Source of the DNA: an uncultured Clostridia bacterium
GTDB taxonomy: Bacteria; Bacillota; Clostridia; Christensenellales; Borkfalkiaceae
NCBI GenBank assembly: GCA_947625025.1
Contig: CANQMQ010000004.1
Location: 1 to 64,000, forward strand
DNA: 64,000 nt
Direction: 5' to 3'
Under the pieces are notes generated by a model, which saw only the letters and a list, made by a program, of their open reading frames with translations, did no database searches and was not told the DNA's origin. The position numbers and the translations under genes were made by a program. Below, in pieces: positions 1-64,000 of this stretch (its first letter is position 1; each line of letters starts with the position of its first letter).

Positions 1-796
1 AATTATACCACCTTCCTTATCCTGCCTCCCATTTTTGCTTGCAACATACCACTTTTGCTTTCCGTTTGCTTGCCGTTGGATCGCCTCGGCGGCTGTTTTT
101 TGCTTCCGTTTTTACGATGTGTTCACGACATTTCTCTCCTTAAAAGGTTTTCTTTTCGCCGCTTTTTATCGACTGCGGTGGAAGTCATTCGTTCTGCATT
201 GGTCTATACCTCCTCACTTTGGTATGGTTGAACTTTTTCGGCAGATGTAACATAAAGTTTTCTTGCCGCTTCAAGGTCGTCCGTTTTACCCCTCACTTTG
301 GTATGGCGGAATCTTTTCGGCAAATGCAACATCAAACTGTAAAAATTTTTTTTGTCTACGCTCCGTGTGTGCCACCGTTCAATACCTCTTCACTAAGAAG
401 GGCGATTTTCGGGCAAAATCGAAGGGTCAAAAGGCAAAATTTCATAAATTTTTCATAAACTGCGTCACACAAAAAAATGGGCAGATTTTCTTCACAAGGG
501 GAAGCAGGATAAGGATTGTGGGCAATCCTACTCCAATCGATCCTCACAAGCGGGAAACCCGCCTTTGTGTTTCTATACTCTACAAGTGGTAGTCAAGTAA
601 GGAGAGACGTACGTATATCTTTGGCTAAGGTCATTGACCAATTGAGTGGGGCTACTTACAGGAGTTCACTCTGTCGGAAGAGCTTTTTGTCTGAATCTCT
701 CGGGGGAAAGCCGGTATGCCATAAACAAAGAGAAAAGAATTTTTATAGAAAATCAAAGTGTTACGGCTTTACGAAGCAAAAAAACATGTGATTGTC
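1..796. other. Left end: no supportable gene
   Basis: I find no reading frame here with a ribosome binding site, a plausible start and protein-like composition. All frames are short and interrupted. The stretch is A/T-rich compared with the bulk of the window. It holds an imperfect direct repeat (212-332) and a small GC hairpin near 548-562 (GCGGG, three A, CCCGC) followed by a T-rich stretch, which might be a weak terminator. It may be debris of an inserted element or the far end of a neighbouring locus. Confidence 0.5.
212..332. repeat. Imperfect direct repeat, two 42-base units
   Basis: Units at 212-253 and 291-332 match at 36 of 42 positions by eye. Both begin CCTCACTTTGGTATGG and both end with a TTTTCGGCA-A/G-ATG-T/C-AACAT pattern. 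The offset is 79 bases. A weaker third echo begins near 383 (CTCTTCACTAAG...TTTTCGGGCAAA). The repeats sit in a gene-free stretch. They could be degenerate recombination or binding sites, or decayed copies of a short coding repeat; nothing in the sequence decides this. Confidence 0.6.
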
Positions 797-825
797 TTGC
801 CAAAATTAAATTCATACGTTATAAT
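797..825 (+). promoter_or_regulatory. Sigma-A-type promoter for the DUF4062-NACHT operon
   Basis: A TTGCCA -35 (797-802) and a perfect TATAAT -10 (820-825) are separated by 17 bases. Transcription would start near 832, leaving a leader of about 90 bases before the first gene at 920. No other convincing promoter lies between here and 6316, so this probably drives all three genes. Confidence 0.75.
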
Positions 826-919
826 AGAAGTATGACAACTGTTGAAAATTTCCTACGGCTATGATATGTTATGCATATTGAAAAAGACACGAAAACCAAG
901 ATAAGAAGGCAAATGAAAG

Positions 920-1462
920 ATGAAACATGTGAATGAGGAAACTATGCGGTATCGGGTGCCAGGAGTTGCGAACAGGTTTTTTGGGGTCCATATTCGATTT
1001 ATCATCATCTGCCTTACGGCGGCGGTGATGGCAATCACGGTCGTTTTGAGCTTTTTAACCATCCGTAAGGTGCAGATGCTCTTTGGCAAACCCCTCTTTC
1101 TCTTCTTCTGCACGGTAGACGATCCCGCTGCAACGGAGAAGGCGCTTCATAAGTACGATATCACACTCGACATCTATCTCGTACATTACTGCGAGCAATT
1201 CATTCATACAGAAGAGGATGATACCTATCCCAACAAACCCTATGATTTTTCGTCTCTCGGTGAATTTGTCGAACAGTCATATCTTGCCAATTCCGATTGG
1301 GATAATGCGACGACAGCTGTCGTATATATCAACGAATCGGGGAGCATAAAAGTCGTCACCTATGAAGACCTCACCAAGAAGTCCGTGCTCGAAAGCGAGT
1401 ATAGGATGACGATTGCCGAGATTGAGACGACGATTCGTCTCGCAAAGGAGAAAGTAATATGA
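920..1462 (+). CDS. Small membrane-anchored protein of unknown function, first gene of the DUF4062-NACHT operon
   Basis: This 180-residue protein has one strongly hydrophobic segment (about residues 26-47) flanked by basic residues. A soluble C-terminal part of about 130 residues follows, rich in Asp and Glu, and the protein ends in a predicted helix. I do not recognise the family. The start at 920 has AGAAGG about ten bases upstream; an in-frame ATG at 944 is an alternative with a close GAGGAA. Its stop overlaps the start of the next gene by four bases (ATGA), so translation is probably coupled and the product may be a partner of the NACHT ATPase. Composition is A/T-richer than the housekeeping genes downstream, which fits horizontal acquisition. 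Confidence 0.7.
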   Translation: MKHVNEETMRYRVPGVANRFFGVHIRFIIICLTAAVMAITVVLSFLTIRKVQMLFGKPLFLFFCTVDDPAATEKALHKYDITLDIYLVHYCEQFIHTEEDDTYPNKPYDFSSLGEFVEQSYLANSDWDNATTAVVYINESGSIKVVTYEDLTKKSVLESEYRMTIAEIETTIRLAKEKVI

Positions 1463-4400
1463 AAAATATCTCTTTTTTCCTTTCCAGTACTTTCAATGAT
1501 ATGCAGAGTGAGCGCGATCTGATCCGTGAGTTCATCGCGCCCGAGGTCGAGGAATATGCAAAAAAATTCGGCTATAACTGTGAATTTATTGATCTAAGAT
1601 GGGGCATCGACACACGAGATATGACCGAAAACGATGCAAACCGTAAGATTCTCAACACTTGTTTCGACGAAATCAAAAATTCCAAGCCATTCTTTATTGG
1701 CCTACTCGGTGAGCGCTATGGTTGGGTGCCCGATCCAGAGGATGTCGCCTATGCCATGAACGGAGAGCTTTTGCAAAACGGGGACTCCGATAAGAGCATC
1801 ACAGAAATGGAAATTGACTGTGCGCTTAGATCCTTCCCCTATCTCGATTGCTGCCTGTTCTATTTCCGTGATCCCATCGATTACAGCAAAGATGCAGATG
1901 CAAAAAGACTGTATGTCTCGACAGGACGGGAGAAGGAAAAACTTACCGCTTTGAAAAAACGGCTCTCTGATCTCTGTCCCGATTGTGTCCATACTTACCG
2001 TGCAAGATGGGATGAAAAGGCGGCGCAGATAGGAGGCCTTGAAGATTTTTCTAACCTTCTCCTTGGGAACATCAAGCAGGTTTTGGAGGCGGAATTCCAC
2101 GGTGAGCTTGCCTCAAAGGACAAGCTGTCGGAGAGCATCAACATTCAAGACAGCTATATTGCGGACCATGCACGAACGTTTTCGGGCCGCAAAGAAGAAT
2201 TAAAAGCTCTTATGGAATTTATCTCTTCCGCCAATCGTCGTCTATTTGTTATCCGTGGAGATTCCGGGTGCGGCAAGAGTTCGCTTATGGCGAAGTTTGT
2301 ATCTGAAGGCGAGGGCAATGTATGCATTTTGCCATTTTTTGTGGGTGCAGACGGGATGTCTTTTACCGTCGAGAACATGATTCGCAACATAATCTATCGT
2401 GCCTCGCGCATACTAGGAGTTCCACTATGCTTCGACGCAGATTCAGATGAGTTCGAGGGCGAGCGGATGTTCAGGGAATTTAATACTCTTCTCAATGCGC
2501 TCTCAATGAATCAGACCGTTGTATTGGCAATCGATGCGCTCAATCAATTTGAGAAAACGCTGTATGAAGAAAAGCTGGGTTGGCTCAATCTCTATGCACT
2601 TGACTCACGTGTGAAACTCGTTTTTTCGGTGACGACAGAATATGCGCAAAACAAGATTCTGTCTTCGCTTGGGGCGGAATTCTTCGATTTGAAATATTTG
2701 AGCGACGAAGACATTACCTCGATTTCTAAGCACTACTTCGCCACAAGCCACAGAGAGCTCAATGAAGACATTTTGCACGAAATCGTGGAAAAGGAGAACG
2801 CGAAATCACAAAAATCCTGCCGTGAACCCATTTACCTTCTTACTCTGTTGCAAGAGATGGATTCGCTCGGGAAAGAGGATTTTAGAAATATCAAGCAGAG
2901 GGAAGTGGAGCATGGTGAGACACCCGCCGAAGCGATTGTAGGGTACCTCAAAAAGATTGTTGCCTCTGCACCCACGGAACTTGTAGACTTGCTCGATGAG
3001 TTCTACCGCAACTGCGCAAATAAGTTGGGGGAAGAGACATGCAAATTATATGCTTCAGCAATCGCCTTGAGTCGCCGCGGCCTGAACGAAAGGCTGATGG
3101 AGCGGCTCTCGCTTGCCTTGGGAATTCCTTTTGAGGGTGCGACATTCTCTTATTTTAGAAAGCTGTTTAAAAATCATCTTTGTCAACATGAGAATGCATT
3201 CTGGGATTTCAACCATGCTCTTATCAAGCAATACTTCCAGGATAGGACGCCTGCGACAGTAAAAGAACGCATTGTTAAGGCGATGGCAGATTGTCTTAAA
3301 CAGGAGGCGGATGATTCGCTCTTCAAACGAACAGAGTATGCCTACTATCTGCGTCTGTCTCATGCCTTTGAGGAATTCACGTCCTTCTTTGTAAAGAAAA
3401 GTGCCGATCCGCTCGTGTGCGATTCCTTACTCGGGGAGTTGCAGAAGATTGGCAATCCTGCAGAACTCGAAAAGTTGCTTTCCGATCATACCCATGCACC
3501 CGTCATTCGGCAATTTGTCGAAAGTATGGTGCGCAAGAGCGCGTTCCGCTACGAACTCGGTGAAGCGTACTCGCTATGCGCTTTGCGTTCAATTTACGAG
3601 AGAGATACGGGCGATAAGGAACTTAAAGAAATTGTAGGACTCTATGATGCGTTGGCGTGTGCTGCGGAACAGGCGGGGAGGTATTCGCTTTCCAAAGACT
3701 ACTTCCAGCTTGCCGTGCGCATTGTTAAAAAACGCGCACTCAACATTCCACTCGCTTCTTTTTATCAACATATTGCACGGTGTTCCTTCAAACTCGGACA
3801 GGTATTTGCGGGAAGAAGATACCGTAGCCTCACGGAGCAGGCGTTAGAAGCGTACAGTGACGTCTCAGCAGAAGAACTTCTTCGCACCTATGATGAAAAC
3901 TGCCGTACTAAGCTCGACGAGCTTGTTGTTGACCATGCTCCCGTTCGTCGCTATGCGAAAAAGATGCTTGACGTTGTCAAACGTGCAGAAGAGGGAAAAG
4001 AACTCATGGAGAACCAAGCACTTCTGTGGGATTCGCGCATACTCTATCTTATCGCACACACGAGGGAGAGAGAGACTTTCGAACCACTCGCCGCACGTTG
4101 CGAAATGCAAAAAACAGGCGACCCCCTCACAGATGCGGAGATTGCCTATAACCTTGGTATGTACCGATCGAACACCAATCTCAAAGCTGCGCAAATGTAT
4201 TTTGAGCGGGCGCATAGCTTTGCTAAACAAGCGATTTGTGCGAACAGTGCAAATATAGAAGCTCTCCGTCTTATAGCGAAGATTTGCGAGATGCGGGGCT
4301 GCTTTAATTCGCTCGCGAAGAAAGATACAGCACTTATCCTCAAAGAAGAGAGGGATGTGCTCGGAAGAGTACTCACGATGGACCCCACCTATGCCGTTGC

Positions 4401-5277
4401 GCAGAGTTATCTTAATTGTGTTGGACACAAAGGTGCTCCGCTTGTAAAAGAGGCAAAGGACATCCGTAGAATTGCTTCCCGCGGGGAGCTTACAACAAAT
4501 CAAAAGATTCTCCACAAGATTCTCATCTGTGTTGTTTTAGGCGTAACTCTATCATTTCTCTTCCTGATTCCGCTCATGTTCTCCGTATTCCGCGGGGCGG
4601 CGGCGTACTTTTTCCCCACGGCAACTTCGTACTTCAAGTTGTTCTTTGCTTTCTATGTTGTGGCAACATTTGAGACGTTTTTGAATCTCTTCTTTTGCTT
4701 CGGTGTGTACAGTCTCCTTCAATTCTTACGTCCAACGAGCAGGTACATGGAGCGCAAGGCGTGGCTGAAAAAAACGATCGGATTTCTCTCTGCGTTCAGC
4801 ATCCTACTTGGTTGCTACGCACTGTTTTGGGACTGGGGCTATGAGGTCTTCTTGTTCGATGTCCGTTTCATACCTGCCGAGCTCTGCACCATCATTCTCC
4901 TTGCGAGCGGGATTATGCTCGTCGTGATGATTTCCCACGAGATGTACACCTTCATCGCGCATGATCGGACAGTTCGACCCGTTGCGCTAAATGCCAATAG
5001 GCTCTGTAAAGAGGGGGCACACATGCTTTGGGGGTTGGGGGTAGATACTGTATTTCTCGTCGGGGTCGTTTTAATGTACTATTTCAGTGCGCACTTCTAT
5101 ATCCGTGCAGGGGGAACCGATCTTACGGCATTTTCCGCGCCTATCTTCATCTTTCCTACCATAATATTTGGGATTGTTGCGGGCATAGCGGGAACGCTTC
5201 TCATTGTCAAATTTGTTCGAATGCTCATTCTCATCATCAGAGGAAGGAGACGTTATGCGAAGGCATTTAAGGATTAA
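1459..5277 (+). CDS. DUF4062-NACHT (STAND) ATPase with C-terminal six-helix membrane domain
   Basis: A 1272-residue multidomain protein. Residues 1 to about 190 match DUF4062: FLSSTFNDMQSERD at 7-20, DLRWGI at 45-50, PFFIGLLGERYGW at 77-89, and SITEME. A NACHT/STAND NTPase follows, with Walker A GDSGCGKSS at 267-275 and a Walker B-like VVLAIDALNQF at 354-364, as in the NPHP3/TEP1-type group. The middle (about 450-1000) is helical and repeat-like, probably TPR-type. The last 270 residues contain about six hydrophobic segments, ending in a basic tail (IRGRRRYAKAF). Known STAND proteins sense ligands and oligomerise; several bacterial ones (Avs-type) are anti-phage. Here the membrane tail could be the effector or an anchor. 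The defence role is inference. The reading frame is intact, and the next gene overlaps its end by 23 bases. Confidence 0.85.
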   Translation: MKNISFFLSSTFNDMQSERDLIREFIAPEVEEYAKKFGYNCEFIDLRWGIDTRDMTENDANRKILNTCFDEIKNSKPFFIGLLGERYGWVPDPEDVAYAMNGELLQNGDSDKSITEMEIDCALRSFPYLDCCLFYFRDPIDYSKDADAKRLYVSTGREKEKLTALKKRLSDLCPDCVHTYRARWDEKAAQIGGLEDFSNLLLGNIKQVLEAEFHGELASKDKLSESINIQDSYIADHARTFSGRKEELKALMEFISSANRRLFVIRGDSGCGKSSLMAKFVSEGEGNVCILPFFVGADGMSFTVENMIRNIIYRASRILGVPLCFDADSDEFEGERMFREFNTLLNALSMNQTVVLAIDALNQFEKTLYEEKLGWLNLYALDSRVKLVFSVTTEYAQNKILSSLGAEFFDLKYLSDEDITSISKHYFATSHRELNEDILHEIVEKENAKSQKSCREPIYLLTLLQEMDSLGKEDFRNIKQREVEHGETPAEAIVGYLKKIVASAPTELVDLLDEFYRNCANKLGEETCKLYASAIALSRRGLNERLMERLSLALGIPFEGATFSYFRKLFKNHLCQHENAFWDFNHALIKQYFQDRTPATVKERIVKAMADCLKQEADDSLFKRTEYAYYLRLSHAFEEFTSFFVKKSADPLVCDSLLGELQKIGNPAELEKLLSDHTHAPVIRQFVESMVRKSAFRYELGEAYSLCALRSIYERDTGDKELKEIVGLYDALACAAEQAGRYSLSKDYFQLAVRIVKKRALNIPLASFYQHIARCSFKLGQVFAGRRYRSLTEQALEAYSDVSAEELLRTYDENCRTKLDELVVDHAPVRRYAKKMLDVVKRAEEGKELMENQALLWDSRILYLIAHTRERETFEPLAARCEMQKTGDPLTDAEIAYNLGMYRSNTNLKAAQMYFERAHSFAKQAICANSANIEALRLIAKICEMRGCFNSLAKKDTALILKEERDVLGRVLTMDPTYAVAQSYLNCVGHKGAPLVKEAKDIRRIASRGELTTNQKILHKILICVVLGVTLSFLFLIPLMFSVFRGAAAYFFPTATSYFKLFFAFYVVATFETFLNLFFCFGVYSLLQFLRPTSRYMERKAWLKKTIGFLSAFSILLGCYALFWDWGYEVFLFDVRFIPAELCTIILLASGIMLVVMISHEMYTFIAHDRTVRPVALNANRLCKEGAHMLWGLGVDTVFLVGVVLMYYFSAHFYIRAGGTDLTAFSAPIFIFPTIIFGIVAGIAGTLLIVKFVRMLILIIRGRRRYAKAFKD

Positions 5278-6316
5278 CTACTTGCTCATTGCACTTCTTG
5301 CCCTCGCTGTGGCTATTACTGGCTCCGTTGGGATGTACTTTTTGAGTGAGCACATGGCATATTCGGCGATGTGGTATGGCTTGGGGACTGAAGAAGATCC
5401 GTATCTTTTGTACAGCGACTCCCAGCTTGTCAACTTGCAGGAGCTTTCGTCCGGCCCTTTTTCGGCGCAATATACTGCTGGAAAATATTTTGTGTTAAAA
5501 AATAATTTAAAACTACCCACTGCAGCAAAGAAATCATCTTGTTACGGTTTTCAAGGCGTTCTCGATGGCGACGGTCACATTGTCACGCTCGGGGAAGGAG
5601 CGATGTTCTATCGGCTTTTAGGGGGGGGCGTTGTAAAGAATCTTAATGTTAAGTTTAATCTTACTGTAAACAGTTCCCATACAGAGGTTTGCGCAGTCGC
5701 CCGTTCAGTGGATGAAGCGGCAGTTGTTGAAAATTGTGTCGCGGAAGGTGTAATCAATGTCGAATCACCACCTTTCAATCCGAACCAGCGAGATGGGCGA
5801 CGCTTTCCTGCGCCTGCGAATTGCGCATCATTTGCCATCGTCAACGACGGAATGATTCGCGACTGCACTTTTCGCGGCAGGATTTGTAGCAAAGACACAT
5901 CTATTGAAGCATGTTTTGATGGAAGAATGTATATCGGCGGCATCACGGCTGGTGGCAACGGACTCATCGAGTCATGCGAGGTACATGCGGATATGGATCT
6001 TGTTCCCGTTGGCAGAATGACATTTATCGGGGGAGTCTCCCCGATGTGCGCAGTGAATGAATGTAAATATTATGGAAATATCAAATGCGTGATAGACATA
6101 ACGGACTTATTTTCGTTTGAAGCGGCGAGGTATTCCACCGTCTATGGGCTTGGTTATCTCGTGCACGATGGCTACTTTGAGGGCGATATCATGCTGTCCC
6201 CGATTGCGAAGGAAGAGAATTTTCAAATCGCACAGGGGGAGAGTACCTACGAATTCCGCGGAAGATTCTTTCGCATGACCACCGACGGTTGCTTTGAGGA
6301 AATTATGGTAGCCTGA
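5255..6316 (+). CDS. Membrane-anchored beta-helix (GLUG-like) protein
   Basis: I chose the ATG at 5255 because AGGAAGGAG lies six bases upstream, giving 353 residues; a longer frame from 5204 has no such site. An N-terminal hydrophobic segment (about residues 9-29) is probably a signal anchor. The rest is a series of short beta-strand units with Gly-Asn-Cys turns, such as GVLDGDGHIVTLG, VENCVAEGV and IRDCTFRGRI, typical of GLUG-type right-handed parallel beta-helices exposed outside the cell. It overlaps the NACHT gene by 23 bases, so the two are probably translated together. It shares its fold type with the much larger lipoprotein at 8809, but it has no cysteine-rich modules. Binding partner and role are unknown. 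Confidence 0.7.
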   Translation: MRRHLRINYLLIALLALAVAITGSVGMYFLSEHMAYSAMWYGLGTEEDPYLLYSDSQLVNLQELSSGPFSAQYTAGKYFVLKNNLKLPTAAKKSSCYGFQGVLDGDGHIVTLGEGAMFYRLLGGGVVKNLNVKFNLTVNSSHTEVCAVARSVDEAAVVENCVAEGVINVESPPFNPNQRDGRRFPAPANCASFAIVNDGMIRDCTFRGRICSKDTSIEACFDGRMYIGGITAGGNGLIESCEVHADMDLVPVGRMTFIGGVSPMCAVNECKYYGNIKCVIDITDLFSFEAARYSTVYGLGYLVHDGYFEGDIMLSPIAKEENFQIAQGESTYEFRGRFFRMTTDGCFEEIMVA

Positions 6317-6863
6317 TGCCTTTCCCGTCGGTTCTTTTCTGGCACTTGCTGTGTCAGTAAAACAGTAGTAGCCAGTTTCGACAAAGAAAATGCCTGATTG
6401 CTCTTTGACGGATCTCTGAATTGTCGTTTCCAACGTGAAATTTGGCGAAAGAAAGGCAGTAAAAGGGAGTATGGCGAATAAGTACCACCTTTTCCTTTTC
6501 CATTAGCGGAAATTCTTCGTCATGCCAAATTGTTTAGACATGAGCATTTTGAACCTTTTATAAGCGAAAGTGTAGCGCAAGGTGTGGTGGCGATTACCCA
6601 CGTATGCCACATACATTTTATTTTATTTCATTAATTGAATCGTATTCACCGCTTTGTCAACCTCTATGGGGCGATTCGCAAATTTTAAGCGGCGGGGTGT
6701 GCGCCCTGCCGCTTGCAAACGATGAAAAACGGAAGATCTTTGATTGGGTTTGGGGCATCATAGGGGCACGGATTTTTTATCAAACTACATTTTGTGGTCG
6801 ATTTCCGCCCGATTTTCGCCCAAAAACACAATATCTTGTGGTTGGCGGAAAATCGGCAGCGGC
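6317..6863. other. Intergenic stretch without a supportable gene
   Basis: About 550 bases follow the beta-helix gene. Minus-strand frames here contain runs of protein-like sequence but are interrupted by stops (for example one corresponding to about 6505) and have no ribosome binding site. They could be remnants of a decayed gene, but I cannot name a family. No promoter stands out. Confidence 0.45.
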
Positions 6864-6886
6864 TTCGAGTCCCTGAAGGTGCACCA
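6864..6886 (+). other. 3' fragment of a tRNA gene (att-like scar)
   Basis: The segment fits the geometry of a tRNA 3' end exactly: T-loop TTCGAGT (6864-6870), five bases CCCTG for the T-stem, seven bases AAGGTGC for the acceptor, discriminator A and encoded CCA. The 5' T-stem partner CAGGG is absent (GCGGC instead), and no GCACCTT 5' acceptor exists nearby, so this is not a working tRNA. Such fragments are what tyrosine-recombinase elements leave when they insert at tRNA 3' ends. No integrase gene is visible in the window. Confidence 0.5.
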
Positions 6887-7016
6887 AGAAAAAAGACGGG
6901 CTGTGCCCGTCTTTCTTCTTGGTTTACAGTGCAGTGACCATGCGTCAGCATATCCCCTGCTCCGCCGAAGGCGGCACGAGCGGCGAAGCCGCGAAGTAAG
7001 GTGCACCAAGAAAAAG
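6876..7016 (+). repeat. 18-base direct repeat spanning a tRNA-like acceptor/CCA end
   Basis: AAGGTGCACCAAGAAAAA occurs at 6876-6893 and again at 6999-7016, 123 bases apart. Each copy runs directly into a strong hairpin (6884-6922 and 7011-7047). The upstream copy is preceded by a tRNA T-loop; the downstream copy is not. The arrangement is consistent with two successive insertions or a duplicated attachment site at one tRNA gene with its terminator. Confidence 0.6.
6884..6922 (+). terminator. Long hairpin after the tRNA fragment
   Basis: Two 18-base arms (6884-6901 and 6905-6922) pair around a TGT loop with a single mismatch; the core is AAGACGGGC/GCCCGTCTT. There is no T-run after the whole stem, but the arm itself is T-rich, so termination could occur within it. 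It sits where a tRNA terminator would be expected. Confidence 0.6.
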
Positions 7017-7047
7017 CGGGTAAAATGAACGATTTTGCCCGCTTTTT
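7011..7047 (+). terminator. Rho-independent terminator
   Basis: AAAAAGCGGG (7011-7020) pairs with CCCGCTTTTT (7038-7047). The inner part AAAAT/ATTTT extends the stem around a GAACG loop. The A-tract/T-tract arms make it functional in both directions. It follows the second copy of the tRNA-like repeat. Confidence 0.75.
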
Positions 7048-7132
7048 GCTTATTTTTCAAACTATTTAGCGGCGGCCGACGCCGCGAAAAAGAAGTTTTC
7101 CCCAATTTTCCCCAAAAATGTCGAATCGGATC

Positions 7133-7157
7133 TCGGCGCATTCCGCGCCGATTTTTT
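7133..7157 (+). terminator. Rho-independent terminator upstream of hipBA
   Basis: TCGGCGC (7133-7139) pairs with GCGCCGA (7145-7151) across a five-base loop and is followed by six T residues. It isolates the hipBA promoter from upstream transcription. Confidence 0.75.
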
Positions 7158-7189
7158 GTATCCATCCTAAAATTTCTTATAAAAATCAC

Positions 7190-7248
7190 TGCTAAAATAT
7201 TCGCAATTACTTGACAAAATCGCATAAATTTGCTAAAATATAAGCAAT
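7190..7248. promoter_or_regulatory. Paired operator-like repeats flanking the hipBA promoter
   Basis: TGCTAAAATATTCGCAAT (7190-7207) and TGCTAAAATATAAGCAAT (7231-7248) differ at two positions and are 41 bases apart, close to four helical turns. Each has an inverted TTGC/GCAA-type element at its ends. The first lies just upstream of the -35; the second covers the -10 and reaches the hipB start codon. HipB proteins bind multiple operators at their own promoter as dimers, so these are the likely autoregulatory sites. Confidence 0.75.
7211..7239 (+). promoter_or_regulatory. hipBA promoter
   Basis: A perfect TTGACA -35 (7211-7216) and TAAAAT -10 (7234-7239) are 17 bases apart. The expected start of transcription, about seven bases after the -10, falls within a few bases of the hipB ATG at 7249, so the message would be almost leaderless. 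Confidence 0.85.
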
Positions 7249-7536
7249 ATGAAACGGTTTGACATCGGGGATTTTGTTCCCACTCTCACAGAAAAGGCGG
7301 TTTCGCAAGATCTTGTGGAGCGCTTCAAAAAGAGAAGGAAGGAGCTCAAGCTCTCTCAAAAGGTGCTTGCGGTACATTCGGGGGTATCCTATGCCTCCAT
7401 CCGAAGGTTCGAGCAGACGGGGGAGATCTCCCTTCGTTCCCTCATCAAACTCGCAAACGCCATCGGTTGCCTTGCCGATTTTGAAGAACTCTTCAAGCAC
7501 GAGATCATCATAAGCGTAAAGGATTACAAGAAATGA
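7249..7536 (+). CDS. hipB: HipB-type antitoxin, XRE-family DNA-binding protein
   Basis: A 95-residue protein with a central helix-turn-helix of the XRE/Cro-CI type (about residues 25-80: RRKELKLSQKVLA, GVSYASIRRFEQTG, LANAIGC). The stop overlaps the following HipA gene by four bases (ATGA), the usual HipBA arrangement. By family, it binds operators at its promoter and holds the HipA kinase inactive, repressing the operon more strongly in complex. There is no ribosome binding site before the ATG, and the -10 ends only nine bases upstream. The message is therefore either leaderless or starts further upstream than predicted. Confidence 0.85.
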   Translation: MKRFDIGDFVPTLTEKAVSQDLVERFKKRRKELKLSQKVLAVHSGVSYASIRRFEQTGEISLRSLIKLANAIGCLADFEELFKHEIIISVKDYKK

Positions 7537-8624
7537 TCGGGGAAGTAACAAAATTGGCCGTCATGTATAACGGCCGCCCCGTGGGGCACCTTGCAACCAC
7601 GGAAGAGGGGATCGCCTTTCAATACGATGCCGCATGGCTCAAAGAAGGCTTCTCCATTTCTCCCTTTTCCCTTCCGCTCGAAGGCGGGGTCTACCGCAAC
7701 CGTAAAGATAATTTTGAAGGGCTTTACGGCGTCTTTCACGATTGTCTTCCCGATGGATGGGGGGAGCTTCTCGTAAGCCGAATGTGTGCGAAGAAGGGGA
7801 TTTATTACGAAAAGCTCAATCCCCTCACCAAGCTCTCCCTCATTGGCGGGAACGGCCTCGGCGGGCTCAACTACGAACCGACACAAGCGGTTGAACGGGC
7901 GGGTGCGCATTTCGATTTGGAAGAACTTGCCGAGGAAGCGAACGCCGTTTTGCATGATGCGCAGAGGCCCATCGGGGATTTGGACGAATTGTATCTCTTG
8001 GGTGGCTCGAGCGGGGGTGCACGGCCGAAGGCGCATATCCGTATCGATGGAGAGGAGTGGATCGTCAAATTTCCCTGCAGGATAGACCCGCCCGAGATCG
8101 GCGTTTTGGAATACGAGGCGAACATGGCGGCAAAGAAGAGCGGGCTCGATGTCAACGCGTTCAGACTGTTCCCATCAGACCGTTGCCGCGGTTATTTCGC
8201 TGCAAAGCGGTTCGATCGCACAAAAAAAGGGAGAGTACACGTGATATCCCTCTCTTCCCTCCTTGAAACGACGCATAGGATCCCCAATTTGGATTACGTC
8301 CACCTCTTTCAAGTTGTCCAAAATATTTGCTTAGACAAGGGGGAGCTCTATGAGGCATTCGCCCGCATGGCCTTCAATGTGCTCTACGGCAACAGGGACG
8401 ACCACGGTAAAAACATCTCCTTTTTGTATGACGAAACGCTTGGCGGATACAGGCTCTCTCCCGCCTACGATCTCACGAGAACGCCGCAAAAACCCGAGCA
8501 CGAAATGGCCGTGATGGGGAACCCCAAGCCCGCCGAGAAAGATCTCTATGCCATAGCCGCCTACATCGGGCTTTCAAAGGAACGGATAGGGGGGATCGTA
8601 GCAAAAATCAAGAATACTGTGTAG
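7533..8624 (+). CDS. hipA: HipA-type serine/threonine kinase toxin
   Basis: A 363-residue protein, somewhat shorter than the 440-residue E. coli HipA. The N-terminal subdomain has FHDCLPDGWG and the family-typical G-rich loop LGGSSGGARPKA (from about residue 156), with the ATP-contacting Lys in WIVKF. The catalytic loop NRDDHGKN begins at residue 287 and the metal-binding Asp of YDLT is residue 313, so the kinase looks active. HipA enzymes of this type phosphorylate aminoacyl-tRNA synthetases or other translation factors and cause growth arrest or persistence; the target here is unknown. It is co-translated with hipB. A GC-rich imperfect hairpin follows at about 8643-8665 but lacks a T-run. 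Confidence 0.9.
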   Translation: MIGEVTKLAVMYNGRPVGHLATTEEGIAFQYDAAWLKEGFSISPFSLPLEGGVYRNRKDNFEGLYGVFHDCLPDGWGELLVSRMCAKKGIYYEKLNPLTKLSLIGGNGLGGLNYEPTQAVERAGAHFDLEELAEEANAVLHDAQRPIGDLDELYLLGGSSGGARPKAHIRIDGEEWIVKFPCRIDPPEIGVLEYEANMAAKKSGLDVNAFRLFPSDRCRGYFAAKRFDRTKKGRVHVISLSSLLETTHRIPNLDYVHLFQVVQNICLDKGELYEAFARMAFNVLYGNRDDHGKNISFLYDETLGGYRLSPAYDLTRTPQKPEHEMAVMGNPKPAEKDLYAIAAYIGLSKERIGGIVAKIKNTV

Positions 8625-8722
8625 CGGAGCGGCGAAGCCGTGAAGCCGAGAAATCTCGGGCTTCTCATCATAATGAAATAAAAAATTTTTTTCAAAAATT
8701 TCTGAAAATATGGTTAAAGTGC

Positions 8723-8749
8723 TTGACAAACGGGGGGGGGTGGTATAAT
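8723..8749 (+). promoter_or_regulatory. Promoter with a nine-G tract in the spacer (candidate phase-variable)
   Basis: TTGACA (8723-8728) and TATAAT (8744-8749, with an upstream TGG) are consensus boxes but only 15 bases apart. The spacer contains nine consecutive G residues (8732-8740). Adding two G would restore the optimal 17. Homopolymer tracts between -35 and -10 are a known slipped-strand phase-variation device for surface proteins, as in Neisseria porA. The gene it drives is a large surface lipoprotein. Confidence 0.75.
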
Positions 8750-8808
8750 AGGAGATAGGCTTTATGGCCCAAATTACAGGATCGGAATAAACTATATAAG
8801 AGGAAACT

Positions 8809-11800
8809 ATGAAACGCAAGATTTGGGTTTTGTTTTCAATCGTAGCGCTTACGGCAACCATGCTGTTGACGCTTTCCGCATGTCTGTTCGATTTATTTGA
8901 GCATCAACATAATTGGGTATTGAAAGAGACGATAGCTCCCACCTGCACCGAAGATGGCGAAGAGATCTATGAATGCTCTTCCTGCGGCGATAAACAACAC
9001 AAAAAATTGCCCAGTCTCGGCCATAAATGGATCGAGCTCGAGTACACCGCGCCGACGTGCACCAAGACGGGTTACAGAAAAGAGAAGTGCGAACGTTGCA
9101 ATAAAATCAGTGAGAACATTTTGGAAATGAACCCGCATGAGGTCGAACCCGAAGAGCCCGGGAAGGACCCCACCTGCACCGAAGCGGGCTACGAGCCTGC
9201 CGGCACATGCAAGGTATGCCATCAACACATCAGCCGCAAGATGATCGACCCGCTCGGCCACAACTTTGTAGAGGGTCAGTGCTCCGTATGCGGCGAAGTG
9301 CAGACGTTGACGGTTACATACCATTCCAAAGTCACGGGCGGCGAAACGGTGACCAAGACCTACAAATACGGCGATCCGTTTGATCCTTCCGTGCAGTTTT
9401 CCAAAATGCCCGACGATCAACTGTTCAACGGGTGGTACGGCTACAGCGTCGAATTGCAAGGGATCATAGAAGATCAACATTATACCGAAGATTCTATCCT
9501 ACACGAAGATCTTCATGTCTGTGCCCAATGGGTAGAATACCGCGCCGTATCCACTGCCGAGCAATTTCTTGCGATCGCGGAGAAACCCGACATCGCCTAC
9601 CACCTGACGCAGGACATCAACTTGGGCGGGCAGATCTGGACCCCGGTGGAAAAATTTTCGGGGACTCTGAATGGTGAAGACCACAAGATCTACAACTTCA
9701 GCGTGATGGACGGCAAAGCGGCAAACTCCTACGCCATGTTCACCACAAACGATGGCACCATACAAAATTTAGAGATTTACGACGTCAACTACAACGTCAC
9801 CTACGCAGGAAACAAAGCCGCAACACTTGGGCTGTTGGTCGGCGAAAACAAGGGCAAATTGCTGGATTGCCACATCAGCAAAGGGCAGATCCGGCTTACC
9901 GTCACCGAGAATGAAACGCAGCAATCCACCCACTTCGGCACGATGGCCGCCATCAACCGCGGCACCGTGGAAGATTGTTCCTGCTCGGTGGATATCTCCT
10001 GCGAGCTGTCTGCCCGCTACGACGGCAGCGACCGTCACGATCGCTATTACAAATTCAACTATTATATCGGCGGACTCATCGGCTACAACGAAGGCTCCGT
10101 GACCGATAGCCACTACGACGGAGAATTCGACCTTGTAAAGACGTTTACTTCCGGAAAGATCCTCGCTACGGGGTATGGCTATTGGTACTATCATTACGTG
10201 ACGGCGAACTTCTATTTCGGCGGACTCATCGGCGCACAGAGCGGCGGCACCGTCACGCGGAGCTACTCCGATTTCGTTTTCAGTCACGGCGAGTCGGTAA
10301 AGATGTATTACGCCGGCGAAATGGTCAGTTACGAAAACGCCTACGTGGGCGGACTTGTCGGGCTGAACACCGAAAAGGGGCAGATCTCCTACTGTTTCAC
10401 CACGGGGGATCTAAGCGACAATACGTGGGAAAGCAGCACAGTCGCGGGGCTCGTCGCCGTCAATCAAAACAACGGGTCGATCATAAGCTGTCACTCCTCC
10501 GCAAAGGTGACTGCCGTCAGCAGGACGAGCAACATCGCGGGCGGATTGGTGGGGACCAACGGCGCGGGCGTACAGGATAGTTATGCAAGCGGCGAGGTCC
10601 ACGGCGGGAAGAGCGGCACTACGGGCGGATTCGCGGGGAAAAACACCGCGCAGGGCACGATAAGCAAATGCTACTGCACGGGTAACGTGTTTGCCGAATC
10701 GGGCACTGCCGACTTCTTTATCGGGAGCAACGAGGGCGGAGAATACAAATGCTACTACCTGCAGGGCGCGGCCGTGCAATGCAACGGAGCATACCTTGAA
10801 ACGGCACAATCAGCCGCCGAACCCAAAACATATCAAACCCTGTGGACCGATGAGTTCCTGATGGACGACCTGTATTGGGACGAGAGCGGTTGGATCATCT
10901 TGATAAACGGCGATCCGATGCTCGAATGGGAAAAGGACGTAGGGCATGATTACGAAACCCAAGTCGTGCAGCCCACCTGCGTGGACTTCGGATATACGGT
11001 GTATTCCTGCTCAGATTGCGGGCGCATGTTCATCCGCGACTATGTTGCTCCCATCGGCCACGACAAAATTTTTGTGTCTCACACCGATGCGACGTGCGAA
11101 GAGCCCGGCAAGACCAAGTATCACTGCGATCGGTGCAGCACCGATTATGAGGTGGAGGAGGCATCGGAGCCCGCGCTTCAACATGAGCCCACAGTCGCGG
11201 AGGGTGACGAGCAAGTAGACCCTACCTGTGAAGAACTCGAAAGCGGAGAGTTTACTTCCAAAGACGGCCGCACAGCCAAAGTGACCTGCAAGCGTTGCAA
11301 GGAGGTGCTCGAAGAGTCGGTGCCGATCCCGGCGCACAGCTTCACCGTGCATCATGAAAACAGCACCGAGCCCGACTGCACCAGCGAGGGGAACAATCAC
11401 CTCGTATGCGACATTTGCGGCTTCGAGAAGGATGAAACGATTCCGGCGACGGGCCACACGCTGACGGCGGGCTCCCTCAACTGCACCGTGTGCAACAAAC
11501 CCGTCTGGGATGAATCGACCTTTACCAAGATCTCCAATCTCGCGGGCCTGAAGGCAATCGCCGACGATCTTCAAGGAAGATATATGCTGACGGCCGATAT
11601 CGACCTCAAAGACGAACTGTGGGAGCCCATCGGGACGAAGGAGACCCCGTTTGCCGGAGTTTTCTACGGCAACGGACGCAGCATCAAGAATCTGACGCTT
11701 TCCGACGTTGCCGTAGGCGGGCTGTTCGGTTACAGCACCGGCGAGATCGTCAAACTCACCGTGACGAATGCGAGCGTATCCGTGGCCAACATTACCGATC

Positions 11801-12483
11801 CCGATCTTGGCGTGATCGCGGCGGCAAACAAGGGTAAGATCCTCGACTGCAAGGTGACGGGCTCTGTGAAATTTACCGTAATCGTCAATAAGGCCACCGA
11901 TTCCTTTGCGGATAATACGGCTTCCCACTATGTAACGATGGGCGGCATTGCGGCAAGGAATGAAGAGGGCGGCGTTATAGACAAATGCGTCGTCGATGCA
12001 ACGATCGGCGTGATAGTCGTAGACAACTTTACCAACTGCGCGGAAGTAGACCTGAGCTTTTACCTCAACCGCGGTTGGAAACAGGGCGTATCGAAATTGA
12101 ACGAGAGTGTGACGATCGGCGGGATCGCGGGCGTCAACGGCGGCAGCGTGACCAATTGCACCATGAGCGGCAGTCTCAACGTCGATGTCACCCAACAAAT
12201 CAATCTCGAGCGCGTCATCAACGAAGGCAAGTGGAACGAACTGCGACGCAAGGCGGGCAAAATGGAGATCACGACCAACGTCTATGAAGGCTCTCTCGTA
12301 GGCAACAACAAGGGAGACATTTCGGGTTGCCAAGGCAGCGGCAGCACCCTCAACAGGGTTGGCGGAACGCAGGACGACAGCAGTTACCTGTTTGCCATGA
12401 AGCACAACCTGAACCGCATTTCCAACACAGACGAGGCGATCCGCGAGCTTGTGGCCTACTCCGAAGGGACGTACAGGCCCTAA
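8809..12483 (+). CDS. Large surface lipoprotein with cysteine-rich repeats and GLUG beta-helix domains
   Basis: A 1224-residue secreted protein. The signal peptide ends in a lipobox LSAC with Cys25 as the lipidation site. Residues 30-165 hold three repeats of a Cys-pair module (HxW...APTCTEDG...ECSSCG...LGH). An InlB/Flg_new-like segment follows (about 165-245), then a long GLUG-type beta-helix (about 245-680: GGLIGYNEG, GGLVGLNTE, GGFAGKNTA). A second set of Cys modules spans about 705-905, followed by another GLUG helix to the C-terminus. These modules are common in surface proteins of gut Clostridia and are thought to mediate adhesion or glycan binding; no catalytic motif is visible. There is no sortase motif, so anchoring is by lipid. 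It is a single-gene unit behind the G-tract promoter. Confidence 0.8.
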   Translation: MKRKIWVLFSIVALTATMLLTLSACLFDLFEHQHNWVLKETIAPTCTEDGEEIYECSSCGDKQHKKLPSLGHKWIELEYTAPTCTKTGYRKEKCERCNKISENILEMNPHEVEPEEPGKDPTCTEAGYEPAGTCKVCHQHISRKMIDPLGHNFVEGQCSVCGEVQTLTVTYHSKVTGGETVTKTYKYGDPFDPSVQFSKMPDDQLFNGWYGYSVELQGIIEDQHYTEDSILHEDLHVCAQWVEYRAVSTAEQFLAIAEKPDIAYHLTQDINLGGQIWTPVEKFSGTLNGEDHKIYNFSVMDGKAANSYAMFTTNDGTIQNLEIYDVNYNVTYAGNKAATLGLLVGENKGKLLDCHISKGQIRLTVTENETQQSTHFGTMAAINRGTVEDCSCSVDISCELSARYDGSDRHDRYYKFNYYIGGLIGYNEGSVTDSHYDGEFDLVKTFTSGKILATGYGYWYYHYVTANFYFGGLIGAQSGGTVTRSYSDFVFSHGESVKMYYAGEMVSYENAYVGGLVGLNTEKGQISYCFTTGDLSDNTWESSTVAGLVAVNQNNGSIISCHSSAKVTAVSRTSNIAGGLVGTNGAGVQDSYASGEVHGGKSGTTGGFAGKNTAQGTISKCYCTGNVFAESGTADFFIGSNEGGEYKCYYLQGAAVQCNGAYLETAQSAAEPKTYQTLWTDEFLMDDLYWDESGWIILINGDPMLEWEKDVGHDYETQVVQPTCVDFGYTVYSCSDCGRMFIRDYVAPIGHDKIFVSHTDATCEEPGKTKYHCDRCSTDYEVEEASEPALQHEPTVAEGDEQVDPTCEELESGEFTSKDGRTAKVTCKRCKEVLEESVPIPAHSFTVHHENSTEPDCTSEGNNHLVCDICGFEKDETIPATGHTLTAGSLNCTVCNKPVWDESTFTKISNLAGLKAIADDLQGRYMLTADIDLKDELWEPIGTKETPFAGVFYGNGRSIKNLTLSDVAVGGLFGYSTGEIVKLTVTNASVSVANITDPDLGVIAAANKGKILDCKVTGSVKFTVIVNKATDSFADNTASHYVTMGGIAARNEEGGVIDKCVVDATIGVIVVDNFTNCAEVDLSFYLNRGWKQGVSKLNESVTIGGIAGVNGGSVTNCTMSGSLNVDVTQQINLERVINEGKWNELRRKAGKMEITTNVYEGSLVGNNKGDISGCQGSGSTLNRVGGTQDDSSYLFAMKHNLNRISNTDEAIRELVAYSEGTYRP

Positions 12484-12493
12484 AAATACTAAA

Positions 12494-12528
12494 AGCGGCC
12501 CGACGGGGTTATACCCCGTCGGGCCGCT
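12494..12528. terminator. Bidirectional terminator hairpin between convergent genes
   Basis: A perfect 15-base stem (12494-12508 with 12514-12528, core CGGCCCGACGGGG) closes a TTATA loop. On the minus strand it is followed by a T-rich stretch, so it mainly serves the SdpI-like gene; on the plus strand the tail is weak. Confidence 0.8.
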
Positions 12529-12545
12529 CAGGTCTTATCGCGAAA

Positions 12546-13109
12546 TTATGAATTTGTTTCGGGGCTCTCTTCCTTTTCAGGAGTTTCGGCTTCTTCCGCA
12601 GGGGCTTCTTCAACCGTCTCCGCAGGAGTTTCTTCAACGGGTTCCGTGGGCTTAGCCGTGACATTCACGGGCTTTGTGGCGGGTTTCTCGGGTTTTGTAG
12701 CGGGCTTCTCGGGCCTCGAAGCGGGTTTCACGTCTACGCGCTTTACGGGGGTCTTTTCGGGGAAGGCGAGCTTGAGAGCGCGCTCGGTGAGGAGGATGGT
12801 TACGATAAGCGCAATGCCCTGCACCACGATGATTGCACCCCCGACGAGCCCCGTCGTCAAGATATTCTCATGGTATACGGGAATGAGCGGGCCGACGGAT
12901 ACGGGCAGCAGGCACAGCCCGAAGATGAACCACAGCTTCCCGCAATATTCGTTTGCAAACTTCCAAGTCTTTTCGTTCTTCATGGAGCGGGTGGTGCGGT
13001 AGCCCACCATTTGATTGATCTTTACGGGGCAACGTCTCCAAAAGATGCCTCCCACCACGGCCATAAAGAGGGGGTTGATGAGGCAAAGTACCAATGCGAT
13101 CCAAAACAT
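12546..13109 (-). CDS. SdpI/YhfL-family membrane protein with acidic-proline tail
   Basis: I start the gene at the ATG at 13109, where AAGGAG lies six bases upstream; a longer frame from 13133 lacks a site. The 187-residue product has three hydrophobic segments (about residues 1-25, 58-78 and 85-110). The family signature GYRTTRSMKNEKTWKFAN sits between the first two, as in SdpI, the immunity protein to the SdpC toxin of Bacillus, and related YfhL proteins. The last 65 residues are an unusual Lys/Pro then Glu/Pro-rich low-complexity tail with repeated RPEKPATKPEKPATKP-like units, probably a flexible extension. There is no sdp toxin gene nearby, so an immunity function is not implied. An extended -10 (TGnTATAAT, 13170-13175 on the minus strand) lies upstream. 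Confidence 0.75.
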   Translation of the reverse strand: MFWIALVLCLINPLFMAVVGGIFWRRCPVKINQMVGYRTTRSMKNEKTWKFANEYCGKLWFIFGLCLLPVSVGPLIPVYHENILTTGLVGGAIIVVQGIALIVTILLTERALKLAFPEKTPVKRVDVKPASRPEKPATKPEKPATKPVNVTAKPTEPVEETPAETVEEAPAEEAETPEKEESPETNS

Positions 13110-13310
13110 AGCGTTCTCCTTGTGATGCGGCATGCCGTTCTCTCATGCGTCCATGCCCTTTGCAACCCGATTATACCACATTTGTGCCCGATTTGGATAG
13201 CAAAATGCGGGCCTTTCCGAAAAATTCTCGAAGGAGGGCAGTTTTTACACGGGCGGCGGCGGGCAATATGCAACAAACAAACAAAATCAAGTAAAATTTT
13301 TCAAAAATAC

Positions 13311-13339
13311 TTTACAACTTCAAATAATTCCGCTATAAT
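13311..13339 (+). promoter_or_regulatory. Promoter of the DtxR/MntR-type regulator
   Basis: TTTACA (13311-13316) and TATAAT (13334-13339) are 17 bases apart. Transcription should begin near 13346, giving a very short leader that contains the GGAGGT ribosome binding site at 13349-13354. Confidence 0.8.
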
Positions 13340-13358
13340 AGAATATGTGGAGGTCGGT

Positions 13359-13730
13359 ATGAGAACGCACGAATCCGAAGAAATGTATCTCGAAACCATC
13401 TTGCTCCTCAAGGGGAAGCAGGCGAGCGTACACGCAATTGATATCGCAGGGGAGCTCGGGTATGCGAAATCGAGCGTATCCCGTGCGGTGGGGCTGCTCG
13501 TCTCCAAGGGGTATATTACGGTAAACGGATCGGACGAGATCTCGCTCACCGAGGCGGGGCTGAAAAAAGCTTCCGATGTCTACGAACGCCACCGCGTCAT
13601 TACCGGGCTCCTCATGCACATGGGAGCGGATGAAGCACTTGCGGAGGAGAACGCCTGCCGCATCGAGCATGTGATCAGCCCCGAGCTTTTCGAGCTCATG
13701 AAGAAGTATCGGGCGAAGCTTGAAAGTTGA
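13359..13730 (+). CDS. DtxR/MntR-family metal-dependent transcriptional regulator
   Basis: A 123-residue protein starting at the ATG with GGAGGT four bases upstream; the longer open frame before it is not coding. The N-terminal winged helix (THESEEMYLETILLL, then SSVSRAVGLLVSKGYI) and the following metal-binding/dimerisation helices (ERHRVITGLLMHMG, then ENACRIEHVIS) match DtxR/MntR. Candidate metal ligands are His and Glu residues of ERH, EE and EH. There is no C-terminal SH3/FeoA-like domain, so it is of the short MntR type. Family members repress Mn or Fe transporters when metal is plentiful. No transporter is adjacent, so its targets must lie elsewhere. Confidence 0.85.
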   Translation: MRTHESEEMYLETILLLKGKQASVHAIDIAGELGYAKSSVSRAVGLLVSKGYITVNGSDEISLTEAGLKKASDVYERHRVITGLLMHMGADEALAEENACRIEHVISPELFELMKKYRAKLES

Positions 13731-13751
13731 ATCGGATACGGATCAGAATAC

Positions 13752-13786
13752 GGCGCCCCGCCCGTGCATTGCACGGGCGGGGCGCC
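13752..13786. terminator. Bidirectional terminator between convergent genes
   Basis: A perfect 16-base GC-rich stem (13752-13767 with 13771-13786) closes an ATT loop. It lies between the regulator on the plus strand and the flavin-reductase-like gene on the minus strand; an A/T-rich tract follows on the plus side. Confidence 0.8.
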
Positions 13787-13813
13787 ACAATTTTATATTA
13801 CCATCCGGCAAAC

Positions 13814-14722
13814 TTATTTCTTTTCCTTCCTCCGCTTATCGTTGATGATCTCGAGCGCGGCCTCGTCAATTACCGAAATGCCTTCTTCCTTGGCGATCTG
13901 CACCATTTGGGTGAGGGCGGCCTTCAAAAAGACGCGGGGGATCTTCACGAGTTTCTTACATGCCTCTTCGGTGAAGGTGACTTCGGGGTCGATGCGCTTA
14001 GCCGCATAGATCACAGACTGCACATCGCCCTCCTTCGCCTGAATTTTTTCGGCAAACGGCCTCTTGAAGCGGGAGCACCAGAAGTTGGTGCTGTCCCTGT
14101 AGCCGTAATCCACGGGCACGGGCGGGAAGCCCTTTGCACTGACCCCGTTTACGATGGTATCCCAATAGGCCTCCTTCATCAGAATTTTATCGATTTTGAG
14201 GATGAAGTGCGCCCCGTATTCACTCGTGATGCCGTTGAAGTTGCGGTAGGGGGGCTCATACCCCTCGAGCCTGCCCGCCTTATCCTGATACGCATCCTCC
14301 AAACTGCTATCCCAAGTGCATTCGAACACCTGAAACGCCTCCTTCACGACGAGCGGCCGCTCGCCCTCACACTGCCCCTTTTCGAGGGTGAAGAGGCAAT
14401 CCTTCATCTTTTCCTCCGTCGTCATGCCGGGGAAGCCAAGCCGCACCGCCTCGCGGAAGTACTTTCTGCCATCGGGGATGAAGTTTAAGGAGACCTTGCT
14501 TCCCCTCAAAATGTTCTGTGCCGTATTCGAACTGTTGCGGCATTCGAGGAGCATGGAATAGTATTCCTTCCCCGCAATGTAATAGGGGAAACAGAGGGAG
14601 TAAGAACCCAAATTTGTGGCCCCGCTTTCAGACATGGTACCCACCAATATCGTGGGCATCGGGAAAAACGAGGAAGTTTGGTAGAAGTTGTCTACAATGC
14701 GCAGATCCTTAAAACTACTCAT
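13814..14722 (-). CDS. Flavin reductase-like split-barrel protein with C-terminal PCP_red-like domain
   Basis: A 302-residue protein. The N-terminal two thirds resemble the flavin-reductase-like FMN-binding split barrel (PTILVGTMSESGATNLGSYS near residue 23, then CRNSSNTAQNI and SLNFIP). The last 55 residues (TFTEEACKKLVKIPRVFLK and the following helices) resemble the PCP_red domain first described in protochlorophyllide reductase, which also occurs alone or fused to redox proteins. The substrate cannot be told. Its start overlaps the VanZ-like gene upstream on the same strand by eight bases, so the two form an operon. The PCP_red assignment is from memory of the pattern and is the less certain part. 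Confidence 0.65.
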   Translation of the reverse strand: MSSFKDLRIVDNFYQTSSFFPMPTILVGTMSESGATNLGSYSLCFPYYIAGKEYYSMLLECRNSSNTAQNILRGSKVSLNFIPDGRKYFREAVRLGFPGMTTEEKMKDCLFTLEKGQCEGERPLVVKEAFQVFECTWDSSLEDAYQDKAGRLEGYEPPYRNFNGITSEYGAHFILKIDKILMKEAYWDTIVNGVSAKGFPPVPVDYGYRDSTNFWCSRFKRPFAEKIQAKEGDVQSVIYAAKRIDPEVTFTEEACKKLVKIPRVFLKAALTQMVQIAKEEGISVIDEAALEIINDKRRKEKK

Positions 14723-15251
14723 GGTTACCGCCTTGCCGTTTATTTTTTGCCCGCTCCTTCAGGATACATACGATGAGGTATCCTCCGTACGTCAAGAGGA
14801 AGGCGGGTAGATAGCCCGAAAAATCAATTAACACGTCGCGGAAGGAACAGCCCCGCCCGCTCGTGAAGAGGTCGAGTTGTAAGAGTTCGGTGAGCCCCGC
14901 GAAGAGGAAGCCGTAGGCCGCAAGCAGGGTAAGGGTGAGGATGCGTTGCTTCTTGCTGCCGCGGTCGAAGAGGGCGCAGGTAAGCCCTGCAAGGCACCCG
15001 AGAAGGAAGAACGCCCCGAAGTGCCCGAAGAGTTTGCGGATGAGGAGGTTCCAATTCCCGACGCGGGCGCTCAAGGGCTGTGCCCCGGAGGAGGGGGTGA
15101 GCGCCTTATCGACGATTTCTCCCACCGCCGAACTCTGCTCGGAGGATTGCTTGCCGGGCATGAGCGCTTCCGCACACAGCGCCGCCATCGCGACCAAAAA
15201 CAGCGCGAGCGAGATATATTTTAAGATATTTCTCAGGCGAGACATCCTCAT
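14715..15251 (-). CDS. VanZ-like family membrane protein
   Basis: I start at the ATG at 15251 because GGAGGG lies just upstream; an in-frame ATG fifteen bases earlier lacks a site. The 178-residue protein has an N-terminal hydrophobic segment, then the VanZ-like pattern of polar-flanked helices: RKLFGHFGAFFLLGCL, AGLTELLQLDLFTSGRGCSFRDVLIDFSG, ending in a basic tail. Family members occur widely in Gram-positives; VanZ itself gives low-level teicoplanin resistance by an unclear route, but most relatives have no known function. It is the first gene of a two-gene unit with the flavin-reductase-like protein. Confidence 0.8.
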   Translation of the reverse strand: MRMSRLRNILKYISLALFLVAMAALCAEALMPGKQSSEQSSAVGEIVDKALTPSSGAQPLSARVGNWNLLIRKLFGHFGAFFLLGCLAGLTCALFDRGSKKQRILTLTLLAAYGFLFAGLTELLQLDLFTSGRGCSFRDVLIDFSGYLPAFLLTYGGYLIVCILKERAKNKRQGGNHE

Positions 15252-15271
15252 TTTGCCCTCCTTCATACCAT

Positions 15272-15300
15272 ATTATATCATATGCCCCCGATCTTTTCAA
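15272..15300 (-). promoter_or_regulatory. Promoter of the VanZ-like operon
   Basis: On the minus strand TTGAAA (15300-15295) and TATAAT (15277-15272) are 17 bases apart, and the ribosome binding site follows about ten bases downstream. It stands back to back with the nrdR promoter. Confidence 0.8.
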
Positions 15301-15385
15301 CGGTTTGCCAAAAATTTCGGGGAAAAATTTCAAGAAGAGACCCTTCCCCATAAAAATGCAAAAATGAGGGAATTTTCAAAAAGCC

Positions 15386-15414
15386 TTTACAAATCCCACA
15401 TTTCGTGGTATAAT
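15386..15414 (+). promoter_or_regulatory. Promoter of nrdR-ispG-(polC-like)
   Basis: TTTACA (15386-15391) and TGG-TATAAT (-10 at 15409-15414) are 17 bases apart. The leader to nrdR is about 25 bases. No further promoter is evident before the next gene cluster at 18505. Confidence 0.85.
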
Positions 15415-15445
15415 GGGAAAAAAGACGGAAGATAAGGGGGATGCT

Positions 15446-15919
15446 ATGCGCTGTTTATACTGCAACTGCACCGAGAGCAGGGTGATCGATTCCCGCTCTG
15501 CAGACGACGACAGGACGATCCGCCGCCGCAGGGAGTGCATCGGTTGCGGAAGAAGGTTTACGACCTATGAGACGATTGAAGTTGCGCCCATACTCGTCGT
15601 GAAGTCAGACGGGACCCGCCAGGCATTCGATAAGGGGAAGATCGTGAGCGGCGTCATCAAGGCATGCGAGAAGCGGCCCATCCCCATCGAAAAGGTGGAT
15701 GAGCTCGCCGAAAACATCTCCAAGCGGGTGTATAACTCGATGGAGCAGGAGATCTCCTCCAAGAAGATCGGGGAAATGGTGATGGAAGAGCTCAAAAAGC
15801 TCGATGAAGTTGCCTATGTGCGGTACGCCTCCGTATACCGTTCCTTCAAGGACATCGCCTCCTTCATGGCAGAGCTGCAATCCATGCTTGAAAAAAAGGA
15901 GAGCGAGAATAAGGAATGA
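15446..15919 (+). CDS. nrdR: NrdR, transcriptional repressor of ribonucleotide reductase genes
   Basis: A 157-residue protein, the usual length. The N-terminal zinc ribbon has Cys3, Cys6, Cys31 and Cys34 (MRCLYC ... RECIGCG), followed by the ATP-cone domain (ILVVKSDGTRQAFDKGKI, then helices to about residue 135). NrdR senses ATP/dATP and binds NrdR boxes upstream of nrd operons. The start at 15446 follows AAGGGGG at five bases. The stop overlaps ispG by four bases. No nrd gene is in the window. Confidence 0.95.
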   Translation: MRCLYCNCTESRVIDSRSADDDRTIRRRRECIGCGRRFTTYETIEVAPILVVKSDGTRQAFDKGKIVSGVIKACEKRPIPIEKVDELAENISKRVYNSMEQEISSKKIGEMVMEELKKLDEVAYVRYASVYRSFKDIASFMAELQSMLEKKESENKE

Positions 15920-16953
15920 AACGGACGGTACATGTCGGCGGCATCCCCTTGGGTGAGGGGAAGGTAGCCGTCCAGAGTATGACGACCGAAAAGACGAGCG
16001 ACGTTGCAAAGAGCGTCGCTCAAATTGTGCGCCTTACGGAGGCGGGGTGCGATATCGTGCGCGTCGCCGTCCTCGATGAGGCGGATGCCCGTGCCATAGG
16101 GGAGCTCAAGCGCCATGTCTCTGTACCCATCGTGGCGGATATCCATTTCTCCGCCCGCCTTGCGGTGCTTGCCGCGGAGGCGGGTGCCGATAAGCTCCGC
16201 ATCAATCCCGGCAACATCGGGGGTGAGCGGGAAATTTCACTCGTTGCAGACTGCCTGAAAGCCCATAACATTCCCGTGCGGGTGGGGGCGAATACGGGCA
16301 GTATCGAGCCCCATTTTTTAGAGAAATACGGCCGCAGTGCGGAGGCGCTCGTCGAGAGCGCCCTTGCAAACGCCTCCATCCTCGAAAAGCATGGGGTGCA
16401 CGATATCGTCGTCTCCGTAAAGGCCTCCGATGTGCCCCTCACCGTACAGGCGTACCGCCTCATCGCAGAGCGCTGCGATTACCCCCTGCATGTGGGGGTT
16501 ACGGAGGCGGGCACGGAGAAGGCGGGGCTCATTAAGAGCAGCGTGGGCATCGGAGCCCTCCTCCTCGATGGCATTGGGGATACCATCCGCGTCTCGCTCA
16601 CCGCCGACCCCGTGAAGGAGGTGTACGCCGCCCACGAGATCCTGCGCGCCTGCGGCATCGAGAAGGATTTCGTGGAAGTGGTCTCCTGCCCCACCTGCGG
16701 GCGGTGTGAATACGATTGCATGGGGCTTGCGGAGCGGGTGAGCGCACGGGTTTTAGGCGTCAGAAAGCGGCTCAAAGTTGCCGTGATGGGGTGCGTCGTC
16801 AACGGCCCCGGGGAGGCAAAGGGGTGCGACCTCGGCATCGCGGGCGGCAGGGAGAGCTGTGTCATTTTCGAGGGAGAAAAGTTGGAAAAGGTGGCCGCGA
16901 AGGATGCCGAACGCGTCTTTATGGAGCGGTTGGAAGGATTGATCCGCAAATGA
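15916..16953 (+). CDS. ispG: 4-hydroxy-3-methylbut-2-enyl diphosphate synthase (IspG)
   Basis: A 345-residue iron-sulfur enzyme of the MEP pathway that converts ME-cPP to HMBPP for isoprenoid synthesis. The TIM-barrel start has VQSMTTEKT, then DIHFSARLA and the RINPGNIG loop. The C-terminal [4Fe-4S] region shows SCPTCGRCEYDC and GCVVNGPGEA, with the conserved Cys and Glu ligands. Length is normal for the short bacterial form. It is translationally coupled to nrdR (ATGA overlap) and to the PolC-like gene behind it. The presence of ispG means isoprenoids come from the MEP route. Confidence 0.95.
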   Translation: MKRTVHVGGIPLGEGKVAVQSMTTEKTSDVAKSVAQIVRLTEAGCDIVRVAVLDEADARAIGELKRHVSVPIVADIHFSARLAVLAAEAGADKLRINPGNIGGEREISLVADCLKAHNIPVRVGANTGSIEPHFLEKYGRSAEALVESALANASILEKHGVHDIVVSVKASDVPLTVQAYRLIAERCDYPLHVGVTEAGTEKAGLIKSSVGIGALLLDGIGDTIRVSLTADPVKEVYAAHEILRACGIEKDFVEVVSCPTCGRCEYDCMGLAERVSARVLGVRKRLKVAVMGCVVNGPGEAKGCDLGIAGGRESCVIFEGEKLEKVAAKDAERVFMERLEGLIRK

Positions 16954-18458
16954 AGAGTGCACAATATTTGGAGGAGATACGGAGATCGGCGGGGCTTCGC
17001 CGTGCCGTCCTCAAGAAAATTACGGTGGAGGGGGGTGAAGCCACCTTCCACCTCATCACGGATACCAACTACACCGAGGAGGACGTAAAATACGCCTCTT
17101 CCGTCTCCTTGCGCTATGCCGCAGGGCTGAGGGCACGGGCGAAGATCTTAAAATCCGTCCCCGATGCCGAGGCGGTCAAGGCGTATATCGCGGGGTACTT
17201 GAAGGATAGTTTTCCCGCATTTGCGGCGTTCTTGTCCCCCGCGGACATCACCGCCGAAGTGGATGCGGGCGGCGGCAGGTTTACCCTCAAGGTAGACCCC
17301 TCCGAATACGCAAAGGGGAAGGGAGACGGCGTCGTGGATGAAGTCTCCACCGCCCTCGGCCGCAACTTCTGCGGGCATTGGCTCGGGGAGCTCACCGTAT
17401 CCGAACAGAAGGAGAAGGGGGAAATTACCCGCGAGACCCCGCCCGAGGAGTTCATCGTCGCCCCCCGCTTCTTTGAAATTTGCAACTTCACCGCCATCGA
17501 CGGCGCGGACCCCCGCCCCACAAATGCCCTCTACATCGCAGACCTTGCGGGGGAGGTGCAGGGGGTTACGGTATGCGGCACCATGTCCCACATCGAAGAG
17601 CGGGAGACCAAGAACGGCAAGCCGTATTTCTCCATTTTGCTCAGCGACGGCACGGGCACCCTGCGGGCATCCTACTTCTCCAAGAAGGCGACCGTCGAGA
17701 AGGTACGCGCCCTCCGCGCGGGCACGGGAATTTGCCTTACGGGGGACAACGAATTCTTTGGGGGTGGGCTCTCCTTCAAGGTAAAATCCCTCGATTTGGG
17801 GACGCCCCCCGAGGGCTTTACGCCCACCGCACGCCCTTCCCGCCCCGCCCCCGCCCGCTACCGCTGTGTGTTCCCTCAGCCCGAGGCGGATCTCGTGCAA
17901 TCCGACTTCTTTGGTTCCAAGCCCCTCCCCGAGGGATTTGCGGCGCAGAAATACGTGGTATTCGATTTGGAGACGACGGGCTTCGGCGCATCCACGAGCG
18001 CGATGGACCGCATCATCGAAGTGGGGGCAGTCAAGATAGAGGGGGGCACGATCACCGAGCGCTTCTCCTCCTTTGTGGCCTGCCCCGTGCGCCTTCCTCC
18101 CGAGATCGTGGAGCTCACGGGCATCACGGACGACATGCTAAAGGGCGCTCCCGATATTTCGGACGTCATTGCCGACTTCTTCAAGTTTACGGAGGGGTGC
18201 GCGCTCGTTGCACACAATGCGCAATTCGATTGCCGCTTCATCCGCTACTACGGGGAGAAGGAGGGGTACCTCTTCGAACAGCGCCAGCTCGATACCCTTG
18301 CCCTCTCACAGGAACTCTTGCGCCTCAAGAACTATAAACTCAACACCGTAGCCGAGCACTATGGCTTCACCTTCAACCACCACAGGGCGTTCGACGATGC
18401 CTTTGTCACCGCAAAGATCTTCATCGAACTCGTGCGCGAGCGCGGGAAGTTGCCGTAA
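16950..18458 (+). CDS. PolC-like N-terminal region plus DEDDh exonuclease, without polymerase
   Basis: A 502-residue protein starting at an ATG that overlaps the ispG stop by four bases. Residues 1 to about 195 resemble the PolC N-terminal domain. An OB fold (about 200-290, CGTMSHIEERETKNGKPYF) follows, then a DEDDh 3'-5' exonuclease (about 335-500) with VFDLETTGFG at 337, HNAQFD, and HRAFDDAF near 477. This is the order seen at the front of Gram-positive PolC, but the PHP and polymerase regions, some 900 residues, are missing; the frame ends cleanly. It sits directly upstream of rimP, where polC lies in many Firmicutes, so it looks like a truncated or repurposed PolC. The catalytic residues are intact, so it is probably an active proofreading or repair nuclease. 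Confidence 0.8.
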   Translation: MKSAQYLEEIRRSAGLRRAVLKKITVEGGEATFHLITDTNYTEEDVKYASSVSLRYAAGLRARAKILKSVPDAEAVKAYIAGYLKDSFPAFAAFLSPADITAEVDAGGGRFTLKVDPSEYAKGKGDGVVDEVSTALGRNFCGHWLGELTVSEQKEKGEITRETPPEEFIVAPRFFEICNFTAIDGADPRPTNALYIADLAGEVQGVTVCGTMSHIEERETKNGKPYFSILLSDGTGTLRASYFSKKATVEKVRALRAGTGICLTGDNEFFGGGLSFKVKSLDLGTPPEGFTPTARPSRPAPARYRCVFPQPEADLVQSDFFGSKPLPEGFAAQKYVVFDLETTGFGASTSAMDRIIEVGAVKIEGGTITERFSSFVACPVRLPPEIVELTGITDDMLKGAPDISDVIADFFKFTEGCALVAHNAQFDCRFIRYYGEKEGYLFEQRQLDTLALSQELLRLKNYKLNTVAEHYGFTFNHHRAFDDAFVTAKIFIELVRERGKLP

Positions 18459-18504
18459 ATTTCCGAAAATTTGCAATTTTCCCCGAAAAGTTTTTCGCAA
18501 ACGC

Positions 18505-18533
18505 TTGCAATTCCCTGTAAAACATGGTATACT
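18505..18533 (+). promoter_or_regulatory. Promoter of the rimP-nusA-infB operon
   Basis: TTGCAA (18505-18510) and TATACT (18528-18533, preceded by TGG) are 17 bases apart. It lies just after the PolC-like gene and serves at least rimP to ribF, whose genes are close or overlapping. Confidence 0.8.
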
Positions 18534-18562
18534 AAGGATGCTTAATCGATGAAGAAGAGATT

Positions 18563-18582
18563 GAGAGCGGCTGCCCGCTCTC
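18563..18582 (+). promoter_or_regulatory. Leader hairpin upstream of rimP
   Basis: GAGAGCGG and CCGCTCTC pair perfectly around a CTGC loop and are followed by ATTTCTTTT. The element resembles the GC hairpin with a T-rich tail found before rimP in many bacteria, and could act as an attenuator in the nusA operon leader. It ends about ten bases before the GAAGGAGGG ribosome binding site. Confidence 0.6.
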
Positions 18583-18603
18583 ATTTCTTTTGAAGGAGGG
18601 CAT

Positions 18604-19059
18604 ATGAAGGTAAAGCCTTTGGAGGAGATCGTCTCCTTCTTGGAGCCCATCGCAAGGGATGTGGGGGTGGAGATCGTGGATGCCGCATGGGATATGCGCA
18701 CCCGTTCCCTCACCGTATATATCGATATGGAGGGCGGGTTAGACCTTGTCACCTGTGAGAAGTTCCACCGCGCCATCGACGGGCCCTTGGATGAATTCGA
18801 CCCCACCTTCGGCGCCGCCTACACCCTGAACTGCTCTTCCCCGGGGCTCGACCGCCCCTTCAAGAAGCAGGCGGATTTCCAAAGGCACCTCGGGGAGAAG
18901 GTGGAAGTGCACTTCTACGCCCCCTTCGAGGGGACGAAGTACCTCGAGGGAGAGCTCCTCTCCTTCGACGGGGAGACGGTGCACCTCAAAACTTCGGAGG
19001 GCGAACGGGCAATCCCGTTTTCCAAGACCTCCAAAATTTGCCTCCTCATCGAGGTATAA
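18604..19059 (+). CDS. rimP: Ribosome maturation factor RimP
   Basis: A 151-residue protein of normal length, needed for maturation of the 30S subunit. The N-terminal alpha/beta domain contains the family pattern (EIVDAAWDMRTRSLTVYID, then CEKFHRAID). The signature SSPGLDRPFKKQADFQRH appears at about residue 79, and the C-terminal SH3-like domain follows. AAGGAGGG lies just before the ATG. It is the first gene of the classic rimP-nusA-rnpM-L7Ae-infB operon. Confidence 0.95.
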   Translation: MKVKPLEEIVSFLEPIARDVGVEIVDAAWDMRTRSLTVYIDMEGGLDLVTCEKFHRAIDGPLDEFDPTFGAAYTLNCSSPGLDRPFKKQADFQRHLGEKVEVHFYAPFEGTKYLEGELLSFDGETVHLKTSEGERAIPFSKTSKICLLIEV

Positions 19060-19089
19060 ATACGAAAAATTATTACGGGAGTAAACAGC

Positions 19090-20172
19090 ATGGTCAATAA
19101 GGATTTCTTTTTAGCGCTTGCCGATTTGGAACGGGAGCGGGGGATCAGTGAGGAGGTATTTCTCGAAGCGCTCTCCAATGCGCTCGCATCCGCCTATAAA
19201 AAACAGGCCTTCGGGGAGACGGGGAGCGTCGAAGTCCGCCTCAACCCCGAAAAGGGCACCATCCGCTTCTTCCTTTCGAGGACGGTCGTCGAGGACGACA
19301 AGCCCGAGCTTCTCGATGGGGAAATTTGCCTCGAGGATGCGCTCGAGATCAAGAAGAGCGCAAAGGTGGGGGATGTGCTCACGGAGGAATTCGTACCCAA
19401 AGATTTCTCGCGCATTGCCGCCCAGACGGCAAAGCAGGTGATCCTGCAGAAAATTCATGAGACGGAGCGGGATAACACTCTCTCCGAATTCTCCGATAAA
19501 GAGGGAGAACTCATGAGCGGGCTCATCCGCAAGGTGGATATGCGCAACGTCTATATCGAGCTCGGCAAGGGGCAAATTGAAGGCCTCATGCTCCCGCAGG
19601 ACCAGGTCGTCGGGGAGCGGTACGAAGTCGGGGATAAAATTAAAGTATTCGTAAAGCGGGTGCGGAGCGGCGGCAGAAATGCGCAGGTGCTCGTATCCCG
19701 TACGCAGCCCGGGCTCGTCAAGCGGCTCTTCGAGGAAGAAGTGCCCGAGATCAAGGCGGGCACCGTCGTCATTAAGGCCATTTCCCGTGAACCCGGCCAC
19801 CGCACCAAGATGGCGATCTACACGGAGGATCCCCGTATCGATGCCGTGGGCGCATGCGTCGGCAACAAGGGCGCCCGCGTCAACGCCGTCGTCGCCGAAC
19901 TCGGCGGGGAGAAAATAGATATCATCCTCTGGAGCGAGAACCCGCTTGAATTCATCGCAAAGGCGCTCTCTCCCGCAACCGTCCTCTCGGTGACGCAGCT
20001 CTCCGAAAAGTCGGCAGTCGCCGTCGTCCCCGATGATAAGCTCTCCCTTGCCATCGGCCGCGACGGGCAGAATGCACGGCTTGCCGCCCGCCTCACGGGT
20101 TGGAAGATCGATGTGAAGAGCGAATCGGCCGCGGCAAAGCTCAACCTCGACGGCGCGGGCACGGAGGAATGA
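19090..20172 (+). CDS. nusA: Transcription termination/antitermination factor NusA
   Basis: A 360-residue protein, typical for Gram-positives, which lack the C-terminal acidic repeats of E. coli NusA. Order of parts: N-terminal RNA-polymerase-binding domain (residues 1-125), S1 domain (SGLIRKVDMRNVYIELG, about 140-205), then two KH domains with the GACVGNKGARVNAVV loop and IGRDGQNARLAARLTGW. NusA promotes pausing and intrinsic termination and couples transcription with translation. GGGAG upstream is a moderate ribosome binding site. Confidence 0.95.
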   Translation: MVNKDFFLALADLERERGISEEVFLEALSNALASAYKKQAFGETGSVEVRLNPEKGTIRFFLSRTVVEDDKPELLDGEICLEDALEIKKSAKVGDVLTEEFVPKDFSRIAAQTAKQVILQKIHETERDNTLSEFSDKEGELMSGLIRKVDMRNVYIELGKGQIEGLMLPQDQVVGERYEVGDKIKVFVKRVRSGGRNAQVLVSRTQPGLVKRLFEEEVPEIKAGTVVIKAISREPGHRTKMAIYTEDPRIDAVGACVGNKGARVNAVVAELGGEKIDIILWSENPLEFIAKALSPATVLSVTQLSEKSAVAVVPDDKLSLAIGRDGQNARLAARLTGWKIDVKSESAAAKLNLDGAGTEE

Positions 20173-20435
20173 TGGCGGAAAAGAAATTTCCCGTGAGAAC
20201 GTGCATCGCCTGCCGCGAGGAAAAGCCCAAGCGGGATATGATGCGCATTGTCCGCAATGCCGAGGGGGAGGTCTCCCTCGATTACTCGGGCCGCATGGCG
20301 GGAAGGGGGGCATACGTCTGCAACAGCGCAGCATGCGTCCGTAAACTTCGCCAAAAGAAACTGCTCAACAAGGCCTTCTCCGCTCCCATCGACGACGCGG
20401 TCTACACCAAGATCGAGGAGGAGCTCCTTGGATAA
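20172..20435 (+). CDS. rnpM: RnpM (YlxR), RNase P modulator
   Basis: An 87-residue RNA-binding protein of the YlxR family. The signature RTCIACREEKPKRDMMRIV lies near the N-terminus and GRGAYVC in the middle. In Bacillus this protein modulates RNase P activity. Two adjacent ATGs exist; I prefer 20172 because GGAGG then sits four bases upstream, while the ATG at 20169 (overlapping the nusA stop) would be only one base away. It is embedded between nusA and the L7Ae-like gene in the usual order. Confidence 0.9.
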   Translation: MAEKKFPVRTCIACREEKPKRDMMRIVRNAEGEVSLDYSGRMAGRGAYVCNSAACVRKLRQKKLLNKAFSAPIDDAVYTKIEEELLG

Positions 20436-20709
20436 GAGGAAGGCTTACTTGGGATTCGCGCTTCGGGCGGGCAAGCTCATCCTCGGCGTCAACGCCGTGC
20501 AGGCGGCAAAGAGGGATGTCTACCTCCTCGTCGCCGATGAAAGCGCATCATCCAATACAAAGAAGCAAATCGAGAGCATCGTGAAGAAGTTGGAGTGCCC
20601 CATCGTTTGGGTGCAGGATTTAGAGGCCCTCACGGGGAAGGCATACTGCAAACTTGCCGCCGTAAGGGAACAATCTCTCGCGCGCGCCATCTTGGAAGCG
20701 GGGGAATAA
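20428..20709 (+). CDS. L7Ae-family ribosomal/RNA-binding protein (YlxQ type)
   Basis: A 93-residue protein of the L7Ae/L30e/Gadd45 fold that binds kink-turn RNA; the Bacillus equivalent at this position is YlxQ. Visible family features are FALRAGKLILGVNAVQAAKR near the start and the LLVADESASSNTKKQ strand-helix. I choose a TTG start at 20428, overlapping the rnpM stop by eight bases with GAGGAG upstream, because the longer open frame is shadow sequence and no ATG or GTG fits. Confidence 0.85.
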   Translation: MDKRKAYLGFALRAGKLILGVNAVQAAKRDVYLLVADESASSNTKKQIESIVKKLECPIVWVQDLEALTGKAYCKLAAVREQSLARAILEAGE

Positions 20710-20719
20710 AGGAGGGACT

Positions 20720-23260
20720 ATGGCATACGACAACATTGAAAAATTGAACTTGCTTGCGCGGGAGAAGGCGACCGTCTCCATCCGCGAAACGATTGCCGCC
20801 AACGAGAGAAAGCTCTCGGAAATTTTGAAGCGCCTCGGGGAACTCGAGGCCGCCGAAAAGGCAAGGCGGGAGGAAGAGGCGCGCGCCGCCGAAGAACAGC
20901 TTCGGGCAAAGGAAGAGGCGGAAGCGGTGCCCGAACCGCCCGCACCCGCGCCCGCTCCCAAAGAGGAGCCCAAGGCGGAGGAGCCGAAAAAAGAGGAGCC
21001 CCCCTTAGAGAAGAAGGAGGCTCCCGCAGAAAAGAAGGAAGAGACAAAGGAGGCGCCCGCACCCAAGCCCGCCGCGCCCGCGATGCCCGAATGGAAGCGC
21101 CCTCCCCGCCCCGAACCCGTCCGCCCCGCGCCTCAGCCGCGTACCTTCCGCCCCGATCAGAACAAGGGCGGCCGCCCTTCGTATACGCCGAACACGCGGC
21201 CTCAGCAGGGCCCTGCGGCAAGGCCCGCACCCCGTCCCCAAAACGGCGCGCCCCGTCCCTCGGCGCCCCGCACGGGCGGCATGGTGCGCCCCGCACCCGC
21301 TCCCGTACCCGCACCCGCGCGTCGGGAACCTGCGAAGAAGTTTGAAAAGACGTACGTCGAGAAGGCGCGCGGCCCCGTCAATAAGCGCACCCTCCAACGC
21401 CAACAGGGGGCGAGCGTAGGCGATTTCGATAAGGAGAGCGGGTACCGCAAGGCCCGCTTCGGCAAGAAGGCGAAGAAGGAGACGCAGACGGTAAAGATCG
21501 ACCACGCCGTCGTCACCACACAGGAAATTCCCATCAAGGTGCTCTCGGAAAAGCTCGGCATCTCCGCCGTGGAGATCACCAAGCGCCTCTTCAAGGAAGG
21601 CATTCTCAAGACGGTGAATGAATCGGTGGATTACGAGAACGCCGCATACATCGCGCTCGAGCTCGGCATCGACCTCGAATATAAGCCCGAAAAGACGGCG
21701 GAGGACGCCCTCTTCGAGGAACACAGCAGCGTGGAGGAGGGAGAAAACCTCGTGCCCCGCGCGCCCGTCGTCACCGTCATGGGCCATGTAGACCACGGCA
21801 AGACGTCCCTCCTCGATAAGATCCGCAGCACCAACGTCACCGCGGGCGAGGCGGGCGGTATCACGCAGAGCATCGGCGCCTACACCGTAAACCTCGAAGG
21901 GGATCGGAAGATCACCTTCATCGATACGCCCGGCCATGCCGCATTCACCGCAATGCGGGCACGCGGCGCAAATGTCACCGATATCGTGGTGCTCGTCGTC
22001 GCCGCAGACGACGGCATCATGCCGCAGACGGTGGAGGCAATCGACCATGCCAAGGCTGCGAATGTGCCCATCATCGTCGCCATGAACAAGATGGATAAGC
22101 CTAACGTATTCCCCGATCGGGTGAAGCAGGGCCTCATGAATTACAACCTTGTCCCCGAGGAATGGGGCGGGGACGTCATTGTCGTACCTGTCTCCGCCAA
22201 GACGGGAGAGGGCATCGATGCCCTCCTCGAGAGCATCTATTTGGAAGCGGAGATGTTGGAGCTCCGTGCCAACCCCGAGCGTCGGGCGAAGGGCGTCGTC
22301 ATAGAGGCCAAGCTCGATAAGGGCAAGGGGCCCGTGGCGAGCGTGCTCATCCAGAACGGCACCCTCCGCACGGGAGACAACCTCATTTCGGGCACCACGA
22401 TGGGCCGCGTCCGCGCCATGATCGACGATACGGGCAAGACGGTGAAGGAAGCAGGCCCCTCGATGGCCGTCTCCGTGCTCGGGCTCGAAGATGTCCCCAA
22501 TGCGGGCGACGCCATCTTCGCCGTAGACCAGGCCCTCATGAAGAAAGTCAAGGAAGAGCGTGAAAACAAACAGCGGGAGAACATCGATAAGGAAGTGATG
22601 GGCAAGCGCTCCTTCGAGGATATGTTCAAGGCCGCTGAAGAGGGCAACATGAAGAATTTGACCCTCATCATCAAGGCCGATGTGCAGGGCTCCGTCGAGG
22701 CAGTCCGTGCCGCCGTCGAAAAACTTGCCAACGAAGAAGTGCGCGTCAACGTCATCCGTGCCGCCGCAGGCGCCGTAACCGAGAGCGATGTCTCCCTTGC
22801 GGATTCCGCCAAGGCCCTCATCGTGGGCTTCAATGTCCGCCCCGATGCCAAGGCCAAGGCACTTGCGGAGCGCAGCCATGTGGAAGTACGCACTTACCGC
22901 ATCATCTATGAGCTCTTGGACGAGCTCGAAGCCATGCTCAAGGGCATGCTCTCCCCCAAATACCGCGAAACGCTCATCGGGAAGGCGGAAGTACGGCAGA
23001 CCTTCGCCGTCTCGGGCGTGGGTACGGTTGCGGGTTGCCTCGTCGTAGAGGGGAGGCTCATCCGCGGCGGCAAGCTCCGTATCTATCGGGACAACGTGAT
23101 GATCGTGGAGGGCAACGCCAAGACGCTCAAACACTACAAGGATGAGGTGAAGGAGATCGCGGCGGGCCTCGAATGCGGCTGTGCCATCGAGGGCTTCAAC
23201 GAAGTCCGCATCGGTGACTTCATCGAGTGCTACCTCATCGAGGAGTTGAAACAGGCATGA
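20720..23260 (+). CDS. infB: Translation initiation factor IF-2
   Basis: An 846-residue GTPase that delivers initiator tRNA to the 30S subunit. The N-terminal 250 residues are low-complexity, rich in Ala, Pro, Glu, Lys and Arg, with a coiled-coil start. An IF2_N domain ([19 protein letters not shown]) follows. The G domain has GHVDHGKTS (about 355), [16 protein letters not shown] and SAKTGEG. Domains II to IV continue to the C-terminus. GGAGG lies upstream, and rbfA follows with a four-base overlap. The long Pro/Ala-rich linker is within the range seen in high-GC relatives. Confidence 0.97.
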
Positions 23261-23616
23261 CAAAGAGAACAGAGCGGCTTTCGAGCGAATTCCGCAAGGA
23301 AATTGCGGCGATCGTAGCGGGGCCGCTGAAGGATAGGGAGCCCGAACTTTCAGGGCTCGTCAGCATTACGGAGGCGGACGTCGCCCCCGACCTCAAGACG
23401 GCGAAGATCTACGTCAGCGTCTACGCAAAGGACGAAGCCGTAAAGGAGAACAGCCTTTCCATCATCCGCAGGAATACGGGCTTTATCCGAAGGGAGCTTT
23501 CACGGGTGATGCACATCCGCACCGTACCCGAGCTCACCTTCCTTCCCGATAACAGCATGGAATACGGTTCCAAGATGGATGAGCTCTTCGCCAAACTTCA
23601 CAAGGAAGAACAATGA
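23257..23616 (+). CDS. rbfA: Ribosome-binding factor A
   Basis: A 119-residue KH-like protein for 16S rRNA 5'-end processing and late 30S assembly. The start at 23257 overlaps the infB stop by four bases. Family features are RLSSEFRKEIAAIV at the N-terminus, the SITEADVAPDLKTAKIYVS strand pair and FIRRELSRVMHIRTVPELTF near the end. Length is typical. Confidence 0.95.
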   Translation: MTKRTERLSSEFRKEIAAIVAGPLKDREPELSGLVSITEADVAPDLKTAKIYVSVYAKDEAVKENSLSIIRRNTGFIRRELSRVMHIRTVPELTFLPDNSMEYGSKMDELFAKLHKEEQ

Positions 23617-24578
23617 ACACATTGGAAGAGATAGCGGGCGTCCTGAAGAGGACGGAAAGCGCGGTGATATTTACGCATATGCGTCCCGATGGGGATACCC
23701 TCGGGTGTGCAATGGCGCTTCACCGCGCTCTTTCTATATTGAATAAGAAGAGCGAAGTCGTATGCGAGAGCGAAATTCCCGTAAACCTCCTCTTTTTGGA
23801 GGGGATGGGGGAGATCCGCAAGGCACCCTCCTTTTCTCCCGATGTCTACATCGCAGTGGATGCGAGTGCGCCCTCCCGTTTGGGGGCGCTCGAGCGGGTG
23901 TTTACGGCGGGCATGCGGAAGCGGGTTACCGTAAACATCGATCACCACGTCTCCAATACCCGTTTTGCAAAGTACAACTTCGTCCAAAACCGTGCGAGCA
24001 ACTGTGAAAACATCATGGACCTCATCTCCCTTTTGGGCATAGAAGTGGATGGGGCGCTTGCGCAGTACCTGATGCTCGGCATCGTCACCGATTCGGGGTG
24101 CTTTTCCCGTTCCTCGGTGGATGCTGCCACCTTCCGCATGGCGGCAGAGCTTGCAGAGAAGGGTGCGGATGTGGGCCGTATCTCCTATGAGGCCCTCAAG
24201 CGGCAGAGCAAGGCACGGGCCCAACTCTTTGCGGAGACAGTTTCCCGCCTCCGCTATCTCTTGGAGGACCGCCTCGCCATCGCATATGTCTCACAGGAGA
24301 TGCTCAAAAAGTATGCCCTGCCTACACAGGCAACGGAGGGCATCGTGGATTTTGCGCTCACCATCGATAGCGTAGAGGTCAGCGTAAGCCTTTTAGAGGC
24401 AAAGCGCGGGCAATATAAGGCCTCCTTCCGCTCCAAGGGGAAGGTGGATGTCAACCGCATCGCGGGCGCCTTCGGGGGCGGCGGGCATGTTGCCGCGGCA
24501 GGGTGTATGTTCTTCGGGGACATCGAAGAGGTATACGATAAGATTCGTTACGCCGTATGGCAGAATTTGGAAGAATGA
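23613..24578 (+). CDS. nrnA: NrnA-type DHH/DHHA1 bifunctional oligoribonuclease and pAp phosphatase
   Basis: A 321-residue DHH-family phosphoesterase. The N-terminal domain has THMRPDGDTLG (about residue 21), VDASAPSRLG and the signature NIDHHVSN, which bind two manganese ions. The C-terminal DHHA1 domain ends in GAFGGGGHVAAAG. NrnA degrades nanoRNAs and, in many Firmicutes, 3'-phosphoadenosine 5'-phosphate. The position between rbfA and truB is the standard one. It overlaps rbfA by four bases. Confidence 0.92.
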   Translation: MNTLEEIAGVLKRTESAVIFTHMRPDGDTLGCAMALHRALSILNKKSEVVCESEIPVNLLFLEGMGEIRKAPSFSPDVYIAVDASAPSRLGALERVFTAGMRKRVTVNIDHHVSNTRFAKYNFVQNRASNCENIMDLISLLGIEVDGALAQYLMLGIVTDSGCFSRSSVDAATFRMAAELAEKGADVGRISYEALKRQSKARAQLFAETVSRLRYLLEDRLAIAYVSQEMLKKYALPTQATEGIVDFALTIDSVEVSVSLLEAKRGQYKASFRSKGKVDVNRIAGAFGGGGHVAAAGCMFFGDIEEVYDKIRYAVWQNLEE

Positions 24579-25408
24579 CGGGATTTTTGAACATCGATAA
24601 GCCCGTAGGCAAGTCCTCGGCATATATCGTGGGGGGCGTAAAGCGGTTGACGCGCACCCCCTGCGGGCACCTCGGCACCCTCGATCCCAATGCTTCGGGG
24701 GTGCTCCCCGTGGGGCTCGGCAACGCCACGCGGCTCTTTGACTACTTTTTAAGTAAGCAAAAGACGTACCGCGCCCGCTTCACCTTCGGCGCCACGACGG
24801 ATACCCTCGATGGGGAGGGAGAAGTGCACTTCGGGGGAGAGATCCCCACGGAGCAGGAGATCCAAGGGGCGCTTTCGGGTTTTGTAGGGAAGATTTTGCA
24901 GGTGCCGCCGAAGTACAGCGCGAAGTCGGTGGAGGGGGTACGGGGGTACCGCCTCGCAAGGCGTGGGAAGGAATTCGAACTGCCCCCGAAGGAAGTGGAA
25001 GTGTACCGCTTCGACTATTTACGGCAGACCGCGCCCGCCGAATTTGAGTTTGAAATTTGCTGCGGGGCGGGAACGTACATCCGCGCCCTCGCAAGGGACC
25101 TGGCAGAGCGCCTCGGAACGCTCGGCTATACCTCATACCTGCGCCGCACGGCAAGCGGCATCTTCACCGAGGAGACGGCAATTCCGCCCGAAAAGCTGAC
25201 CCCCGAAAATTGGCAAAATTACCTCATCCCCACGGACATGGTATTGCCATTTCCCGTCATTGATACCTTTGACGCCCGTATCTTCAACGGCGTTACGGTG
25301 CCCACGGAGGCGGGCGACGGGCTGTATAAAATTTACAGGGACGGCGCCTTCTACGGGCTCGCCCGCGCTGAGGGCGGCATGCTGAAGGCGGAGAAGAAGC
25401 TATGCTGA
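24575..25408 (+). CDS. truB: tRNA pseudouridine(55) synthase TruB
   Basis: A 277-residue enzyme that makes pseudouridine 55 in the T-loop of tRNAs. The start overlaps the nrnA stop by four bases. GFLNIDKPVGKSS is at the N-terminus, and the catalytic Asp is residue 37 in GHLGTLDPNASGVLPV. Later come PKYSAKSVEGVRGYRLAR and CGAGTYIRALARDL, all TruB signatures. A shorter C-terminal domain completes the usual length. Confidence 0.95.
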   Translation: MTGFLNIDKPVGKSSAYIVGGVKRLTRTPCGHLGTLDPNASGVLPVGLGNATRLFDYFLSKQKTYRARFTFGATTDTLDGEGEVHFGGEIPTEQEIQGALSGFVGKILQVPPKYSAKSVEGVRGYRLARRGKEFELPPKEVEVYRFDYLRQTAPAEFEFEICCGAGTYIRALARDLAERLGTLGYTSYLRRTASGIFTEETAIPPEKLTPENWQNYLIPTDMVLPFPVIDTFDARIFNGVTVPTEAGDGLYKIYRDGAFYGLARAEGGMLKAEKKLC

Positions 25409-26292
25409 GCCTACAGCTCCATGAACGCTACGGGGCTCCGTGCGCCCTGCTTCTCGGCGGCTTCGATGGCCTCCATCTCGGGCACCGCGTGCTCTTGGAG
25501 CGGGCGAAGCGGATAGGGCTTCCCGTAGGCATCACCACCATTTTGGGCGGGAAGGGCAAGGCGCTCTTCACGGGGGAGGAGCGGAAATTCCTCTTCGAGC
25601 GGGCGGGCATCGCCTTTTCGGTAGAGATCCCGTTCACCGAGGAAGTGAAAAATATGCCCGCATCCGAGTTTTTGGGTGCGCTGTTTGGTGCACTCGATGT
25701 CCGCCTCGCCGTCTGCGGGGAGGACTACCGCTTCGGGAAGGGCGCAGAGGGCACAACGGCCATGCTTCAAGCCCTTGCACCCTGCCCCGTCGAGGTCGTG
25801 CCCGCCGTCCATACGGTTACGGAAGGGGAGGGCCGCATCCTCTCTACGCTCTCCTGTAAACATTTCCTCGAGCGGGGGGAGCTCGCACTCCTCAATGCAA
25901 GCCTTTCTGAGGACCCTTCTTCCCGCTACTTCGTGCAGGGGGCGGTGGAGCACGGCAGGGAGGAGGGGAGAAAGTACGGCTTCCCCACCCTCAATCTGCA
26001 TGCGCCCGCGGGCAAACTTCTGCCTCCCGAAGGGGTGTACGGCGGCGCCGTTGCGACCCCGAAGGGGGAGTACCCCGCCATCGTCAACTTCGGCGCCTGC
26101 CCCACCTTCGATGTGGCGGAGCGCAAGATCGAGGCCTTTCTCGATGGGTTTTCGGGAGACCTCTACGGCGAAACCGTCCGTGTCTACCCCGAAGCCTTCT
26201 ACCGCCCCATCCGAAAGTTTGCTTCCGCGGAAGCGCTGAAAGCACAGCTTCAGCAGGACTTAGCCCGCCTCCGTAAATCGGAGTTGAGATAA
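25402..26292 (+). CDS. ribF: Bifunctional riboflavin kinase/FMN adenylyltransferase
   Basis: A 296-residue enzyme making FMN and FAD from riboflavin. The N-terminal nucleotidyltransferase half has GGFDGLHLGHRVLL (about residue 19) and VCGEDYRFGKGAEG. The C-terminal kinase half has GRKYGFPTLNLHAPAGKLLPPEGVY-type motifs (shortened here: KYGFPTLNL, then PPEGVYGG) and the VNFGACPTF strand. It overlaps truB by seven bases and closes the rimP operon. Confidence 0.93.
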   Translation: MLSLQLHERYGAPCALLLGGFDGLHLGHRVLLERAKRIGLPVGITTILGGKGKALFTGEERKFLFERAGIAFSVEIPFTEEVKNMPASEFLGALFGALDVRLAVCGEDYRFGKGAEGTTAMLQALAPCPVEVVPAVHTVTEGEGRILSTLSCKHFLERGELALLNASLSEDPSSRYFVQGAVEHGREEGRKYGFPTLNLHAPAGKLLPPEGVYGGAVATPKGEYPAIVNFGACPTFDVAERKIEAFLDGFSGDLYGETVRVYPEAFYRPIRKFASAEALKAQLQQDLARLRKSELR

Positions 26293-26351
26293 AATGAAGG
26301 TACCATGTCCGAGGTGTACCCGTAAAAATGAGAATAACGGAGGAAAGACGC

Positions 26352-27206
26352 ATGATAAAATTCGGCCCGAGCGGCAATTCGGAGAGCTTCTACCTTGCAG
26401 GGCTTGAGGATACGGAGGATGCGGCGAAGTTCGTGAAGGATTGCGGCCTCGATTGCTTTGAATATTCCTTCGGGCGGGGCGTCCGCATGTCTGAAAATAA
26501 AGCAAAGAGCATCGCAGCCGCCTTTGCACGTGAGGGGGTGGAGATCTCCGTCCACGCGCCCTATTTCATCAATTTCGCCAATCCCGAGGATGTAATGGCG
26601 GAAAAATCGTATGGGTACGTCCTCGAGAGCGCCGCGGCGCTCCGCCTCATGGGTGGGAGCCGCCTCGTGTTCCACCCCGCCGCACAGGGCAAGGATGCGC
26701 GGGAGATTGCCGTTGCCCGCACCGAGGAGCGGCTCAAGATCCTTCGGGATAAGATCTATATGCACGGCTACGAGGACCTCATCTTCTGCCCCGAGACGAT
26801 GGGCAAATTGGGGCAGATCGGCACGGTGGAGGAGATCACCCGCTTCTGTAAAATTGACCCCGTCTTTACTCCCTGCGTGGATTTCGGGCACGTCAACGCC
26901 CGCGAACAGGGGAGCCTCAAGACGGCGGAAGATTACCGCGCCCGCCTCGAATATATGATTGGGGAGCTCGGCTACGAGCGCATGAAGCACTTTCATGTAC
27001 ACTTTTCCAAGATCCAATACGGGAGCAAGGGGGAGATCCGCCACCTGACCTTTGAGGATACCGTATTCGGGCCCGAATTCGAGCCGCTTGCCGAAGTTTT
27101 GCATGAATTGAAGCTCGAGCCGTACATCGTTTCGGAATCGGCGGGCACGCAAGCCGAGGACGCCATCGCCATAAAACGCATCTACGAAGCCCTTGCAACC
27201 CGTTGA
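26352..27206 (+). CDS. AP endonuclease family 2 (Nfo-like) TIM-barrel protein
   Basis: A 284-residue protein beginning at the ATG with GGAGGA eight bases upstream; an earlier in-frame ATG at 26328 has no site. The TIM-barrel metal-binding positions are recognisable: SVHAPYF, FHPAAQG, CPETMGK, DFGHVNA and HVHFSK, matching the three-metal site of endonuclease IV. Family enzymes cut DNA 5' to abasic sites. Similarity looks closer to a divergent branch common in Clostridia than to E. coli Nfo, so a related sugar isomerase-like role cannot be fully excluded. Confidence 0.8.
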   Translation: MIKFGPSGNSESFYLAGLEDTEDAAKFVKDCGLDCFEYSFGRGVRMSENKAKSIAAAFAREGVEISVHAPYFINFANPEDVMAEKSYGYVLESAAALRLMGGSRLVFHPAAQGKDAREIAVARTEERLKILRDKIYMHGYEDLIFCPETMGKLGQIGTVEEITRFCKIDPVFTPCVDFGHVNAREQGSLKTAEDYRARLEYMIGELGYERMKHFHVHFSKIQYGSKGEIRHLTFEDTVFGPEFEPLAEVLHELKLEPYIVSESAGTQAEDAIAIKRIYEALATR

Positions 27207-27315
27207 AATGGGCCTTCCCATGCCGTGATGGGGGTACAGAGGGCAACCGTAACGAAATCTTTTTCTTTTTTGGGTGGGAATTCGAGTGAATTTCACCCTT
27301 TTTTTGTGAAAACCG

Positions 27316-27344
27316 TTGACTTGCGCGCGCGGGTTTGGTATAAT
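27316..27344 (+). promoter_or_regulatory. Promoter of the Xaa-Pro peptidase gene
   Basis: TTGACT (27316-27321) and TGG-TATAAT (-10 at 27339-27344) are 17 bases apart. Seven bases after the -10 is the A of the ATG at 27351, so the transcript probably begins at the start codon. Confidence 0.85.
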
Positions 27345-27350
27345 AAAGAT

Positions 27351-28433
27351 ATGTTGACGGATAGAATGCAAAAGATTTTTGAAAAGGTCGGCGGCGAAAG
27401 CGTAGATGGATCCATGCGAGTGGATGCGATCTTCGTAGAAAGTGATTTCCTGCGCAGGTACCTGACGGGATTTTACTCCACCGATGGCTATGTCATCCTC
27501 GACGGCGAACATTGCAAGTTCGTTGCCGATCTGCGGTACTACGAGGCCGCCGAGAAGGCGCTCGCGGAGACGCCCGTAGAGCTCATTGAGGGTGGGCTCG
27601 GCAATGCGCTCGAGCTCCTCAAGCCCTACAAGCGGATAGGGGTACCCTTCCCCTTCCTTACGGCAGAATCCTTAAACCGCCTCACCTCCCGCGGATTCGA
27701 AGTGGTGGATGTGACGGAGGCCTTCCGCACTGCCATGCTCATCAAGACGGATGAGGAGATTTCCCTCATCCAACGGGCGTGCGACATCGCAGAAGATGCT
27801 TTTCTTGCTCTCCTTCCCGACCTCAAAGAGGGGATGGCGGAGCGGGAAGTTGCCGCCCTCCTCGAATACAGAATGCGCTGTTGGGGTGCAGAGGGGCCTT
27901 CCTTCGAGACCATCGTGGCATTCGGGGAGAACGGAAGTATCCCGCACTACGCAACGGGGGATCGCAAGCTTCGGTTCGGAGACCCCGTCCTCATCGACTT
28001 CGGCTGCAAGGCGGAGGGATACTGCTCGGATATGACGAGGACTTTCCTCTTCGGCGACGACGGCGAGCATGAGGAATTCAAGAAGATCCATGCGCAGGTG
28101 CTCATGGCGCACGAGCTCGTCAAGACGCAGGTGAAAGCGGGCATGACGGGCAAAACGGCAGACGCCGTGGCCCGCGGGTATCTCCGCGGCAAGGGGCTTG
28201 CGGAATACTTCACCCATTCCTTGGGGCACGGCATCGGGCTTCAGATCCATGAATATCCGCTCCTTTCCCCGCGGAGCACCGATGTGCTTACGGACGGCAT
28301 GGTATTCTCGGATGAACCCGGGGTATACATCGCAGGCAAGCTCGGCATCCGCATCGAGGATAGCTGCTACATGAAGGACGGCAGGGTGGTTTCGTTCATG
28401 AAAAAGACGAGCCGCAGATGCATCATCTTATAA
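27351..28433 (+). CDS. M24-family Xaa-Pro aminopeptidase
   Basis: A 360-residue cytosolic metallopeptidase that removes N-terminal residues before proline. The creatinase-like N-terminal domain is followed by the pita-bread catalytic domain. All five metal ligands are visible: the Asp of LIDFGCKAEGY, the Asp of YCSDMTRTF, the His of THSLGHGIG, the Glu of SDEPGVY and the Glu of IEDSCYM. I start at 27351 because the promoter places the RNA start there; an ATG at 27366 is an alternative. No Shine-Dalgarno sequence precedes either. efp follows 29 bases later, so the two are probably co-transcribed, as in many Firmicutes. Confidence 0.9.
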   Translation: MLTDRMQKIFEKVGGESVDGSMRVDAIFVESDFLRRYLTGFYSTDGYVILDGEHCKFVADLRYYEAAEKALAETPVELIEGGLGNALELLKPYKRIGVPFPFLTAESLNRLTSRGFEVVDVTEAFRTAMLIKTDEEISLIQRACDIAEDAFLALLPDLKEGMAEREVAALLEYRMRCWGAEGPSFETIVAFGENGSIPHYATGDRKLRFGDPVLIDFGCKAEGYCSDMTRTFLFGDDGEHEEFKKIHAQVLMAHELVKTQVKAGMTGKTADAVARGYLRGKGLAEYFTHSLGHGIGLQIHEYPLLSPRSTDVLTDGMVFSDEPGVYIAGKLGIRIEDSCYMKDGRVVSFMKKTSRRCIIL

Positions 28434-28462
28434 ATTAAACAGTATTTCAAGGAGATCGAATT

Positions 28463-29026
28463 ATGGCACAAATCATGGCAGGCGACATTCGCAAGGGAAC
28501 CACTTTCGAATATAAGAGCGGGGTATACACCGTCACCGAATTCCAGCACGTCAAGCCCGGCAAGGGCGCGGCGTTCGTCCGCACGACGCTCAAGAACGTC
28601 GTTACGGGGCAGGTCCTCTCCGATGAGACCTTCAACCCCTCTACGAAGCTCGAGACGGCGCAGGTCGAGACCAAGAAAATGACCTATTCCTACAACGACG
28701 GCGAATTCTACTACTTCATGGACGACGAATTCAACATGACCCCCCTCAACCACGATCAGGTGGAAGATGCCCTCCGCTATATCCGCGAGAACGATACCGT
28801 AACGGTGCGCTTCCTCTACGATAAGGCCTTCTCCGTCGAGCCTGAAAACTTCGTCGAGCTCCGCGTCATTGAGGCCGAGCCGGGCGTCAAGGGCAACACC
28901 GCCACCAACGTCACCAAGGCGGCAAAGGTCGAGACGGGCGCCACCTTCCAGGTGCCGATGTTCGTCAACGAGGGCGATACCATCCGCATCGATACCCGTA
29001 CGGGCGAATACATGTCGAGAGTCTGA
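28463..29026 (+). CDS. efp: Translation elongation factor P
   Basis: A 187-residue, three-domain factor that rescues ribosomes stalled at polyproline. The tip loop reads [12 protein letters not shown], with Lys34 at the position modified in other bacteria. The central OB domain has EFYYFMDDE and the C-terminal OB domain ends [26 protein letters not shown] lies upstream. No EpmA or YmfI-type modification gene is adjacent. The order pepP-efp is conserved in Gram-positives. Confidence 0.96.
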
Positions 29027-29029
29027 CCG

Positions 29030-29467
29030 ATGAAATTCGTCGCACAGCGGGTATCCCGCGCGGCGCTTTCCGTAAACGATTTGCCCGTCTCCGAAATAGG
29101 ATGCGGGCTTGTCGTTTATTTCGGCGTCCGCGTAGGGGATACGAGGGAGCAGGCCAAAAAGTGCATGGAGAAACTTGCGCGGCTGCGTATCTTTGAGGAT
29201 GAAGCGGGCAAGATGAACAGATCCGTGCTCGATGTGAAGGGAGAAATCCTCTTCGTCTCGCAGTTTACGCTGTATGCGGATACCTCGCACGGCAACCGCC
29301 CCGGCTTTACGGATGCCGAGGTGCCCGAGAGGGCAAAGCCGCTCTATGAATACGCCGCCTCCTGCTTACAAGAGCTCGGCGTACCCGTGAAGATGGGCAT
29401 CTTCGGTGCCGATATGCACATCGAGCAAGTCAACGAAGGGCCCGTAACCATCATTTTCGAGAACTGA
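29030..29467 (+). CDS. dtd: D-aminoacyl-tRNA deacylase
   Basis: A 145-residue dimeric enzyme that frees tRNAs wrongly charged with D-amino acids or glycine. The active-site signatures are present: SQFTLYAD with the conserved Ser-Gln-x-Thr, and NEGPVT near the C-terminus with the cross-subunit Gly-cisPro. It begins three bases after efp and is followed after one base by the MBL hydrolase gene, so it is part of the same transcript. Confidence 0.95.
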   Translation: MKFVAQRVSRAALSVNDLPVSEIGCGLVVYFGVRVGDTREQAKKCMEKLARLRIFEDEAGKMNRSVLDVKGEILFVSQFTLYADTSHGNRPGFTDAEVPERAKPLYEYAASCLQELGVPVKMGIFGADMHIEQVNEGPVTIIFEN

Positions 29468-29468
29468 A

Positions 29469-30302
29469 ATGCGCATTCAATATTTGGGGACGGGCGCCGC
29501 GGAAGGCGTGCCATCCATGTTCTGCAACTGCGGATTCTGCCGCAATGCGCGGGCGCGGGGGGAGATCCGCTCCCGCTCACAGGTCCTTCTTGAAGGGGAG
29601 CTCTCCATCGACTTCCCGCCCGATGCCTTCTACCATGCGGCGAGGCAGGGCGTAGACCTCTCTGCGGTGAAGTACTTGCTCGTCACCCACTCCCACATGG
29701 ACCACTTCTACGCCCACGATTTCATCCTGCGGGGGTATAAGTATGCCCACGAGATCACCTCGCCCACCCTTCAAATTTACGGCAATGCGGAGGTGCTCGA
29801 GGTGTTCAAAGAGTGCACCGCGCGTGAACTGAGGGAGGAGATCGGCGGGGCGATCGGCCTCCATGAAGTGGGGCCGTTTGAGAAAATCACCTTCGGCGGT
29901 TGGACGGCGTACACCCTCCCCGCAAAGCATTCTTCTAAAGATCCGCTCCTGTATCTCATCGAACGGGATGGAAAGAGGGTGTTGCACCTCACCGATACGG
30001 GCGGGCTTCTGCCCGAAGCGCGGGCGTATCTCAAGGAGATCGGCGGCCCCGCTTACGACGCCGTTACCCTCGATTGCACCTTCCTCTTCTCCGAGACGCA
30101 GCCCTCTGCCCGCCATATGGGGCTCGATGAGGTCTCCCGCGTCCTCGCATTTTTGGAGGGGGAGGGGCTCATCGACGGGCACACCGAGCGGGTCATCACC
30201 CACTTTTCGCACAACGCAGAGCCCACTTCGGAGCGGCTTCGCCGTGCGGAGCGGGAATACGGCGTAATTGCCGCCTACGACGGCATGACGCTTGAAATTT
30301 AG
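29469..30302 (+). CDS. PhnP-like metallo-beta-lactamase-fold hydrolase
   Basis: A 277-residue MBL-fold protein. LGTGAAEGVPSMFCNCGFC at the N-terminus is typical of the PhnP-like (phosphoribosyl cyclic phosphodiesterase) group. The metal-binding motif THSHMDH is near residue 74, later ligands are in KHSS, LTDTGG and ITHFSHN. PhnP hydrolyses 5-phosphoribosyl 1,2-cyclic phosphate, but no phn genes are nearby, so the true substrate is uncertain. It starts one base after dtd. Confidence 0.8.
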   Translation: MRIQYLGTGAAEGVPSMFCNCGFCRNARARGEIRSRSQVLLEGELSIDFPPDAFYHAARQGVDLSAVKYLLVTHSHMDHFYAHDFILRGYKYAHEITSPTLQIYGNAEVLEVFKECTARELREEIGGAIGLHEVGPFEKITFGGWTAYTLPAKHSSKDPLLYLIERDGKRVLHLTDTGGLLPEARAYLKEIGGPAYDAVTLDCTFLFSETQPSARHMGLDEVSRVLAFLEGEGLIDGHTERVITHFSHNAEPTSERLRRAEREYGVIAAYDGMTLEI

Positions 30303-30348
30303 TTAAATTCTCCCGTAACCGTTCAAAATAGGATGGGGGGAGGTCGGA

Positions 30349-31206
30349 ATGGGGCTATTTACTAAAATCAAGGAATTCTTCACCCGAAGAAGAAAGCAGC
30401 CCGTACTCGGGCTCGCACTCGGAAGCGGGGGAGCAAAGGGAATGGCGCACCTCGGCGCACTCAAGGCGTTTGAGGAGGCAGGGCTTACCTTTTCCATTGT
30501 TACGGGTTCCTCCATCGGCGCGATCGTCGGCGCCCTGTATGCAAAGGGGTATTCGTATGCCGATATGACCCAAATCGTGGAGGGGCTCAACCGCAAGGAG
30601 TTCTCCAAAAATCTCCGTCCCTTTGCAGACCTCTCCTTTGCCGAGGCCTTCTTGGAGGATTACGCGGACGGGGACATCGAAGGGCTTCCGAAGCCCTTTG
30701 CCGCCTGTGCAACGGATGGGGAGACAAACGAGCTCGTCGTCTTGAAATCGGGCAAGATCGCCCGCGCGGTAACGGCCTCTGCCGCCATCCCACCCTTCTT
30801 CCGCGGCGTCGAATGGGAGGGGAAAAAGCTCTACGACGGCGCCTTCAGCGATGCCGTGCCCGCCGATATCTGCAAGGAACTCGGGGCGGAGATCGTAGTC
30901 GGCATCGACCTTTCGGCCTTCCCGCGTTCGGAGGAGGAGAAGGGCAGAATGACCCGCCTCATCGGGAGCGCCATCAGCTATTTCACCCCCGTACACTACA
31001 CGGACGACTGCCACACCCGCGGATACCGCAGTGCGGATGTGATGCTTCGCCCCAATTTGCACGATTACGCCGCCACCGATGTCTCCCGCGAGGGCATGGA
31101 TGCCATGCTCCAAATCGGGTATGAAGAGGCGAAATCGCGCATTCCCGAAATTCAAAAGGCAATCAAGGAAGCGAGCCGTGGCCATCACAAGAAGAGAACG
31201 GTATAA
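30349..31206 (+). CDS. Patatin-like phospholipase (first copy)
   Basis: A 285-residue patatin-family lipid acyl hydrolase. The oxyanion loop GSGGAKGMAHLGAL, nucleophile elbow GSSIGAIVG (Gly-x-Ser-x-Gly) and catalytic Asp in DGAFSD are all present, so it should be active. An N-terminal basic stretch (FFTRRRKQP) may help membrane binding. The substrate is probably a phospholipid or other ester. A second patatin (YlbK type) lies at 48555. The downstream ComEC-like gene overlaps its end by 29 bases. Confidence 0.88.
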   Translation: MGLFTKIKEFFTRRRKQPVLGLALGSGGAKGMAHLGALKAFEEAGLTFSIVTGSSIGAIVGALYAKGYSYADMTQIVEGLNRKEFSKNLRPFADLSFAEAFLEDYADGDIEGLPKPFAACATDGETNELVVLKSGKIARAVTASAAIPPFFRGVEWEGKKLYDGAFSDAVPADICKELGAEIVVGIDLSAFPRSEEEKGRMTRLIGSAISYFTPVHYTDDCHTRGYRSADVMLRPNLHDYAATDVSREGMDAMLQIGYEEAKSRIPEIQKAIKEASRGHHKKRTV

Positions 31207-32134
31207 GAAGGACCCCGATTACCGTGCATTCGTGCGGCGGTGCGTCACGATTTCGGTCTCCGTCCTCTTGGTTGCGGCGATCGCAATCTTTTCCTACTTT
31301 GTTCCCTTCTACACCCTCCTTCCCGCTTACGGTATCGCGCCCCGCACGGAGGGCGAACTCCGCCTTCACTTTCTCTCGGTGGGGGAGGGCGACTGCACCA
31401 TTGTGGAATTTCCCGACGGGGATTGCCTCGTCGTCGATGCGGGGGACGGTTCCTTTGAAAATATCAACCACGTCTACCGCTACTTAAAGGGCCTCGCGCC
31501 CAAATCGGTATCCGTCGCCGTCACCCATGCCGATTCCGACCACTGCGGCGGCGCCGCCGCGATTTTGGAGCGCTTTCCCGTGGATACGCTGTATTTGCCC
31601 GTCTTGGAGGGCGGGAGCGCCTACGAGCGGGCCCTCAGGGCGGCGGAGGGCATAAACAAGGTGACGCTCACCCGTTACCGCACCATTTCCCACCCCTCGG
31701 GCGCCTATCTCGTGTGCATTTCCCCCTATTCGGAGGGGGAGACGGACGTCAACGATGCCTCGGCCGTGCTCTATCTCCATTACAGGGGCACGGGCGCTCT
31801 GCTCGGTGCGGATATCTCTTCGGTACGCGAACGGCGGCTCTTAAGGGAATACGCCGTAGATGAGACCATCTTCGACCGCGGGGCGTATCACGTAGACCTC
31901 GATATCGACATTTTGAAAGTCTCCCACCACGGCTCCTCTTCGGCGAGTGCCCTCGAATGGCTCCAAGTGTTGACGCCCCGCATCGCAGTCATTTCCTGCG
32001 GGGTGGGCAATGCGTACGGCCACCCCGCATCCGATGCCGTAGCGAGGCTCACTGAAGTGGGGGCACAGGTTATGCGTACCGATGAAATGGGGGACATCAT
32101 CGTCCCCGTTTCGGAAGCCGTACCCGTCTCTTGA
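31178..32134 (+). CDS. ComEC/Rec2-like MBL hydrolase with single membrane anchor
   Basis: A 318-residue protein that I start at a GTG with AAGGAA seven bases upstream. After a basic N-terminus comes one transmembrane helix (about residues 23-45), then an extracytoplasmic MBL domain like the C-terminus of ComEC: FLSVGEGDCTIVEFP, VVDAGDG, VTHADSDHCGG, LGADIS, KVSHHGSSSA and a His near the end. The competence channel and DNA-binding OB domain of ComEC are absent, so it is probably a stand-alone secreted nuclease or phosphodiesterase. The 29-base overlap with the patatin suggests co-translation. Confidence 0.82.
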   Translation: MAITRRERYKKDPDYRAFVRRCVTISVSVLLVAAIAIFSYFVPFYTLLPAYGIAPRTEGELRLHFLSVGEGDCTIVEFPDGDCLVVDAGDGSFENINHVYRYLKGLAPKSVSVAVTHADSDHCGGAAAILERFPVDTLYLPVLEGGSAYERALRAAEGINKVTLTRYRTISHPSGAYLVCISPYSEGETDVNDASAVLYLHYRGTGALLGADISSVRERRLLREYAVDETIFDRGAYHVDLDIDILKVSHHGSSSASALEWLQVLTPRIAVISCGVGNAYGHPASDAVARLTEVGAQVMRTDEMGDIIVPVSEAVPVS

Positions 32135-32146
32135 AAGGAGGAACCA

Positions 32147-33268
32147 ATGAAAGTTACCACCGCAGGCGAATCGCACGGGAAGGGGCTCTTCGCCATCATA
32201 GAAGGGCTTCCCGCAGGGCTCACCTTAGACATGGGTGCCATCAACGCCGCGCTCGCCGCAAGACAGGGGGGGTACGGCAGGGGCGCCCGCCAGAAGATCG
32301 AGCACGATGAAATAGAGATCTTGAGCGGTGTGCGAAACCTCGTCACCCTCGGAAGCCCCGTTACGGTCGCCGTGTGGAACCGCGATTACGAGAATTGGCG
32401 CCCTATTATGGCGCCCGAGGGGTGCGATACTTCCTTAAAGCGCCTCACCAAGGTGCGGCCGGGGCATGCAGACCTTGCGGGGATACAAAAGTTCGGGCAG
32501 ACGGATGCCCGTAACGTCCTCGAGCGGGCCTCCGCACGGGAGACCGCCGTGCGCGTCGCCGCGGGGGAGATTTGCAGGCAACTGCTTGCCGTCCTCGGGG
32601 TAGAGGTCAAGGGGTACGTCGTCTCGGTAGGCGGGGTGCGGGATACCAACGTCTACCCCTTCGGGGCGCTTTCCAATAAGACCGACCTCGGCATGCTCAG
32701 CGAGGAGCTGACGGCGGCGGCGAAGGCCGAGATCGATGCCTGCCGCATGGCGGGGGATACCCTCGGCGGCATCATAGAGCTCCGCGTAAGCGGCCTCAAG
32801 AGCGGCTTCGGCAGCTGTATGACGTATCCCGAAAAATTGGATGCCCGCCTCGCCTCCGTGCTCATGAGCGTTCAGGCCATCAAGGGCGTGGAGATCGGGG
32901 ACGGCTTCGCGCTCGCAACCCGCAGGGGGAGTGCGGCGCACGATGAAATTTGTTACGAAAACGGCGCATACCGCAGGGCCACCAATCATGCGGGGGGCAT
33001 CGAAGGGGGGATGAGCACCGGGGAAGAGCTCGTGCTCCGCGCCGCCATGAAGCCCATTCCCACCCTCATGCAGGGGCTCTCTACGGTAGACGTTGCAACG
33101 AATAAGCCCGCACGGGCGGCGGCCGAGCGGAGCGATGTCTGCGCCGTCACGGCATGCGAAGTCGTGCTCGAGGCGGCCCTCTGCACCGAACTTGCCCGCG
33201 TCGTCTTGGAACGCCTCGGCGGGGATACGATGCAGGAAGTCATTTCCCGCTACGGAGACTTATCATGA
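32147..33268 (+). CDS. aroC: Chorismate synthase
   Basis: A 373-residue FMN-dependent enzyme for the last shikimate step, EPSP to chorismate. Signatures include TAGESHGKGLFAIIEGLPAG at the N-terminus, VRPGHADLAG and a RASARETAVRVAAGEI stretch, and later NHAGGIEGGMSTGE. AAGGAGG precedes the ATG. It heads a run of five shikimate genes joined by four-base overlaps. Confidence 0.96.
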   Translation: MKVTTAGESHGKGLFAIIEGLPAGLTLDMGAINAALAARQGGYGRGARQKIEHDEIEILSGVRNLVTLGSPVTVAVWNRDYENWRPIMAPEGCDTSLKRLTKVRPGHADLAGIQKFGQTDARNVLERASARETAVRVAAGEICRQLLAVLGVEVKGYVVSVGGVRDTNVYPFGALSNKTDLGMLSEELTAAAKAEIDACRMAGDTLGGIIELRVSGLKSGFGSCMTYPEKLDARLASVLMSVQAIKGVEIGDGFALATRRGSAAHDEICYENGAYRRATNHAGGIEGGMSTGEELVLRAAMKPIPTLMQGLSTVDVATNKPARAAAERSDVCAVTACEVVLEAALCTELARVVLERLGGDTMQEVISRYGDLS

Positions 33269-34332
33269 AAGTTATGAGAGAGGTCATCAAGACGAATTGT
33301 GAGGAAGAGAGCACGATCGTCTGCTGTAACGATATCTTTTCGGAGCATATCTCCAATTTCCGCCCCATCTTGCAGTACGGGGGCATTTTGTTCACCGATT
33401 CCAACGTGGAGGCGCTCTATCACGACGAAATTGCCAAATATTTTGCGGGCGTCCCCGTGTTTGTGATGCAGGCGGGGGAGGAGAACAAGAACGAGGAGAC
33501 CCTCTTCGCCCTCCTCAGGGCGATGGCCGAGCACGGCCTTCGGCGTAATTCCACCCTGCTCGCCTTGGGCGGCGGAGTCGTGGGGGACATCGGCGGGCTC
33601 GCCGCCAGCCTCTACATGCGCGGCATTTACTACATCCAGGTGCCTACGACCCTGCTCGCACAGGTGGATAGTTCGGTGGGCGGAAAGACTGCCATCGACT
33701 TCTGCGGCGTCAAGAACCTCATCGGTGCCTTCAAACAGCCCATTCTCGTCTATGCGGACCCTTCCTTCTTCGCAACCCTCCCGCCGCGGGAGATCCGTTG
33801 CGGCCTCGGGGAAATCATCAAACACGGCGCCCTGCATCGCCCGCTCTTCGATTTGCTCTGGAAGAACAGGGACCGCCTCTTCGACCTCGATTTCCTTGCC
33901 GAGATCGTGCCCCAAAACATCGCCTTCAAGGCGGATATCGTGCGCAAGGACCCCCATGAAAAGGAACTGCGCAAGTGCCTGAATTTGGGGCATACGACGG
34001 CGCATACCATCGAGCTCTCGGGGGCGGGCCTCTCGCACGGAGAGTGCGTCCTCCTCGGGCTCCTCTATGAAGTGCACCTTGCGGATATGGTCTATTCGGT
34101 AAGCAGTGACTTCATGGAAAAGCTCACCGTCCTCATCGAGAGCGTTCTCGACTGCGATATCCGCGCGATCGATATCGCCGCAGGGGCCCGCCTCGCCCTC
34201 ATGGATAAGAAGAATGAGAAAAAGGAAAGCGTCACCTGCACCCTTCCCGTGGGGGTAGGGGATTACAGAATTCGGGAATTTCCCTTGGAGGAGTACAGGG
34301 AGAAGCTCATTCAAATCAGGGAGACGCTATGA
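33265..34332 (+). CDS. aroB: 3-dehydroquinate synthase
   Basis: A 355-residue NAD- and metal-dependent enzyme converting DAHP to 3-dehydroquinate. The start overlaps the aroC stop (ATGA). The NAD loop GGGVVGDIGGLAAS, then PTTLLAQVDSSVGGKT and the metal ligands in GEIIKHG and LNLGHTTAHTIE are present. Length is typical. Confidence 0.95.
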   Translation: MKVMREVIKTNCEEESTIVCCNDIFSEHISNFRPILQYGGILFTDSNVEALYHDEIAKYFAGVPVFVMQAGEENKNEETLFALLRAMAEHGLRRNSTLLALGGGVVGDIGGLAASLYMRGIYYIQVPTTLLAQVDSSVGGKTAIDFCGVKNLIGAFKQPILVYADPSFFATLPPREIRCGLGEIIKHGALHRPLFDLLWKNRDRLFDLDFLAEIVPQNIAFKADIVRKDPHEKELRKCLNLGHTTAHTIELSGAGLSHGECVLLGLLYEVHLADMVYSVSSDFMEKLTVLIESVLDCDIRAIDIAAGARLALMDKKNEKKESVTCTLPVGVGDYRIREFPLEEYREKLIQIRETL

Positions 34333-35156
34333 TCCGCCTCGCCGTTGTCGGGAAGGATGTCTCCAAATCCAAAAGCCCCGAAATGCACGCGTTTATCCTG
34401 AATAAGCTGGGCTTTTCGTGTGCATACGAGAAAATCTCCATCCCGCCCGAGAAGTTCCATGAACGGGCGGAGGAGCTCTTTGTATACGATGGCTTCAACG
34501 TAACCATACCCTACAAGGGGGAAATTCTTCCGTATTTAACGAAACTATGCGGGGAAGCTGCCACGTTCGGGGCCGTCAACACCGTCCTTTCGGCCACGCG
34601 GGAGGGGTTCAATACGGATGGCTACGGCTTCATGCTGATGCTTCGGAATGCGGGCATCGATGTAAAGGGCAGGCGCGTCCTCGTGCTCGGTGCGGGCGGT
34701 GCGGGCAGGAGCTGTATCCATACGCTTGCGGAGGCAGGGGCTGAGGTCTATGCCTACGGGCGGCGCTTCGAGACGGTACAAAGGGTGCATGAGGCCTTCC
34801 CGCGCTTCACCGCCCTTTCCGAAATCCCGATGGCGCCCTTCGACCTCATCATCAACTGTACGGGCATCGGCATGCACGAAACGGTTGGTATGGCGCCCAC
34901 CCTCCGCTTTGCGGGAAGGGGAGAACTCCCCTTGGATGAGGCCTTCCTTTCAAGATGCGGGGGTGCGGTAGACCTCATCTATGAACCCGCAGAGAGCGAA
35001 TTTCTGCGCCTTGCCCGCTCTCTCAACAAATTCACCCTGAACGGAGAGGCAATGCTCTTCTATCAGGCGTACTACGCCGATTGTATCTATACGGGCACTG
35101 CGCCCGATGCAGACCTTGCAAGAGGCCTCTATCAAACATATAGGGAGGAAATATGA
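34329..35156 (+). CDS. aroE: Shikimate dehydrogenase
   Basis: A 275-residue NADP-dependent enzyme reducing 3-dehydroshikimate to shikimate. SKSKSPEMHAF near the start and NVTIPYKGEI with the catalytic Lys bind shikimate; the NADP loop is GAGGAGRSC; NCTGIGMH and GEAMLFYQA are also seen. It overlaps both aroB and aroQ by four bases. Confidence 0.95.
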   Translation: MIRLAVVGKDVSKSKSPEMHAFILNKLGFSCAYEKISIPPEKFHERAEELFVYDGFNVTIPYKGEILPYLTKLCGEAATFGAVNTVLSATREGFNTDGYGFMLMLRNAGIDVKGRRVLVLGAGGAGRSCIHTLAEAGAEVYAYGRRFETVQRVHEAFPRFTALSEIPMAPFDLIINCTGIGMHETVGMAPTLRFAGRGELPLDEAFLSRCGGAVDLIYEPAESEFLRLARSLNKFTLNGEAMLFYQAYYADCIYTGTAPDADLARGLYQTYREEI

Positions 35157-35575
35157 ACCTGCTCGTTCTCAACGGCGTCAACCTCAACCTGACGGGGCGG
35201 CGCGAGAAGGGCGTCTACGGCAGTGAGACGCTCGAACAAATCAATGCGGAGCTCAGGGCCTTCGCCGAGGCCCACGGGGCGCATGCGGACTTTTATCAGA
35301 GCAATCTCGAAGGGGAACTGTGCACGGCCATTCAGAATGCGGAGGGGGTATACGACGGAATCATCTTAAACGCCGGGGCCTTCACCCACTATTCGTATGC
35401 CATCCGCGATGCCATTGCGGCCGTCTCGGTGCCCGTCGTCGAAGTGCATATGTCCAACGTCCATGCGCGGGAGGAGTTTCGCAGGAATTCCGTGTTGACG
35501 CCCGTCTGCCGCGGGGAAATTTTGGGCTTCGGGAAGAAGAGCTACATCCTTGCAATGGAGAGTTTTTTGGTATGA
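35153..35575 (+). CDS. aroQ: 3-dehydroquinate dehydratase, type II
   Basis: A 140-residue flavodoxin-like enzyme dehydrating 3-dehydroquinate. NGVNLNLTGRRE with the catalytic Arg and Tyr (GVYG), LNAGAFTHYSYAIRDAI, and EVHMSNVHAREEFR with the catalytic His are all present. Type II enzymes of this size form dodecamers. Confidence 0.95.
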   Translation: MNLLVLNGVNLNLTGRREKGVYGSETLEQINAELRAFAEAHGAHADFYQSNLEGELCTAIQNAEGVYDGIILNAGAFTHYSYAIRDAIAAVSVPVVEVHMSNVHAREEFRRNSVLTPVCRGEILGFGKKSYILAMESFLV

Positions 35576-36078
35576 ATATCGTACTTTGCGGCATGATGGG
35601 GGTAGGCAAGAGCACGGTAGGCATCCGCATCGCGGAGCTTACGAGGAGGAGATGGTTCGATACCGACATCATGATCTCAGACCGTCACGGCAGAATTTCG
35701 GATATCTTCGAATACTATGGCGAAGCGCACTTCCGCTCTTTAGAGACGGACATCGTGCGCGAACTTGCAGAGCAGGACGGGCTCGTCATTTCCACGGGCG
35801 GCGGGCTCGTATTGCAGCCCGAAAACGCAGAGCTTCTAAAGCGCAACGGCAAAATTTTCTTCATGCGGGCAAGTTTCGAAACGCTGTTAGAGCGCGTCCG
35901 CGCCGATGAATCGAGGCCGCTTCTGAAGGATACGGGAAAGACTGCAGAGCGCCTCGGGGAGCTCCTTGCGTGGCGTACTCCCATCTATGAAGCCGTAGCC
36001 GATGCCATCATCGATACGGATGGGAAGTCGGCGGATGAGGTCGCGGGCGCGATCGTCGCGCTTGCGGAGAAGCTGTGA
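35572..36078 (+). CDS. aroK: Shikimate kinase
   Basis: A 168-residue P-loop kinase. Start overlaps the aroQ stop. The Walker A loop is GMMGVGKSTVG, the DxD motif is DTDIMISDRHGRIS, the shikimate-binding GGG is STGGGLVL, and the lid region is SRPLL. It completes the local set aroC-B-E-Q-K; EPSP synthase (aroA) is not in the window. Confidence 0.94.
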   Translation: MNIVLCGMMGVGKSTVGIRIAELTRRRWFDTDIMISDRHGRISDIFEYYGEAHFRSLETDIVRELAEQDGLVISTGGGLVLQPENAELLKRNGKIFFMRASFETLLERVRADESRPLLKDTGKTAERLGELLAWRTPIYEAVADAIIDTDGKSADEVAGAIVALAEKL

Positions 36079-36776
36079 AGCGGGCGGTCGTCACGGGGGG
36101 CACCCGCGGCATCGGGCTTGCCACCGTGCGGCTCCTCATGGAGAGGGGCTATCTCGTTACCGCGCTCTATTCCTCCGATGAGGAGAGTGCGAAGAATGCC
36201 AAGGCGGAGTGCCCGAACGCCGAGTTCGTGCGCGCCGATGTCTCCGACGAGGAGAGCGTAAGGCGGGTATTCGAAGGCATTCCCCGCCTCGACGTTCTCA
36301 TCCTGAATGCGGGCATTTCGCACTTTTCGCAGGTGCAGGATGAGCGCTTTGAGGATTTCAAACGGGTGATGGATGTCAACATGGGCGGCGTGTTCCTGTG
36401 TGCCAAGTACGCCGTGCCAAAGCTCATCTCCTTCGGCGGGGCCATCGTATGCGTCTCCTCCGTGTGGGGGGAGTGCGGCGCCAGCTGTGAGAGTTCGTAC
36501 TCGGCCTCCAAGGGGGCGGTAATTTCCTTCTCGAAGGCGCTTGCCAAGGAGCTCGCTCCTGCAAATGTTACGGTGAACTGCGTGACGCCGGGAGTGATCG
36601 ATACCTCGATGAATTTACAGTTCTCGGCGGAGGAGATACGGGCGCTCAAAGAGGAGATCCCGCTCGGGCGGCTCGGGTATCCCGAAGAGGTTGCGGAGGC
36701 CATCGTGTTTCTCGCCGAAGCCCACTACATCACGGGGCAGGTGCTCGGCATCAATGGGGGATTCCACATCGCATAG
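36075..36776 (+). CDS. Short-chain dehydrogenase/reductase (FabG-like)
   Basis: A 233-residue SDR starting at a GTG that overlaps the aroK stop by four bases. The nucleotide loop TGGTRGIGLATV, NAGISHF, catalytic Ser region CVSSVWGE and the YSASKGA motif with catalytic Tyr and Lys are present, as is the PGVIDTSMN loop. Its best general match is 3-oxoacyl-ACP reductase, but there are no other fatty-acid genes here. The coupling with the shikimate genes may be accidental or may reflect a quinate/shikimate-like substrate. Confidence 0.85.
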   Translation: MKRAVVTGGTRGIGLATVRLLMERGYLVTALYSSDEESAKNAKAECPNAEFVRADVSDEESVRRVFEGIPRLDVLILNAGISHFSQVQDERFEDFKRVMDVNMGGVFLCAKYAVPKLISFGGAIVCVSSVWGECGASCESSYSASKGAVISFSKALAKELAPANVTVNCVTPGVIDTSMNLQFSAEEIRALKEEIPLGRLGYPEEVAEAIVFLAEAHYITGQVLGINGGFHIA

Positions 36777-36896
36777 GGCCTCGAAATTTCGATTTTTTAC
36801 GGTTTGCGAAGTACTATGTCAGACATAAACAAGAATTTTTGAAAAATTTTCCTGAAAAAAAAGGAGATTTTTTTCTTTTTTGCGAAATAATTAACG
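36777..36896 (+). promoter_or_regulatory. Upstream region of dgt-dnaG-rpoD with a dyad
   Basis: This gap is very A/T-rich. It holds a perfect 6-base inverted repeat TATGTC-A-GACATA (36815-36827). A weak promoter overlaps it: TTGCGA 36804-36809 and TAAACA 36826-36831, 16 bases apart. AAGGAG at about 36862 is some 30 bases before the dgt ATG, too far for a normal ribosome binding site. The dyad could be an operator; no known binding site is matched with confidence. Confidence 0.4.
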
Positions 36897-37886
36897 ATGA
36901 AAGAAAAGACCTATCAGAAAGAACGTGCCTTCTTCTCGCCCTACGCCCAACTCTCCGAAAACACGAGGGGGCGGCTTCGGGAGGAGCGGCCGTGTACCAT
37001 GCGCACCGATTTCCAGCGGGACAGGGATAGAATTATCTATTCCAAATCTTTCTTGCGCCTCAAGAATAAGACGCAAGTCTTTTTCGCGCCCGACGGGGAC
37101 CACTACATGTCGAGGCTCACGCACACCCTCGATGTCTCCCAGATCGCCCGCTCCATCGCCCGCTGCCTCTCCCTCAATGAGGATTTGGCGGAGGCCATCG
37201 CCTTGGGGCACGACCTCGGCCACACTCCCTTCGGGCATGTGGGGGAGCGGGTGCTCAACAACCTCTGCCCCACGGGGTTCAACCACGCCAAGCAGTCTCT
37301 GCGCGTCGTAGACGTCCTCGAAAAGGACGGCAAGGGCCTCAACCTCACCATCGAAGTGCGGGACGGCATCTTGAACCATTCCAAGGACGGCAACCCCATG
37401 ACGCTCGAGGGGGCAGTCGTCTCCCTTGCAGACCGCATTGCGTACATCAACCACGACATCGAGGATGCCATCCGGGCAGGGTATCTGAAGGCGGATGAAC
37501 TTCCGCCCTGCGCCTATTCGGTATTCGGCCGCACCACCTCCGCCCGCATCGACACCGCCATCCGCGATATCTGCGAGGTTTCCGAGGGCAAGCCCTATGT
37601 GCGCATGTCCGAAGAGAAGAAGGAGGCGCTCGATGAGCTCCGCACCTTCATGTTCGATAAGGTTTACAGCAACGTCAACCTCCTCATCCAGGAATCGGCA
37701 GAGCGCATGCTCCGCGCTCTCTATACATATTTTTTGGAGCGGTGCGAGGAGCTCCCCGCGGTCTACCGCGAGACGGCCGAGGAGGATGTGCCCCGTGCCG
37801 TATGCGATTACCTCTCTTCCATGACGGACCGCTACGCCGTCAACGTGTTTAAGCGGCTGTACGTCCCGCGCGAGGGGAGCGTATGA
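36897..37886 (+). CDS. dgt: Deoxyguanosinetriphosphate triphosphohydrolase-like protein
   Basis: A 329-residue HD-domain dNTPase. The metal ligands are in SRLTHTLDVSQIAR, GHDLGHTPFGH and SLADRIAYINHD. Family members split dNTPs into nucleoside and triphosphate and help tune dNTP pools. The N-terminal FSPYAQLSENTRGR is characteristic of the Gram-positive group that sits before dnaG. A stop codon nine bases before the ATG fixes the upstream limit, and no Shine-Dalgarno sequence stands at normal distance. It overlaps dnaG by four bases. Confidence 0.93.
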   Translation: MKEKTYQKERAFFSPYAQLSENTRGRLREERPCTMRTDFQRDRDRIIYSKSFLRLKNKTQVFFAPDGDHYMSRLTHTLDVSQIARSIARCLSLNEDLAEAIALGHDLGHTPFGHVGERVLNNLCPTGFNHAKQSLRVVDVLEKDGKGLNLTIEVRDGILNHSKDGNPMTLEGAVVSLADRIAYINHDIEDAIRAGYLKADELPPCAYSVFGRTTSARIDTAIRDICEVSEGKPYVRMSEEKKEALDELRTFMFDKVYSNVNLLIQESAERMLRALYTYFLERCEELPAVYRETAEEDVPRAVCDYLSSMTDRYAVNVFKRLYVPREGSV

Positions 37887-39643
37887 GCGATTTCAGCGAC
37901 TTCATCCGTGAGCTCAAAGAGCGCTGCGATTTGGTGGAAGTCATTTCCTCCTTCGGCGTCAAGCTCGAGCGGAGGGGGTATAACTATTGGGCGTGCTGCC
38001 CCTTTCACCATGAAAAGACGCCCTCCTTCTCCATCAACGCCGCGGACAAGTTCTATCACTGCTTCGGCTGCGGGGTATCGGGTGACGTCATAGGATTCGT
38101 GCGGGCGTATGAGAATTTAGACTTCATGCAGGCGGTACAGCTCCTCGCCGCCCGTGCGGGGCTCGAAGTTCCCGCCCGCGACGAGCGCGCCGCCGAGGAG
38201 GCCGCCGCCAAGAAAAAGGTATTGGACAGGCTCTCCTCCCTGATGCGTACCGCCGCCCGCTTCTACCTCAACAACCTCTATTCGGGCAGGGCACAGCCGC
38301 ACATCGATTACATCTCCAAGCGTAAACTGCTTCCGTCTACCGTAAAGAAGTTCGGGCTCGGCGCCTCTTTGGATTACGGCGGCCTTCCTTCCCATCTCCT
38401 CGCGCAGGGCTTCACCGCCGAGGAATGCGTGGAGGCGGGGGCATGCGTCAAGACGGAGGAGGGAAGGCTCATCGATGCACAGGGGGAGCGGCTCATCATC
38501 CCCATCATCAACAACCTCGATGAAGTCATTGCCTTCGGGGGGAGAGTGTTAAAACCCACAGACCGCGCCAAATACAAGAACACCCGCGAGACAATTCTCT
38601 TCAATAAGCGGAAGAATCTCTACAACATCAACCTCGTCAAAAAGGAAAAGCGGGCGGGGGGGCTGCCCTACCTCATCATGGTGGAGGGCTACATGGATGC
38701 CATCTCCCTCTATCAGGCGGGATTTAAGAACGTGGTTGCGAGCATGGGAACTTCGCTCACGCGCGAACAGGCCCGCCTCTGTAAGCGGTATACGGATACT
38801 GTATACATCAGCTACGACGGGGACTTCGCGGGGCAATCCGCAAACCTCAGGGGGCTCGATATCCTGAAAGCGGAAGGGTTGCAGATCCGCGTCGTGCCCA
38901 TGCCGGAGGGATTAGACCCGGACGACGTCGTCAAGGAACGGGGTGCGGAGGGGTATAAGGCCTGCCTCGATGCCGCGATGCCGCTCATCGATTTCCGCCT
39001 GTTTGCGGTGGAGAAGAAGTACGATCTCACCAAATCCGATGAACGCCGTGCCTATGTGAAGGAGGCCCTTACAGTCGTTGCGGAGGCCGAGAACAACACC
39101 GAAAAGGAAGAGCTTCTAAAGCGCGTCTCCGCCCGTTCGGGGGTGAGCCTTGCGGCGCTTACGGGAGACTTGGAACGGGTAGGCAGGGAGCCCGAAAGGC
39201 CAATGCGCCCCGCCCCGCCCCGTGAGGAGACGGCGGACGGGGAGAAAAAGGCGGCCCGCTTCGTGCTCGCGGCATGCCTCTTCTCGGAGCCGTATGCGGC
39301 GGATTGCAACCTCGCCTCCTTCGATTTCCCCGATGAGGAACACCGCCTCATCGCGGCGTACATCCACGCAGGGCGAAAGGAGGGGAAGGTGCGCCCCGCA
39401 GGGCTCTTCGACCTCATGGATTCGGAGGGGGAACTCTCCGAGATCCTCAACCTCAACAGCGGAGAACTCGATGGCGACGCCGCGGCAAGGTACTTTTCAG
39501 ACTGCACCGCCACCCTCGAGCGGGGCACCCTCTCCCGCCTCATCGGGGAGGAGCAGCGCCGCTATGCGGAGGCGGAGAGTGCGGAAGAGAAACGGGAATG
39601 TCTGCTCAAGATCAGTGAGTATACAAAAAGATTGAAAAAATAA
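37883..39643 (+). CDS. dnaG: DNA primase
   Basis: A 586-residue primase that makes RNA primers at the replication fork. The CHC2 zinc finger ([12 protein letters not shown] ... [11 protein letters not shown]) is at residues 40-65. The catalytic core has FGGRVL, the TOPRIM motif [14 protein letters not shown] and YDGDFAGQ. A helical C-terminal domain for helicase binding completes the protein. The dgt-dnaG-rpoD order is the macromolecular synthesis operon of Gram-positives. Confidence 0.96.
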
Positions 39644-39657
39644 AGCGGAGGAAGAAC

Positions 39658-40713
39658 ATGAACGTTACCGAACAAAAATTAAACGAAATGATTGAAGGTA
39701 TCGCGGCCGAATACCGCATGAAGGGCAGTATCTCGACGAATGCCCTCTGTGACGCACTCGAAAAATACGACCTCACCCCCCAACAGATGGAGCAGGTCTA
39801 TAAAGTTCTGCCCGATATGGGCGTGGAGATCTTCGATGAGGATGAGCGGGATAAGGAGCTCTTCGAGCAGGCGCTCTCCGATATCGGCCTCGACGACCCC
39901 GTGAAGATGTACTTAAAGGACATCGGGCGGGTGCCCCTCCTTTCGGGGGAGGAGGAGATCGAGCTTGCCCGCAGGATGCAGGATGGGGATGAGGAGGCCA
40001 AGCGCCGCCTCTCCGAAGCCAACCTCCGCCTCGTCGTATCCATCGCAAAGCGGTACGTCGGCCGCGGCATGCTCTTTTTGGACCTTATCCAGGAGGGCAA
40101 CCTCGGGCTCATGAAGGCGGTGGAGAAGTTCGATTACCAAAAGGGCTTCAAGTTCTCCACCTACGCCACATGGTGGATCCGCCAGAGCATCACCCGTGCC
40201 ATCGCAGACCAGGCCCGCACCATCCGTATCCCCGTCCACATGGTGGAGACCATCAACAAGCTCACCCGCGTCTCCCGCATGCTCCTTCAGGAGAACGGCA
40301 GGGAACCCACCCCCGAAGAGATCGCGGAGGCCATGGGCATCGAAGTGCAGCGCGTGATGGAGATCCAGAAGATCGCGCAGGACCCCGTCTCCCTCGAGAC
40401 GCCCATCGGCGAGGAGGAGGATAGCCACCTCGGGGACTTCATCGAGGACGATAAGACGCAGACCCCGGGGGACAGCGTCACCTTCATCATGCTCAAGGAA
40501 CAGCTGCTCGACGTATTGGATACCCTTACCCCCCGCGAAGAGAAGGTGCTCCGCCTCCGCTACGGCATCGACGACGGCAAGCCCCGCACTCTCGAAGAGG
40601 TGGGCAAGGAATTCAACGTCACCCGTGAGCGCATCCGCCAGATCGAGGCAAAGGCCTTAAGAAAACTTCGCCATCCCTCGCGGAGCAAGAAACTGCGCGA
40701 TTTCCTGAACTGA
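39658..40713 (+). CDS. rpoD: Primary sigma factor RpoD/SigA
   Basis: A 351-residue sigma-70 factor with a short region 1.1, typical of Gram-positives. [16 protein letters not shown] begins region 1.2. Region 2 has [21 protein letters not shown]-type sequence (shown in part), then [19 protein letters not shown] and [15 protein letters not shown]. Region 3 follows, and region 4.2 has [18 protein letters not shown]. Most promoters in this window carry its expected -35/-10 boxes. AGCGGAGGA lies before the ATG. Confidence 0.97.
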
Positions 40714-41375
40714 TGACCGAGCGGATACGGGAAATTTGCGAAAGCCTCAGCTATGCGGAGGTATTCGCCGATATCGGGTGCGACCACGGCTACTGCACGG
40801 AGTACATGCTCAAACACGACCTCTGTGCACGGGCGTACATCTCTGATATCAGTGCGGGAAGCCTCTCGAAAGCCGAAAAGCTCCTGAAAAAGGAGATAGA
40901 GAAGGGGAGGTGTATCCCCGTCGTCGCAAACGGCCTCGAAGGCATCAAGGAGCCCTGCAATCTCGTGCTCATCGCGGGCATGGGTGGGGAGGAGATCATC
41001 AAGATCCTCACGGATAGGCCCCTTCCCGAGCGCTTTGTGCTCCAGCCTATGCAAAATTCCGAGAAGCTCCGCCGCTTCCTTATAGAGCGCGGGGCGAGGA
41101 TCGAGCGGGATGATACCTTCGGGAGCGGGCCAACCTACGACCGCATTGTGGGCTACGGCGAGGGGGGAGACGGGTACAGCGAATTTGAGTACCGCTACGG
41201 GCGGGATAATCTTCGAAGCCCCTCCAAGGCCTTCCTCCTCAAATTGGAGCACGACATGAAAAATTACCGCACCGCCCTTGCGGCACCCACTTTGAACGGT
41301 GCCCGCCGCGACGGGGTACGGCAAAAATTATACGAATTGGAGATGATACGGGATGCTATTGAAGGAGATCTATAA
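40713..41375 (+). CDS. trmK: tRNA (adenine(22)-N(1))-methyltransferase TrmK
   Basis: A 220-residue SAM-dependent methyltransferase. The SAM-binding motif ADIGCDHGYCTEYML is near residue 20, then SDISAGSLSKAEK, and the catalytic-site region IAGMGGEEIIKIL. The C-terminal coiled-coil domain is shown by KAFLLKLEHDMKNY. It modifies A22 of tRNAs. It overlaps rpoD by one base; rpoD-trmK-nif3 is a conserved Firmicutes trio. Confidence 0.93.
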   Translation: MTERIREICESLSYAEVFADIGCDHGYCTEYMLKHDLCARAYISDISAGSLSKAEKLLKKEIEKGRCIPVVANGLEGIKEPCNLVLIAGMGGEEIIKILTDRPLPERFVLQPMQNSEKLRRFLIERGARIERDDTFGSGPTYDRIVGYGEGGDGYSEFEYRYGRDNLRSPSKAFLLKLEHDMKNYRTALAAPTLNGARRDGVRQKLYELEMIRDAIEGDL

Positions 41376-42129
41376 CCGCGCAGACGGCATCGCGCCCTTT
41401 GCGCTCTCGCAGGAATTTATCACCCGCTACGGATACCGCGACAACAGCGGCATCATGCTCGATTGCGGAGAGGATGTAAAGGGGGTACTTGTCTCCCTCG
41501 ACCTCTCTTCCCGCACGGTGGAGGAGGCCGTAAACAGGGGTGCAAACTGCATCTTCACCCACCATCCCGGCATTTGGGATGCCGTGATGCGCATCTCCGA
41601 GCAGGGCAACAACCAAAACCTGCTCGCCTGTGTCCAAAAGCGCATCTCCGTCCTCTCCTCCCACCTGAGCCTCGATGCGGCCGAGGGGGGAATCGACGAT
41701 AGCCTGATGTACGGCTTGGGCGGGAAACAGCCTCTTGCCGTGATGGAGGAACTCACGGGCGGCGGCTACGGGAAGGTATACGATATCCCTGCCACACCCC
41801 TTCCCATCTTCTGTAACCAAATCAAACTGCACTTCGAGACAAAGCGGCTCCTCTCCTATGGAGAGCATGCGGTGCGGCGGGTGGCAAGTTTTTGCGGGGC
41901 GGGCTTCGGCTACGACGCCATCAACTTTGCCCTCCGGAACGGCGCCGATACGCTTGTCTCCTCGGATGCCAAGCATCACCTCATTGCGGAGGCGGTCGAG
42001 CGGGGGCTCAACGTCGTCCTCCTCACCCACTATGCCGCGGAGGTTTACGGGATGCGCCGCTTTGCGGAGCGCCTTGCAAAGGAGCTCTCCGTCCCCGTCA
42101 CCTTCTTTGCCGATCAACGGCTCATGTAA
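41353..42129 (+). CDS. Nif3-like dinuclear metal centre protein
   Basis: A 258-residue NIF3/YqfO-type protein. Metal-binding signatures are FTHHPGIWDAV, SSHLSLDAAEGG (the usual His-x-x-x-Asp helix) and LLTHYAAE near the end. The short form without the inserted PII-like domain is seen. Proposed roles include GTP cyclohydrolase-like hydrolysis, but the function is not settled. It overlaps trmK by 23 bases. Confidence 0.9.
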   Translation: MLLKEIYNRADGIAPFALSQEFITRYGYRDNSGIMLDCGEDVKGVLVSLDLSSRTVEEAVNRGANCIFTHHPGIWDAVMRISEQGNNQNLLACVQKRISVLSSHLSLDAAEGGIDDSLMYGLGGKQPLAVMEELTGGGYGKVYDIPATPLPIFCNQIKLHFETKRLLSYGEHAVRRVASFCGAGFGYDAINFALRNGADTLVSSDAKHHLIAEAVERGLNVVLLTHYAAEVYGMRRFAERLAKELSVPVTFFADQRLM

Positions 42130-42155
42130 GAAAACCAACCCAAAGGAGTAAAAAT

Positions 42156-42854
42156 ATGCCCGTTTCCAATGAATTGCTCGAATATCAGAGTGAAGATGCC
42201 AAACTGCGCAAGATCGAACAGGAAATCGCTTCGAGCGAAGAGCGCAAGAAGTACATGCAGGCGAGAAAGTTTATGGAAGCCGCCCGCGATAAGTTGGAGG
42301 CACAGGATAAGCATGCCTTGGAACTCAAGGCCCTGCGCGATCAGCTTGCCGCCCGCGTCGATGAGACGACGAAGGCCATCGCCGAATACGCCGAGCTCGA
42401 TGAGATGCTCGAAGGGGGAGCGGACCTCGCCTTCTACAAGAAGAATGCGCAGTCCCTCCTCGATCGGCTCCGCTCCATCAAGGGGGAACTCAACCGCCTG
42501 ATCACGGAGATCAACGCCGCCGCCGAAGAGTATAAGAAATTCAAAGAGCAGACGATCGCGATGCAGAAGCAGTATAAGGATTACAGTGCGAAGTTCAAGG
42601 AGCTGCGCGATTCCCATGCGGAGGAAGTCAAGGCCATCAACGAGAAGATGGAGAAGATCGGCAAGAAGATAGACCCGAAGATCTTGGAAGTCTATACGAC
42701 CAAGCGGAAGGAGAAGATCTTCCCCGTCGTCGTCCCCCTCAACGGAGAGTTCTGCGTGTGCGGAAGGGATTTCCCCCTCGCCCAAAGAGGGTCCCTTGCG
42801 GGCGGCAACATGGTGGAATGCGAGAACTGCAGAAGGCTCGTCTACAAAGTTTAA
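42156..42854 (+). CDS. Coiled-coil protein with C-terminal C4 zinc ribbon
   Basis: A 232-residue protein, long coiled coil over residues 10-190 and a zinc ribbon at the end with CVCGRDF and ECENCRR. The pattern matches the C4-type zinc ribbon family (formerly DUF164) that often follows nif3 in Firmicutes and actinobacteria; the function is still poorly defined. AAAGGAG lies six bases before the ATG. The frame extends far upstream over nif3, but that part is shadow sequence. Confidence 0.85.
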   Translation: MPVSNELLEYQSEDAKLRKIEQEIASSEERKKYMQARKFMEAARDKLEAQDKHALELKALRDQLAARVDETTKAIAEYAELDEMLEGGADLAFYKKNAQSLLDRLRSIKGELNRLITEINAAAEEYKKFKEQTIAMQKQYKDYSAKFKELRDSHAEEVKAINEKMEKIGKKIDPKILEVYTTKRKEKIFPVVVPLNGEFCVCGRDFPLAQRGSLAGGNMVECENCRRLVYKV

Positions 42855-42866
42855 CAAAAAGAATGG

Positions 42867-42897
42867 CAGACTGCATACGATGGGCGTATGCAGTCTG
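42867..42897 (+). promoter_or_regulatory. Perfect hairpin containing the alr start codon
   Basis: CAGACTGCATACG (42867-42879) pairs with CGTATGCAGTCTG (42885-42897) across an ATGGG loop. The ATG of alr (42888) lies in the 3' arm and the only ribosome-binding-like G run is in the loop. Followed by TTCTTG rather than a T-run, so it is a poor terminator but could control translation of alr. Confidence 0.7.
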
Positions 42898-43877
42898 TTC
42901 TTGCTAAAGTGGATCTCGGGCGTATCCGAAAGAACGCCCGCCTCATCGCCCGCCGTGCGGGGGTGCCCCTCTATGCCGTCGTCAAGGATAATGCCTACGG
43001 GCACGGCGCCGAGCGGGTCTCCTTAGCCTTGGAAGGCATGGTTACGGGGTTCGCCGTAGCGACGGTGACGGAGGGCGCCGCCCTGCGCGTTGCGGGAATT
43101 CAAAAAGAAATTTTGGTGCTTACGCCTCCCCTCATCCGAGAGGAGGCGTTGCGGATCACGGCGTATCGGCTCACGGCATGCCTCAATTCTTTGCATACCT
43201 TACATCTTTTGAAGGGGCTGCCCGTCGAGGCGCACCTGTGCGTCGATACGGGGATGAACCGCTACGGCGTCCGTTTCGATAGGGCCGCCTCCCTCGGCCG
43301 TGCCGCCCTCCATGAGGGCATTCGGGTGACGGGGGTGTATTCCCATCTCTACGCCCCCGAAGAGAAGGGGGCGCTTTCCCTTCAAGAGGGGAGATTTTTG
43401 GAGGCCTGCGCGGGGGTACGGCAATCCTTCCCGCAAGCCGTCCGCCATCTCTCGGCAACGGGCGGCACCCTGAAGGGGGCAACGTGCGATGCCGTGCGGG
43501 CGGGCATTGCCCTGTATGGCTACCTTCCCGAAGGCTTTGAAGGGCTCCCCGTAAAACCCGCCCTAAAGCTCTACGCCGCGGTGGGGCAATCCAAGCAGTT
43601 TACGGGCGGCGGCGTGGGCTATGCACCTGCCACGAAAGAGTATGGGGCGCTTACCACCCTCCGCGTGGGCTATGGAGACGGGCTCTTCCGCACGGGCGGG
43701 GTGGGCATCGGCAACCTCTGCATGGATGCCGCCGTCTGCGAGGGAGGGGGAAGGGCGGGAACGCGGCGAAGGATCCTTCAAGACCTTGCGGCATATGCCC
43801 GCCTGCACCATACTTCCGTCTACGAAGTTCTTGTAAAAAGTACGGCGAAGGCGGAGTTTGTGTACGTAAACGGCTGA
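42888..43877 (+). CDS. alr: Alanine racemase
   Basis: A 329-residue PLP enzyme, shorter than the usual 360-390. AVVKDNAYGHG carries the PLP Lys33; DTGMNRYGVR, SATGG and DAVRAGIALYG follow; the C-terminal barrel has LRVGYGDGL and the substrate-site GNLCMDAAV. It makes D-alanine for peptidoglycan. The start codon lies inside a perfect hairpin, and no clear Shine-Dalgarno sequence is present. The C-terminal beta domain looks trimmed; the catalytic Tyr region (GGVGYAPATKEYG) is divergent. It could therefore be a second, specialised racemase; I judge true Alr more likely. Confidence 0.88.
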   Translation: MQSVLAKVDLGRIRKNARLIARRAGVPLYAVVKDNAYGHGAERVSLALEGMVTGFAVATVTEGAALRVAGIQKEILVLTPPLIREEALRITAYRLTACLNSLHTLHLLKGLPVEAHLCVDTGMNRYGVRFDRAASLGRAALHEGIRVTGVYSHLYAPEEKGALSLQEGRFLEACAGVRQSFPQAVRHLSATGGTLKGATCDAVRAGIALYGYLPEGFEGLPVKPALKLYAAVGQSKQFTGGGVGYAPATKEYGALTTLRVGYGDGLFRTGGVGIGNLCMDAAVCEGGGRAGTRRRILQDLAAYARLHHTSVYEVLVKSTAKAEFVYVNG

Positions 43878-43915
43878 AATTCGGGCGGATTTTTGAGAAA
43901 GGGAAAGAGCTTTTC

Positions 43916-43945
43916 TTGACAAGGTGCGGGCGCCGATGGTATAAT
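43916..43945 (+). promoter_or_regulatory. Promoter of the five-helix membrane protein/rsmD/coaD group
   Basis: TTGACA (43916-43921) and TGG-TATAAT (-10 at 43940-43945) are 18 bases apart. The leader to the ATG at 44006 is about 55 bases and contains the GAGGGGG binding site. Confidence 0.85.
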
Positions 43946-44005
43946 AGGGAAAGACGTCGCCGAGCTCCGTTTTTTGCATGGGGCGGCGGCGAGGGGGTTA
44001 CGACT

Positions 44006-44752
44006 ATGTTAAATGAAGCGCCCAAAAAACATAAGGATATCGACTACGCCCATCCCACGCGCATGCGGCTGTTTTGGCGCATCCAGTGGGAATGCTTCCG
44101 CCGTGCGGTGACGCCCTACCTCATGTATCTCTTCATGAGCAGCCTCGCGCTCGTCTGCCAGGTCATTGTGGAGAACGACAACAGTTGGCTCGAGATCCTC
44201 CTCGGGACGGTCTGTATCCTCATCGGTGCCGTGTTCAACGGGCACCTCTGTTACCACTACGGCAAGATGCACTACGGCGCCTTCGTCGCAGGGGAGACGC
44301 ACCGACGCAATGAGGCCTTCGGCATTCAATCGGGCGGGGACCACCGCCCCGAACGCGAATACCGCGCCTGGAAGGGGGCACTCATCGGATTCTACGTCTC
44401 CGTACCCGCCATCATCCTCGGCATCATCGCAGGGAGCATTCCCTCCGAACGGCTGATGCAGGGGAGCGGCATCATCTACATGCTCTTCGTCATGTTCGCA
44501 GGTTGGGCAATTTTGCCCATCACGTGGTTCGGCACCGCGGAGGGGGGCGTCGGGCTTGCCGTGAGCCCCTATTGGTCGATTGCCATGATCGCACTTCCCA
44601 TCCTCGTCTCCCTCGTGCTCTACAACGTGGGCGCCTACATGGAGAAGCGGGAACGCGAACAGCAGGCCGCCCGTAATGCCGCCATCGAGGAGGCGGGCAA
44701 CGCCGCCGCCGAAGAGGTGAGAAGAGAGGCGAATAAGGGGAAGAAAAAGTGA
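44006..44752 (+). CDS. Uncharacterised membrane protein, about five transmembrane helices
   Basis: A 248-residue protein not matched to a named family. Hydrophobic segments are at about residues 30-50, 57-80, 130-150, 157-180 and 187-212. The N-terminus is short and charged (MLNEAPKKHKDIDYAHPTRM) and the C-terminal 40 residues are a charged Ala/Glu/Arg helix ending in KGKKK. A loop between helices 2 and 3 carries HRRNEAFGIQSGGDH. GAGGGGG lies upstream; the next gene, rsmD, overlaps its end by four bases (GTGA), so it is the first gene of a transcript with rsmD and coaD. No catalytic motif is visible. Confidence 0.75.
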   Translation: MLNEAPKKHKDIDYAHPTRMRLFWRIQWECFRRAVTPYLMYLFMSSLALVCQVIVENDNSWLEILLGTVCILIGAVFNGHLCYHYGKMHYGAFVAGETHRRNEAFGIQSGGDHRPEREYRAWKGALIGFYVSVPAIILGIIAGSIPSERLMQGSGIIYMLFVMFAGWAILPITWFGTAEGGVGLAVSPYWSIAMIALPILVSLVLYNVGAYMEKREREQQAARNAAIEEAGNAAAEEVRREANKGKKK

Positions 44753-45279
44753 GAATTATCGCAGGGAAGTACCGTGGCAAGGTGCTTGCAGGCTTCCGCG
44801 GGCAGGAGATACGGCCCACTTCCGATCGCGTGAAGGAATCCCTCTTCCAAATTCTCACCCCCAAACTTGCGGGGGCGCGCGTGCTCGATCTATTCTGCGG
44901 AAGCGGAGCCTTGGGCCTCGAAGCCCTCTCCCGCGGGGCAAAAGAAGCCGTATTCAACGATATTTCCCCCGAGAGTTTGGCGCTGTGCAAGAGGAACGTG
45001 GCCTCCGTACACGAAACGGGGGAGTTCCACTGCAAGGATTTTAGCACTCTGCTCAATTCGGTTTCGGGGAAGTTTACGATCATCTTTGTCGATCCGCCCT
45101 ACAGGGAAGATGTCGCCGCCCAAATCATGAACCGCATCGCAGAGCGGAACTTGCTCGAAGAGGGCGGCATCGCCGTATTCGAGAGCGAGCGGGAGGAGGC
45201 GCCCATAGAGGGTTGGCGTATCCTCGATTTCCGCAGCTATGGGAGAACAAAAATTACGATGATGGAGAGAATTCCATGA
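44749..45279 (+). CDS. rsmD: 16S rRNA (guanine(966)-N(2))-methyltransferase RsmD
   Basis: A 176-residue methyltransferase with a GTG start overlapping the previous stop. RIIAGKYRGKVL opens the protein, PTSDRVKESLF follows, the SAM motif is VLDLFCGSGALGLEALSRG, and the catalytic DPPY is seen in FVDPPYRED. It methylates G966 of 16S rRNA. Equivalent to Bacillus ylbH next to coaD. Confidence 0.93.
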   Translation: MRIIAGKYRGKVLAGFRGQEIRPTSDRVKESLFQILTPKLAGARVLDLFCGSGALGLEALSRGAKEAVFNDISPESLALCKRNVASVHETGEFHCKDFSTLLNSVSGKFTIIFVDPPYREDVAAQIMNRIAERNLLEEGGIAVFESEREEAPIEGWRILDFRSYGRTKITMMERIP

Positions 45280-45758
45280 AAAAATGCGTCTTTGCAGGCA
45301 CTTTCGATCCGTTTACCGCAGGCCATGCCGATACGGTGGGCAAGAGCCTGAAACTCTTCGATGAAGTTGTCGTCGCCGTGGGGGACAACCCCGCCAAAAC
45401 GTGTATGTTTTCTGCGGAGGACCGCATCGCGATGATCCGTGCGGCCTACCGCGATGAGCCCCGCGTGCGGGCAGTTCTCTGGGGAGGCGCCATCGTCGAT
45501 CTCCTCAAGGCGGAGGGCACACCCTTCTATGTGCGGGGGGTGCGCAATTCCACCGATTTTGAGTACGAAACGGCGGATTTCTTCGCCAGCCGCAAGCTCG
45601 ATGGAGACATGGTCACCGTCTACATCCCCACCGAGCAGGAACTCCTGCACGTGAGTTCCACCATCGTCCGCAATTCCATCGTCTTTGGAAAGCCGTGGAA
45701 GGATTACGTTCCCGAAGCGGTCTACGAATATATCACAAGGAAACAAAACCATGTTTGA
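45276..45758 (+). CDS. coaD: Phosphopantetheine adenylyltransferase
   Basis: A 160-residue enzyme for the penultimate step of coenzyme A synthesis. The nucleotidyltransferase motif GTFDPFTAGH begins at residue 8, and HVSSTIVRNSI is near the C-terminus. Start overlaps the rsmD stop by four bases. Standard length and position. Confidence 0.95.
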   Translation: MKKCVFAGTFDPFTAGHADTVGKSLKLFDEVVVAVGDNPAKTCMFSAEDRIAMIRAAYRDEPRVRAVLWGGAIVDLLKAEGTPFYVRGVRNSTDFEYETADFFASRKLDGDMVTVYIPTEQELLHVSSTIVRNSIVFGKPWKDYVPEAVYEYITRKQNHV

Positions 45759-46779
45759 AAAGCAAATTCAGATTCCGTCCGCCGAGGATATCCTCGCCGA
45801 GTTTCCCGTCCCGAAGGCGCTTGCCGCCGTCAAGCGGGAGCGGGATAGGCAGGTGATCGACGTCATAACGGGAAGATCCGATAAACTTCTCGTCATTATC
45901 GGCCCGTGCTCCGCCCATGAACCGAGGCCAGTCCTCGAATATGTGAGCCGCCTCGGCAAGCTCAACGAGCGGGTGAAAGATAGGCTCGTTCTCGTACCCC
46001 GTATCTACACGGCGAAGCCGCGTACCCGCGGGGTGGGTTACAAGGGTATGTTCTCCCAACCCGATCCCGAGCACGAGGAAGATACCCTGCGCGGCATCTA
46101 TACCATCCGCAAGATGCTCCTCGATACCATTGAGGTCTCGGGGCTCTCGGCCGCGGACGAGATGCTCTATCCCGAAAATTATGCTTACGTAGAGGACCTC
46201 GTCACCTACATCGCCATCGGGGCACGTTCGAGCGAGAACCAAATGCACCGCCTCGTCTCGAGCGGCATCGAACTGCCCGTCGGCATCAAGAACCCGATGA
46301 GCGGCAGCATTCCCGTGCTCATCAATTCCATCTACGCCGCCCAGAGCTCGCAGGTGTTCAAATACCACAATTGGCAGGTAAAGACTTCCGGCAATCCCTA
46401 TGCCCATGCCGTGCTCCGCGGGCGGGTGGATAATTACGGGAACGATATCCCCAACTACCACTACGAGACGGTGATGCAGGTCTTGGATAGCTACAACAAC
46501 ACGGAGGGGGGCCTCAAGAACCCCGCCGTCATTGTGGATGCCAACCATTCCAATTCGGCAAAGCACTATAAACAGCAAATTCGCATCGTGGAAGAGGTGC
46601 TTCAGAACAGGAGTTACGATCCCGATTTCAGGAAGATCGTGAAGGGCTTCATGGTAGAGAGCTTCCTCGTGGAGGGGTGCCAGAAGCACGACGTCGTATT
46701 CGGGCAGTCCATCACGGACCCCTGCCTCGGTTGGGAGGATACCGAGCGGCTCATCCTCGATATCGCGGAGAAGGTGTAA
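45751..46779 (+). CDS. aroF: DAHP synthase, type I (AroF/AroG/AroH class)
   Basis: A 342-residue class I-alpha 3-deoxy-7-phosphoheptulonate synthase, the entry step of the shikimate pathway. LLVIIGPCSAHEPRPVLEY, the KPRTRGVGYKG loop, GARSSENQMHR, GIKNPMSGS and DANHSNSAKHY carry the substrate and metal residues. An N-terminal extension like that of feedback-regulated AroG/F is present. It overlaps coaD by eight bases and precedes pheA by two. The pairing with pheA suggests control by phenylalanine, but that is not shown by the sequence. Confidence 0.94.
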   Translation: MFEKQIQIPSAEDILAEFPVPKALAAVKRERDRQVIDVITGRSDKLLVIIGPCSAHEPRPVLEYVSRLGKLNERVKDRLVLVPRIYTAKPRTRGVGYKGMFSQPDPEHEEDTLRGIYTIRKMLLDTIEVSGLSAADEMLYPENYAYVEDLVTYIAIGARSSENQMHRLVSSGIELPVGIKNPMSGSIPVLINSIYAAQSSQVFKYHNWQVKTSGNPYAHAVLRGRVDNYGNDIPNYHYETVMQVLDSYNNTEGGLKNPAVIVDANHSNSAKHYKQQIRIVEEVLQNRSYDPDFRKIVKGFMVESFLVEGCQKHDVVFGQSITDPCLGWEDTERLILDIAEKV

Positions 46780-46781
46780 CC

Positions 46782-47591
46782 ATGGAAGAGAGAAAGCTTG
46801 TAAGTTGTTTGGGGCCGGAGGGAAGTTTCTCTCACCGTGCCGCCGCTCTCATGCGGCCCGACTGTGAATTGATTTTATGCCAAAATTTTGCAACGGCCGT
46901 ACATAAACTCACTTCGGGGGAAGTGGATTACTGCGTCCTTCCCATCGAGAACTCCCTCAACGGGGGCGTCCTCGAATGCCTCGATATCTTGGAACGGGAG
47001 GATATCTTCGGTACGGAGGAATTTCTGCTCGCCGTAGACCACCGCCTCGCCACCCTCGAAGGGGTAAAGCCGGAGGATATCCGCTGTATCTATTCGCACA
47101 TTCAGGCCATTGCGCAGTGCTCGCAGTACATTCAGAAGAACTTTTCGGGCGTCAAGGTGATGTCTACCTCCTCCACGAGCGAGAGCCTCTCCCTGCTCGA
47201 CCGCCATTCCGCGGGCATCGTGGGCGCCCACATCAAGCGGGAGGGCGTCGTCCTCTCCGAGGAAAACATTGCAGACAACAAGAGCAATTTCACCCGCTTC
47301 CTCCTGGTAGAGCGCAGGAACAAGATCCCGGAAAAGAGCGCGATGGTGTTTTTCAGCGCCCTCTGCCGCGATTCGGACCGCCCGGGCTCCCTCTTGGGGC
47401 TCCTCAAGATCTTTCAGCGGCACGGCATCAACCTCACGAGGATCGAGAGCAGACCCGTAAAGGATGCCTTCGGGAAGTACCGCTTCTTCATCGAGATCGC
47501 GGGGGACATCGGAAGCGATTGGGTGAAGAGAGCGCTCGCGGAGGCCGAGAACTACTGTTCGCAGTACAAGCTCCTCGGGGCGTACAACTAA
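46782..47591 (+). CDS. pheA: Prephenate dehydratase
   Basis: A 269-residue monofunctional enzyme turning prephenate into phenylpyruvate. GPEGSFSHRAA at the start, CVLPIENSLNGGV, STSSTSESLSLL, and the catalytic NFTRFLLV motif. The C-terminal ACT domain has RPGSLLGLLKIFQRHGINL and IESRP, the phenylalanine-binding signature, so allosteric inhibition by Phe is expected. No chorismate mutase domain is fused. The stop overlaps the end of the convergent ylbJ gene by four bases. Confidence 0.94.
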   Translation: MEERKLVSCLGPEGSFSHRAAALMRPDCELILCQNFATAVHKLTSGEVDYCVLPIENSLNGGVLECLDILEREDIFGTEEFLLAVDHRLATLEGVKPEDIRCIYSHIQAIAQCSQYIQKNFSGVKVMSTSSTSESLSLLDRHSAGIVGAHIKREGVVLSEENIADNKSNFTRFLLVERRNKIPEKSAMVFFSALCRDSDRPGSLLGLLKIFQRHGINLTRIESRPVKDAFGKYRFFIEIAGDIGSDWVKRALAEAENYCSQYKLLGAYN

Positions 47592-48523
47592 ATAAGAAGG
47601 AGCGCAAGCCCGTAGGCGATACCCGCCGCGATTGCCCCCTGCAACGCCTTGATGAGGAGAAAGGGCAGGGCGGGAATGTGGATGCGGGAGAGGAAGGTGA
47701 GCTGTTGCACGAGGACGCACAGCCCCCCGAAGGTCACAAGGAAGGCACAGAGGGCAATGGAAAGCGCGGAGGGCATTTTGGCAAGGAGGGCACAGCCCGT
47801 CGTCATTTCGAGAAGCCCCCGCACCACGGCCTCTATGAGAGGCGGGAGGGAAAAGAAGGCACCCATGTCCGCGATCATCTGTCCAAACGCGTAAAAAATG
47901 GCAATGGCTCCGCCCACCGTCAGCACCGATAGCACGCTCCCCGAGAGCGCTTCCCCGAGGGTTACGGGCGGGCTCGCCTCCTGAAGATACGGCCTTACGG
48001 CTACGGGCTTTGCCGTAAACCGCAACAAAAAACACACGAGGCCTACGCCGAGAAGGTGGGAAAGATAGAGGATCCACCCCACGGCAGGGCTCAAAAACAT
48101 GCCGCTTCCCACCACGCCCACGAGGAAGGCGGGCCCGGACGTCGTCGAAAGACACACCACGCGAAACTTCTCTTCCTCCGAGATCCTGCCCCTTAAGGCA
48201 AGCTCCGAAACCGTCTTTGCCCCGACGGGGTAGCCCGAGGTCATAGAGAGCAGGCCCGCCATCGCACCCTCTCCCGAAATGCGGAAGAGCCCCCTTGCGG
48301 GCGGGGCAAACAGCTTTGTTACCTTCTTGAAGAGGTCGAGCTCGGTGAGAAGGGTGGTGAGGAAGAGAAAGGGCAAAGTAGCGGGGAGTACGCTCACCGC
48401 CCACAGCGAAATTCCGTCCCGAACGCTCTTCGCATAGCGGGCGGGAAAGAGGAGAAAGAGGAGGGTAGCCGTAAGAAGGAGAAGCGCCTTCCACGCCGCC
48501 CCCCAAACGGCACGGGCTTTCAT
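47588..48523 (-). CDS. ylbJ: YlbJ-like sporulation integral membrane protein
   Basis: A 311-residue membrane protein with about eight hydrophobic segments, of the nucleoside-recognition (Gate) family. Signatures are SVLPATLPFLFLTTLL near the N-terminus and MAGLLSMTSGYPVGAKTVSEL. YlbJ is needed for spore cortex formation in Bacillus. I start at the ATG at 48523; the frame extends further but overlaps the divergent ylbK start. No strong ribosome binding site is seen. Its stop overlaps pheA by four bases, and only 31 bases separate it from ylbK. rsmD-coaD-ylbJ-ylbK is Bacillus synteny, here interrupted by aroF-pheA and with ylbJ inverted. Confidence 0.88.
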   Translation of the reverse strand: MKARAVWGAAWKALLLLTATLLFLLFPARYAKSVRDGISLWAVSVLPATLPFLFLTTLLTELDLFKKVTKLFAPPARGLFRISGEGAMAGLLSMTSGYPVGAKTVSELALRGRISEEEKFRVVCLSTTSGPAFLVGVVGSGMFLSPAVGWILYLSHLLGVGLVCFLLRFTAKPVAVRPYLQEASPPVTLGEALSGSVLSVLTVGGAIAIFYAFGQMIADMGAFFSLPPLIEAVVRGLLEMTTGCALLAKMPSALSIALCAFLVTFGGLCVLVQQLTFLSRIHIPALPFLLIKALQGAIAAGIAYGLALLLI

Positions 48524-48554
48524 ACTCAAAAGATATGCACAAGGCAGGTACAAT

Positions 48555-49349
48555 ATGAAGAAGTTAGGTTTGGCACTCGGTTCGGGCGGTTCGCGCGGCG
48601 TCGCGCACATCGGCTTTTTACAGGCGCTCGAGGAAGCGGGCATCCGTGCGGATTACGTCACGGGCTGCTCGATGGGCTCCATCGTGGGCGCATGCTACTG
48701 CGCGGGGGCGACGCCCGCCGCCATGAAGGAGGCCGTCATTTGCCTCAAACTCGGAGACCTCGCCGCCCTCAACGTGATGCCCCTCCGCAGCAACGGCCTC
48801 ATGAAAATGACGAAGGCGAGAAAGCGCATTGTGGATTTCATCGGGGAGAAGGATTTCTCCGAACTCAAAATTCCCTTCAAATGCGTTGCGACCGACCTCA
48901 TCCAAGGCAAAGTCGTCGTCCTCGACGAGGGGAGCGTCGTCGATGCCGCCCTCGCCTCGAGCTCCATCCCGGGGGCGTTTACGCCCGCCTCCATCGGGGA
49001 GCACACCATGCTCGTGGACGGCGGGATCTTAGAGCGGGTCCCCGCGCATCTCCTCCGCCCGATGGGGGCCGAAGTGGTGGTGGCGGTAGACGTCCTCGGC
49101 AACCTCATGGTGGAGAAGGAGGTCAAGGGCAACCTCGTCGATACGCTGCTTCGCTGTATCGACATCATGGATACCCGCAACACCCAGCGCAAGCATGCCG
49201 CCCGTAAGCATTCGGTGGACCTCTGGCTTGAACCCGAGCTCGGCGGCATGGACCAATACCGCGTCAAGGACCTCGATTTTGCCTACGATAAGGGGTACGA
49301 ACTCGGGGTAGCACACAGGGATGAGATCATGGCCCTCTTGCAAGACTGA
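48555..49349 (+). CDS. YlbK-like patatin-family phospholipase
   Basis: A 264-residue patatin. GSGGSRGVAHIGFLQAL is the oxyanion loop, Ser39 in TGCSMGSIVG is the nucleophile, and the catalytic Asp is in MLVDGGILERVP. The acyl substrate is unknown. It matches Bacillus YlbK by position and length. No good ribosome binding site precedes the ATG; a TACAAT directly before it is too close to be its -10. rarA starts one base within its stop region. Confidence 0.88.
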   Translation: MKKLGLALGSGGSRGVAHIGFLQALEEAGIRADYVTGCSMGSIVGACYCAGATPAAMKEAVICLKLGDLAALNVMPLRSNGLMKMTKARKRIVDFIGEKDFSELKIPFKCVATDLIQGKVVVLDEGSVVDAALASSSIPGAFTPASIGEHTMLVDGGILERVPAHLLRPMGAEVVVAVDVLGNLMVEKEVKGNLVDTLLRCIDIMDTRNTQRKHAARKHSVDLWLEPELGGMDQYRVKDLDFAYDKGYELGVAHRDEIMALLQD

Positions 49350-50611
49350 TGGATCTTTTCGACTTTAACGACAACGAGGAGCGCGCGAAGCCGCTTGCGG
49401 AGCGCATGCGGGCCACCACGCTCAAAGATTTTGTGGGGCAGAGCCATCTCGTTTCGGAGGGCTCTCTCCTGCGCAGGGCCATCTCCTCGGACCGCTTGGG
49501 GAGCTGTATCTTTTGGGGCCCTCCGGGGTGCGGCAAGACGACGCTTGCAAACGTCATTGCCGCGCAGACGCATGCCGACTTCATCCGCCTCAATGCGGTG
49601 AGTTCGGGCGTCGCCGATGTCAAGAAGGCGGTGGAGCAGGCCTCGTACAGCCTGAAGGCTTCGGGTAGGCGTACCTACCTCCTCCTCGACGAGTGCCACC
49701 GCTTCAACAAGACGCAGTCGGACTCCCTGCTTCCCGCCATCGAACAGGGCACCATCCTCTTTATCGGGTCTACCACGGAGAATCCGTATGCCTCCATGAC
49801 GCCCGCGATCGTCTCCCGATGCCGCGTGTTCCACTTCGAAGCGCTCACGGCGGGGGAGATACGGGGGGCGCTCGAGAGGGCGCTTGCCGATAAGCGCAAG
49901 GGGCTCGGGAACTATGGGGCTACGGTGGAGGATGCCGCCCTCGATCACCTCTCCCAAGCGGCGGGAGGGGATTTGCGCACTGCTTACAACGCCTTGGAGC
50001 TCGCCGTGCTCACCACGCCCCCCGATCCCGAGGGGCACATCCGCGTCACCCTCGCGGATGCCGAGCAATCCATCCAGCGCAAGGCGCTCTCCTATAATCA
50101 GGATCTCTATTACGATATCCTCTCCGCATTCTGTAAATCGTTGCGGGGAAGCGATGCGACGGCGGCGCTCTACTACGCCTTCCGCCTCATCGAGGGCGGG
50201 TGCGATCCTCTCCTCGTCATTCGTCGGCTCATCGCGCATGCCGCGGAGGATGTAGGCATGGAAGATCCGCAAGCCCTCCTCATGGCGACCGCTGCGCTCA
50301 CCGCCTATCAGAACATGGGGGCGCCCGAAGGCCTCCTCCCGCTCACCGAGGCCATCATCTACGTCTGCGAGGCCAAAAAGAGCAACGCAGTCGTGCTCGC
50401 CATGGAGGCCGCCCAAAGGGACGCCCGAGAAAACAGCGACGACGCCATTCCGCCCTACTTAAAGGATAGCTCCTTCGGGAGCAAGGAGATGAAGGCGGAG
50501 AGCGCTCGGTATAAGTATCCCCACGATTACGGCGGCTACGTCGAACAGCAATATCTTCCCGATAGCCTGAAGGATAGGTGTTACTATAAAAAGAAGCAGG
50601 AGAATAACTGA
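49349..50611 (+). CDS. rarA: Replication-associated recombination protein A
   Basis: A 420-residue AAA+ ATPase (MgsA/RarA, the bacterial WRNIP1 homologue) acting at stalled forks. AERMRATTLKDFVGQSHLV opens the protein, Walker A GPPGCGKTT is at about residue 57, Walker B is LLLDECHRFNK, sensor-1 is FIGSTTENP, and the C-terminal tetramerisation domain ends in YKYPHDYGGYVEQQYLPD, a family signature. It overlaps ylbK by one base. Confidence 0.95.
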   Translation: MDLFDFNDNEERAKPLAERMRATTLKDFVGQSHLVSEGSLLRRAISSDRLGSCIFWGPPGCGKTTLANVIAAQTHADFIRLNAVSSGVADVKKAVEQASYSLKASGRRTYLLLDECHRFNKTQSDSLLPAIEQGTILFIGSTTENPYASMTPAIVSRCRVFHFEALTAGEIRGALERALADKRKGLGNYGATVEDAALDHLSQAAGGDLRTAYNALELAVLTTPPDPEGHIRVTLADAEQSIQRKALSYNQDLYYDILSAFCKSLRGSDATAALYYAFRLIEGGCDPLLVIRRLIAHAAEDVGMEDPQALLMATAALTAYQNMGAPEGLLPLTEAIIYVCEAKKSNAVVLAMEAAQRDARENSDDAIPPYLKDSSFGSKEMKAESARYKYPHDYGGYVEQQYLPDSLKDRCYYKKKQENN

Positions 50612-50613
50612 GA

Positions 50614-50635
50614 GGGGACCGTTTACAAGGGCCCC
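50614..50635 (+). terminator. Hairpin after rarA
   Basis: GGGGACC (50614-50620) pairs with GGGCCCC (50629-50635) with one mismatch. No T-run follows, so termination is uncertain; it is the only candidate at the end of the ylbK-rarA unit. Confidence 0.4.
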
Positions 50636-51032
50636 TTCAAGAGACGAAATCATATGTACGCGCCGCGCGCACCCGCGTGCAATTTATGAAAATAAATTTC
50701 ACTATGTAAAACAACAAATTGCATTTCAGTATGTAAACTTTTTCATCTATATTTTCATTTTGAACATGAGAAAAAATGCGGACTGCAAGAGAGGCAGCCC
50801 GCGTTTTTTTGTAGATTTTTGGCAATTTTTAACGATTTTATCCACAAATTTAACAATTTTCCCAAAAATTCCCTTTAAGAATGTTTGAAACAATCGTTTA
50901 TTCAAGAAGTTCGATTGCGACGAATCCACATGTCACCGAAAACAATTTTCATGTTCAATGTTGTATAAAAACATTAAAATGAAAATACAAAATCATTTCG
51001 AATGAAATATTGAGAAGGAAGAGGTGCCCATA
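50636..51032. other. A/T-rich intergenic region with repeats
   Basis: About 400 bases between rarA and the DUF4886 lipoprotein. It contains two near-identical 15-mers, ATTTCACTATGTAAA (50696-50710) and ATTTCAGTATGTAAA (50723-50737), 27 bases apart, then a strong terminator (50778-50810), then an A/T-rich stretch leading to the lipoprotein gene. I see no coding frame and no clear consensus promoter. Base composition changes sharply from the GC-rich housekeeping block. Confidence 0.55.
50778..50810 (+). terminator. Rho-independent terminator without an obvious upstream gene
   Basis: GCGGACTGC (50778-50786) pairs with GCAGCCCGC (50794-50802) with one mismatch around a seven-base loop, followed by G and seven T residues. 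It may end rarA read-through or a short RNA from the repeat region. Confidence 0.75.
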
Positions 51033-52217
51033 ATGAAAAAGAATATCATTGCCGTCGTGCTTCTGCTTCTGCTTTCTGCCGTTTTCTGCTTCGGCTGTAC
51101 GCCAACGGAGCCCGAAACGCCGTCCGAACCCGAACCGCCCGCGGCGGAAGTTACGCCCGTCAAGTTGGAAGCCAAGGGCGGGAAAGCACAGTTCGAATGG
51201 GGGGAAGCGTTCTCCTCGGAGGGGCTCACCGTTACGGTCACCTATTCGGATTCGACCACCAAGACCCTGACGGCGTCCGAGTACAAGGTCTCCTCGGTGC
51301 TCTACAACGCGGAGCGCGAAGGGGACTATAACATCCAGGTCACCCATAAGAACCTCAAGACCAAGTATACCGTACACGTCGGCCCGCGCCCCGAAAATTT
51401 GCCGCGGGATTGGAAGGAGGACGGAGTGTTGCGCATCCTCATGATCGGGAACAGTTATTCGGACGACGCGATAGAGTACGTCGGATCGATCGCACAGTCG
51501 CTCAACGTGCAGATAAGCCTCGGGAATCTCTACATCGGGAACTGCTCGCTCATTCAGCATCTCACCAATCTCAAGAACAATGCGGCAAACTATGAGTACC
51601 GCACCTTCAGCGCAGATACGAATTTTGCGTGGAAGAATACGAAGAACTATTCGGCAAACGCCGCAATCGAACTTGAGGATTGGGATTTCATCTCCCTGCA
51701 GCAGAACAGTACCGAAACGGGGCACCCGGATAGTTATTCGACGCTCGACGAGCTCATCCCGCTCGTACGCCAACACAATTCGACGGCGACCCTCGTATGG
51801 CATATGCCTTGGGCGGATGCGTTCGATTCCCAATACTCTGTATTTGCGACGTACGGCAAGGATATGATCGGCATGTATAATGCGTACGTCAGCGCTACTA
51901 AGGATAGGATCTTGACGCGTCCCGAGTTCTCTGCCGTGCTCCCGACGGGAACCGCCATTCAGAATGCGCGCACTTCCTTCCTCGGCGTCAAAGGGGATAT
52001 CCTCAACCGTGACGGCCATCACCTCTCATACTCCATCGGAAGGTATATTGCAAGCCTTACCGTATTTGCAAAACTTTCCGGAGTAGATATCTCGGGCTTG
52101 ACGTGGGCGCCCGCAGGCGTGACCGAAGCCCAAAAGCGCGTTGCTCTCGAATCTGCGATGAATGCGATCTCCTCCCCCTACGCAATCACGCAATCGAAAA
52201 TTACCTCCGAGAGTTGA
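51033..52217 (+). CDS. Secreted DUF4886 (SGNH-hydrolase-like) protein with bacterial Ig-like domain
   Basis: A 394-residue exported protein. The signal peptide ends near Cys22 (FCFGC), a slightly imperfect lipobox. A short Pro/Glu linker leads to an Ig-like domain (about 40-115, KTLTASEYKVSS ... KYTVHV). The DUF4886 domain follows with ILMIGNSYSDDAIEYV (nucleophile Ser block), LYIGNCSLIQHL, SLQQNS and RDGHHLSYSIGRYIAS near the end, the Asp-x-x-His pair. This family resembles SGNH esterases acting on glycans; acetyl-ester removal is a guess from the fold. The ATG at 51033 has GAGG eight bases upstream; a GTG at 51024 is less likely. It neighbours the sugar-uptake genes. Confidence 0.8.
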   Translation: MKKNIIAVVLLLLLSAVFCFGCTPTEPETPSEPEPPAAEVTPVKLEAKGGKAQFEWGEAFSSEGLTVTVTYSDSTTKTLTASEYKVSSVLYNAEREGDYNIQVTHKNLKTKYTVHVGPRPENLPRDWKEDGVLRILMIGNSYSDDAIEYVGSIAQSLNVQISLGNLYIGNCSLIQHLTNLKNNAANYEYRTFSADTNFAWKNTKNYSANAAIELEDWDFISLQQNSTETGHPDSYSTLDELIPLVRQHNSTATLVWHMPWADAFDSQYSVFATYGKDMIGMYNAYVSATKDRILTRPEFSAVLPTGTAIQNARTSFLGVKGDILNRDGHHLSYSIGRYIASLTVFAKLSGVDISGLTWAPAGVTEAQKRVALESAMNAISSPYAITQSKITSES

Positions 52218-52221
52218 CGCC

Positions 52222-52263
52222 GCAACAAAGACCGCGTCGGTTTCGGCGCGGTCTCTTTGTTGC
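52222..52263. terminator. Bidirectional terminator between the DUF4886 gene and araC-like gene
   Basis: GCAACAAAGACCGCG pairs with CGCGGTCTCTTTGTTGC, with a two-base bulge, around a ten-base loop. The outer AACAAAG/CTTTGTT arms supply T-rich tails in both directions, fitting the convergent genes. Confidence 0.8.
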
Positions 52264-52276
52264 AAATTCAATAAAT

Positions 52277-53173
52277 TTAGACGGGGGGGGGGTATAATGG
52301 CTTAATTTCGGCGGACCGCTTGCGGTACGCCGACGGCGAAAGACCCGTCTTTCGCTTAAACAGGTTGGAGAAGTAAAATTCGTCTGAAAAGGCGAGCCGC
52401 TCTGCGATATCCGCGATCGAATAATTGGTGCGCTGCAGGAGGGATTTCGCCCGCTCGATCTTGTGGTTGAGGACGTATTGGTACGGGGTCCCGCCGTAGA
52501 ACTTCTCGAATTCGCGGTAGACGGACGACTTGGAAATGTATAATTTTGCCGCAATTTCGTCGATATCCGCCTTCCCGTAGATGGCCTCGTCGAGCAGGTC
52601 CTTGATTTTAAGCGCAAGCGCGGATTCCGAATTGGTGCGCGCTTCGAATTGGATACGCTCGGAGATCGTTATAAGGATCTCGTTAAGGAAGCGGAGCACG
52701 GGGAAGCAGAGATGGTTGTTGTTCGGCGTCTCCTTCGCGATCCGAAAGATGTCCATCATCTGTTCGCTGCAGGGAATGCCGCGGATGATGGGCTTATCGT
52801 CGAGTTCCAGCCCCTTCAAAAACGAGGGCATCCAGTCGCAGAAGAAGTTGATCCAGACGAGTTTGAAGGGATTTTCGGCGTCGGGATAGTAGGTATGGCG
52901 GCTGCCGGGGGAGAGGAGCACCGTATCGCAGGGGTTGAGCTCATACTCCGTTCCGCTGTAAATGAGCGTTCCGCGCCCCTCGAGAACATGGAAGAGCACG
53001 AAGTGGTCACAGCATTCGCGGGAAATGTAGTATTGGGGATTGGGCGGCGTGATGCCCGCGATATCGAGCACGAGGGGCACGTTTTCATCGGGACAGTAGA
53101 CGAATTGCTTGTCCTCGACTTCGGTACCCCGCATGACGACGTTGGTCCCGCCGAGAAAGACGACGTGCGGCAT
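52277..53173 (-). CDS. AraC-family transcriptional regulator with N-terminal cupin
   Basis: A 298-residue regulator. The N-terminal part is an AraC-type ligand-binding cupin (HFVLFHVLEGRGTLIYSG, LLSPGSRHTYYPD). The C-terminal domain has two helix-turn-helices: IDEIAAKLYISKSSVYREF, and SIADIAERLAFSDEFYFSNL followed by KRKTGLSPSAYRK. I start at the ATG at 53173; the longer open frame covers the divergent operon and is not coding. It is divergent from the sugar-binding gene and most likely activates it in response to a sugar. The last codons run through a C10 tract (G10 on the plus strand), giving a PPP-V tail. Confidence 0.88.
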   Translation of the reverse strand: MPHVVFLGGTNVVMRGTEVEDKQFVYCPDENVPLVLDIAGITPPNPQYYISRECCDHFVLFHVLEGRGTLIYSGTEYELNPCDTVLLSPGSRHTYYPDAENPFKLVWINFFCDWMPSFLKGLELDDKPIIRGIPCSEQMMDIFRIAKETPNNNHLCFPVLRFLNEILITISERIQFEARTNSESALALKIKDLLDEAIYGKADIDEIAAKLYISKSSVYREFEKFYGGTPYQYVLNHKIERAKSLLQRTNYSIADIAERLAFSDEFYFSNLFKRKTGLSPSAYRKRSAEIKPLYPPPV

Positions 53174-53225
53174 AGCTTGTGGGCAAATCTCCTCATGCGT
53201 ATTATTCGAAGATCCTACGAACGAT

Positions 53226-53254
53226 ATTATACTCAAAGTGAAGAAAAAAATCAA
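53226..53254 (-). promoter_or_regulatory. Promoter of the AraC-type regulator
   Basis: On the minus strand TTGATT (53254-53249) and TATAAT (53231-53226) are 17 bases apart. The region up to 53378 is A/T-rich and contains several ATTTC/GAAAT elements that could be regulator half-sites, but no clear consensus promoter for the plus-strand operon. Confidence 0.75.
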
Positions 53255-53378
53255 CCGTTTGAATGAGAATTTCAAAAATGAAGCAAAATTTCTATTTTCG
53301 ATGAAATTTACGATATTTTGCAGTCTCGCGGATAGCTTTTCGCATGATTGATAAATTTTGAAAGATAAGGAGGAAACA

Positions 53379-55184
53379 ATGAGCAAAAAGGTGAGAGCGA
53401 TCGCACTTGCGGCCTGTGCCGTGCTCGCATGCTCCATCGCGGGCTGCGGGGGGAACGGCGGGCCGAACAACCCGAGCGGGCGCGGCAAGGTGCCGCTTAC
53501 CGTCTGGGCGGTCGTCAACGAGAACAACAAGACGACCTGGAACAAGATCGTCGCCGATTTCAACGCACAGAGCGAATCGTACACGGTGAAACTGATCCCC
53601 AAGACGAGCGGATATTCTGCCCAACTCGGCGGTACCCTGAAGGGCAGCAACCCGCCCAACGTCGTCGAGATCGACGATAGATATTACAAGGGCTACGTCA
53701 ACGAGGGGTATTTGACCGATCTCGAAGAATATTTCGTCGATAAGAAGGATGAGAGCGGAAATGTGGTCCGCGCGGCCTCCTCGCTCGACCTTTCGGATTT
53801 CTGGGAGACGGCGGTGACACGTTACCGCTACCGCTACGACAAGGCGAGCCAAACGGGGTATTCGGGGGCGGAGGAACCCCTGCATGCGATCCCCATCGGG
53901 ATCTCGCCCGGCGTGCTCTACTATAATGCGACCGCGCTCAAAGCGGCGGACATCAACATCATCTCGGTTGACGAAAAGGACCTTGAAAGTTACAACCAAA
54001 AGAACTCGGCTTCCCTCCTTCCGCACGGCTATTATGAGTACGATACAGCGCCCATGAGCGGGCTCACCGCCAAGAACGGCAAGTATCTCGTATTCAACAA
54101 CCGTATCCCGATGAATTGGGACGAACTCGTCACCGTCTCCAAATACTTCACGCGGTCGTACAATGCGAGTTCGCCCACGACGTACGGCTTCTTCAACGAA
54201 TGGTGGTTCTCCTTCGGTTGGAGCGTCGGCGGTGACTGCCTCGAATGGGATTCCGCAAAGAACCAATACGTGATGGCGCTCGGCGAAGATACGCCCAACT
54301 ATCTCGTGACGGGCACGGATGCGATCACCGTCAACGGCAATTCTTATAGAGCGGGCGATCTTCTCTCCTATGAGGACAAACATTACGTCATCGACCACAA
54401 CACGGATGCGACCGTAAAGGGCTATCTCGATGCCAAGAACTTGTATCCGCTTCCCTCCATCCGCGATGCGTTCACCCTCTTTTTGCAACTGCCTCAGAGC
54501 ACGGCAAAGCGGGTCACCGATGAGGACGGCGGCAAGAACGGCTACGGCGTCTCGCCCACTCCGTCGATCATCGGAAATAAGTCCAAGATGAACCTGCTCA
54601 CCTCCCGCGAAGTCGCTTTCGTCTGCGAGAATTACAGCGAAGCGTATTCCATCGGCAGAGGCATGTCGGGGCAGGGGCTCGAATGGGATATCGCGCCGCT
54701 CTACCAGTACCGTGAATACAACGCGGACGGCACGCTCAAGGAAGTCAACGGCACCGAAGTGAAGGGCAAGATGGCGACGCACTCCAACACGACGGGCTTT
54801 GCGATCCCCTCGAATGCCAAATCCAAGGACGGCGCCTTTGAATTTATCGAATACCTTGCGGGCCCCGCGGCGCAGGCGCTCCTCATGCGCGCCAACCTCA
54901 ACGTCCCCAACCAAAAGAGCCTCGCCTATGGCGAAGAGTACATGGGGCTCACCGAGAACTACTTCGCGAACAACAAGCTCGCCATCCTCGAGGCGGTGGA
55001 GAGTTCTTCGGTCGGCGACTGGTCCTACCTCGAAAACGGCGAATGGGTCAACGTTTGGGCGAACGTGCTCAATACCGACGTCCGTAACGGCGACATGAAA
55101 CTCGAAGAATTCTTTGCCAACGCTTGCATCACCAAGACGAATGACATCCTCAAGACGATGCGGGCGAAGAAGTATCACGGTTAA
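53379..55184 (+). CDS. ABC transporter sugar-binding lipoprotein
   Basis: A 601-residue solute-binding protein, larger than most family members (about 430). Lipobox SIAGC puts Cys23 at the mature N-terminus. VPLTVWAVVNENNKTTWNKI opens the mature domain, followed by PPNVVEIDDRYYKGYVNEG, IPIGISPGVLYYN and NWDELVTVSKYF, typical of cluster-1 sugar-binding proteins, and FEFIEYLAGPAAQALLM near the end. Two inserted regions account for the extra length. AAGGAGG precedes the ATG. It is followed by two permeases and is divergent from the AraC regulator; the ligand is likely an oligosaccharide from the GH43 neighbour. Confidence 0.88.
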   Translation: MSKKVRAIALAACAVLACSIAGCGGNGGPNNPSGRGKVPLTVWAVVNENNKTTWNKIVADFNAQSESYTVKLIPKTSGYSAQLGGTLKGSNPPNVVEIDDRYYKGYVNEGYLTDLEEYFVDKKDESGNVVRAASSLDLSDFWETAVTRYRYRYDKASQTGYSGAEEPLHAIPIGISPGVLYYNATALKAADINIISVDEKDLESYNQKNSASLLPHGYYEYDTAPMSGLTAKNGKYLVFNNRIPMNWDELVTVSKYFTRSYNASSPTTYGFFNEWWFSFGWSVGGDCLEWDSAKNQYVMALGEDTPNYLVTGTDAITVNGNSYRAGDLLSYEDKHYVIDHNTDATVKGYLDAKNLYPLPSIRDAFTLFLQLPQSTAKRVTDEDGGKNGYGVSPTPSIIGNKSKMNLLTSREVAFVCENYSEAYSIGRGMSGQGLEWDIAPLYQYREYNADGTLKEVNGTEVKGKMATHSNTTGFAIPSNAKSKDGAFEFIEYLAGPAAQALLMRANLNVPNQKSLAYGEEYMGLTENYFANNKLAILEAVESSSVGDWSYLENGEWVNVWANVLNTDVRNGDMKLEEFFANACITKTNDILKTMRAKKYHG

Positions 55185-55195
55185 AGGAGGCTGGA

Positions 55196-56221
55196 ATGGA
55201 CAACTTTGAAGAACTTCCCGCAGGGAGAGCCGAGGCATCCGTGCCCGCGGACCTTCCCGCAGGAGAGGGCTCCCCGACGCTTACCGCTACGGCGGACGGG
55301 AAGGGGAGACGGAGACTGACTGCCGTGCAGAGGCGGTCGCTCTATGGGTTGATTACGGCGTCCGTTCCGCTGATTGGCTTCCTCATATTTAACCTCATTC
55401 CGCTCGGGATCGCCATCGTGACGATGTTCGTCGATATGGACGGCTACGATTTCGGGTCCATGCAGTGGAACAACTTTGCGAACTTTACCACCGTCTTTGC
55501 GGATGAGCGGTTTTGGAAGTCCATCGGGGTGAGTTTCATGTTCATCGTCCCGCACATGTTGGGCTTACTTATCTCGCTCTTCCTGAGCGCAATGCTCGCG
55601 CAAAAGTATCCGGGGCACAAACTCTTCAAGGCGCTCTTCTTCGTCCCGTATATTTGCTCGAGCGTGGCGATCTCCGTCATGTGGCGGTGGGTGTTCGACC
55701 AAAACGTCGGCATCCTCAACGACATCATCATGCGGATCCTGCACACGGAGGAGGGGCCGCAGTGGTTCACGGATGCGGGGAACTACGCCGTCATGCTGAT
55801 CACGGTCATGGTATGGCAGGCGCCCGGATACGGCATCGTGATGTTCTCGGCGGCGTTTACCAACGTCAACCCCACCCTCTATGAGGCGGCGGAGCTCGAC
55901 GGCGCGGGCACCGTCCGCAAGTTCGTCTCCGTCACCCTTCCCGCGATCTCGCCTACGATCTTCTATCTCCTGATGGCGGGGCTTATAGCGGGCCTTCAGA
56001 CCTTCGATATCCCGCAGATCTTTGCGGGAGACGCATGGACGGGGGCAGCAGGGCCGGACGACGCGGGCCTTTCGACCTCTCTCTACATCTACTACACGGG
56101 AATTACGTTCAGTAAGATGCCCGTGGCATCCGTGATGAGCATGATACTCTTCGTCGTCATTTTCTGTGTCCTGTTCATCAACTTCAAAATGCAGAATAAG
56201 TGGGTGAGTTATGACGTATAG
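55196..56221 (+). CDS. ABC sugar transporter permease, MalF/UgpA type
   Basis: A 341-residue inner-membrane permease with six predicted helices. A 55-residue charged N-terminal tail precedes the first helix (LYGLITASVPLIGFLIF). The EAA loop that contacts the ATPase reads YEAAELDGAGTVRKFVSVTLP in substance (residues about 226-246). It forms a heterodimer with the next gene. It overlaps that gene by 11 bases. Confidence 0.92.
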   Translation: MDNFEELPAGRAEASVPADLPAGEGSPTLTATADGKGRRRLTAVQRRSLYGLITASVPLIGFLIFNLIPLGIAIVTMFVDMDGYDFGSMQWNNFANFTTVFADERFWKSIGVSFMFIVPHMLGLLISLFLSAMLAQKYPGHKLFKALFFVPYICSSVAISVMWRWVFDQNVGILNDIIMRILHTEEGPQWFTDAGNYAVMLITVMVWQAPGYGIVMFSAAFTNVNPTLYEAAELDGAGTVRKFVSVTLPAISPTIFYLLMAGLIAGLQTFDIPQIFAGDAWTGAAGPDDAGLSTSLYIYYTGITFSKMPVASVMSMILFVVIFCVLFINFKMQNKWVSYDV

Positions 56222-57143
56222 CGAAAATTCGGCGCAAGCGCCCGCCGACGAAATGCTTCGGCGCAAGAATAAGAGCAAGCGGGCAAAGCTGGCCGCAAAG
56301 ATCGTGGTCTACGTCCTTTTGGGGCTATACACGCTTTGGGTCCTCTTTCCCTTCCTCGTCATTCTCATTACCTCCATCGTCCCGCGGGAAGAACTCGATG
56401 CGTCCATGCACTTCATTTGGGCGCCCTCGAAGGTGAGTTTCGAAGCGTACCATATCGTCCTGTTCGACGACTTTTACGCCGAGCTGCTGTTTGGCGACTC
56501 GATGAGTTCCATCCTGCACGGCTTCATCAACACGATGTGGCAGGTCGTACCGCCCACGCTCATCGGGCTGTTCGTCTCGGGGCTCTCCGCCTACGCCTTC
56601 GCAAAGATCCGGTTCAAGGGTTCGGACGTCCTCTTCATGTGCCTCGTCGCCACGATGATGATCCCCGGGGCGGTGCTCACCATCCCGTCTTACCTCTTCT
56701 ACGATGCCATCCGCTGGACGGACAGCGTACTCCCGCTGCTCATTCCGGGGCTGTTCGGCGGCGCGGGCGTCACCTTCTTCCTGCGGCAGTTTTTCTGCGG
56801 GCTTCCCGATGAGTTGATCGAAGCCGCACGCATCGACGGTCTCAACGACTTCATGATCTACGTGCGCATCTTCATTCCGCTGTCTGCACCGGCGTTCATC
56901 GCACAGGGCGTGTTCATGTTCGTCGGCGGGTACAACAACTATCAGGGCCCGCTCCTGTATCTCTCGAACTATCCTCAGCTTGCACCGCTTCAGCTTGCGG
57001 TCCAGCTCTTCTCGGGCGGGTACGGAAATCCCGCCGTCCTGTGCGCCGCCGTGGTGGTCGCCCTCGTGCCGCTTCTCATCCTGTATTGCTTCATGCAGAA
57101 GTACTTCACGCAGGGCATCGCCATGACGGGCCTCAAAGCCTGA
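56211..57143 (+). CDS. ABC sugar transporter permease, MalG/UgpE type
   Basis: A 310-residue permease with six predicted helices. The EAA loop is IEAARIDGLNDFMIYVRIF. SGLSAYAFAKIRFKG and GLFGGAGVTFFLRQFF are typical of the MalG-type partner. No ATPase gene follows, as is usual in Clostridia, where a shared MsmK/UgpC-type ATPase encoded elsewhere powers several such importers. Confidence 0.92.
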   Translation: MTYSENSAQAPADEMLRRKNKSKRAKLAAKIVVYVLLGLYTLWVLFPFLVILITSIVPREELDASMHFIWAPSKVSFEAYHIVLFDDFYAELLFGDSMSSILHGFINTMWQVVPPTLIGLFVSGLSAYAFAKIRFKGSDVLFMCLVATMMIPGAVLTIPSYLFYDAIRWTDSVLPLLIPGLFGGAGVTFFLRQFFCGLPDELIEAARIDGLNDFMIYVRIFIPLSAPAFIAQGVFMFVGGYNNYQGPLLYLSNYPQLAPLQLAVQLFSGGYGNPAVLCAAVVVALVPLLILYCFMQKYFTQGIAMTGLKA

Positions 57144-57223
57144 AAAAGGAGGGACAAGAAACGAAACCTGAAATCGGAACCAACCTACCCCCAAACGACG
57201 AAAATTATGATAAGGAGAATCAT

Positions 57224-58981
57224 ATGAACAAAAAAATTGCAGGCATTGCAGGATTGCTCATGACGGGTGTTCTTCTGTTGAGCGGTTGCGACGGCGCCCC
57301 CGTGGCCCTTCCGTACGACGATCAGATCCACCCCGAAATGGACAATGCTTACATCGAGGAGTTGTTCTTCAGGAACGACCTCTTCACCGCCACGCCCGAT
57401 CCGTGCGTATTCCAGGTGACCGACGAATCGAGCCCCGAATTCGGGTATTACTACCTGTTCGGCACGTCCGATCCCGATACGGGCTTCCGCGCGTACCGCA
57501 ACAAGGATCTCACGGGCAAGTGGGAGGATGTCACCCCCGAATACAATTACCTTGCCTTCCAACCCACGGCGGGGCACTTCGCCTACGGAAAGGGCGGCTT
57601 CTGGGCGCCCGAAGTCATTTACGATTCGGACGACGGCCTGTACTATATGTACTATTCGGGCACGGTCGGCGACGACCCCGAAGGCTTGCACCGCATGATA
57701 GGCGTCGCGGTCGCCGAGAACCCTTACGGGCCCTATCAGCCCGCCACGGCGGACGGCCTGTCCGCTTCGACGCCGCTCTTCGACAACGCGACGATGGTGG
57801 ATTGGTGCGAAGAGAACGGCGAAGAGACCTCTCAGGGCTACTTCAACTGCATCGACCCGCATCCGTACGTCGCCCCCGACGGCACCAAGTATCTCTACTT
57901 CACCCACGAGCACAGACTCAACGGCGAGACGTCGGATATCTATGGCGTCGAGATGGAGTCGTGGACCAAGCCCAACCTCGAGACGATGAAAGTGCTCACC
58001 CGTTCGGGCTACTACACCGTGGGCGACAATGCCGAAGTTCCCGATTACGAACAGGGCAACACCACGAACGAGGGCGTTTGGATGACCCACAAGCAGGTAA
58101 ACGGCGCGTGGAAATACTACCTCACCCTCTCCATCAACGGCTATGCGGATAAGAGTTACACCGTCATTCAGGCGATCGGCGATTCGCCCCTCGGGCCCTT
58201 CCGCAAACTCACGGAGGCAGAGGGCGGCATCCTGCTCGGGACCGACCATGAGACCTTCGACCACATTTCGGGCTCGGGCCACCACAGCTTCGTCGTCGTA
58301 GATGATGAGATCTGGATGGTCTACCACGAACACCTCAACCGCGAGAGCGGCGGTACGGGCGAGCGCGACGTCGCAGTTGACAAAGTCGTCTGGACCAAGA
58401 ACAACGACGGGCTCGACGTGCTCTACTGCAACGGCCCGACCTGGTCTCTCCAGCCCCGCATCGCGAAGTATTCGGGTTACAAGAACATCGCGCCCGAGAG
58501 CACCGTCAAGACGTCGGGCGGCAAAAACGCAGAGGCGCTCACCGACGGCATGCTATCCATCTACTCGAACATCGACTACGTGAAGGAATTCGAGGCAGAC
58601 GCGACCGTCACCATTACGATGAGCTTCTCCGAATACCGCGAAGTGACCGCACTCATGGTCTACAACAGCAAGGTATTCGACCACTCCTTCGTAGACGTCA
58701 AGCGCATCGAGATGGATATCGAACACGAAGGCGCAACGGGCGTCGCGTATATCGACAACCTCAAGTTCGATTGGGATTTCTATAAGATGGCAACGGCATT
58801 CGCAATGCGTCCGGGCGGCAGTTCGGTTGCGGTATTCAACCCCATCAAGGTGAAGGAGATCCGCATCACGATAGAACTTCCCGTACAGCGCCCCGAAGGG
58901 ATTGAGATCATGGACGATTACGGTGCATTCATCGCGCAAAAGGTGGTTGCGGTCTCTGAAATCGTCGTGCTCGGCAAATAA
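57224..58981 (+). CDS. GH43-family glycosidase lipoprotein
   Basis: A 585-residue exported protein with lipobox LLSGC (Cys22). The first about 430 residues form a five-bladed beta-propeller of the GH43 type. Candidate catalytic residues are the Asp in TATPDPCVFQV, the Asp in NCIDPHPYVAPDG and a Glu in the NEGVWMTHK region; SGSGHHSFVVV and MVYHEHLN match the family His. The last about 140 residues are beta-rich, possibly a carbohydrate-binding domain. GH43 enzymes are arabinofuranosidases, xylosidases or galactosidases. It lies 80 bases after the permeases, with AAGGAG, and probably feeds them. Confidence 0.85.
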   Translation: MNKKIAGIAGLLMTGVLLLSGCDGAPVALPYDDQIHPEMDNAYIEELFFRNDLFTATPDPCVFQVTDESSPEFGYYYLFGTSDPDTGFRAYRNKDLTGKWEDVTPEYNYLAFQPTAGHFAYGKGGFWAPEVIYDSDDGLYYMYYSGTVGDDPEGLHRMIGVAVAENPYGPYQPATADGLSASTPLFDNATMVDWCEENGEETSQGYFNCIDPHPYVAPDGTKYLYFTHEHRLNGETSDIYGVEMESWTKPNLETMKVLTRSGYYTVGDNAEVPDYEQGNTTNEGVWMTHKQVNGAWKYYLTLSINGYADKSYTVIQAIGDSPLGPFRKLTEAEGGILLGTDHETFDHISGSGHHSFVVVDDEIWMVYHEHLNRESGGTGERDVAVDKVVWTKNNDGLDVLYCNGPTWSLQPRIAKYSGYKNIAPESTVKTSGGKNAEALTDGMLSIYSNIDYVKEFEADATVTITMSFSEYREVTALMVYNSKVFDHSFVDVKRIEMDIEHEGATGVAYIDNLKFDWDFYKMATAFAMRPGGSSVAVFNPIKVKEIRITIELPVQRPEGIEIMDDYGAFIAQKVVAVSEIVVLGK

Positions 58982-58998
58982 GGAACGGGAGGAATTTT

Positions 58999-61900
58999 AT
59001 GAAGAAAAATACCAAGAACATTACGATAGGCTTGCTCGCACTCGGCCTTGCAGTGACGTCTTGCGGCGCACTTGCGGCTTGCGCGGGCGGGATAGAAGAA
59101 CTTCCCAAATTCAACTATGACTACTCCAAGCCCACCGAGGACCTTGGGGATGGCATCGTCATTGACGGCAAAGTGGACGAAGCGCACTGGAAAGAGGGGA
59201 GAGCCTTCACGGGTGAAGTATTCGGCACCAATGTCACATATAAGATGATGACCTACTTCGGCGAAAAGGGCGTCTACTTCGGTTGGGATATCTATGACGA
59301 CATCGTCTACTACCACCCCGACCGCGACATTTACGGCAACACGGGCGTCGAACTCTACGTCGGTTCGCCGGAAGAGCCGAATATGTCATACGAAATCGAC
59401 CTCAACGCCTGCGGCAAGCGGATGCTCCGCAAGTGGACGGGCAGCCGCTTCATGAATTGGTTCAGTGAACTGCACAGCGCGGTCGTCTTTGACGGCACCT
59501 TCGGCGGCGAGTGCAACGGGTACACGGTAGAACTCTATCTCCCGTATCACCTGTTCAATTCGGACGGTTCGGATACCAAGCACGATACGCTCCTCGTCAA
59601 CCCCGTCTACATCCGCGGCAACGACAATGCGAACAGCGACGATAAGCTGTGGTATTCGTTCGGTGCCGAAGAGCGCGGGCTCGTATGGGGCGCCGTACAA
59701 TCCAACTTCTACCGCATGACGAAGGGCGTCGGCCTCGAAGCGAACGACGTCACCCTCACCAAAGAGGGCGAAGGTACGCTCACGGGCAGAAGCTACCACA
59801 TTTCGGGCGACAAGTATACGGCATCCGTCCAACCCGCCGAGGGCTACTATCTCGAATCGCTCAAGATAGGGGATACCGACGTCACCGATAAACTCACCTA
59901 CAACAACGGCGTCGCGAGTGCGTCCGCAGAGGCGAGCGGCGATTTCGAAGTCAAGGCAAAGTTCGCTCCGCTCTCTTCGACGAAGCACACCTTCAAGGGT
60001 ACCGTTTCGACGAGCGAAGGCGAACTCGAGGGCGCGGCAATGTATGCGCTCTACCGCGCGGCACGCATCGAGATCCCAGTCGCAGCGGACGGCAAGTTCG
60101 AAATTTCGCTTCCCGAAGCGGAGTGGAGAGTGTACTGCTCGGCACAGGCGGCGCTCACGCAGACGTACGACCTCGATATCTATGAGGACGTCACGCACAA
60201 CTTCGTCCTCATGAGTTCGTATCTCGATTTCGACAACCCGAACTTCTGGAACATCGACGAACTTGGCAACGGCACCGTCGCTGCAGTCGGTTCGGATTGG
60301 CTTACGGGCGCAGTTCATAACAAGATCAGCGGCACCAAAGTATTTGCATCGGCGAACATCGTGCTTCCCGCAGGCGGCGACGGCCCCCGCGTCGGTTTCC
60401 TGTTTGAGACGGCTTCCAAGGTCCGCGTATTCGCCTGCCTCCTCTGGACGAACGATACTTACAGAGTACAGGTCATCGTCAACGGCTTATGGGGCAAGTA
60501 CGTCGCCGAAGACATCATGCTCGACCAAGTGGTCGGCCCCGAAGTCGCACAGCTCGCACAGGGCAACGGCGTTCCGACGGCGGCACTCTTCGACGGCGGC
60601 AAGCTCTCGATGTGGGTCAACGGCAAGAACGTCATCGACAACACCCCTTGCAACGACTCGAGCTTCGGCATTTCCGAAACGACGGTCGCAAAGCCCGGTA
60701 TCATGATCACGGCGAAGGGCGTCGCGTTCCGCAACCTCAGCTTCAATACGACGGGCTTCGACGAAGGCTATCCCATCAGCATCACCAAGACGGGCCGCGG
60801 CGCCGTCACGGTAGAAGGCAACAAGACGACCTATCAGGACGGCGATACCCTCAAGTTCCACATCGAACCCAACGAAGGCTACGTCTGCACGGCGCTCACC
60901 GTCAACGGGAAGGATGTGCTCGCAGACCTCAAAGGCGGCGTTCTCCAAGTGACGCCTACGGCGGGCATGGCAGTCGTCGCAGTCGATGCGACCTTCGAAG
61001 CGATCGAAGCGAAAAACGTCACCGTCTCGGGCTCCGTCACCTACTTCGGAAAGGCAATGAAGGATATCCCCGTCGAACTCAAGAAAGAGGACGGCACCGT
61101 CGTTGCATCCGGCAAGACGGCTCAGGACGGCTCCTACACCCTCACCAACGTTCCTACGGGCGTCTACACCCTCGTCGTAAACGGCGACGCGAACGCAGAC
61201 TTCAAGGACGCATACCTCACCGTCTCGCGGTCTCTCCCCGTCACCGATGCGGTGGAAGATGAGGGCGTCGCGCTCCGTCCCGTACAGGATACAATCTACG
61301 GCTTGCTCGGCTTCACGGAAAACTTTGATATCAGCGGGCTTCCCAAGAACCCCACAAAGGATAGCGAAGGCAACATCACGGCCTTTACGGGCGGCAAGAT
61401 CGTCCACGAATGGAACGACCCCGAAGGCGCGGACGGCCACAACAACGAACAGTCTATCACCCTCAACCTCCATGCCGCGGCAGGCGAGAACTTCTGGATC
61501 TCGGCGAACTTCCGCAAGCAGGATTCCTTCGATCCCGCAGAGAATTGGCGCTACGGCTTCAAGGTGACGGACGGCAGTTGGTGGATCGGTGCGACCCTCG
61601 TCGGAAACAACGTCTCAGACAACTCCTTCGTGGGCACCTTTAGTGGCGTACAGCTTCACAATTGGTTTGCCTATGGGGGTGTGGGTTACTACAAGGAGAA
61701 CCCGCTCACCGACGCCGACAGAGCGGCATATGAGAGCGAGGCGGGCCTCAACGTCGCGTTTGCCCGCATCAACAACCTCTACTGCACCTTCTATCAGAGA
61801 GACGGCGTTTGGGTACTCTGTAACGATTATGAGGACTACGACGCGGCCGGCAGAGAGAACAGCAGACCCGTGCAGATCGGCTTCATCGCCTATGAGCCGA

Positions 61901-64000
61901 TGAGCATGGCGGAATTCAAGAACATCGAGTGGAAGAGAGGGGACATCGATATCGAAGTCAACGTCTCCAAGCACGAGCACGTGACCGTGACCCACAACAG
62001 CCCGAAGCTCGGTGAGAACGTCGTCCTTACCCTCACGCCCGAGAGCGGCATGCTTCCGAGGTCCGTGAAGATCAACGGCGTCGAGCATGCACAAGACCTC
62101 GTGAAGGCCGAAAACGTCTATACCCTCACCCTTGCGGCTTACAAGAGCACGCGCAGCATCGAAGTCGAGGCGACCTTCGCCGAAATTGAGACGCTCCAAT
62201 CTCTCACCTATCACATTACCCTCCACAAGCTCGGCATCGACCAAGACAACAAGATCCCGCTTCCCGCGAATACCCAAGTCAAACTCGTCGGGACGAACAC
62301 CTACACGGCGACCGTGGCTGAAGGCGTTGCGACGTTTGCAAACGTCCTCGAAGGCGAATACGCCCTCAAGATCGATGGCGGCTACGTCGATAAGGCAGTC
62401 ACCGTTTCGGTAGGAAAGACGACGGATACCTTCGAGATCGAATGGAACTTCATCGGCAATGCATCGACGAGGCCTGACAACCTCGATACCTCCAAGCTCA
62501 ACGACGGCGAACTCAAGTTCAGCGACGAACCCACCGGGGAATCGCACATAAAGACCAATCTTGTAAGCGGCTCGGGCGACTTCTTCTTCTCCTCTGTGGT
62601 AAAGAAGCATGATACTTTCAAAGGCAATTGGCGCTTCGGGTACACCCTTTACACCGATAGCAATTCGCAGCTTCAGGTAACCTTGATCGGCGCGAATGTT
62701 TCCTTCCAGGCAACGAATTGGTCTCTATGGGTGAATGGGCAGTTTACTGCAGAGATGACAGCGGCCTTTGAAGGCGACGGCATTGAATTTGCGATCGCAA
62801 GGCGCAGCGGCGTCCTCATCTTCCTCGCGAAGGCGGATGATACTTGGGGCGTGCTCGGCACATTGGATAACGGCACCTACAAGGGCAACCTTTCGATGGG
62901 CTTCGGCGCATGGCACGATAGAGCCGACCAGACGGCGGCAGGCGCAACGTGGAAGAATATCCGCTTTGGAACGTCTATCCCCACAGAAGTCGAAAATGCG
63001 CTCAAAGTGACCGTGACCAAGACGGTGACCGCAGGGACCCTCACGGTGAACCCCGAACAACCCAAGATAGGCGAGAACATTACCATTACCTATCAACCCG
63101 CAGAAGGCACGATCATTTCCCTGTTCAAGGTGAATGATGCGGATCAAATTACCAATCTCAAGCCTATCGGAGACGGCAAATATGAATTTACCCTCTCGGT
63201 GTATGGATCCAATGCGTTGAAGATCGAGGCGAATTGCACCGCGGCTGAAACCGTAACCGTGTCCCTCAAAATCAAGCTGAAGAACATGGGTTCAACCGAA
63301 GTCGATATCCCCGATAATGCGTATGTCACCTTATCTTCCGAAGGTATGGCTCTGATATCCGCATACTCCGTGAAGAGCGGCATCGTGACCTTCAACAACG
63401 TGAAGAAGGACGTGACGTATACCCTCACCGTAGAGCACTACGAGAGTCACTTGCTTGAGGTTAAGGCTGCTATCACCGAGCAGGAATTGACGTTGAACTA
63501 TCAGATATTCCAAGGTACAAATGCTTCGTTCGATATCACCGACGCGATGAACGGCAACGTCGTTATGAAGCAGGCGAGCAACGCGGTGCTCTACTTCGCA
63601 CAGGCAGTCAAGGCGGATGAGGACTTCTTTGCGCTCGCAACCTTCAAGAATATCGTAGCGACGCCTCAGAGCGGTTGGGATAGCCGTCTCGGCTTCGAAA
63701 TCGGCCGCGGCGCACTCACCCACAATTGGTGGGGCACTGCAACAAATATCTCGCAAGTCATTTGCTCCACACTCGACGATGCAAAGACTGAAGTTCAGAT
63801 CCCTCCGCGCTGGCAGCATCCTCATGCGATTGCAGACAAGGCGGCAGTTCATAACGATACCGGTTTCGTGATGGGCGTTGCGAGAGTGGATGGCAAGCTC
63901 TACGGTATCTATGCAAGCGGTGATTCGTATGAACTCGTACAGTGGGCAAATATCACGGATTTCAACAGCGGCGAAATTCGGATCGGTCTCACCGTCGATT
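58999..64000 (+). CDS. Very large modular surface protein with CBM9-like domain (partial, runs off the right end)
   Basis: Open for at least 1667 residues from an ATG with GGGAGG upstream. The signal peptide has possible lipoboxes at Cys22 (VTSC) and Cys28 (LAAC). Residues about 45-230 resemble a CBM9-like domain (VIDGKVDEAHWKEG ... GVELYVGSPEEP). The rest alternates three kinds of module about four times: a CnaB/carboxypeptidase-regulatory-like unit (VTVSGSVTYFGKAMKDIPVEL, GSYTLTNVPTGVYTL), a beta-sandwich resembling a LamG/concanavalin-type domain (ENWRYGFKVTDGSWWIG, NWRFGYTLYTD, SRLGFEIGRG), and an InlB-like repeat (YQDGDTLKFHIEPNEGYV). It directly follows the GH43 gene. Likely role: holding or binding glycans at the cell surface. 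No catalytic motif is seen in the visible part. Confidence 0.8.
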   Translation, partial: MKKNTKNITIGLLALGLAVTSCGALAACAGGIEELPKFNYDYSKPTEDLGDGIVIDGKVDEAHWKEGRAFTGEVFGTNVTYKMMTYFGEKGVYFGWDIYDDIVYYHPDRDIYGNTGVELYVGSPEEPNMSYEIDLNACGKRMLRKWTGSRFMNWFSELHSAVVFDGTFGGECNGYTVELYLPYHLFNSDGSDTKHDTLLVNPVYIRGNDNANSDDKLWYSFGAEERGLVWGAVQSNFYRMTKGVGLEANDVTLTKEGEGTLTGRSYHISGDKYTASVQPAEGYYLESLKIGDTDVTDKLTYNNGVASASAEASGDFEVKAKFAPLSSTKHTFKGTVSTSEGELEGAAMYALYRAARIEIPVAADGKFEISLPEAEWRVYCSAQAALTQTYDLDIYEDVTHNFVLMSSYLDFDNPNFWNIDELGNGTVAAVGSDWLTGAVHNKISGTKVFASANIVLPAGGDGPRVGFLFETASKVRVFACLLWTNDTYRVQVIVNGLWGKYVAEDIMLDQVVGPEVAQLAQGNGVPTAALFDGGKLSMWVNGKNVIDNTPCNDSSFGISETTVAKPGIMITAKGVAFRNLSFNTTGFDEGYPISITKTGRGAVTVEGNKTTYQDGDTLKFHIEPNEGYVCTALTVNGKDVLADLKGGVLQVTPTAGMAVVAVDATFEAIEAKNVTVSGSVTYFGKAMKDIPVELKKEDGTVVASGKTAQDGSYTLTNVPTGVYTLVVNGDANADFKDAYLTVSRSLPVTDAVEDEGVALRPVQDTIYGLLGFTENFDISGLPKNPTKDSEGNITAFTGGKIVHEWNDPEGADGHNNEQSITLNLHAAAGENFWISANFRKQDSFDPAENWRYGFKVTDGSWWIGATLVGNNVSDNSFVGTFSGVQLHNWFAYGGVGYYKENPLTDADRAAYESEAGLNVAFARINNLYCTFYQRDGVWVLCNDYEDYDAAGRENSRPVQIGFIAYEPMSMAEFKNIEWKRGDIDIEVNVSKHEHVTVTHNSPKLGENVVLTLTPESGMLPRSVKINGVEHAQDLVKAENVYTLTLAAYKSTRSIEVEATFAEIETLQSLTYHITLHKLGIDQDNKIPLPANTQVKLVGTNTYTATVAEGVATFANVLEGEYALKIDGGYVDKAVTVSVGKTTDTFEIEWNFIGNASTRPDNLDTSKLNDGELKFSDEPTGESHIKTNLVSGSGDFFFSSVVKKHDTFKGNWRFGYTLYTDSNSQLQVTLIGANVSFQATNWSLWVNGQFTAEMTAAFEGDGIEFAIARRSGVLIFLAKADDTWGVLGTLDNGTYKGNLSMGFGAWHDRADQTAAGATWKNIRFGTSIPTEVENALKVTVTKTVTAGTLTVNPEQPKIGENITITYQPAEGTIISLFKVNDADQITNLKPIGDGKYEFTLSVYGSNALKIEANCTAAETVTVSLKIKLKNMGSTEVDIPDNAYVTLSSEGMALISAYSVKSGIVTFNNVKKDVTYTLTVEHYESHLLEVKAAITEQELTLNYQIFQGTNASFDITDAMNGNVVMKQASNAVLYFAQAVKADEDFFALATFKNIVATPQSGWDSRLGFEIGRGALTHNWWGTATNISQVICSTLDDAKTEVQIPPRWQHPHAIADKAAVHNDTGFVMGVARVDGKLYGIYASGDSYELVQWANITDFNSGEIRIGLTVD

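Follow-up and report, generated by a model that had tools for sequence, protein, structure and literature searches.

A poly-G tract between consensus promoter boxes as a likely phase-variation switch of a lipoprotein gene in an uncultured gut Clostridia bacterium

We propose that the promoter at 8723-8749 of the window (the whole stretch of 64,000 nucleotides that was analysed) is likely a slipped-strand switch of the porA type, by which transcription of the downstream lipoprotein gene would be phase-variable. Relatives carry the same design mostly in front of predicted surface lipoproteins, which strongly suggests a gene family that would be switched randomly by gain and loss of G residues.

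Results

Architecture of the promoter

The nine-G run lies between exact -35 and -10 consensus boxes that are 15 bases apart (Table 1), as the earlier note had claimed. The spacer at 8729-8743 reads AACGGGGGGGGGTGG, with the layout AAC-G9-TGG, and TATAAT is separated from the start codon of the lipoprotein gene by 59 nt, placing the probable transcription start near 8756. The spacer ends in an extended -10 motif (T8741-G8742, in TGG-TATAAT) that had gone unremarked in the earlier note; it could soften the dependence of this promoter on spacing and could keep it partly active at any spacing.

Table 1. Features of the lipoprotein promoter region and its target gene in the window
Feature	Position	Strand	Basis
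Hairpin in the interval from hipBA to the lipoprotein promoter; may be a terminator, but lacks a good T-run	8642..8664	+	folding
Promoter cassette, ~117 bp	8663..8779	+	blastn and alignment, 84-88% identity to L001, L004, L005 and L007
-35 box TTGACA, exact consensus	8723..8728	+	read from sequence
G9 tract, proposed slippage site, within the 15-nt spacer	8732..8740	+	sequence; recurs across genus
TGG preceding the -10 box, extended -10 motif (TGn)	8741..8743	+	sequence
-10 box TATAAT, exact consensus	8744..8749	+	read from sequence
Putative Shine-Dalgarno GAGGA	8800..8804	+	sequence; distance to start 8809 fits
Lipoprotein, 1224 aa, target gene of the promoter	8809..12483	+	ORF; signal peptide 1-24 and lipidated Cys25 predicted
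Signal peptide and lipobox LSA-C25	8809..8883	+	sequence

The target gene had been described as encoding a surface lipoprotein of 1224 residues; the ORF length, the signal peptide and the lipobox are borne out, and surface exposure stands as a prediction. Its N-terminus, MKRKIWVLFSIVALTATMLLTLSAC, is a lipoprotein signal with the lipobox LSAC, and the protein carries GLUG motifs (Pfam) and repeated CxxC segments visible in its sequence. Directly 5' of the lipoprotein gene, at 7249-8624, lies a hipBA-type toxin-antitoxin pair with HipA domains (Pfam), which has a promoter-like site of its own with a normal 17-nt spacer (7211-7239), and a read-through transcript from hipBA into the lipoprotein gene is possible. 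The folded region 8630-8700 between them gave z = -2.6, and a search by folding for a conserved leader hairpin gave no significant result.

Recurrence of the design

As G8 runs occur in the window about as often as expected (6 overlapping matches versus 4.5), the tract alone is weak evidence, and we rejected the G run by itself as an argument. The position of the tract is another matter. Among the 92 exact TTGACA-N12-21-TATAAT sites of the same genome, nine have a run of seven or more G in the spacer, whereas composition predicts ~0.08, and the reversed-pattern control gave no match in that genome. Across the genus, poly-G promoters were found in 74 of 103 genomes, more than 150 in all, compared with no match for the reversed pattern in the same 103 genomes. 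That the whole arrangement arises by chance or is an assembly artefact is scarcely credible: the near-expected number of G8 runs in the window speaks for it, as does the fact that the genomes examined are largely metagenome assemblies, in any single one of which tract length is open to consensus error, whereas the reversed-pattern controls and the expected counts rule out a chance origin and many assemblies, from a variety of animal hosts, show the design. The G9 tract does not stand between two exact consensus boxes by chance.

In a sample of the order, poly-G promoters were present in 61 of 396 genomes and 27 of 142 genera, concentrated in four families. Among the matches listed in a wider genome scan, which include a chance background, the pattern was seen in other host-associated bacteria, among them Bacilli, Borkfalkia, Faecalibacterium, Treponema, Streptobacillus and Ancillula.

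A poly-C version of the same design was also detected (14 cases in 11 of the 103 genus genomes, 13 of them exactly C9, with spacers of 15-17 and 19 nt); on the coding strand of these promoters in the genus, G tracts are ~15 times commoner than C tracts. Two further tracts in the window deserve mention. At 52283-52298 a G10 run directly precedes TATAAT, and we rejected it as a second promoter of this kind, as it has no -35 box and is the C-rich end of an opposite-strand gene: on the minus strand, an AraC-type ORF (52277-53659) has this stretch as a C10 run at its 3' end, so that its last few residues would be altered by slippage. The other, a G8 run at 5621-5628 within the plus-strand ORF 5204-6316, is a possible site of translational slippage.

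Genes behind the poly-G promoters

Of the genus poly-G promoters with enough downstream sequence (n=128), 79 lie before an ORF with a lipobox and a further 20 before one with a signal peptide or transmembrane segment; this classification used crude rules and overlooks some such ORFs. Among the remaining downstream genes are those for zinc-ribbon membrane proteins and ABC transporter ATPases. Behind the ordinary consensus promoters of the window's own genome, no lipoprotein was found among 29 ORFs (25 distinct, the other four being repeats from overlapping loci), an enrichment of lipoproteins behind poly-G promoters with a Fisher value of 6e-11. Most of the genes behind poly-G promoters are thus predicted to encode surface or host-facing products.

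The window's own genome has about ten poly-G promoters, most of them before lipoproteins, so that several lipoprotein genes, four MKKFIS paralogues and others, each have their own. In the sister species G002 we counted 19 such promoters, 18 with G8 and one with G7, and the five that were read (L297-L301) have related lipoproteins downstream that start with MNTKKWL or similar.

The extended -10 motif bears on another explanation, that poly-G promoters are constitutive at any spacing owing to this motif or other contacts, the G tracts being neutral products of slippage. The window promoter does carry TGG before TATAAT, whereas across the set TGn is about equally common in poly-G promoters (61 of 150) and in controls (23 of 64), so that it was discarded as a special mark of these promoters, most of which have no TGn at all. 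Moreover, neutral tracts would neither cluster before lipoproteins nor avoid the 17-nt spacing, and we regard constitutive expression as very improbable.

Spacer lengths around the optimum

The claim that gain of two G would bring the window promoter to the 17-nt optimum is sustained by the ordinary consensus promoters, 64 of 83 of which have 17-nt spacing, and by two orthologues of the same gene that have it as well. Poly-G promoters (n=129) behave otherwise: their spacers range from 13 to 21 nt, with peaks at 15-16 (27 at 15 nt, 26 at 16 nt) and at 18-19 (16 at 18 nt, 26 at 19 nt; 11 at 20 nt), and only nine are at 17 nt (9/129 versus 64/83, Fisher 5e-27). The dip at 17 persists once identical contexts are collapsed and is seen in other families of the order too; permutation of tract lengths among contexts gave 31.4 expected at 17 versus 17 observed (P = 0.001). 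The dip is weaker in the wider genome scan, with 12 at 17 nt versus 21 at 16 and 19 at 18 among the matches listed.

Were a total of 17 nt maintained, tract length and the rest of the spacer should be negatively correlated, whereas we found rho 0.01, and this candidate was rejected. Neither a maintained 17-nt total nor a fixed G element would be expected to give a dip at 17, which fits a population that is mostly off by one or two bases.

Tract length in closely related copies

As spacing scatters on both sides of 17 nt and tracts differ in near-identical contexts, spacing does cross the optimum with tract length. The comparisons of tract length are between paralogues and sister species, with one genome per species; a search of GTDB r220 loci for within-species variants matched these same assemblies. 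The promoters L222 and L227 of two species of the genus (G001 and G079) have 8 versus 9 G with flanks that are 97.9% identical, the orthologues L189, L219 and L226 have 10, 9 and 9 G, and within-genome paralogue pairs have 8 versus 9 G (L277/L278) and 10 versus 9 G (the pair with L286). In Candidatus Faecalibacterium gallistercoris, two copies of a promoter region that are 95% identical (L111 and L158) have G8 with a 15-nt spacer versus G10 with a 17-nt spacer. The copies with exact boxes in the window's own genome are all G9, though the upstream flanks of the cassette paralogues are only ~80-87% alike, indicating that tract length does not fluctuate wildly over such a period. Tract instability cannot be put down to a loss of mismatch repair, as MutS is found in 56 of 61 genomes, the window's own included. 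MutS keeps slippage lower, and known phase-variable bacteria have MutS too.

Tract lengths run only from 7 to 11 G with a mode of 9, and they tend to be uniform within a genome, marginally so overall (P = 0.06). Together with the coherent class of genes downstream and the excess of G over C on the coding strand, a bias that slippage alone does not need, this would suit a different explanation, in which the tract keeps a constant length and has a structural or regulatory role, as stiff A-form-like DNA in the spacer or as the binding site of a regulator, and so marks a lipoprotein regulon. The tract starts at distances of 0 to 10 nt from the -35 box and stops 0 to 11 nt short of the -10 box, a latitude that a regulator or a fixed geometry would hardly allow, and the scatter of total spacing with its avoidance of 17, the existence of a version with C9 and the differing tracts of close copies all argue against a fixed element. 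We therefore consider such an element unlikely, and favour slippage. The prior proposal of a phase-variable lipoprotein promoter has accordingly held up where sequence could speak to it, in genus-wide recurrence, exported products, differing tracts and spacers scattered around 17.

Origin of the window promoter

The promoter lies within a cassette of ~117 bp that is present in five copies in the same genome, the other four also upstream of lipoprotein genes. Full-length orthologues of the window protein in G005 and G002 (48-49% identity) have upstream an ordinary TTGACA-N17-TATAAT promoter with no G run. Since these sister species have a standard promoter with a 17-nt spacer at this gene, the window copy probably came ready-made from one of the paralogous lipoprotein genes. 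Most simply, the poly-G cassette replaced an ordinary promoter at the window gene, a direction that we infer from the comparison; that both relatives instead lost the cassette seems less likely.

Three contig ends of the window's own genome (C7:79372, L315; C16:33728, L321; C40:55, L008) lie inside another cassette of promoter and signal peptide, where an identical poly-G promoter and MKKRWI start, common to two different lipoproteins, break the assembly. The shared cassette suggests recent recombination among promoter/signal-peptide cassettes and would fit their having been exchanged repeatedly.

Discussion

In secondary accounts of van der Ende et al. 1995 (as related in PMC7864442 and cited in PMC5084427), porA of Neisseria meningitidis has a poly-G tract between its -35 and -10 boxes and transcription is abrogated once the 17-nt spacing is reduced. 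The tract has the same place in the window promoter, porA encoding a major surface protein and the window gene a predicted one, and the likeness to known slipped-strand promoters that had been pointed out is real, in that both porA and tp0126 of Treponema pallidum (PMC7864442) have poly-G between the boxes. The differences are that porA belongs to another phylum with another cell envelope and encodes a porin, whereas here lipoproteins are concerned, many promoters occur per genome, the boxes are exact and phase variation is predicted.

As porA loses transcription below 17 nt, a 15-nt spacer should by analogy leave the window promoter OFF or weak. We propose that replication slippage adds or removes G in the G9 tract between the exact sigma-A boxes, that the altered count would change the spacing of the boxes and that transcription of the putative surface lipoprotein gene would change with it. 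In the assembled G9 state, two bases below the optimum, the promoter would be weak or OFF; gain of one G (G10, 16 nt) would turn it partly ON and gain of two (G11, 17 nt) fully ON. Slippage within the population and its effect on transcription are thus the presumed parts of the switch.

Other systems share parts of this design. In T. pallidum, eight or fewer G are permissive at tprE/G/J, as determined with reporters and fragment-length analysis (PMC7864442); there too, poly-G promoters drive several genes for surface proteins in a single genome, the proteins being unrelated to the lipoproteins here and the switches tested experimentally, whereas ours are known from sequence. Neisseria fetA has poly-C between -35 and -10 (PMC5320596). 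It is likewise a homopolymer spacing switch, with C in place of G and in a single gene, and the poly-C version is also present in this genus. The Vlp lipoproteins of Mycoplasma hyorhinis have a poly-A repeat. In M. gallisepticum, GAA repeats are upstream of the vlhA promoter (PMC6258824). These mycoplasmas resemble our case in having a lipoprotein gene family with each gene under its own repeat-controlled promoter, and differ in the type and position of the repeat, that of vlhA not being a -35/-10 spacer. In the gut commensal Bifidobacterium breve, replication slippage at a G tract controls a pilus (PMC9187656), a surface structure as well, the tract there being within the coding sequence and switching translation, not transcription. 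Our literature search, of incomplete coverage, found no paper on poly-G promoter switching in the present lineage. The kind of switch is already known; new are its scale in uncultured gut Clostridia, its apparent spread as a cassette and the scarcity of spacers at the optimal 17 nt.

Tentatively, and with somewhat less than even confidence, we suggest that this clade of uncultured gut Clostridia has a large poly-G lipoprotein phasome, in which the default tract would miss the optimum by one or two bases, leaving the genes ON in a minority of cells and OFF in the rest, and in which a portable cassette would move by recombination and make constitutive genes switchable. Discussion of phase variation in gut Firmicutes has centred on invertible promoters. 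Our results suggest that uncultured Clostridia of animal guts have a second system, based on slippage, with up to 19 promoters per genome. The avoidance of optimal spacing recurs in several families; it would mark a mostly-OFF population in a measurable way and could reveal switches of this kind from assemblies alone.
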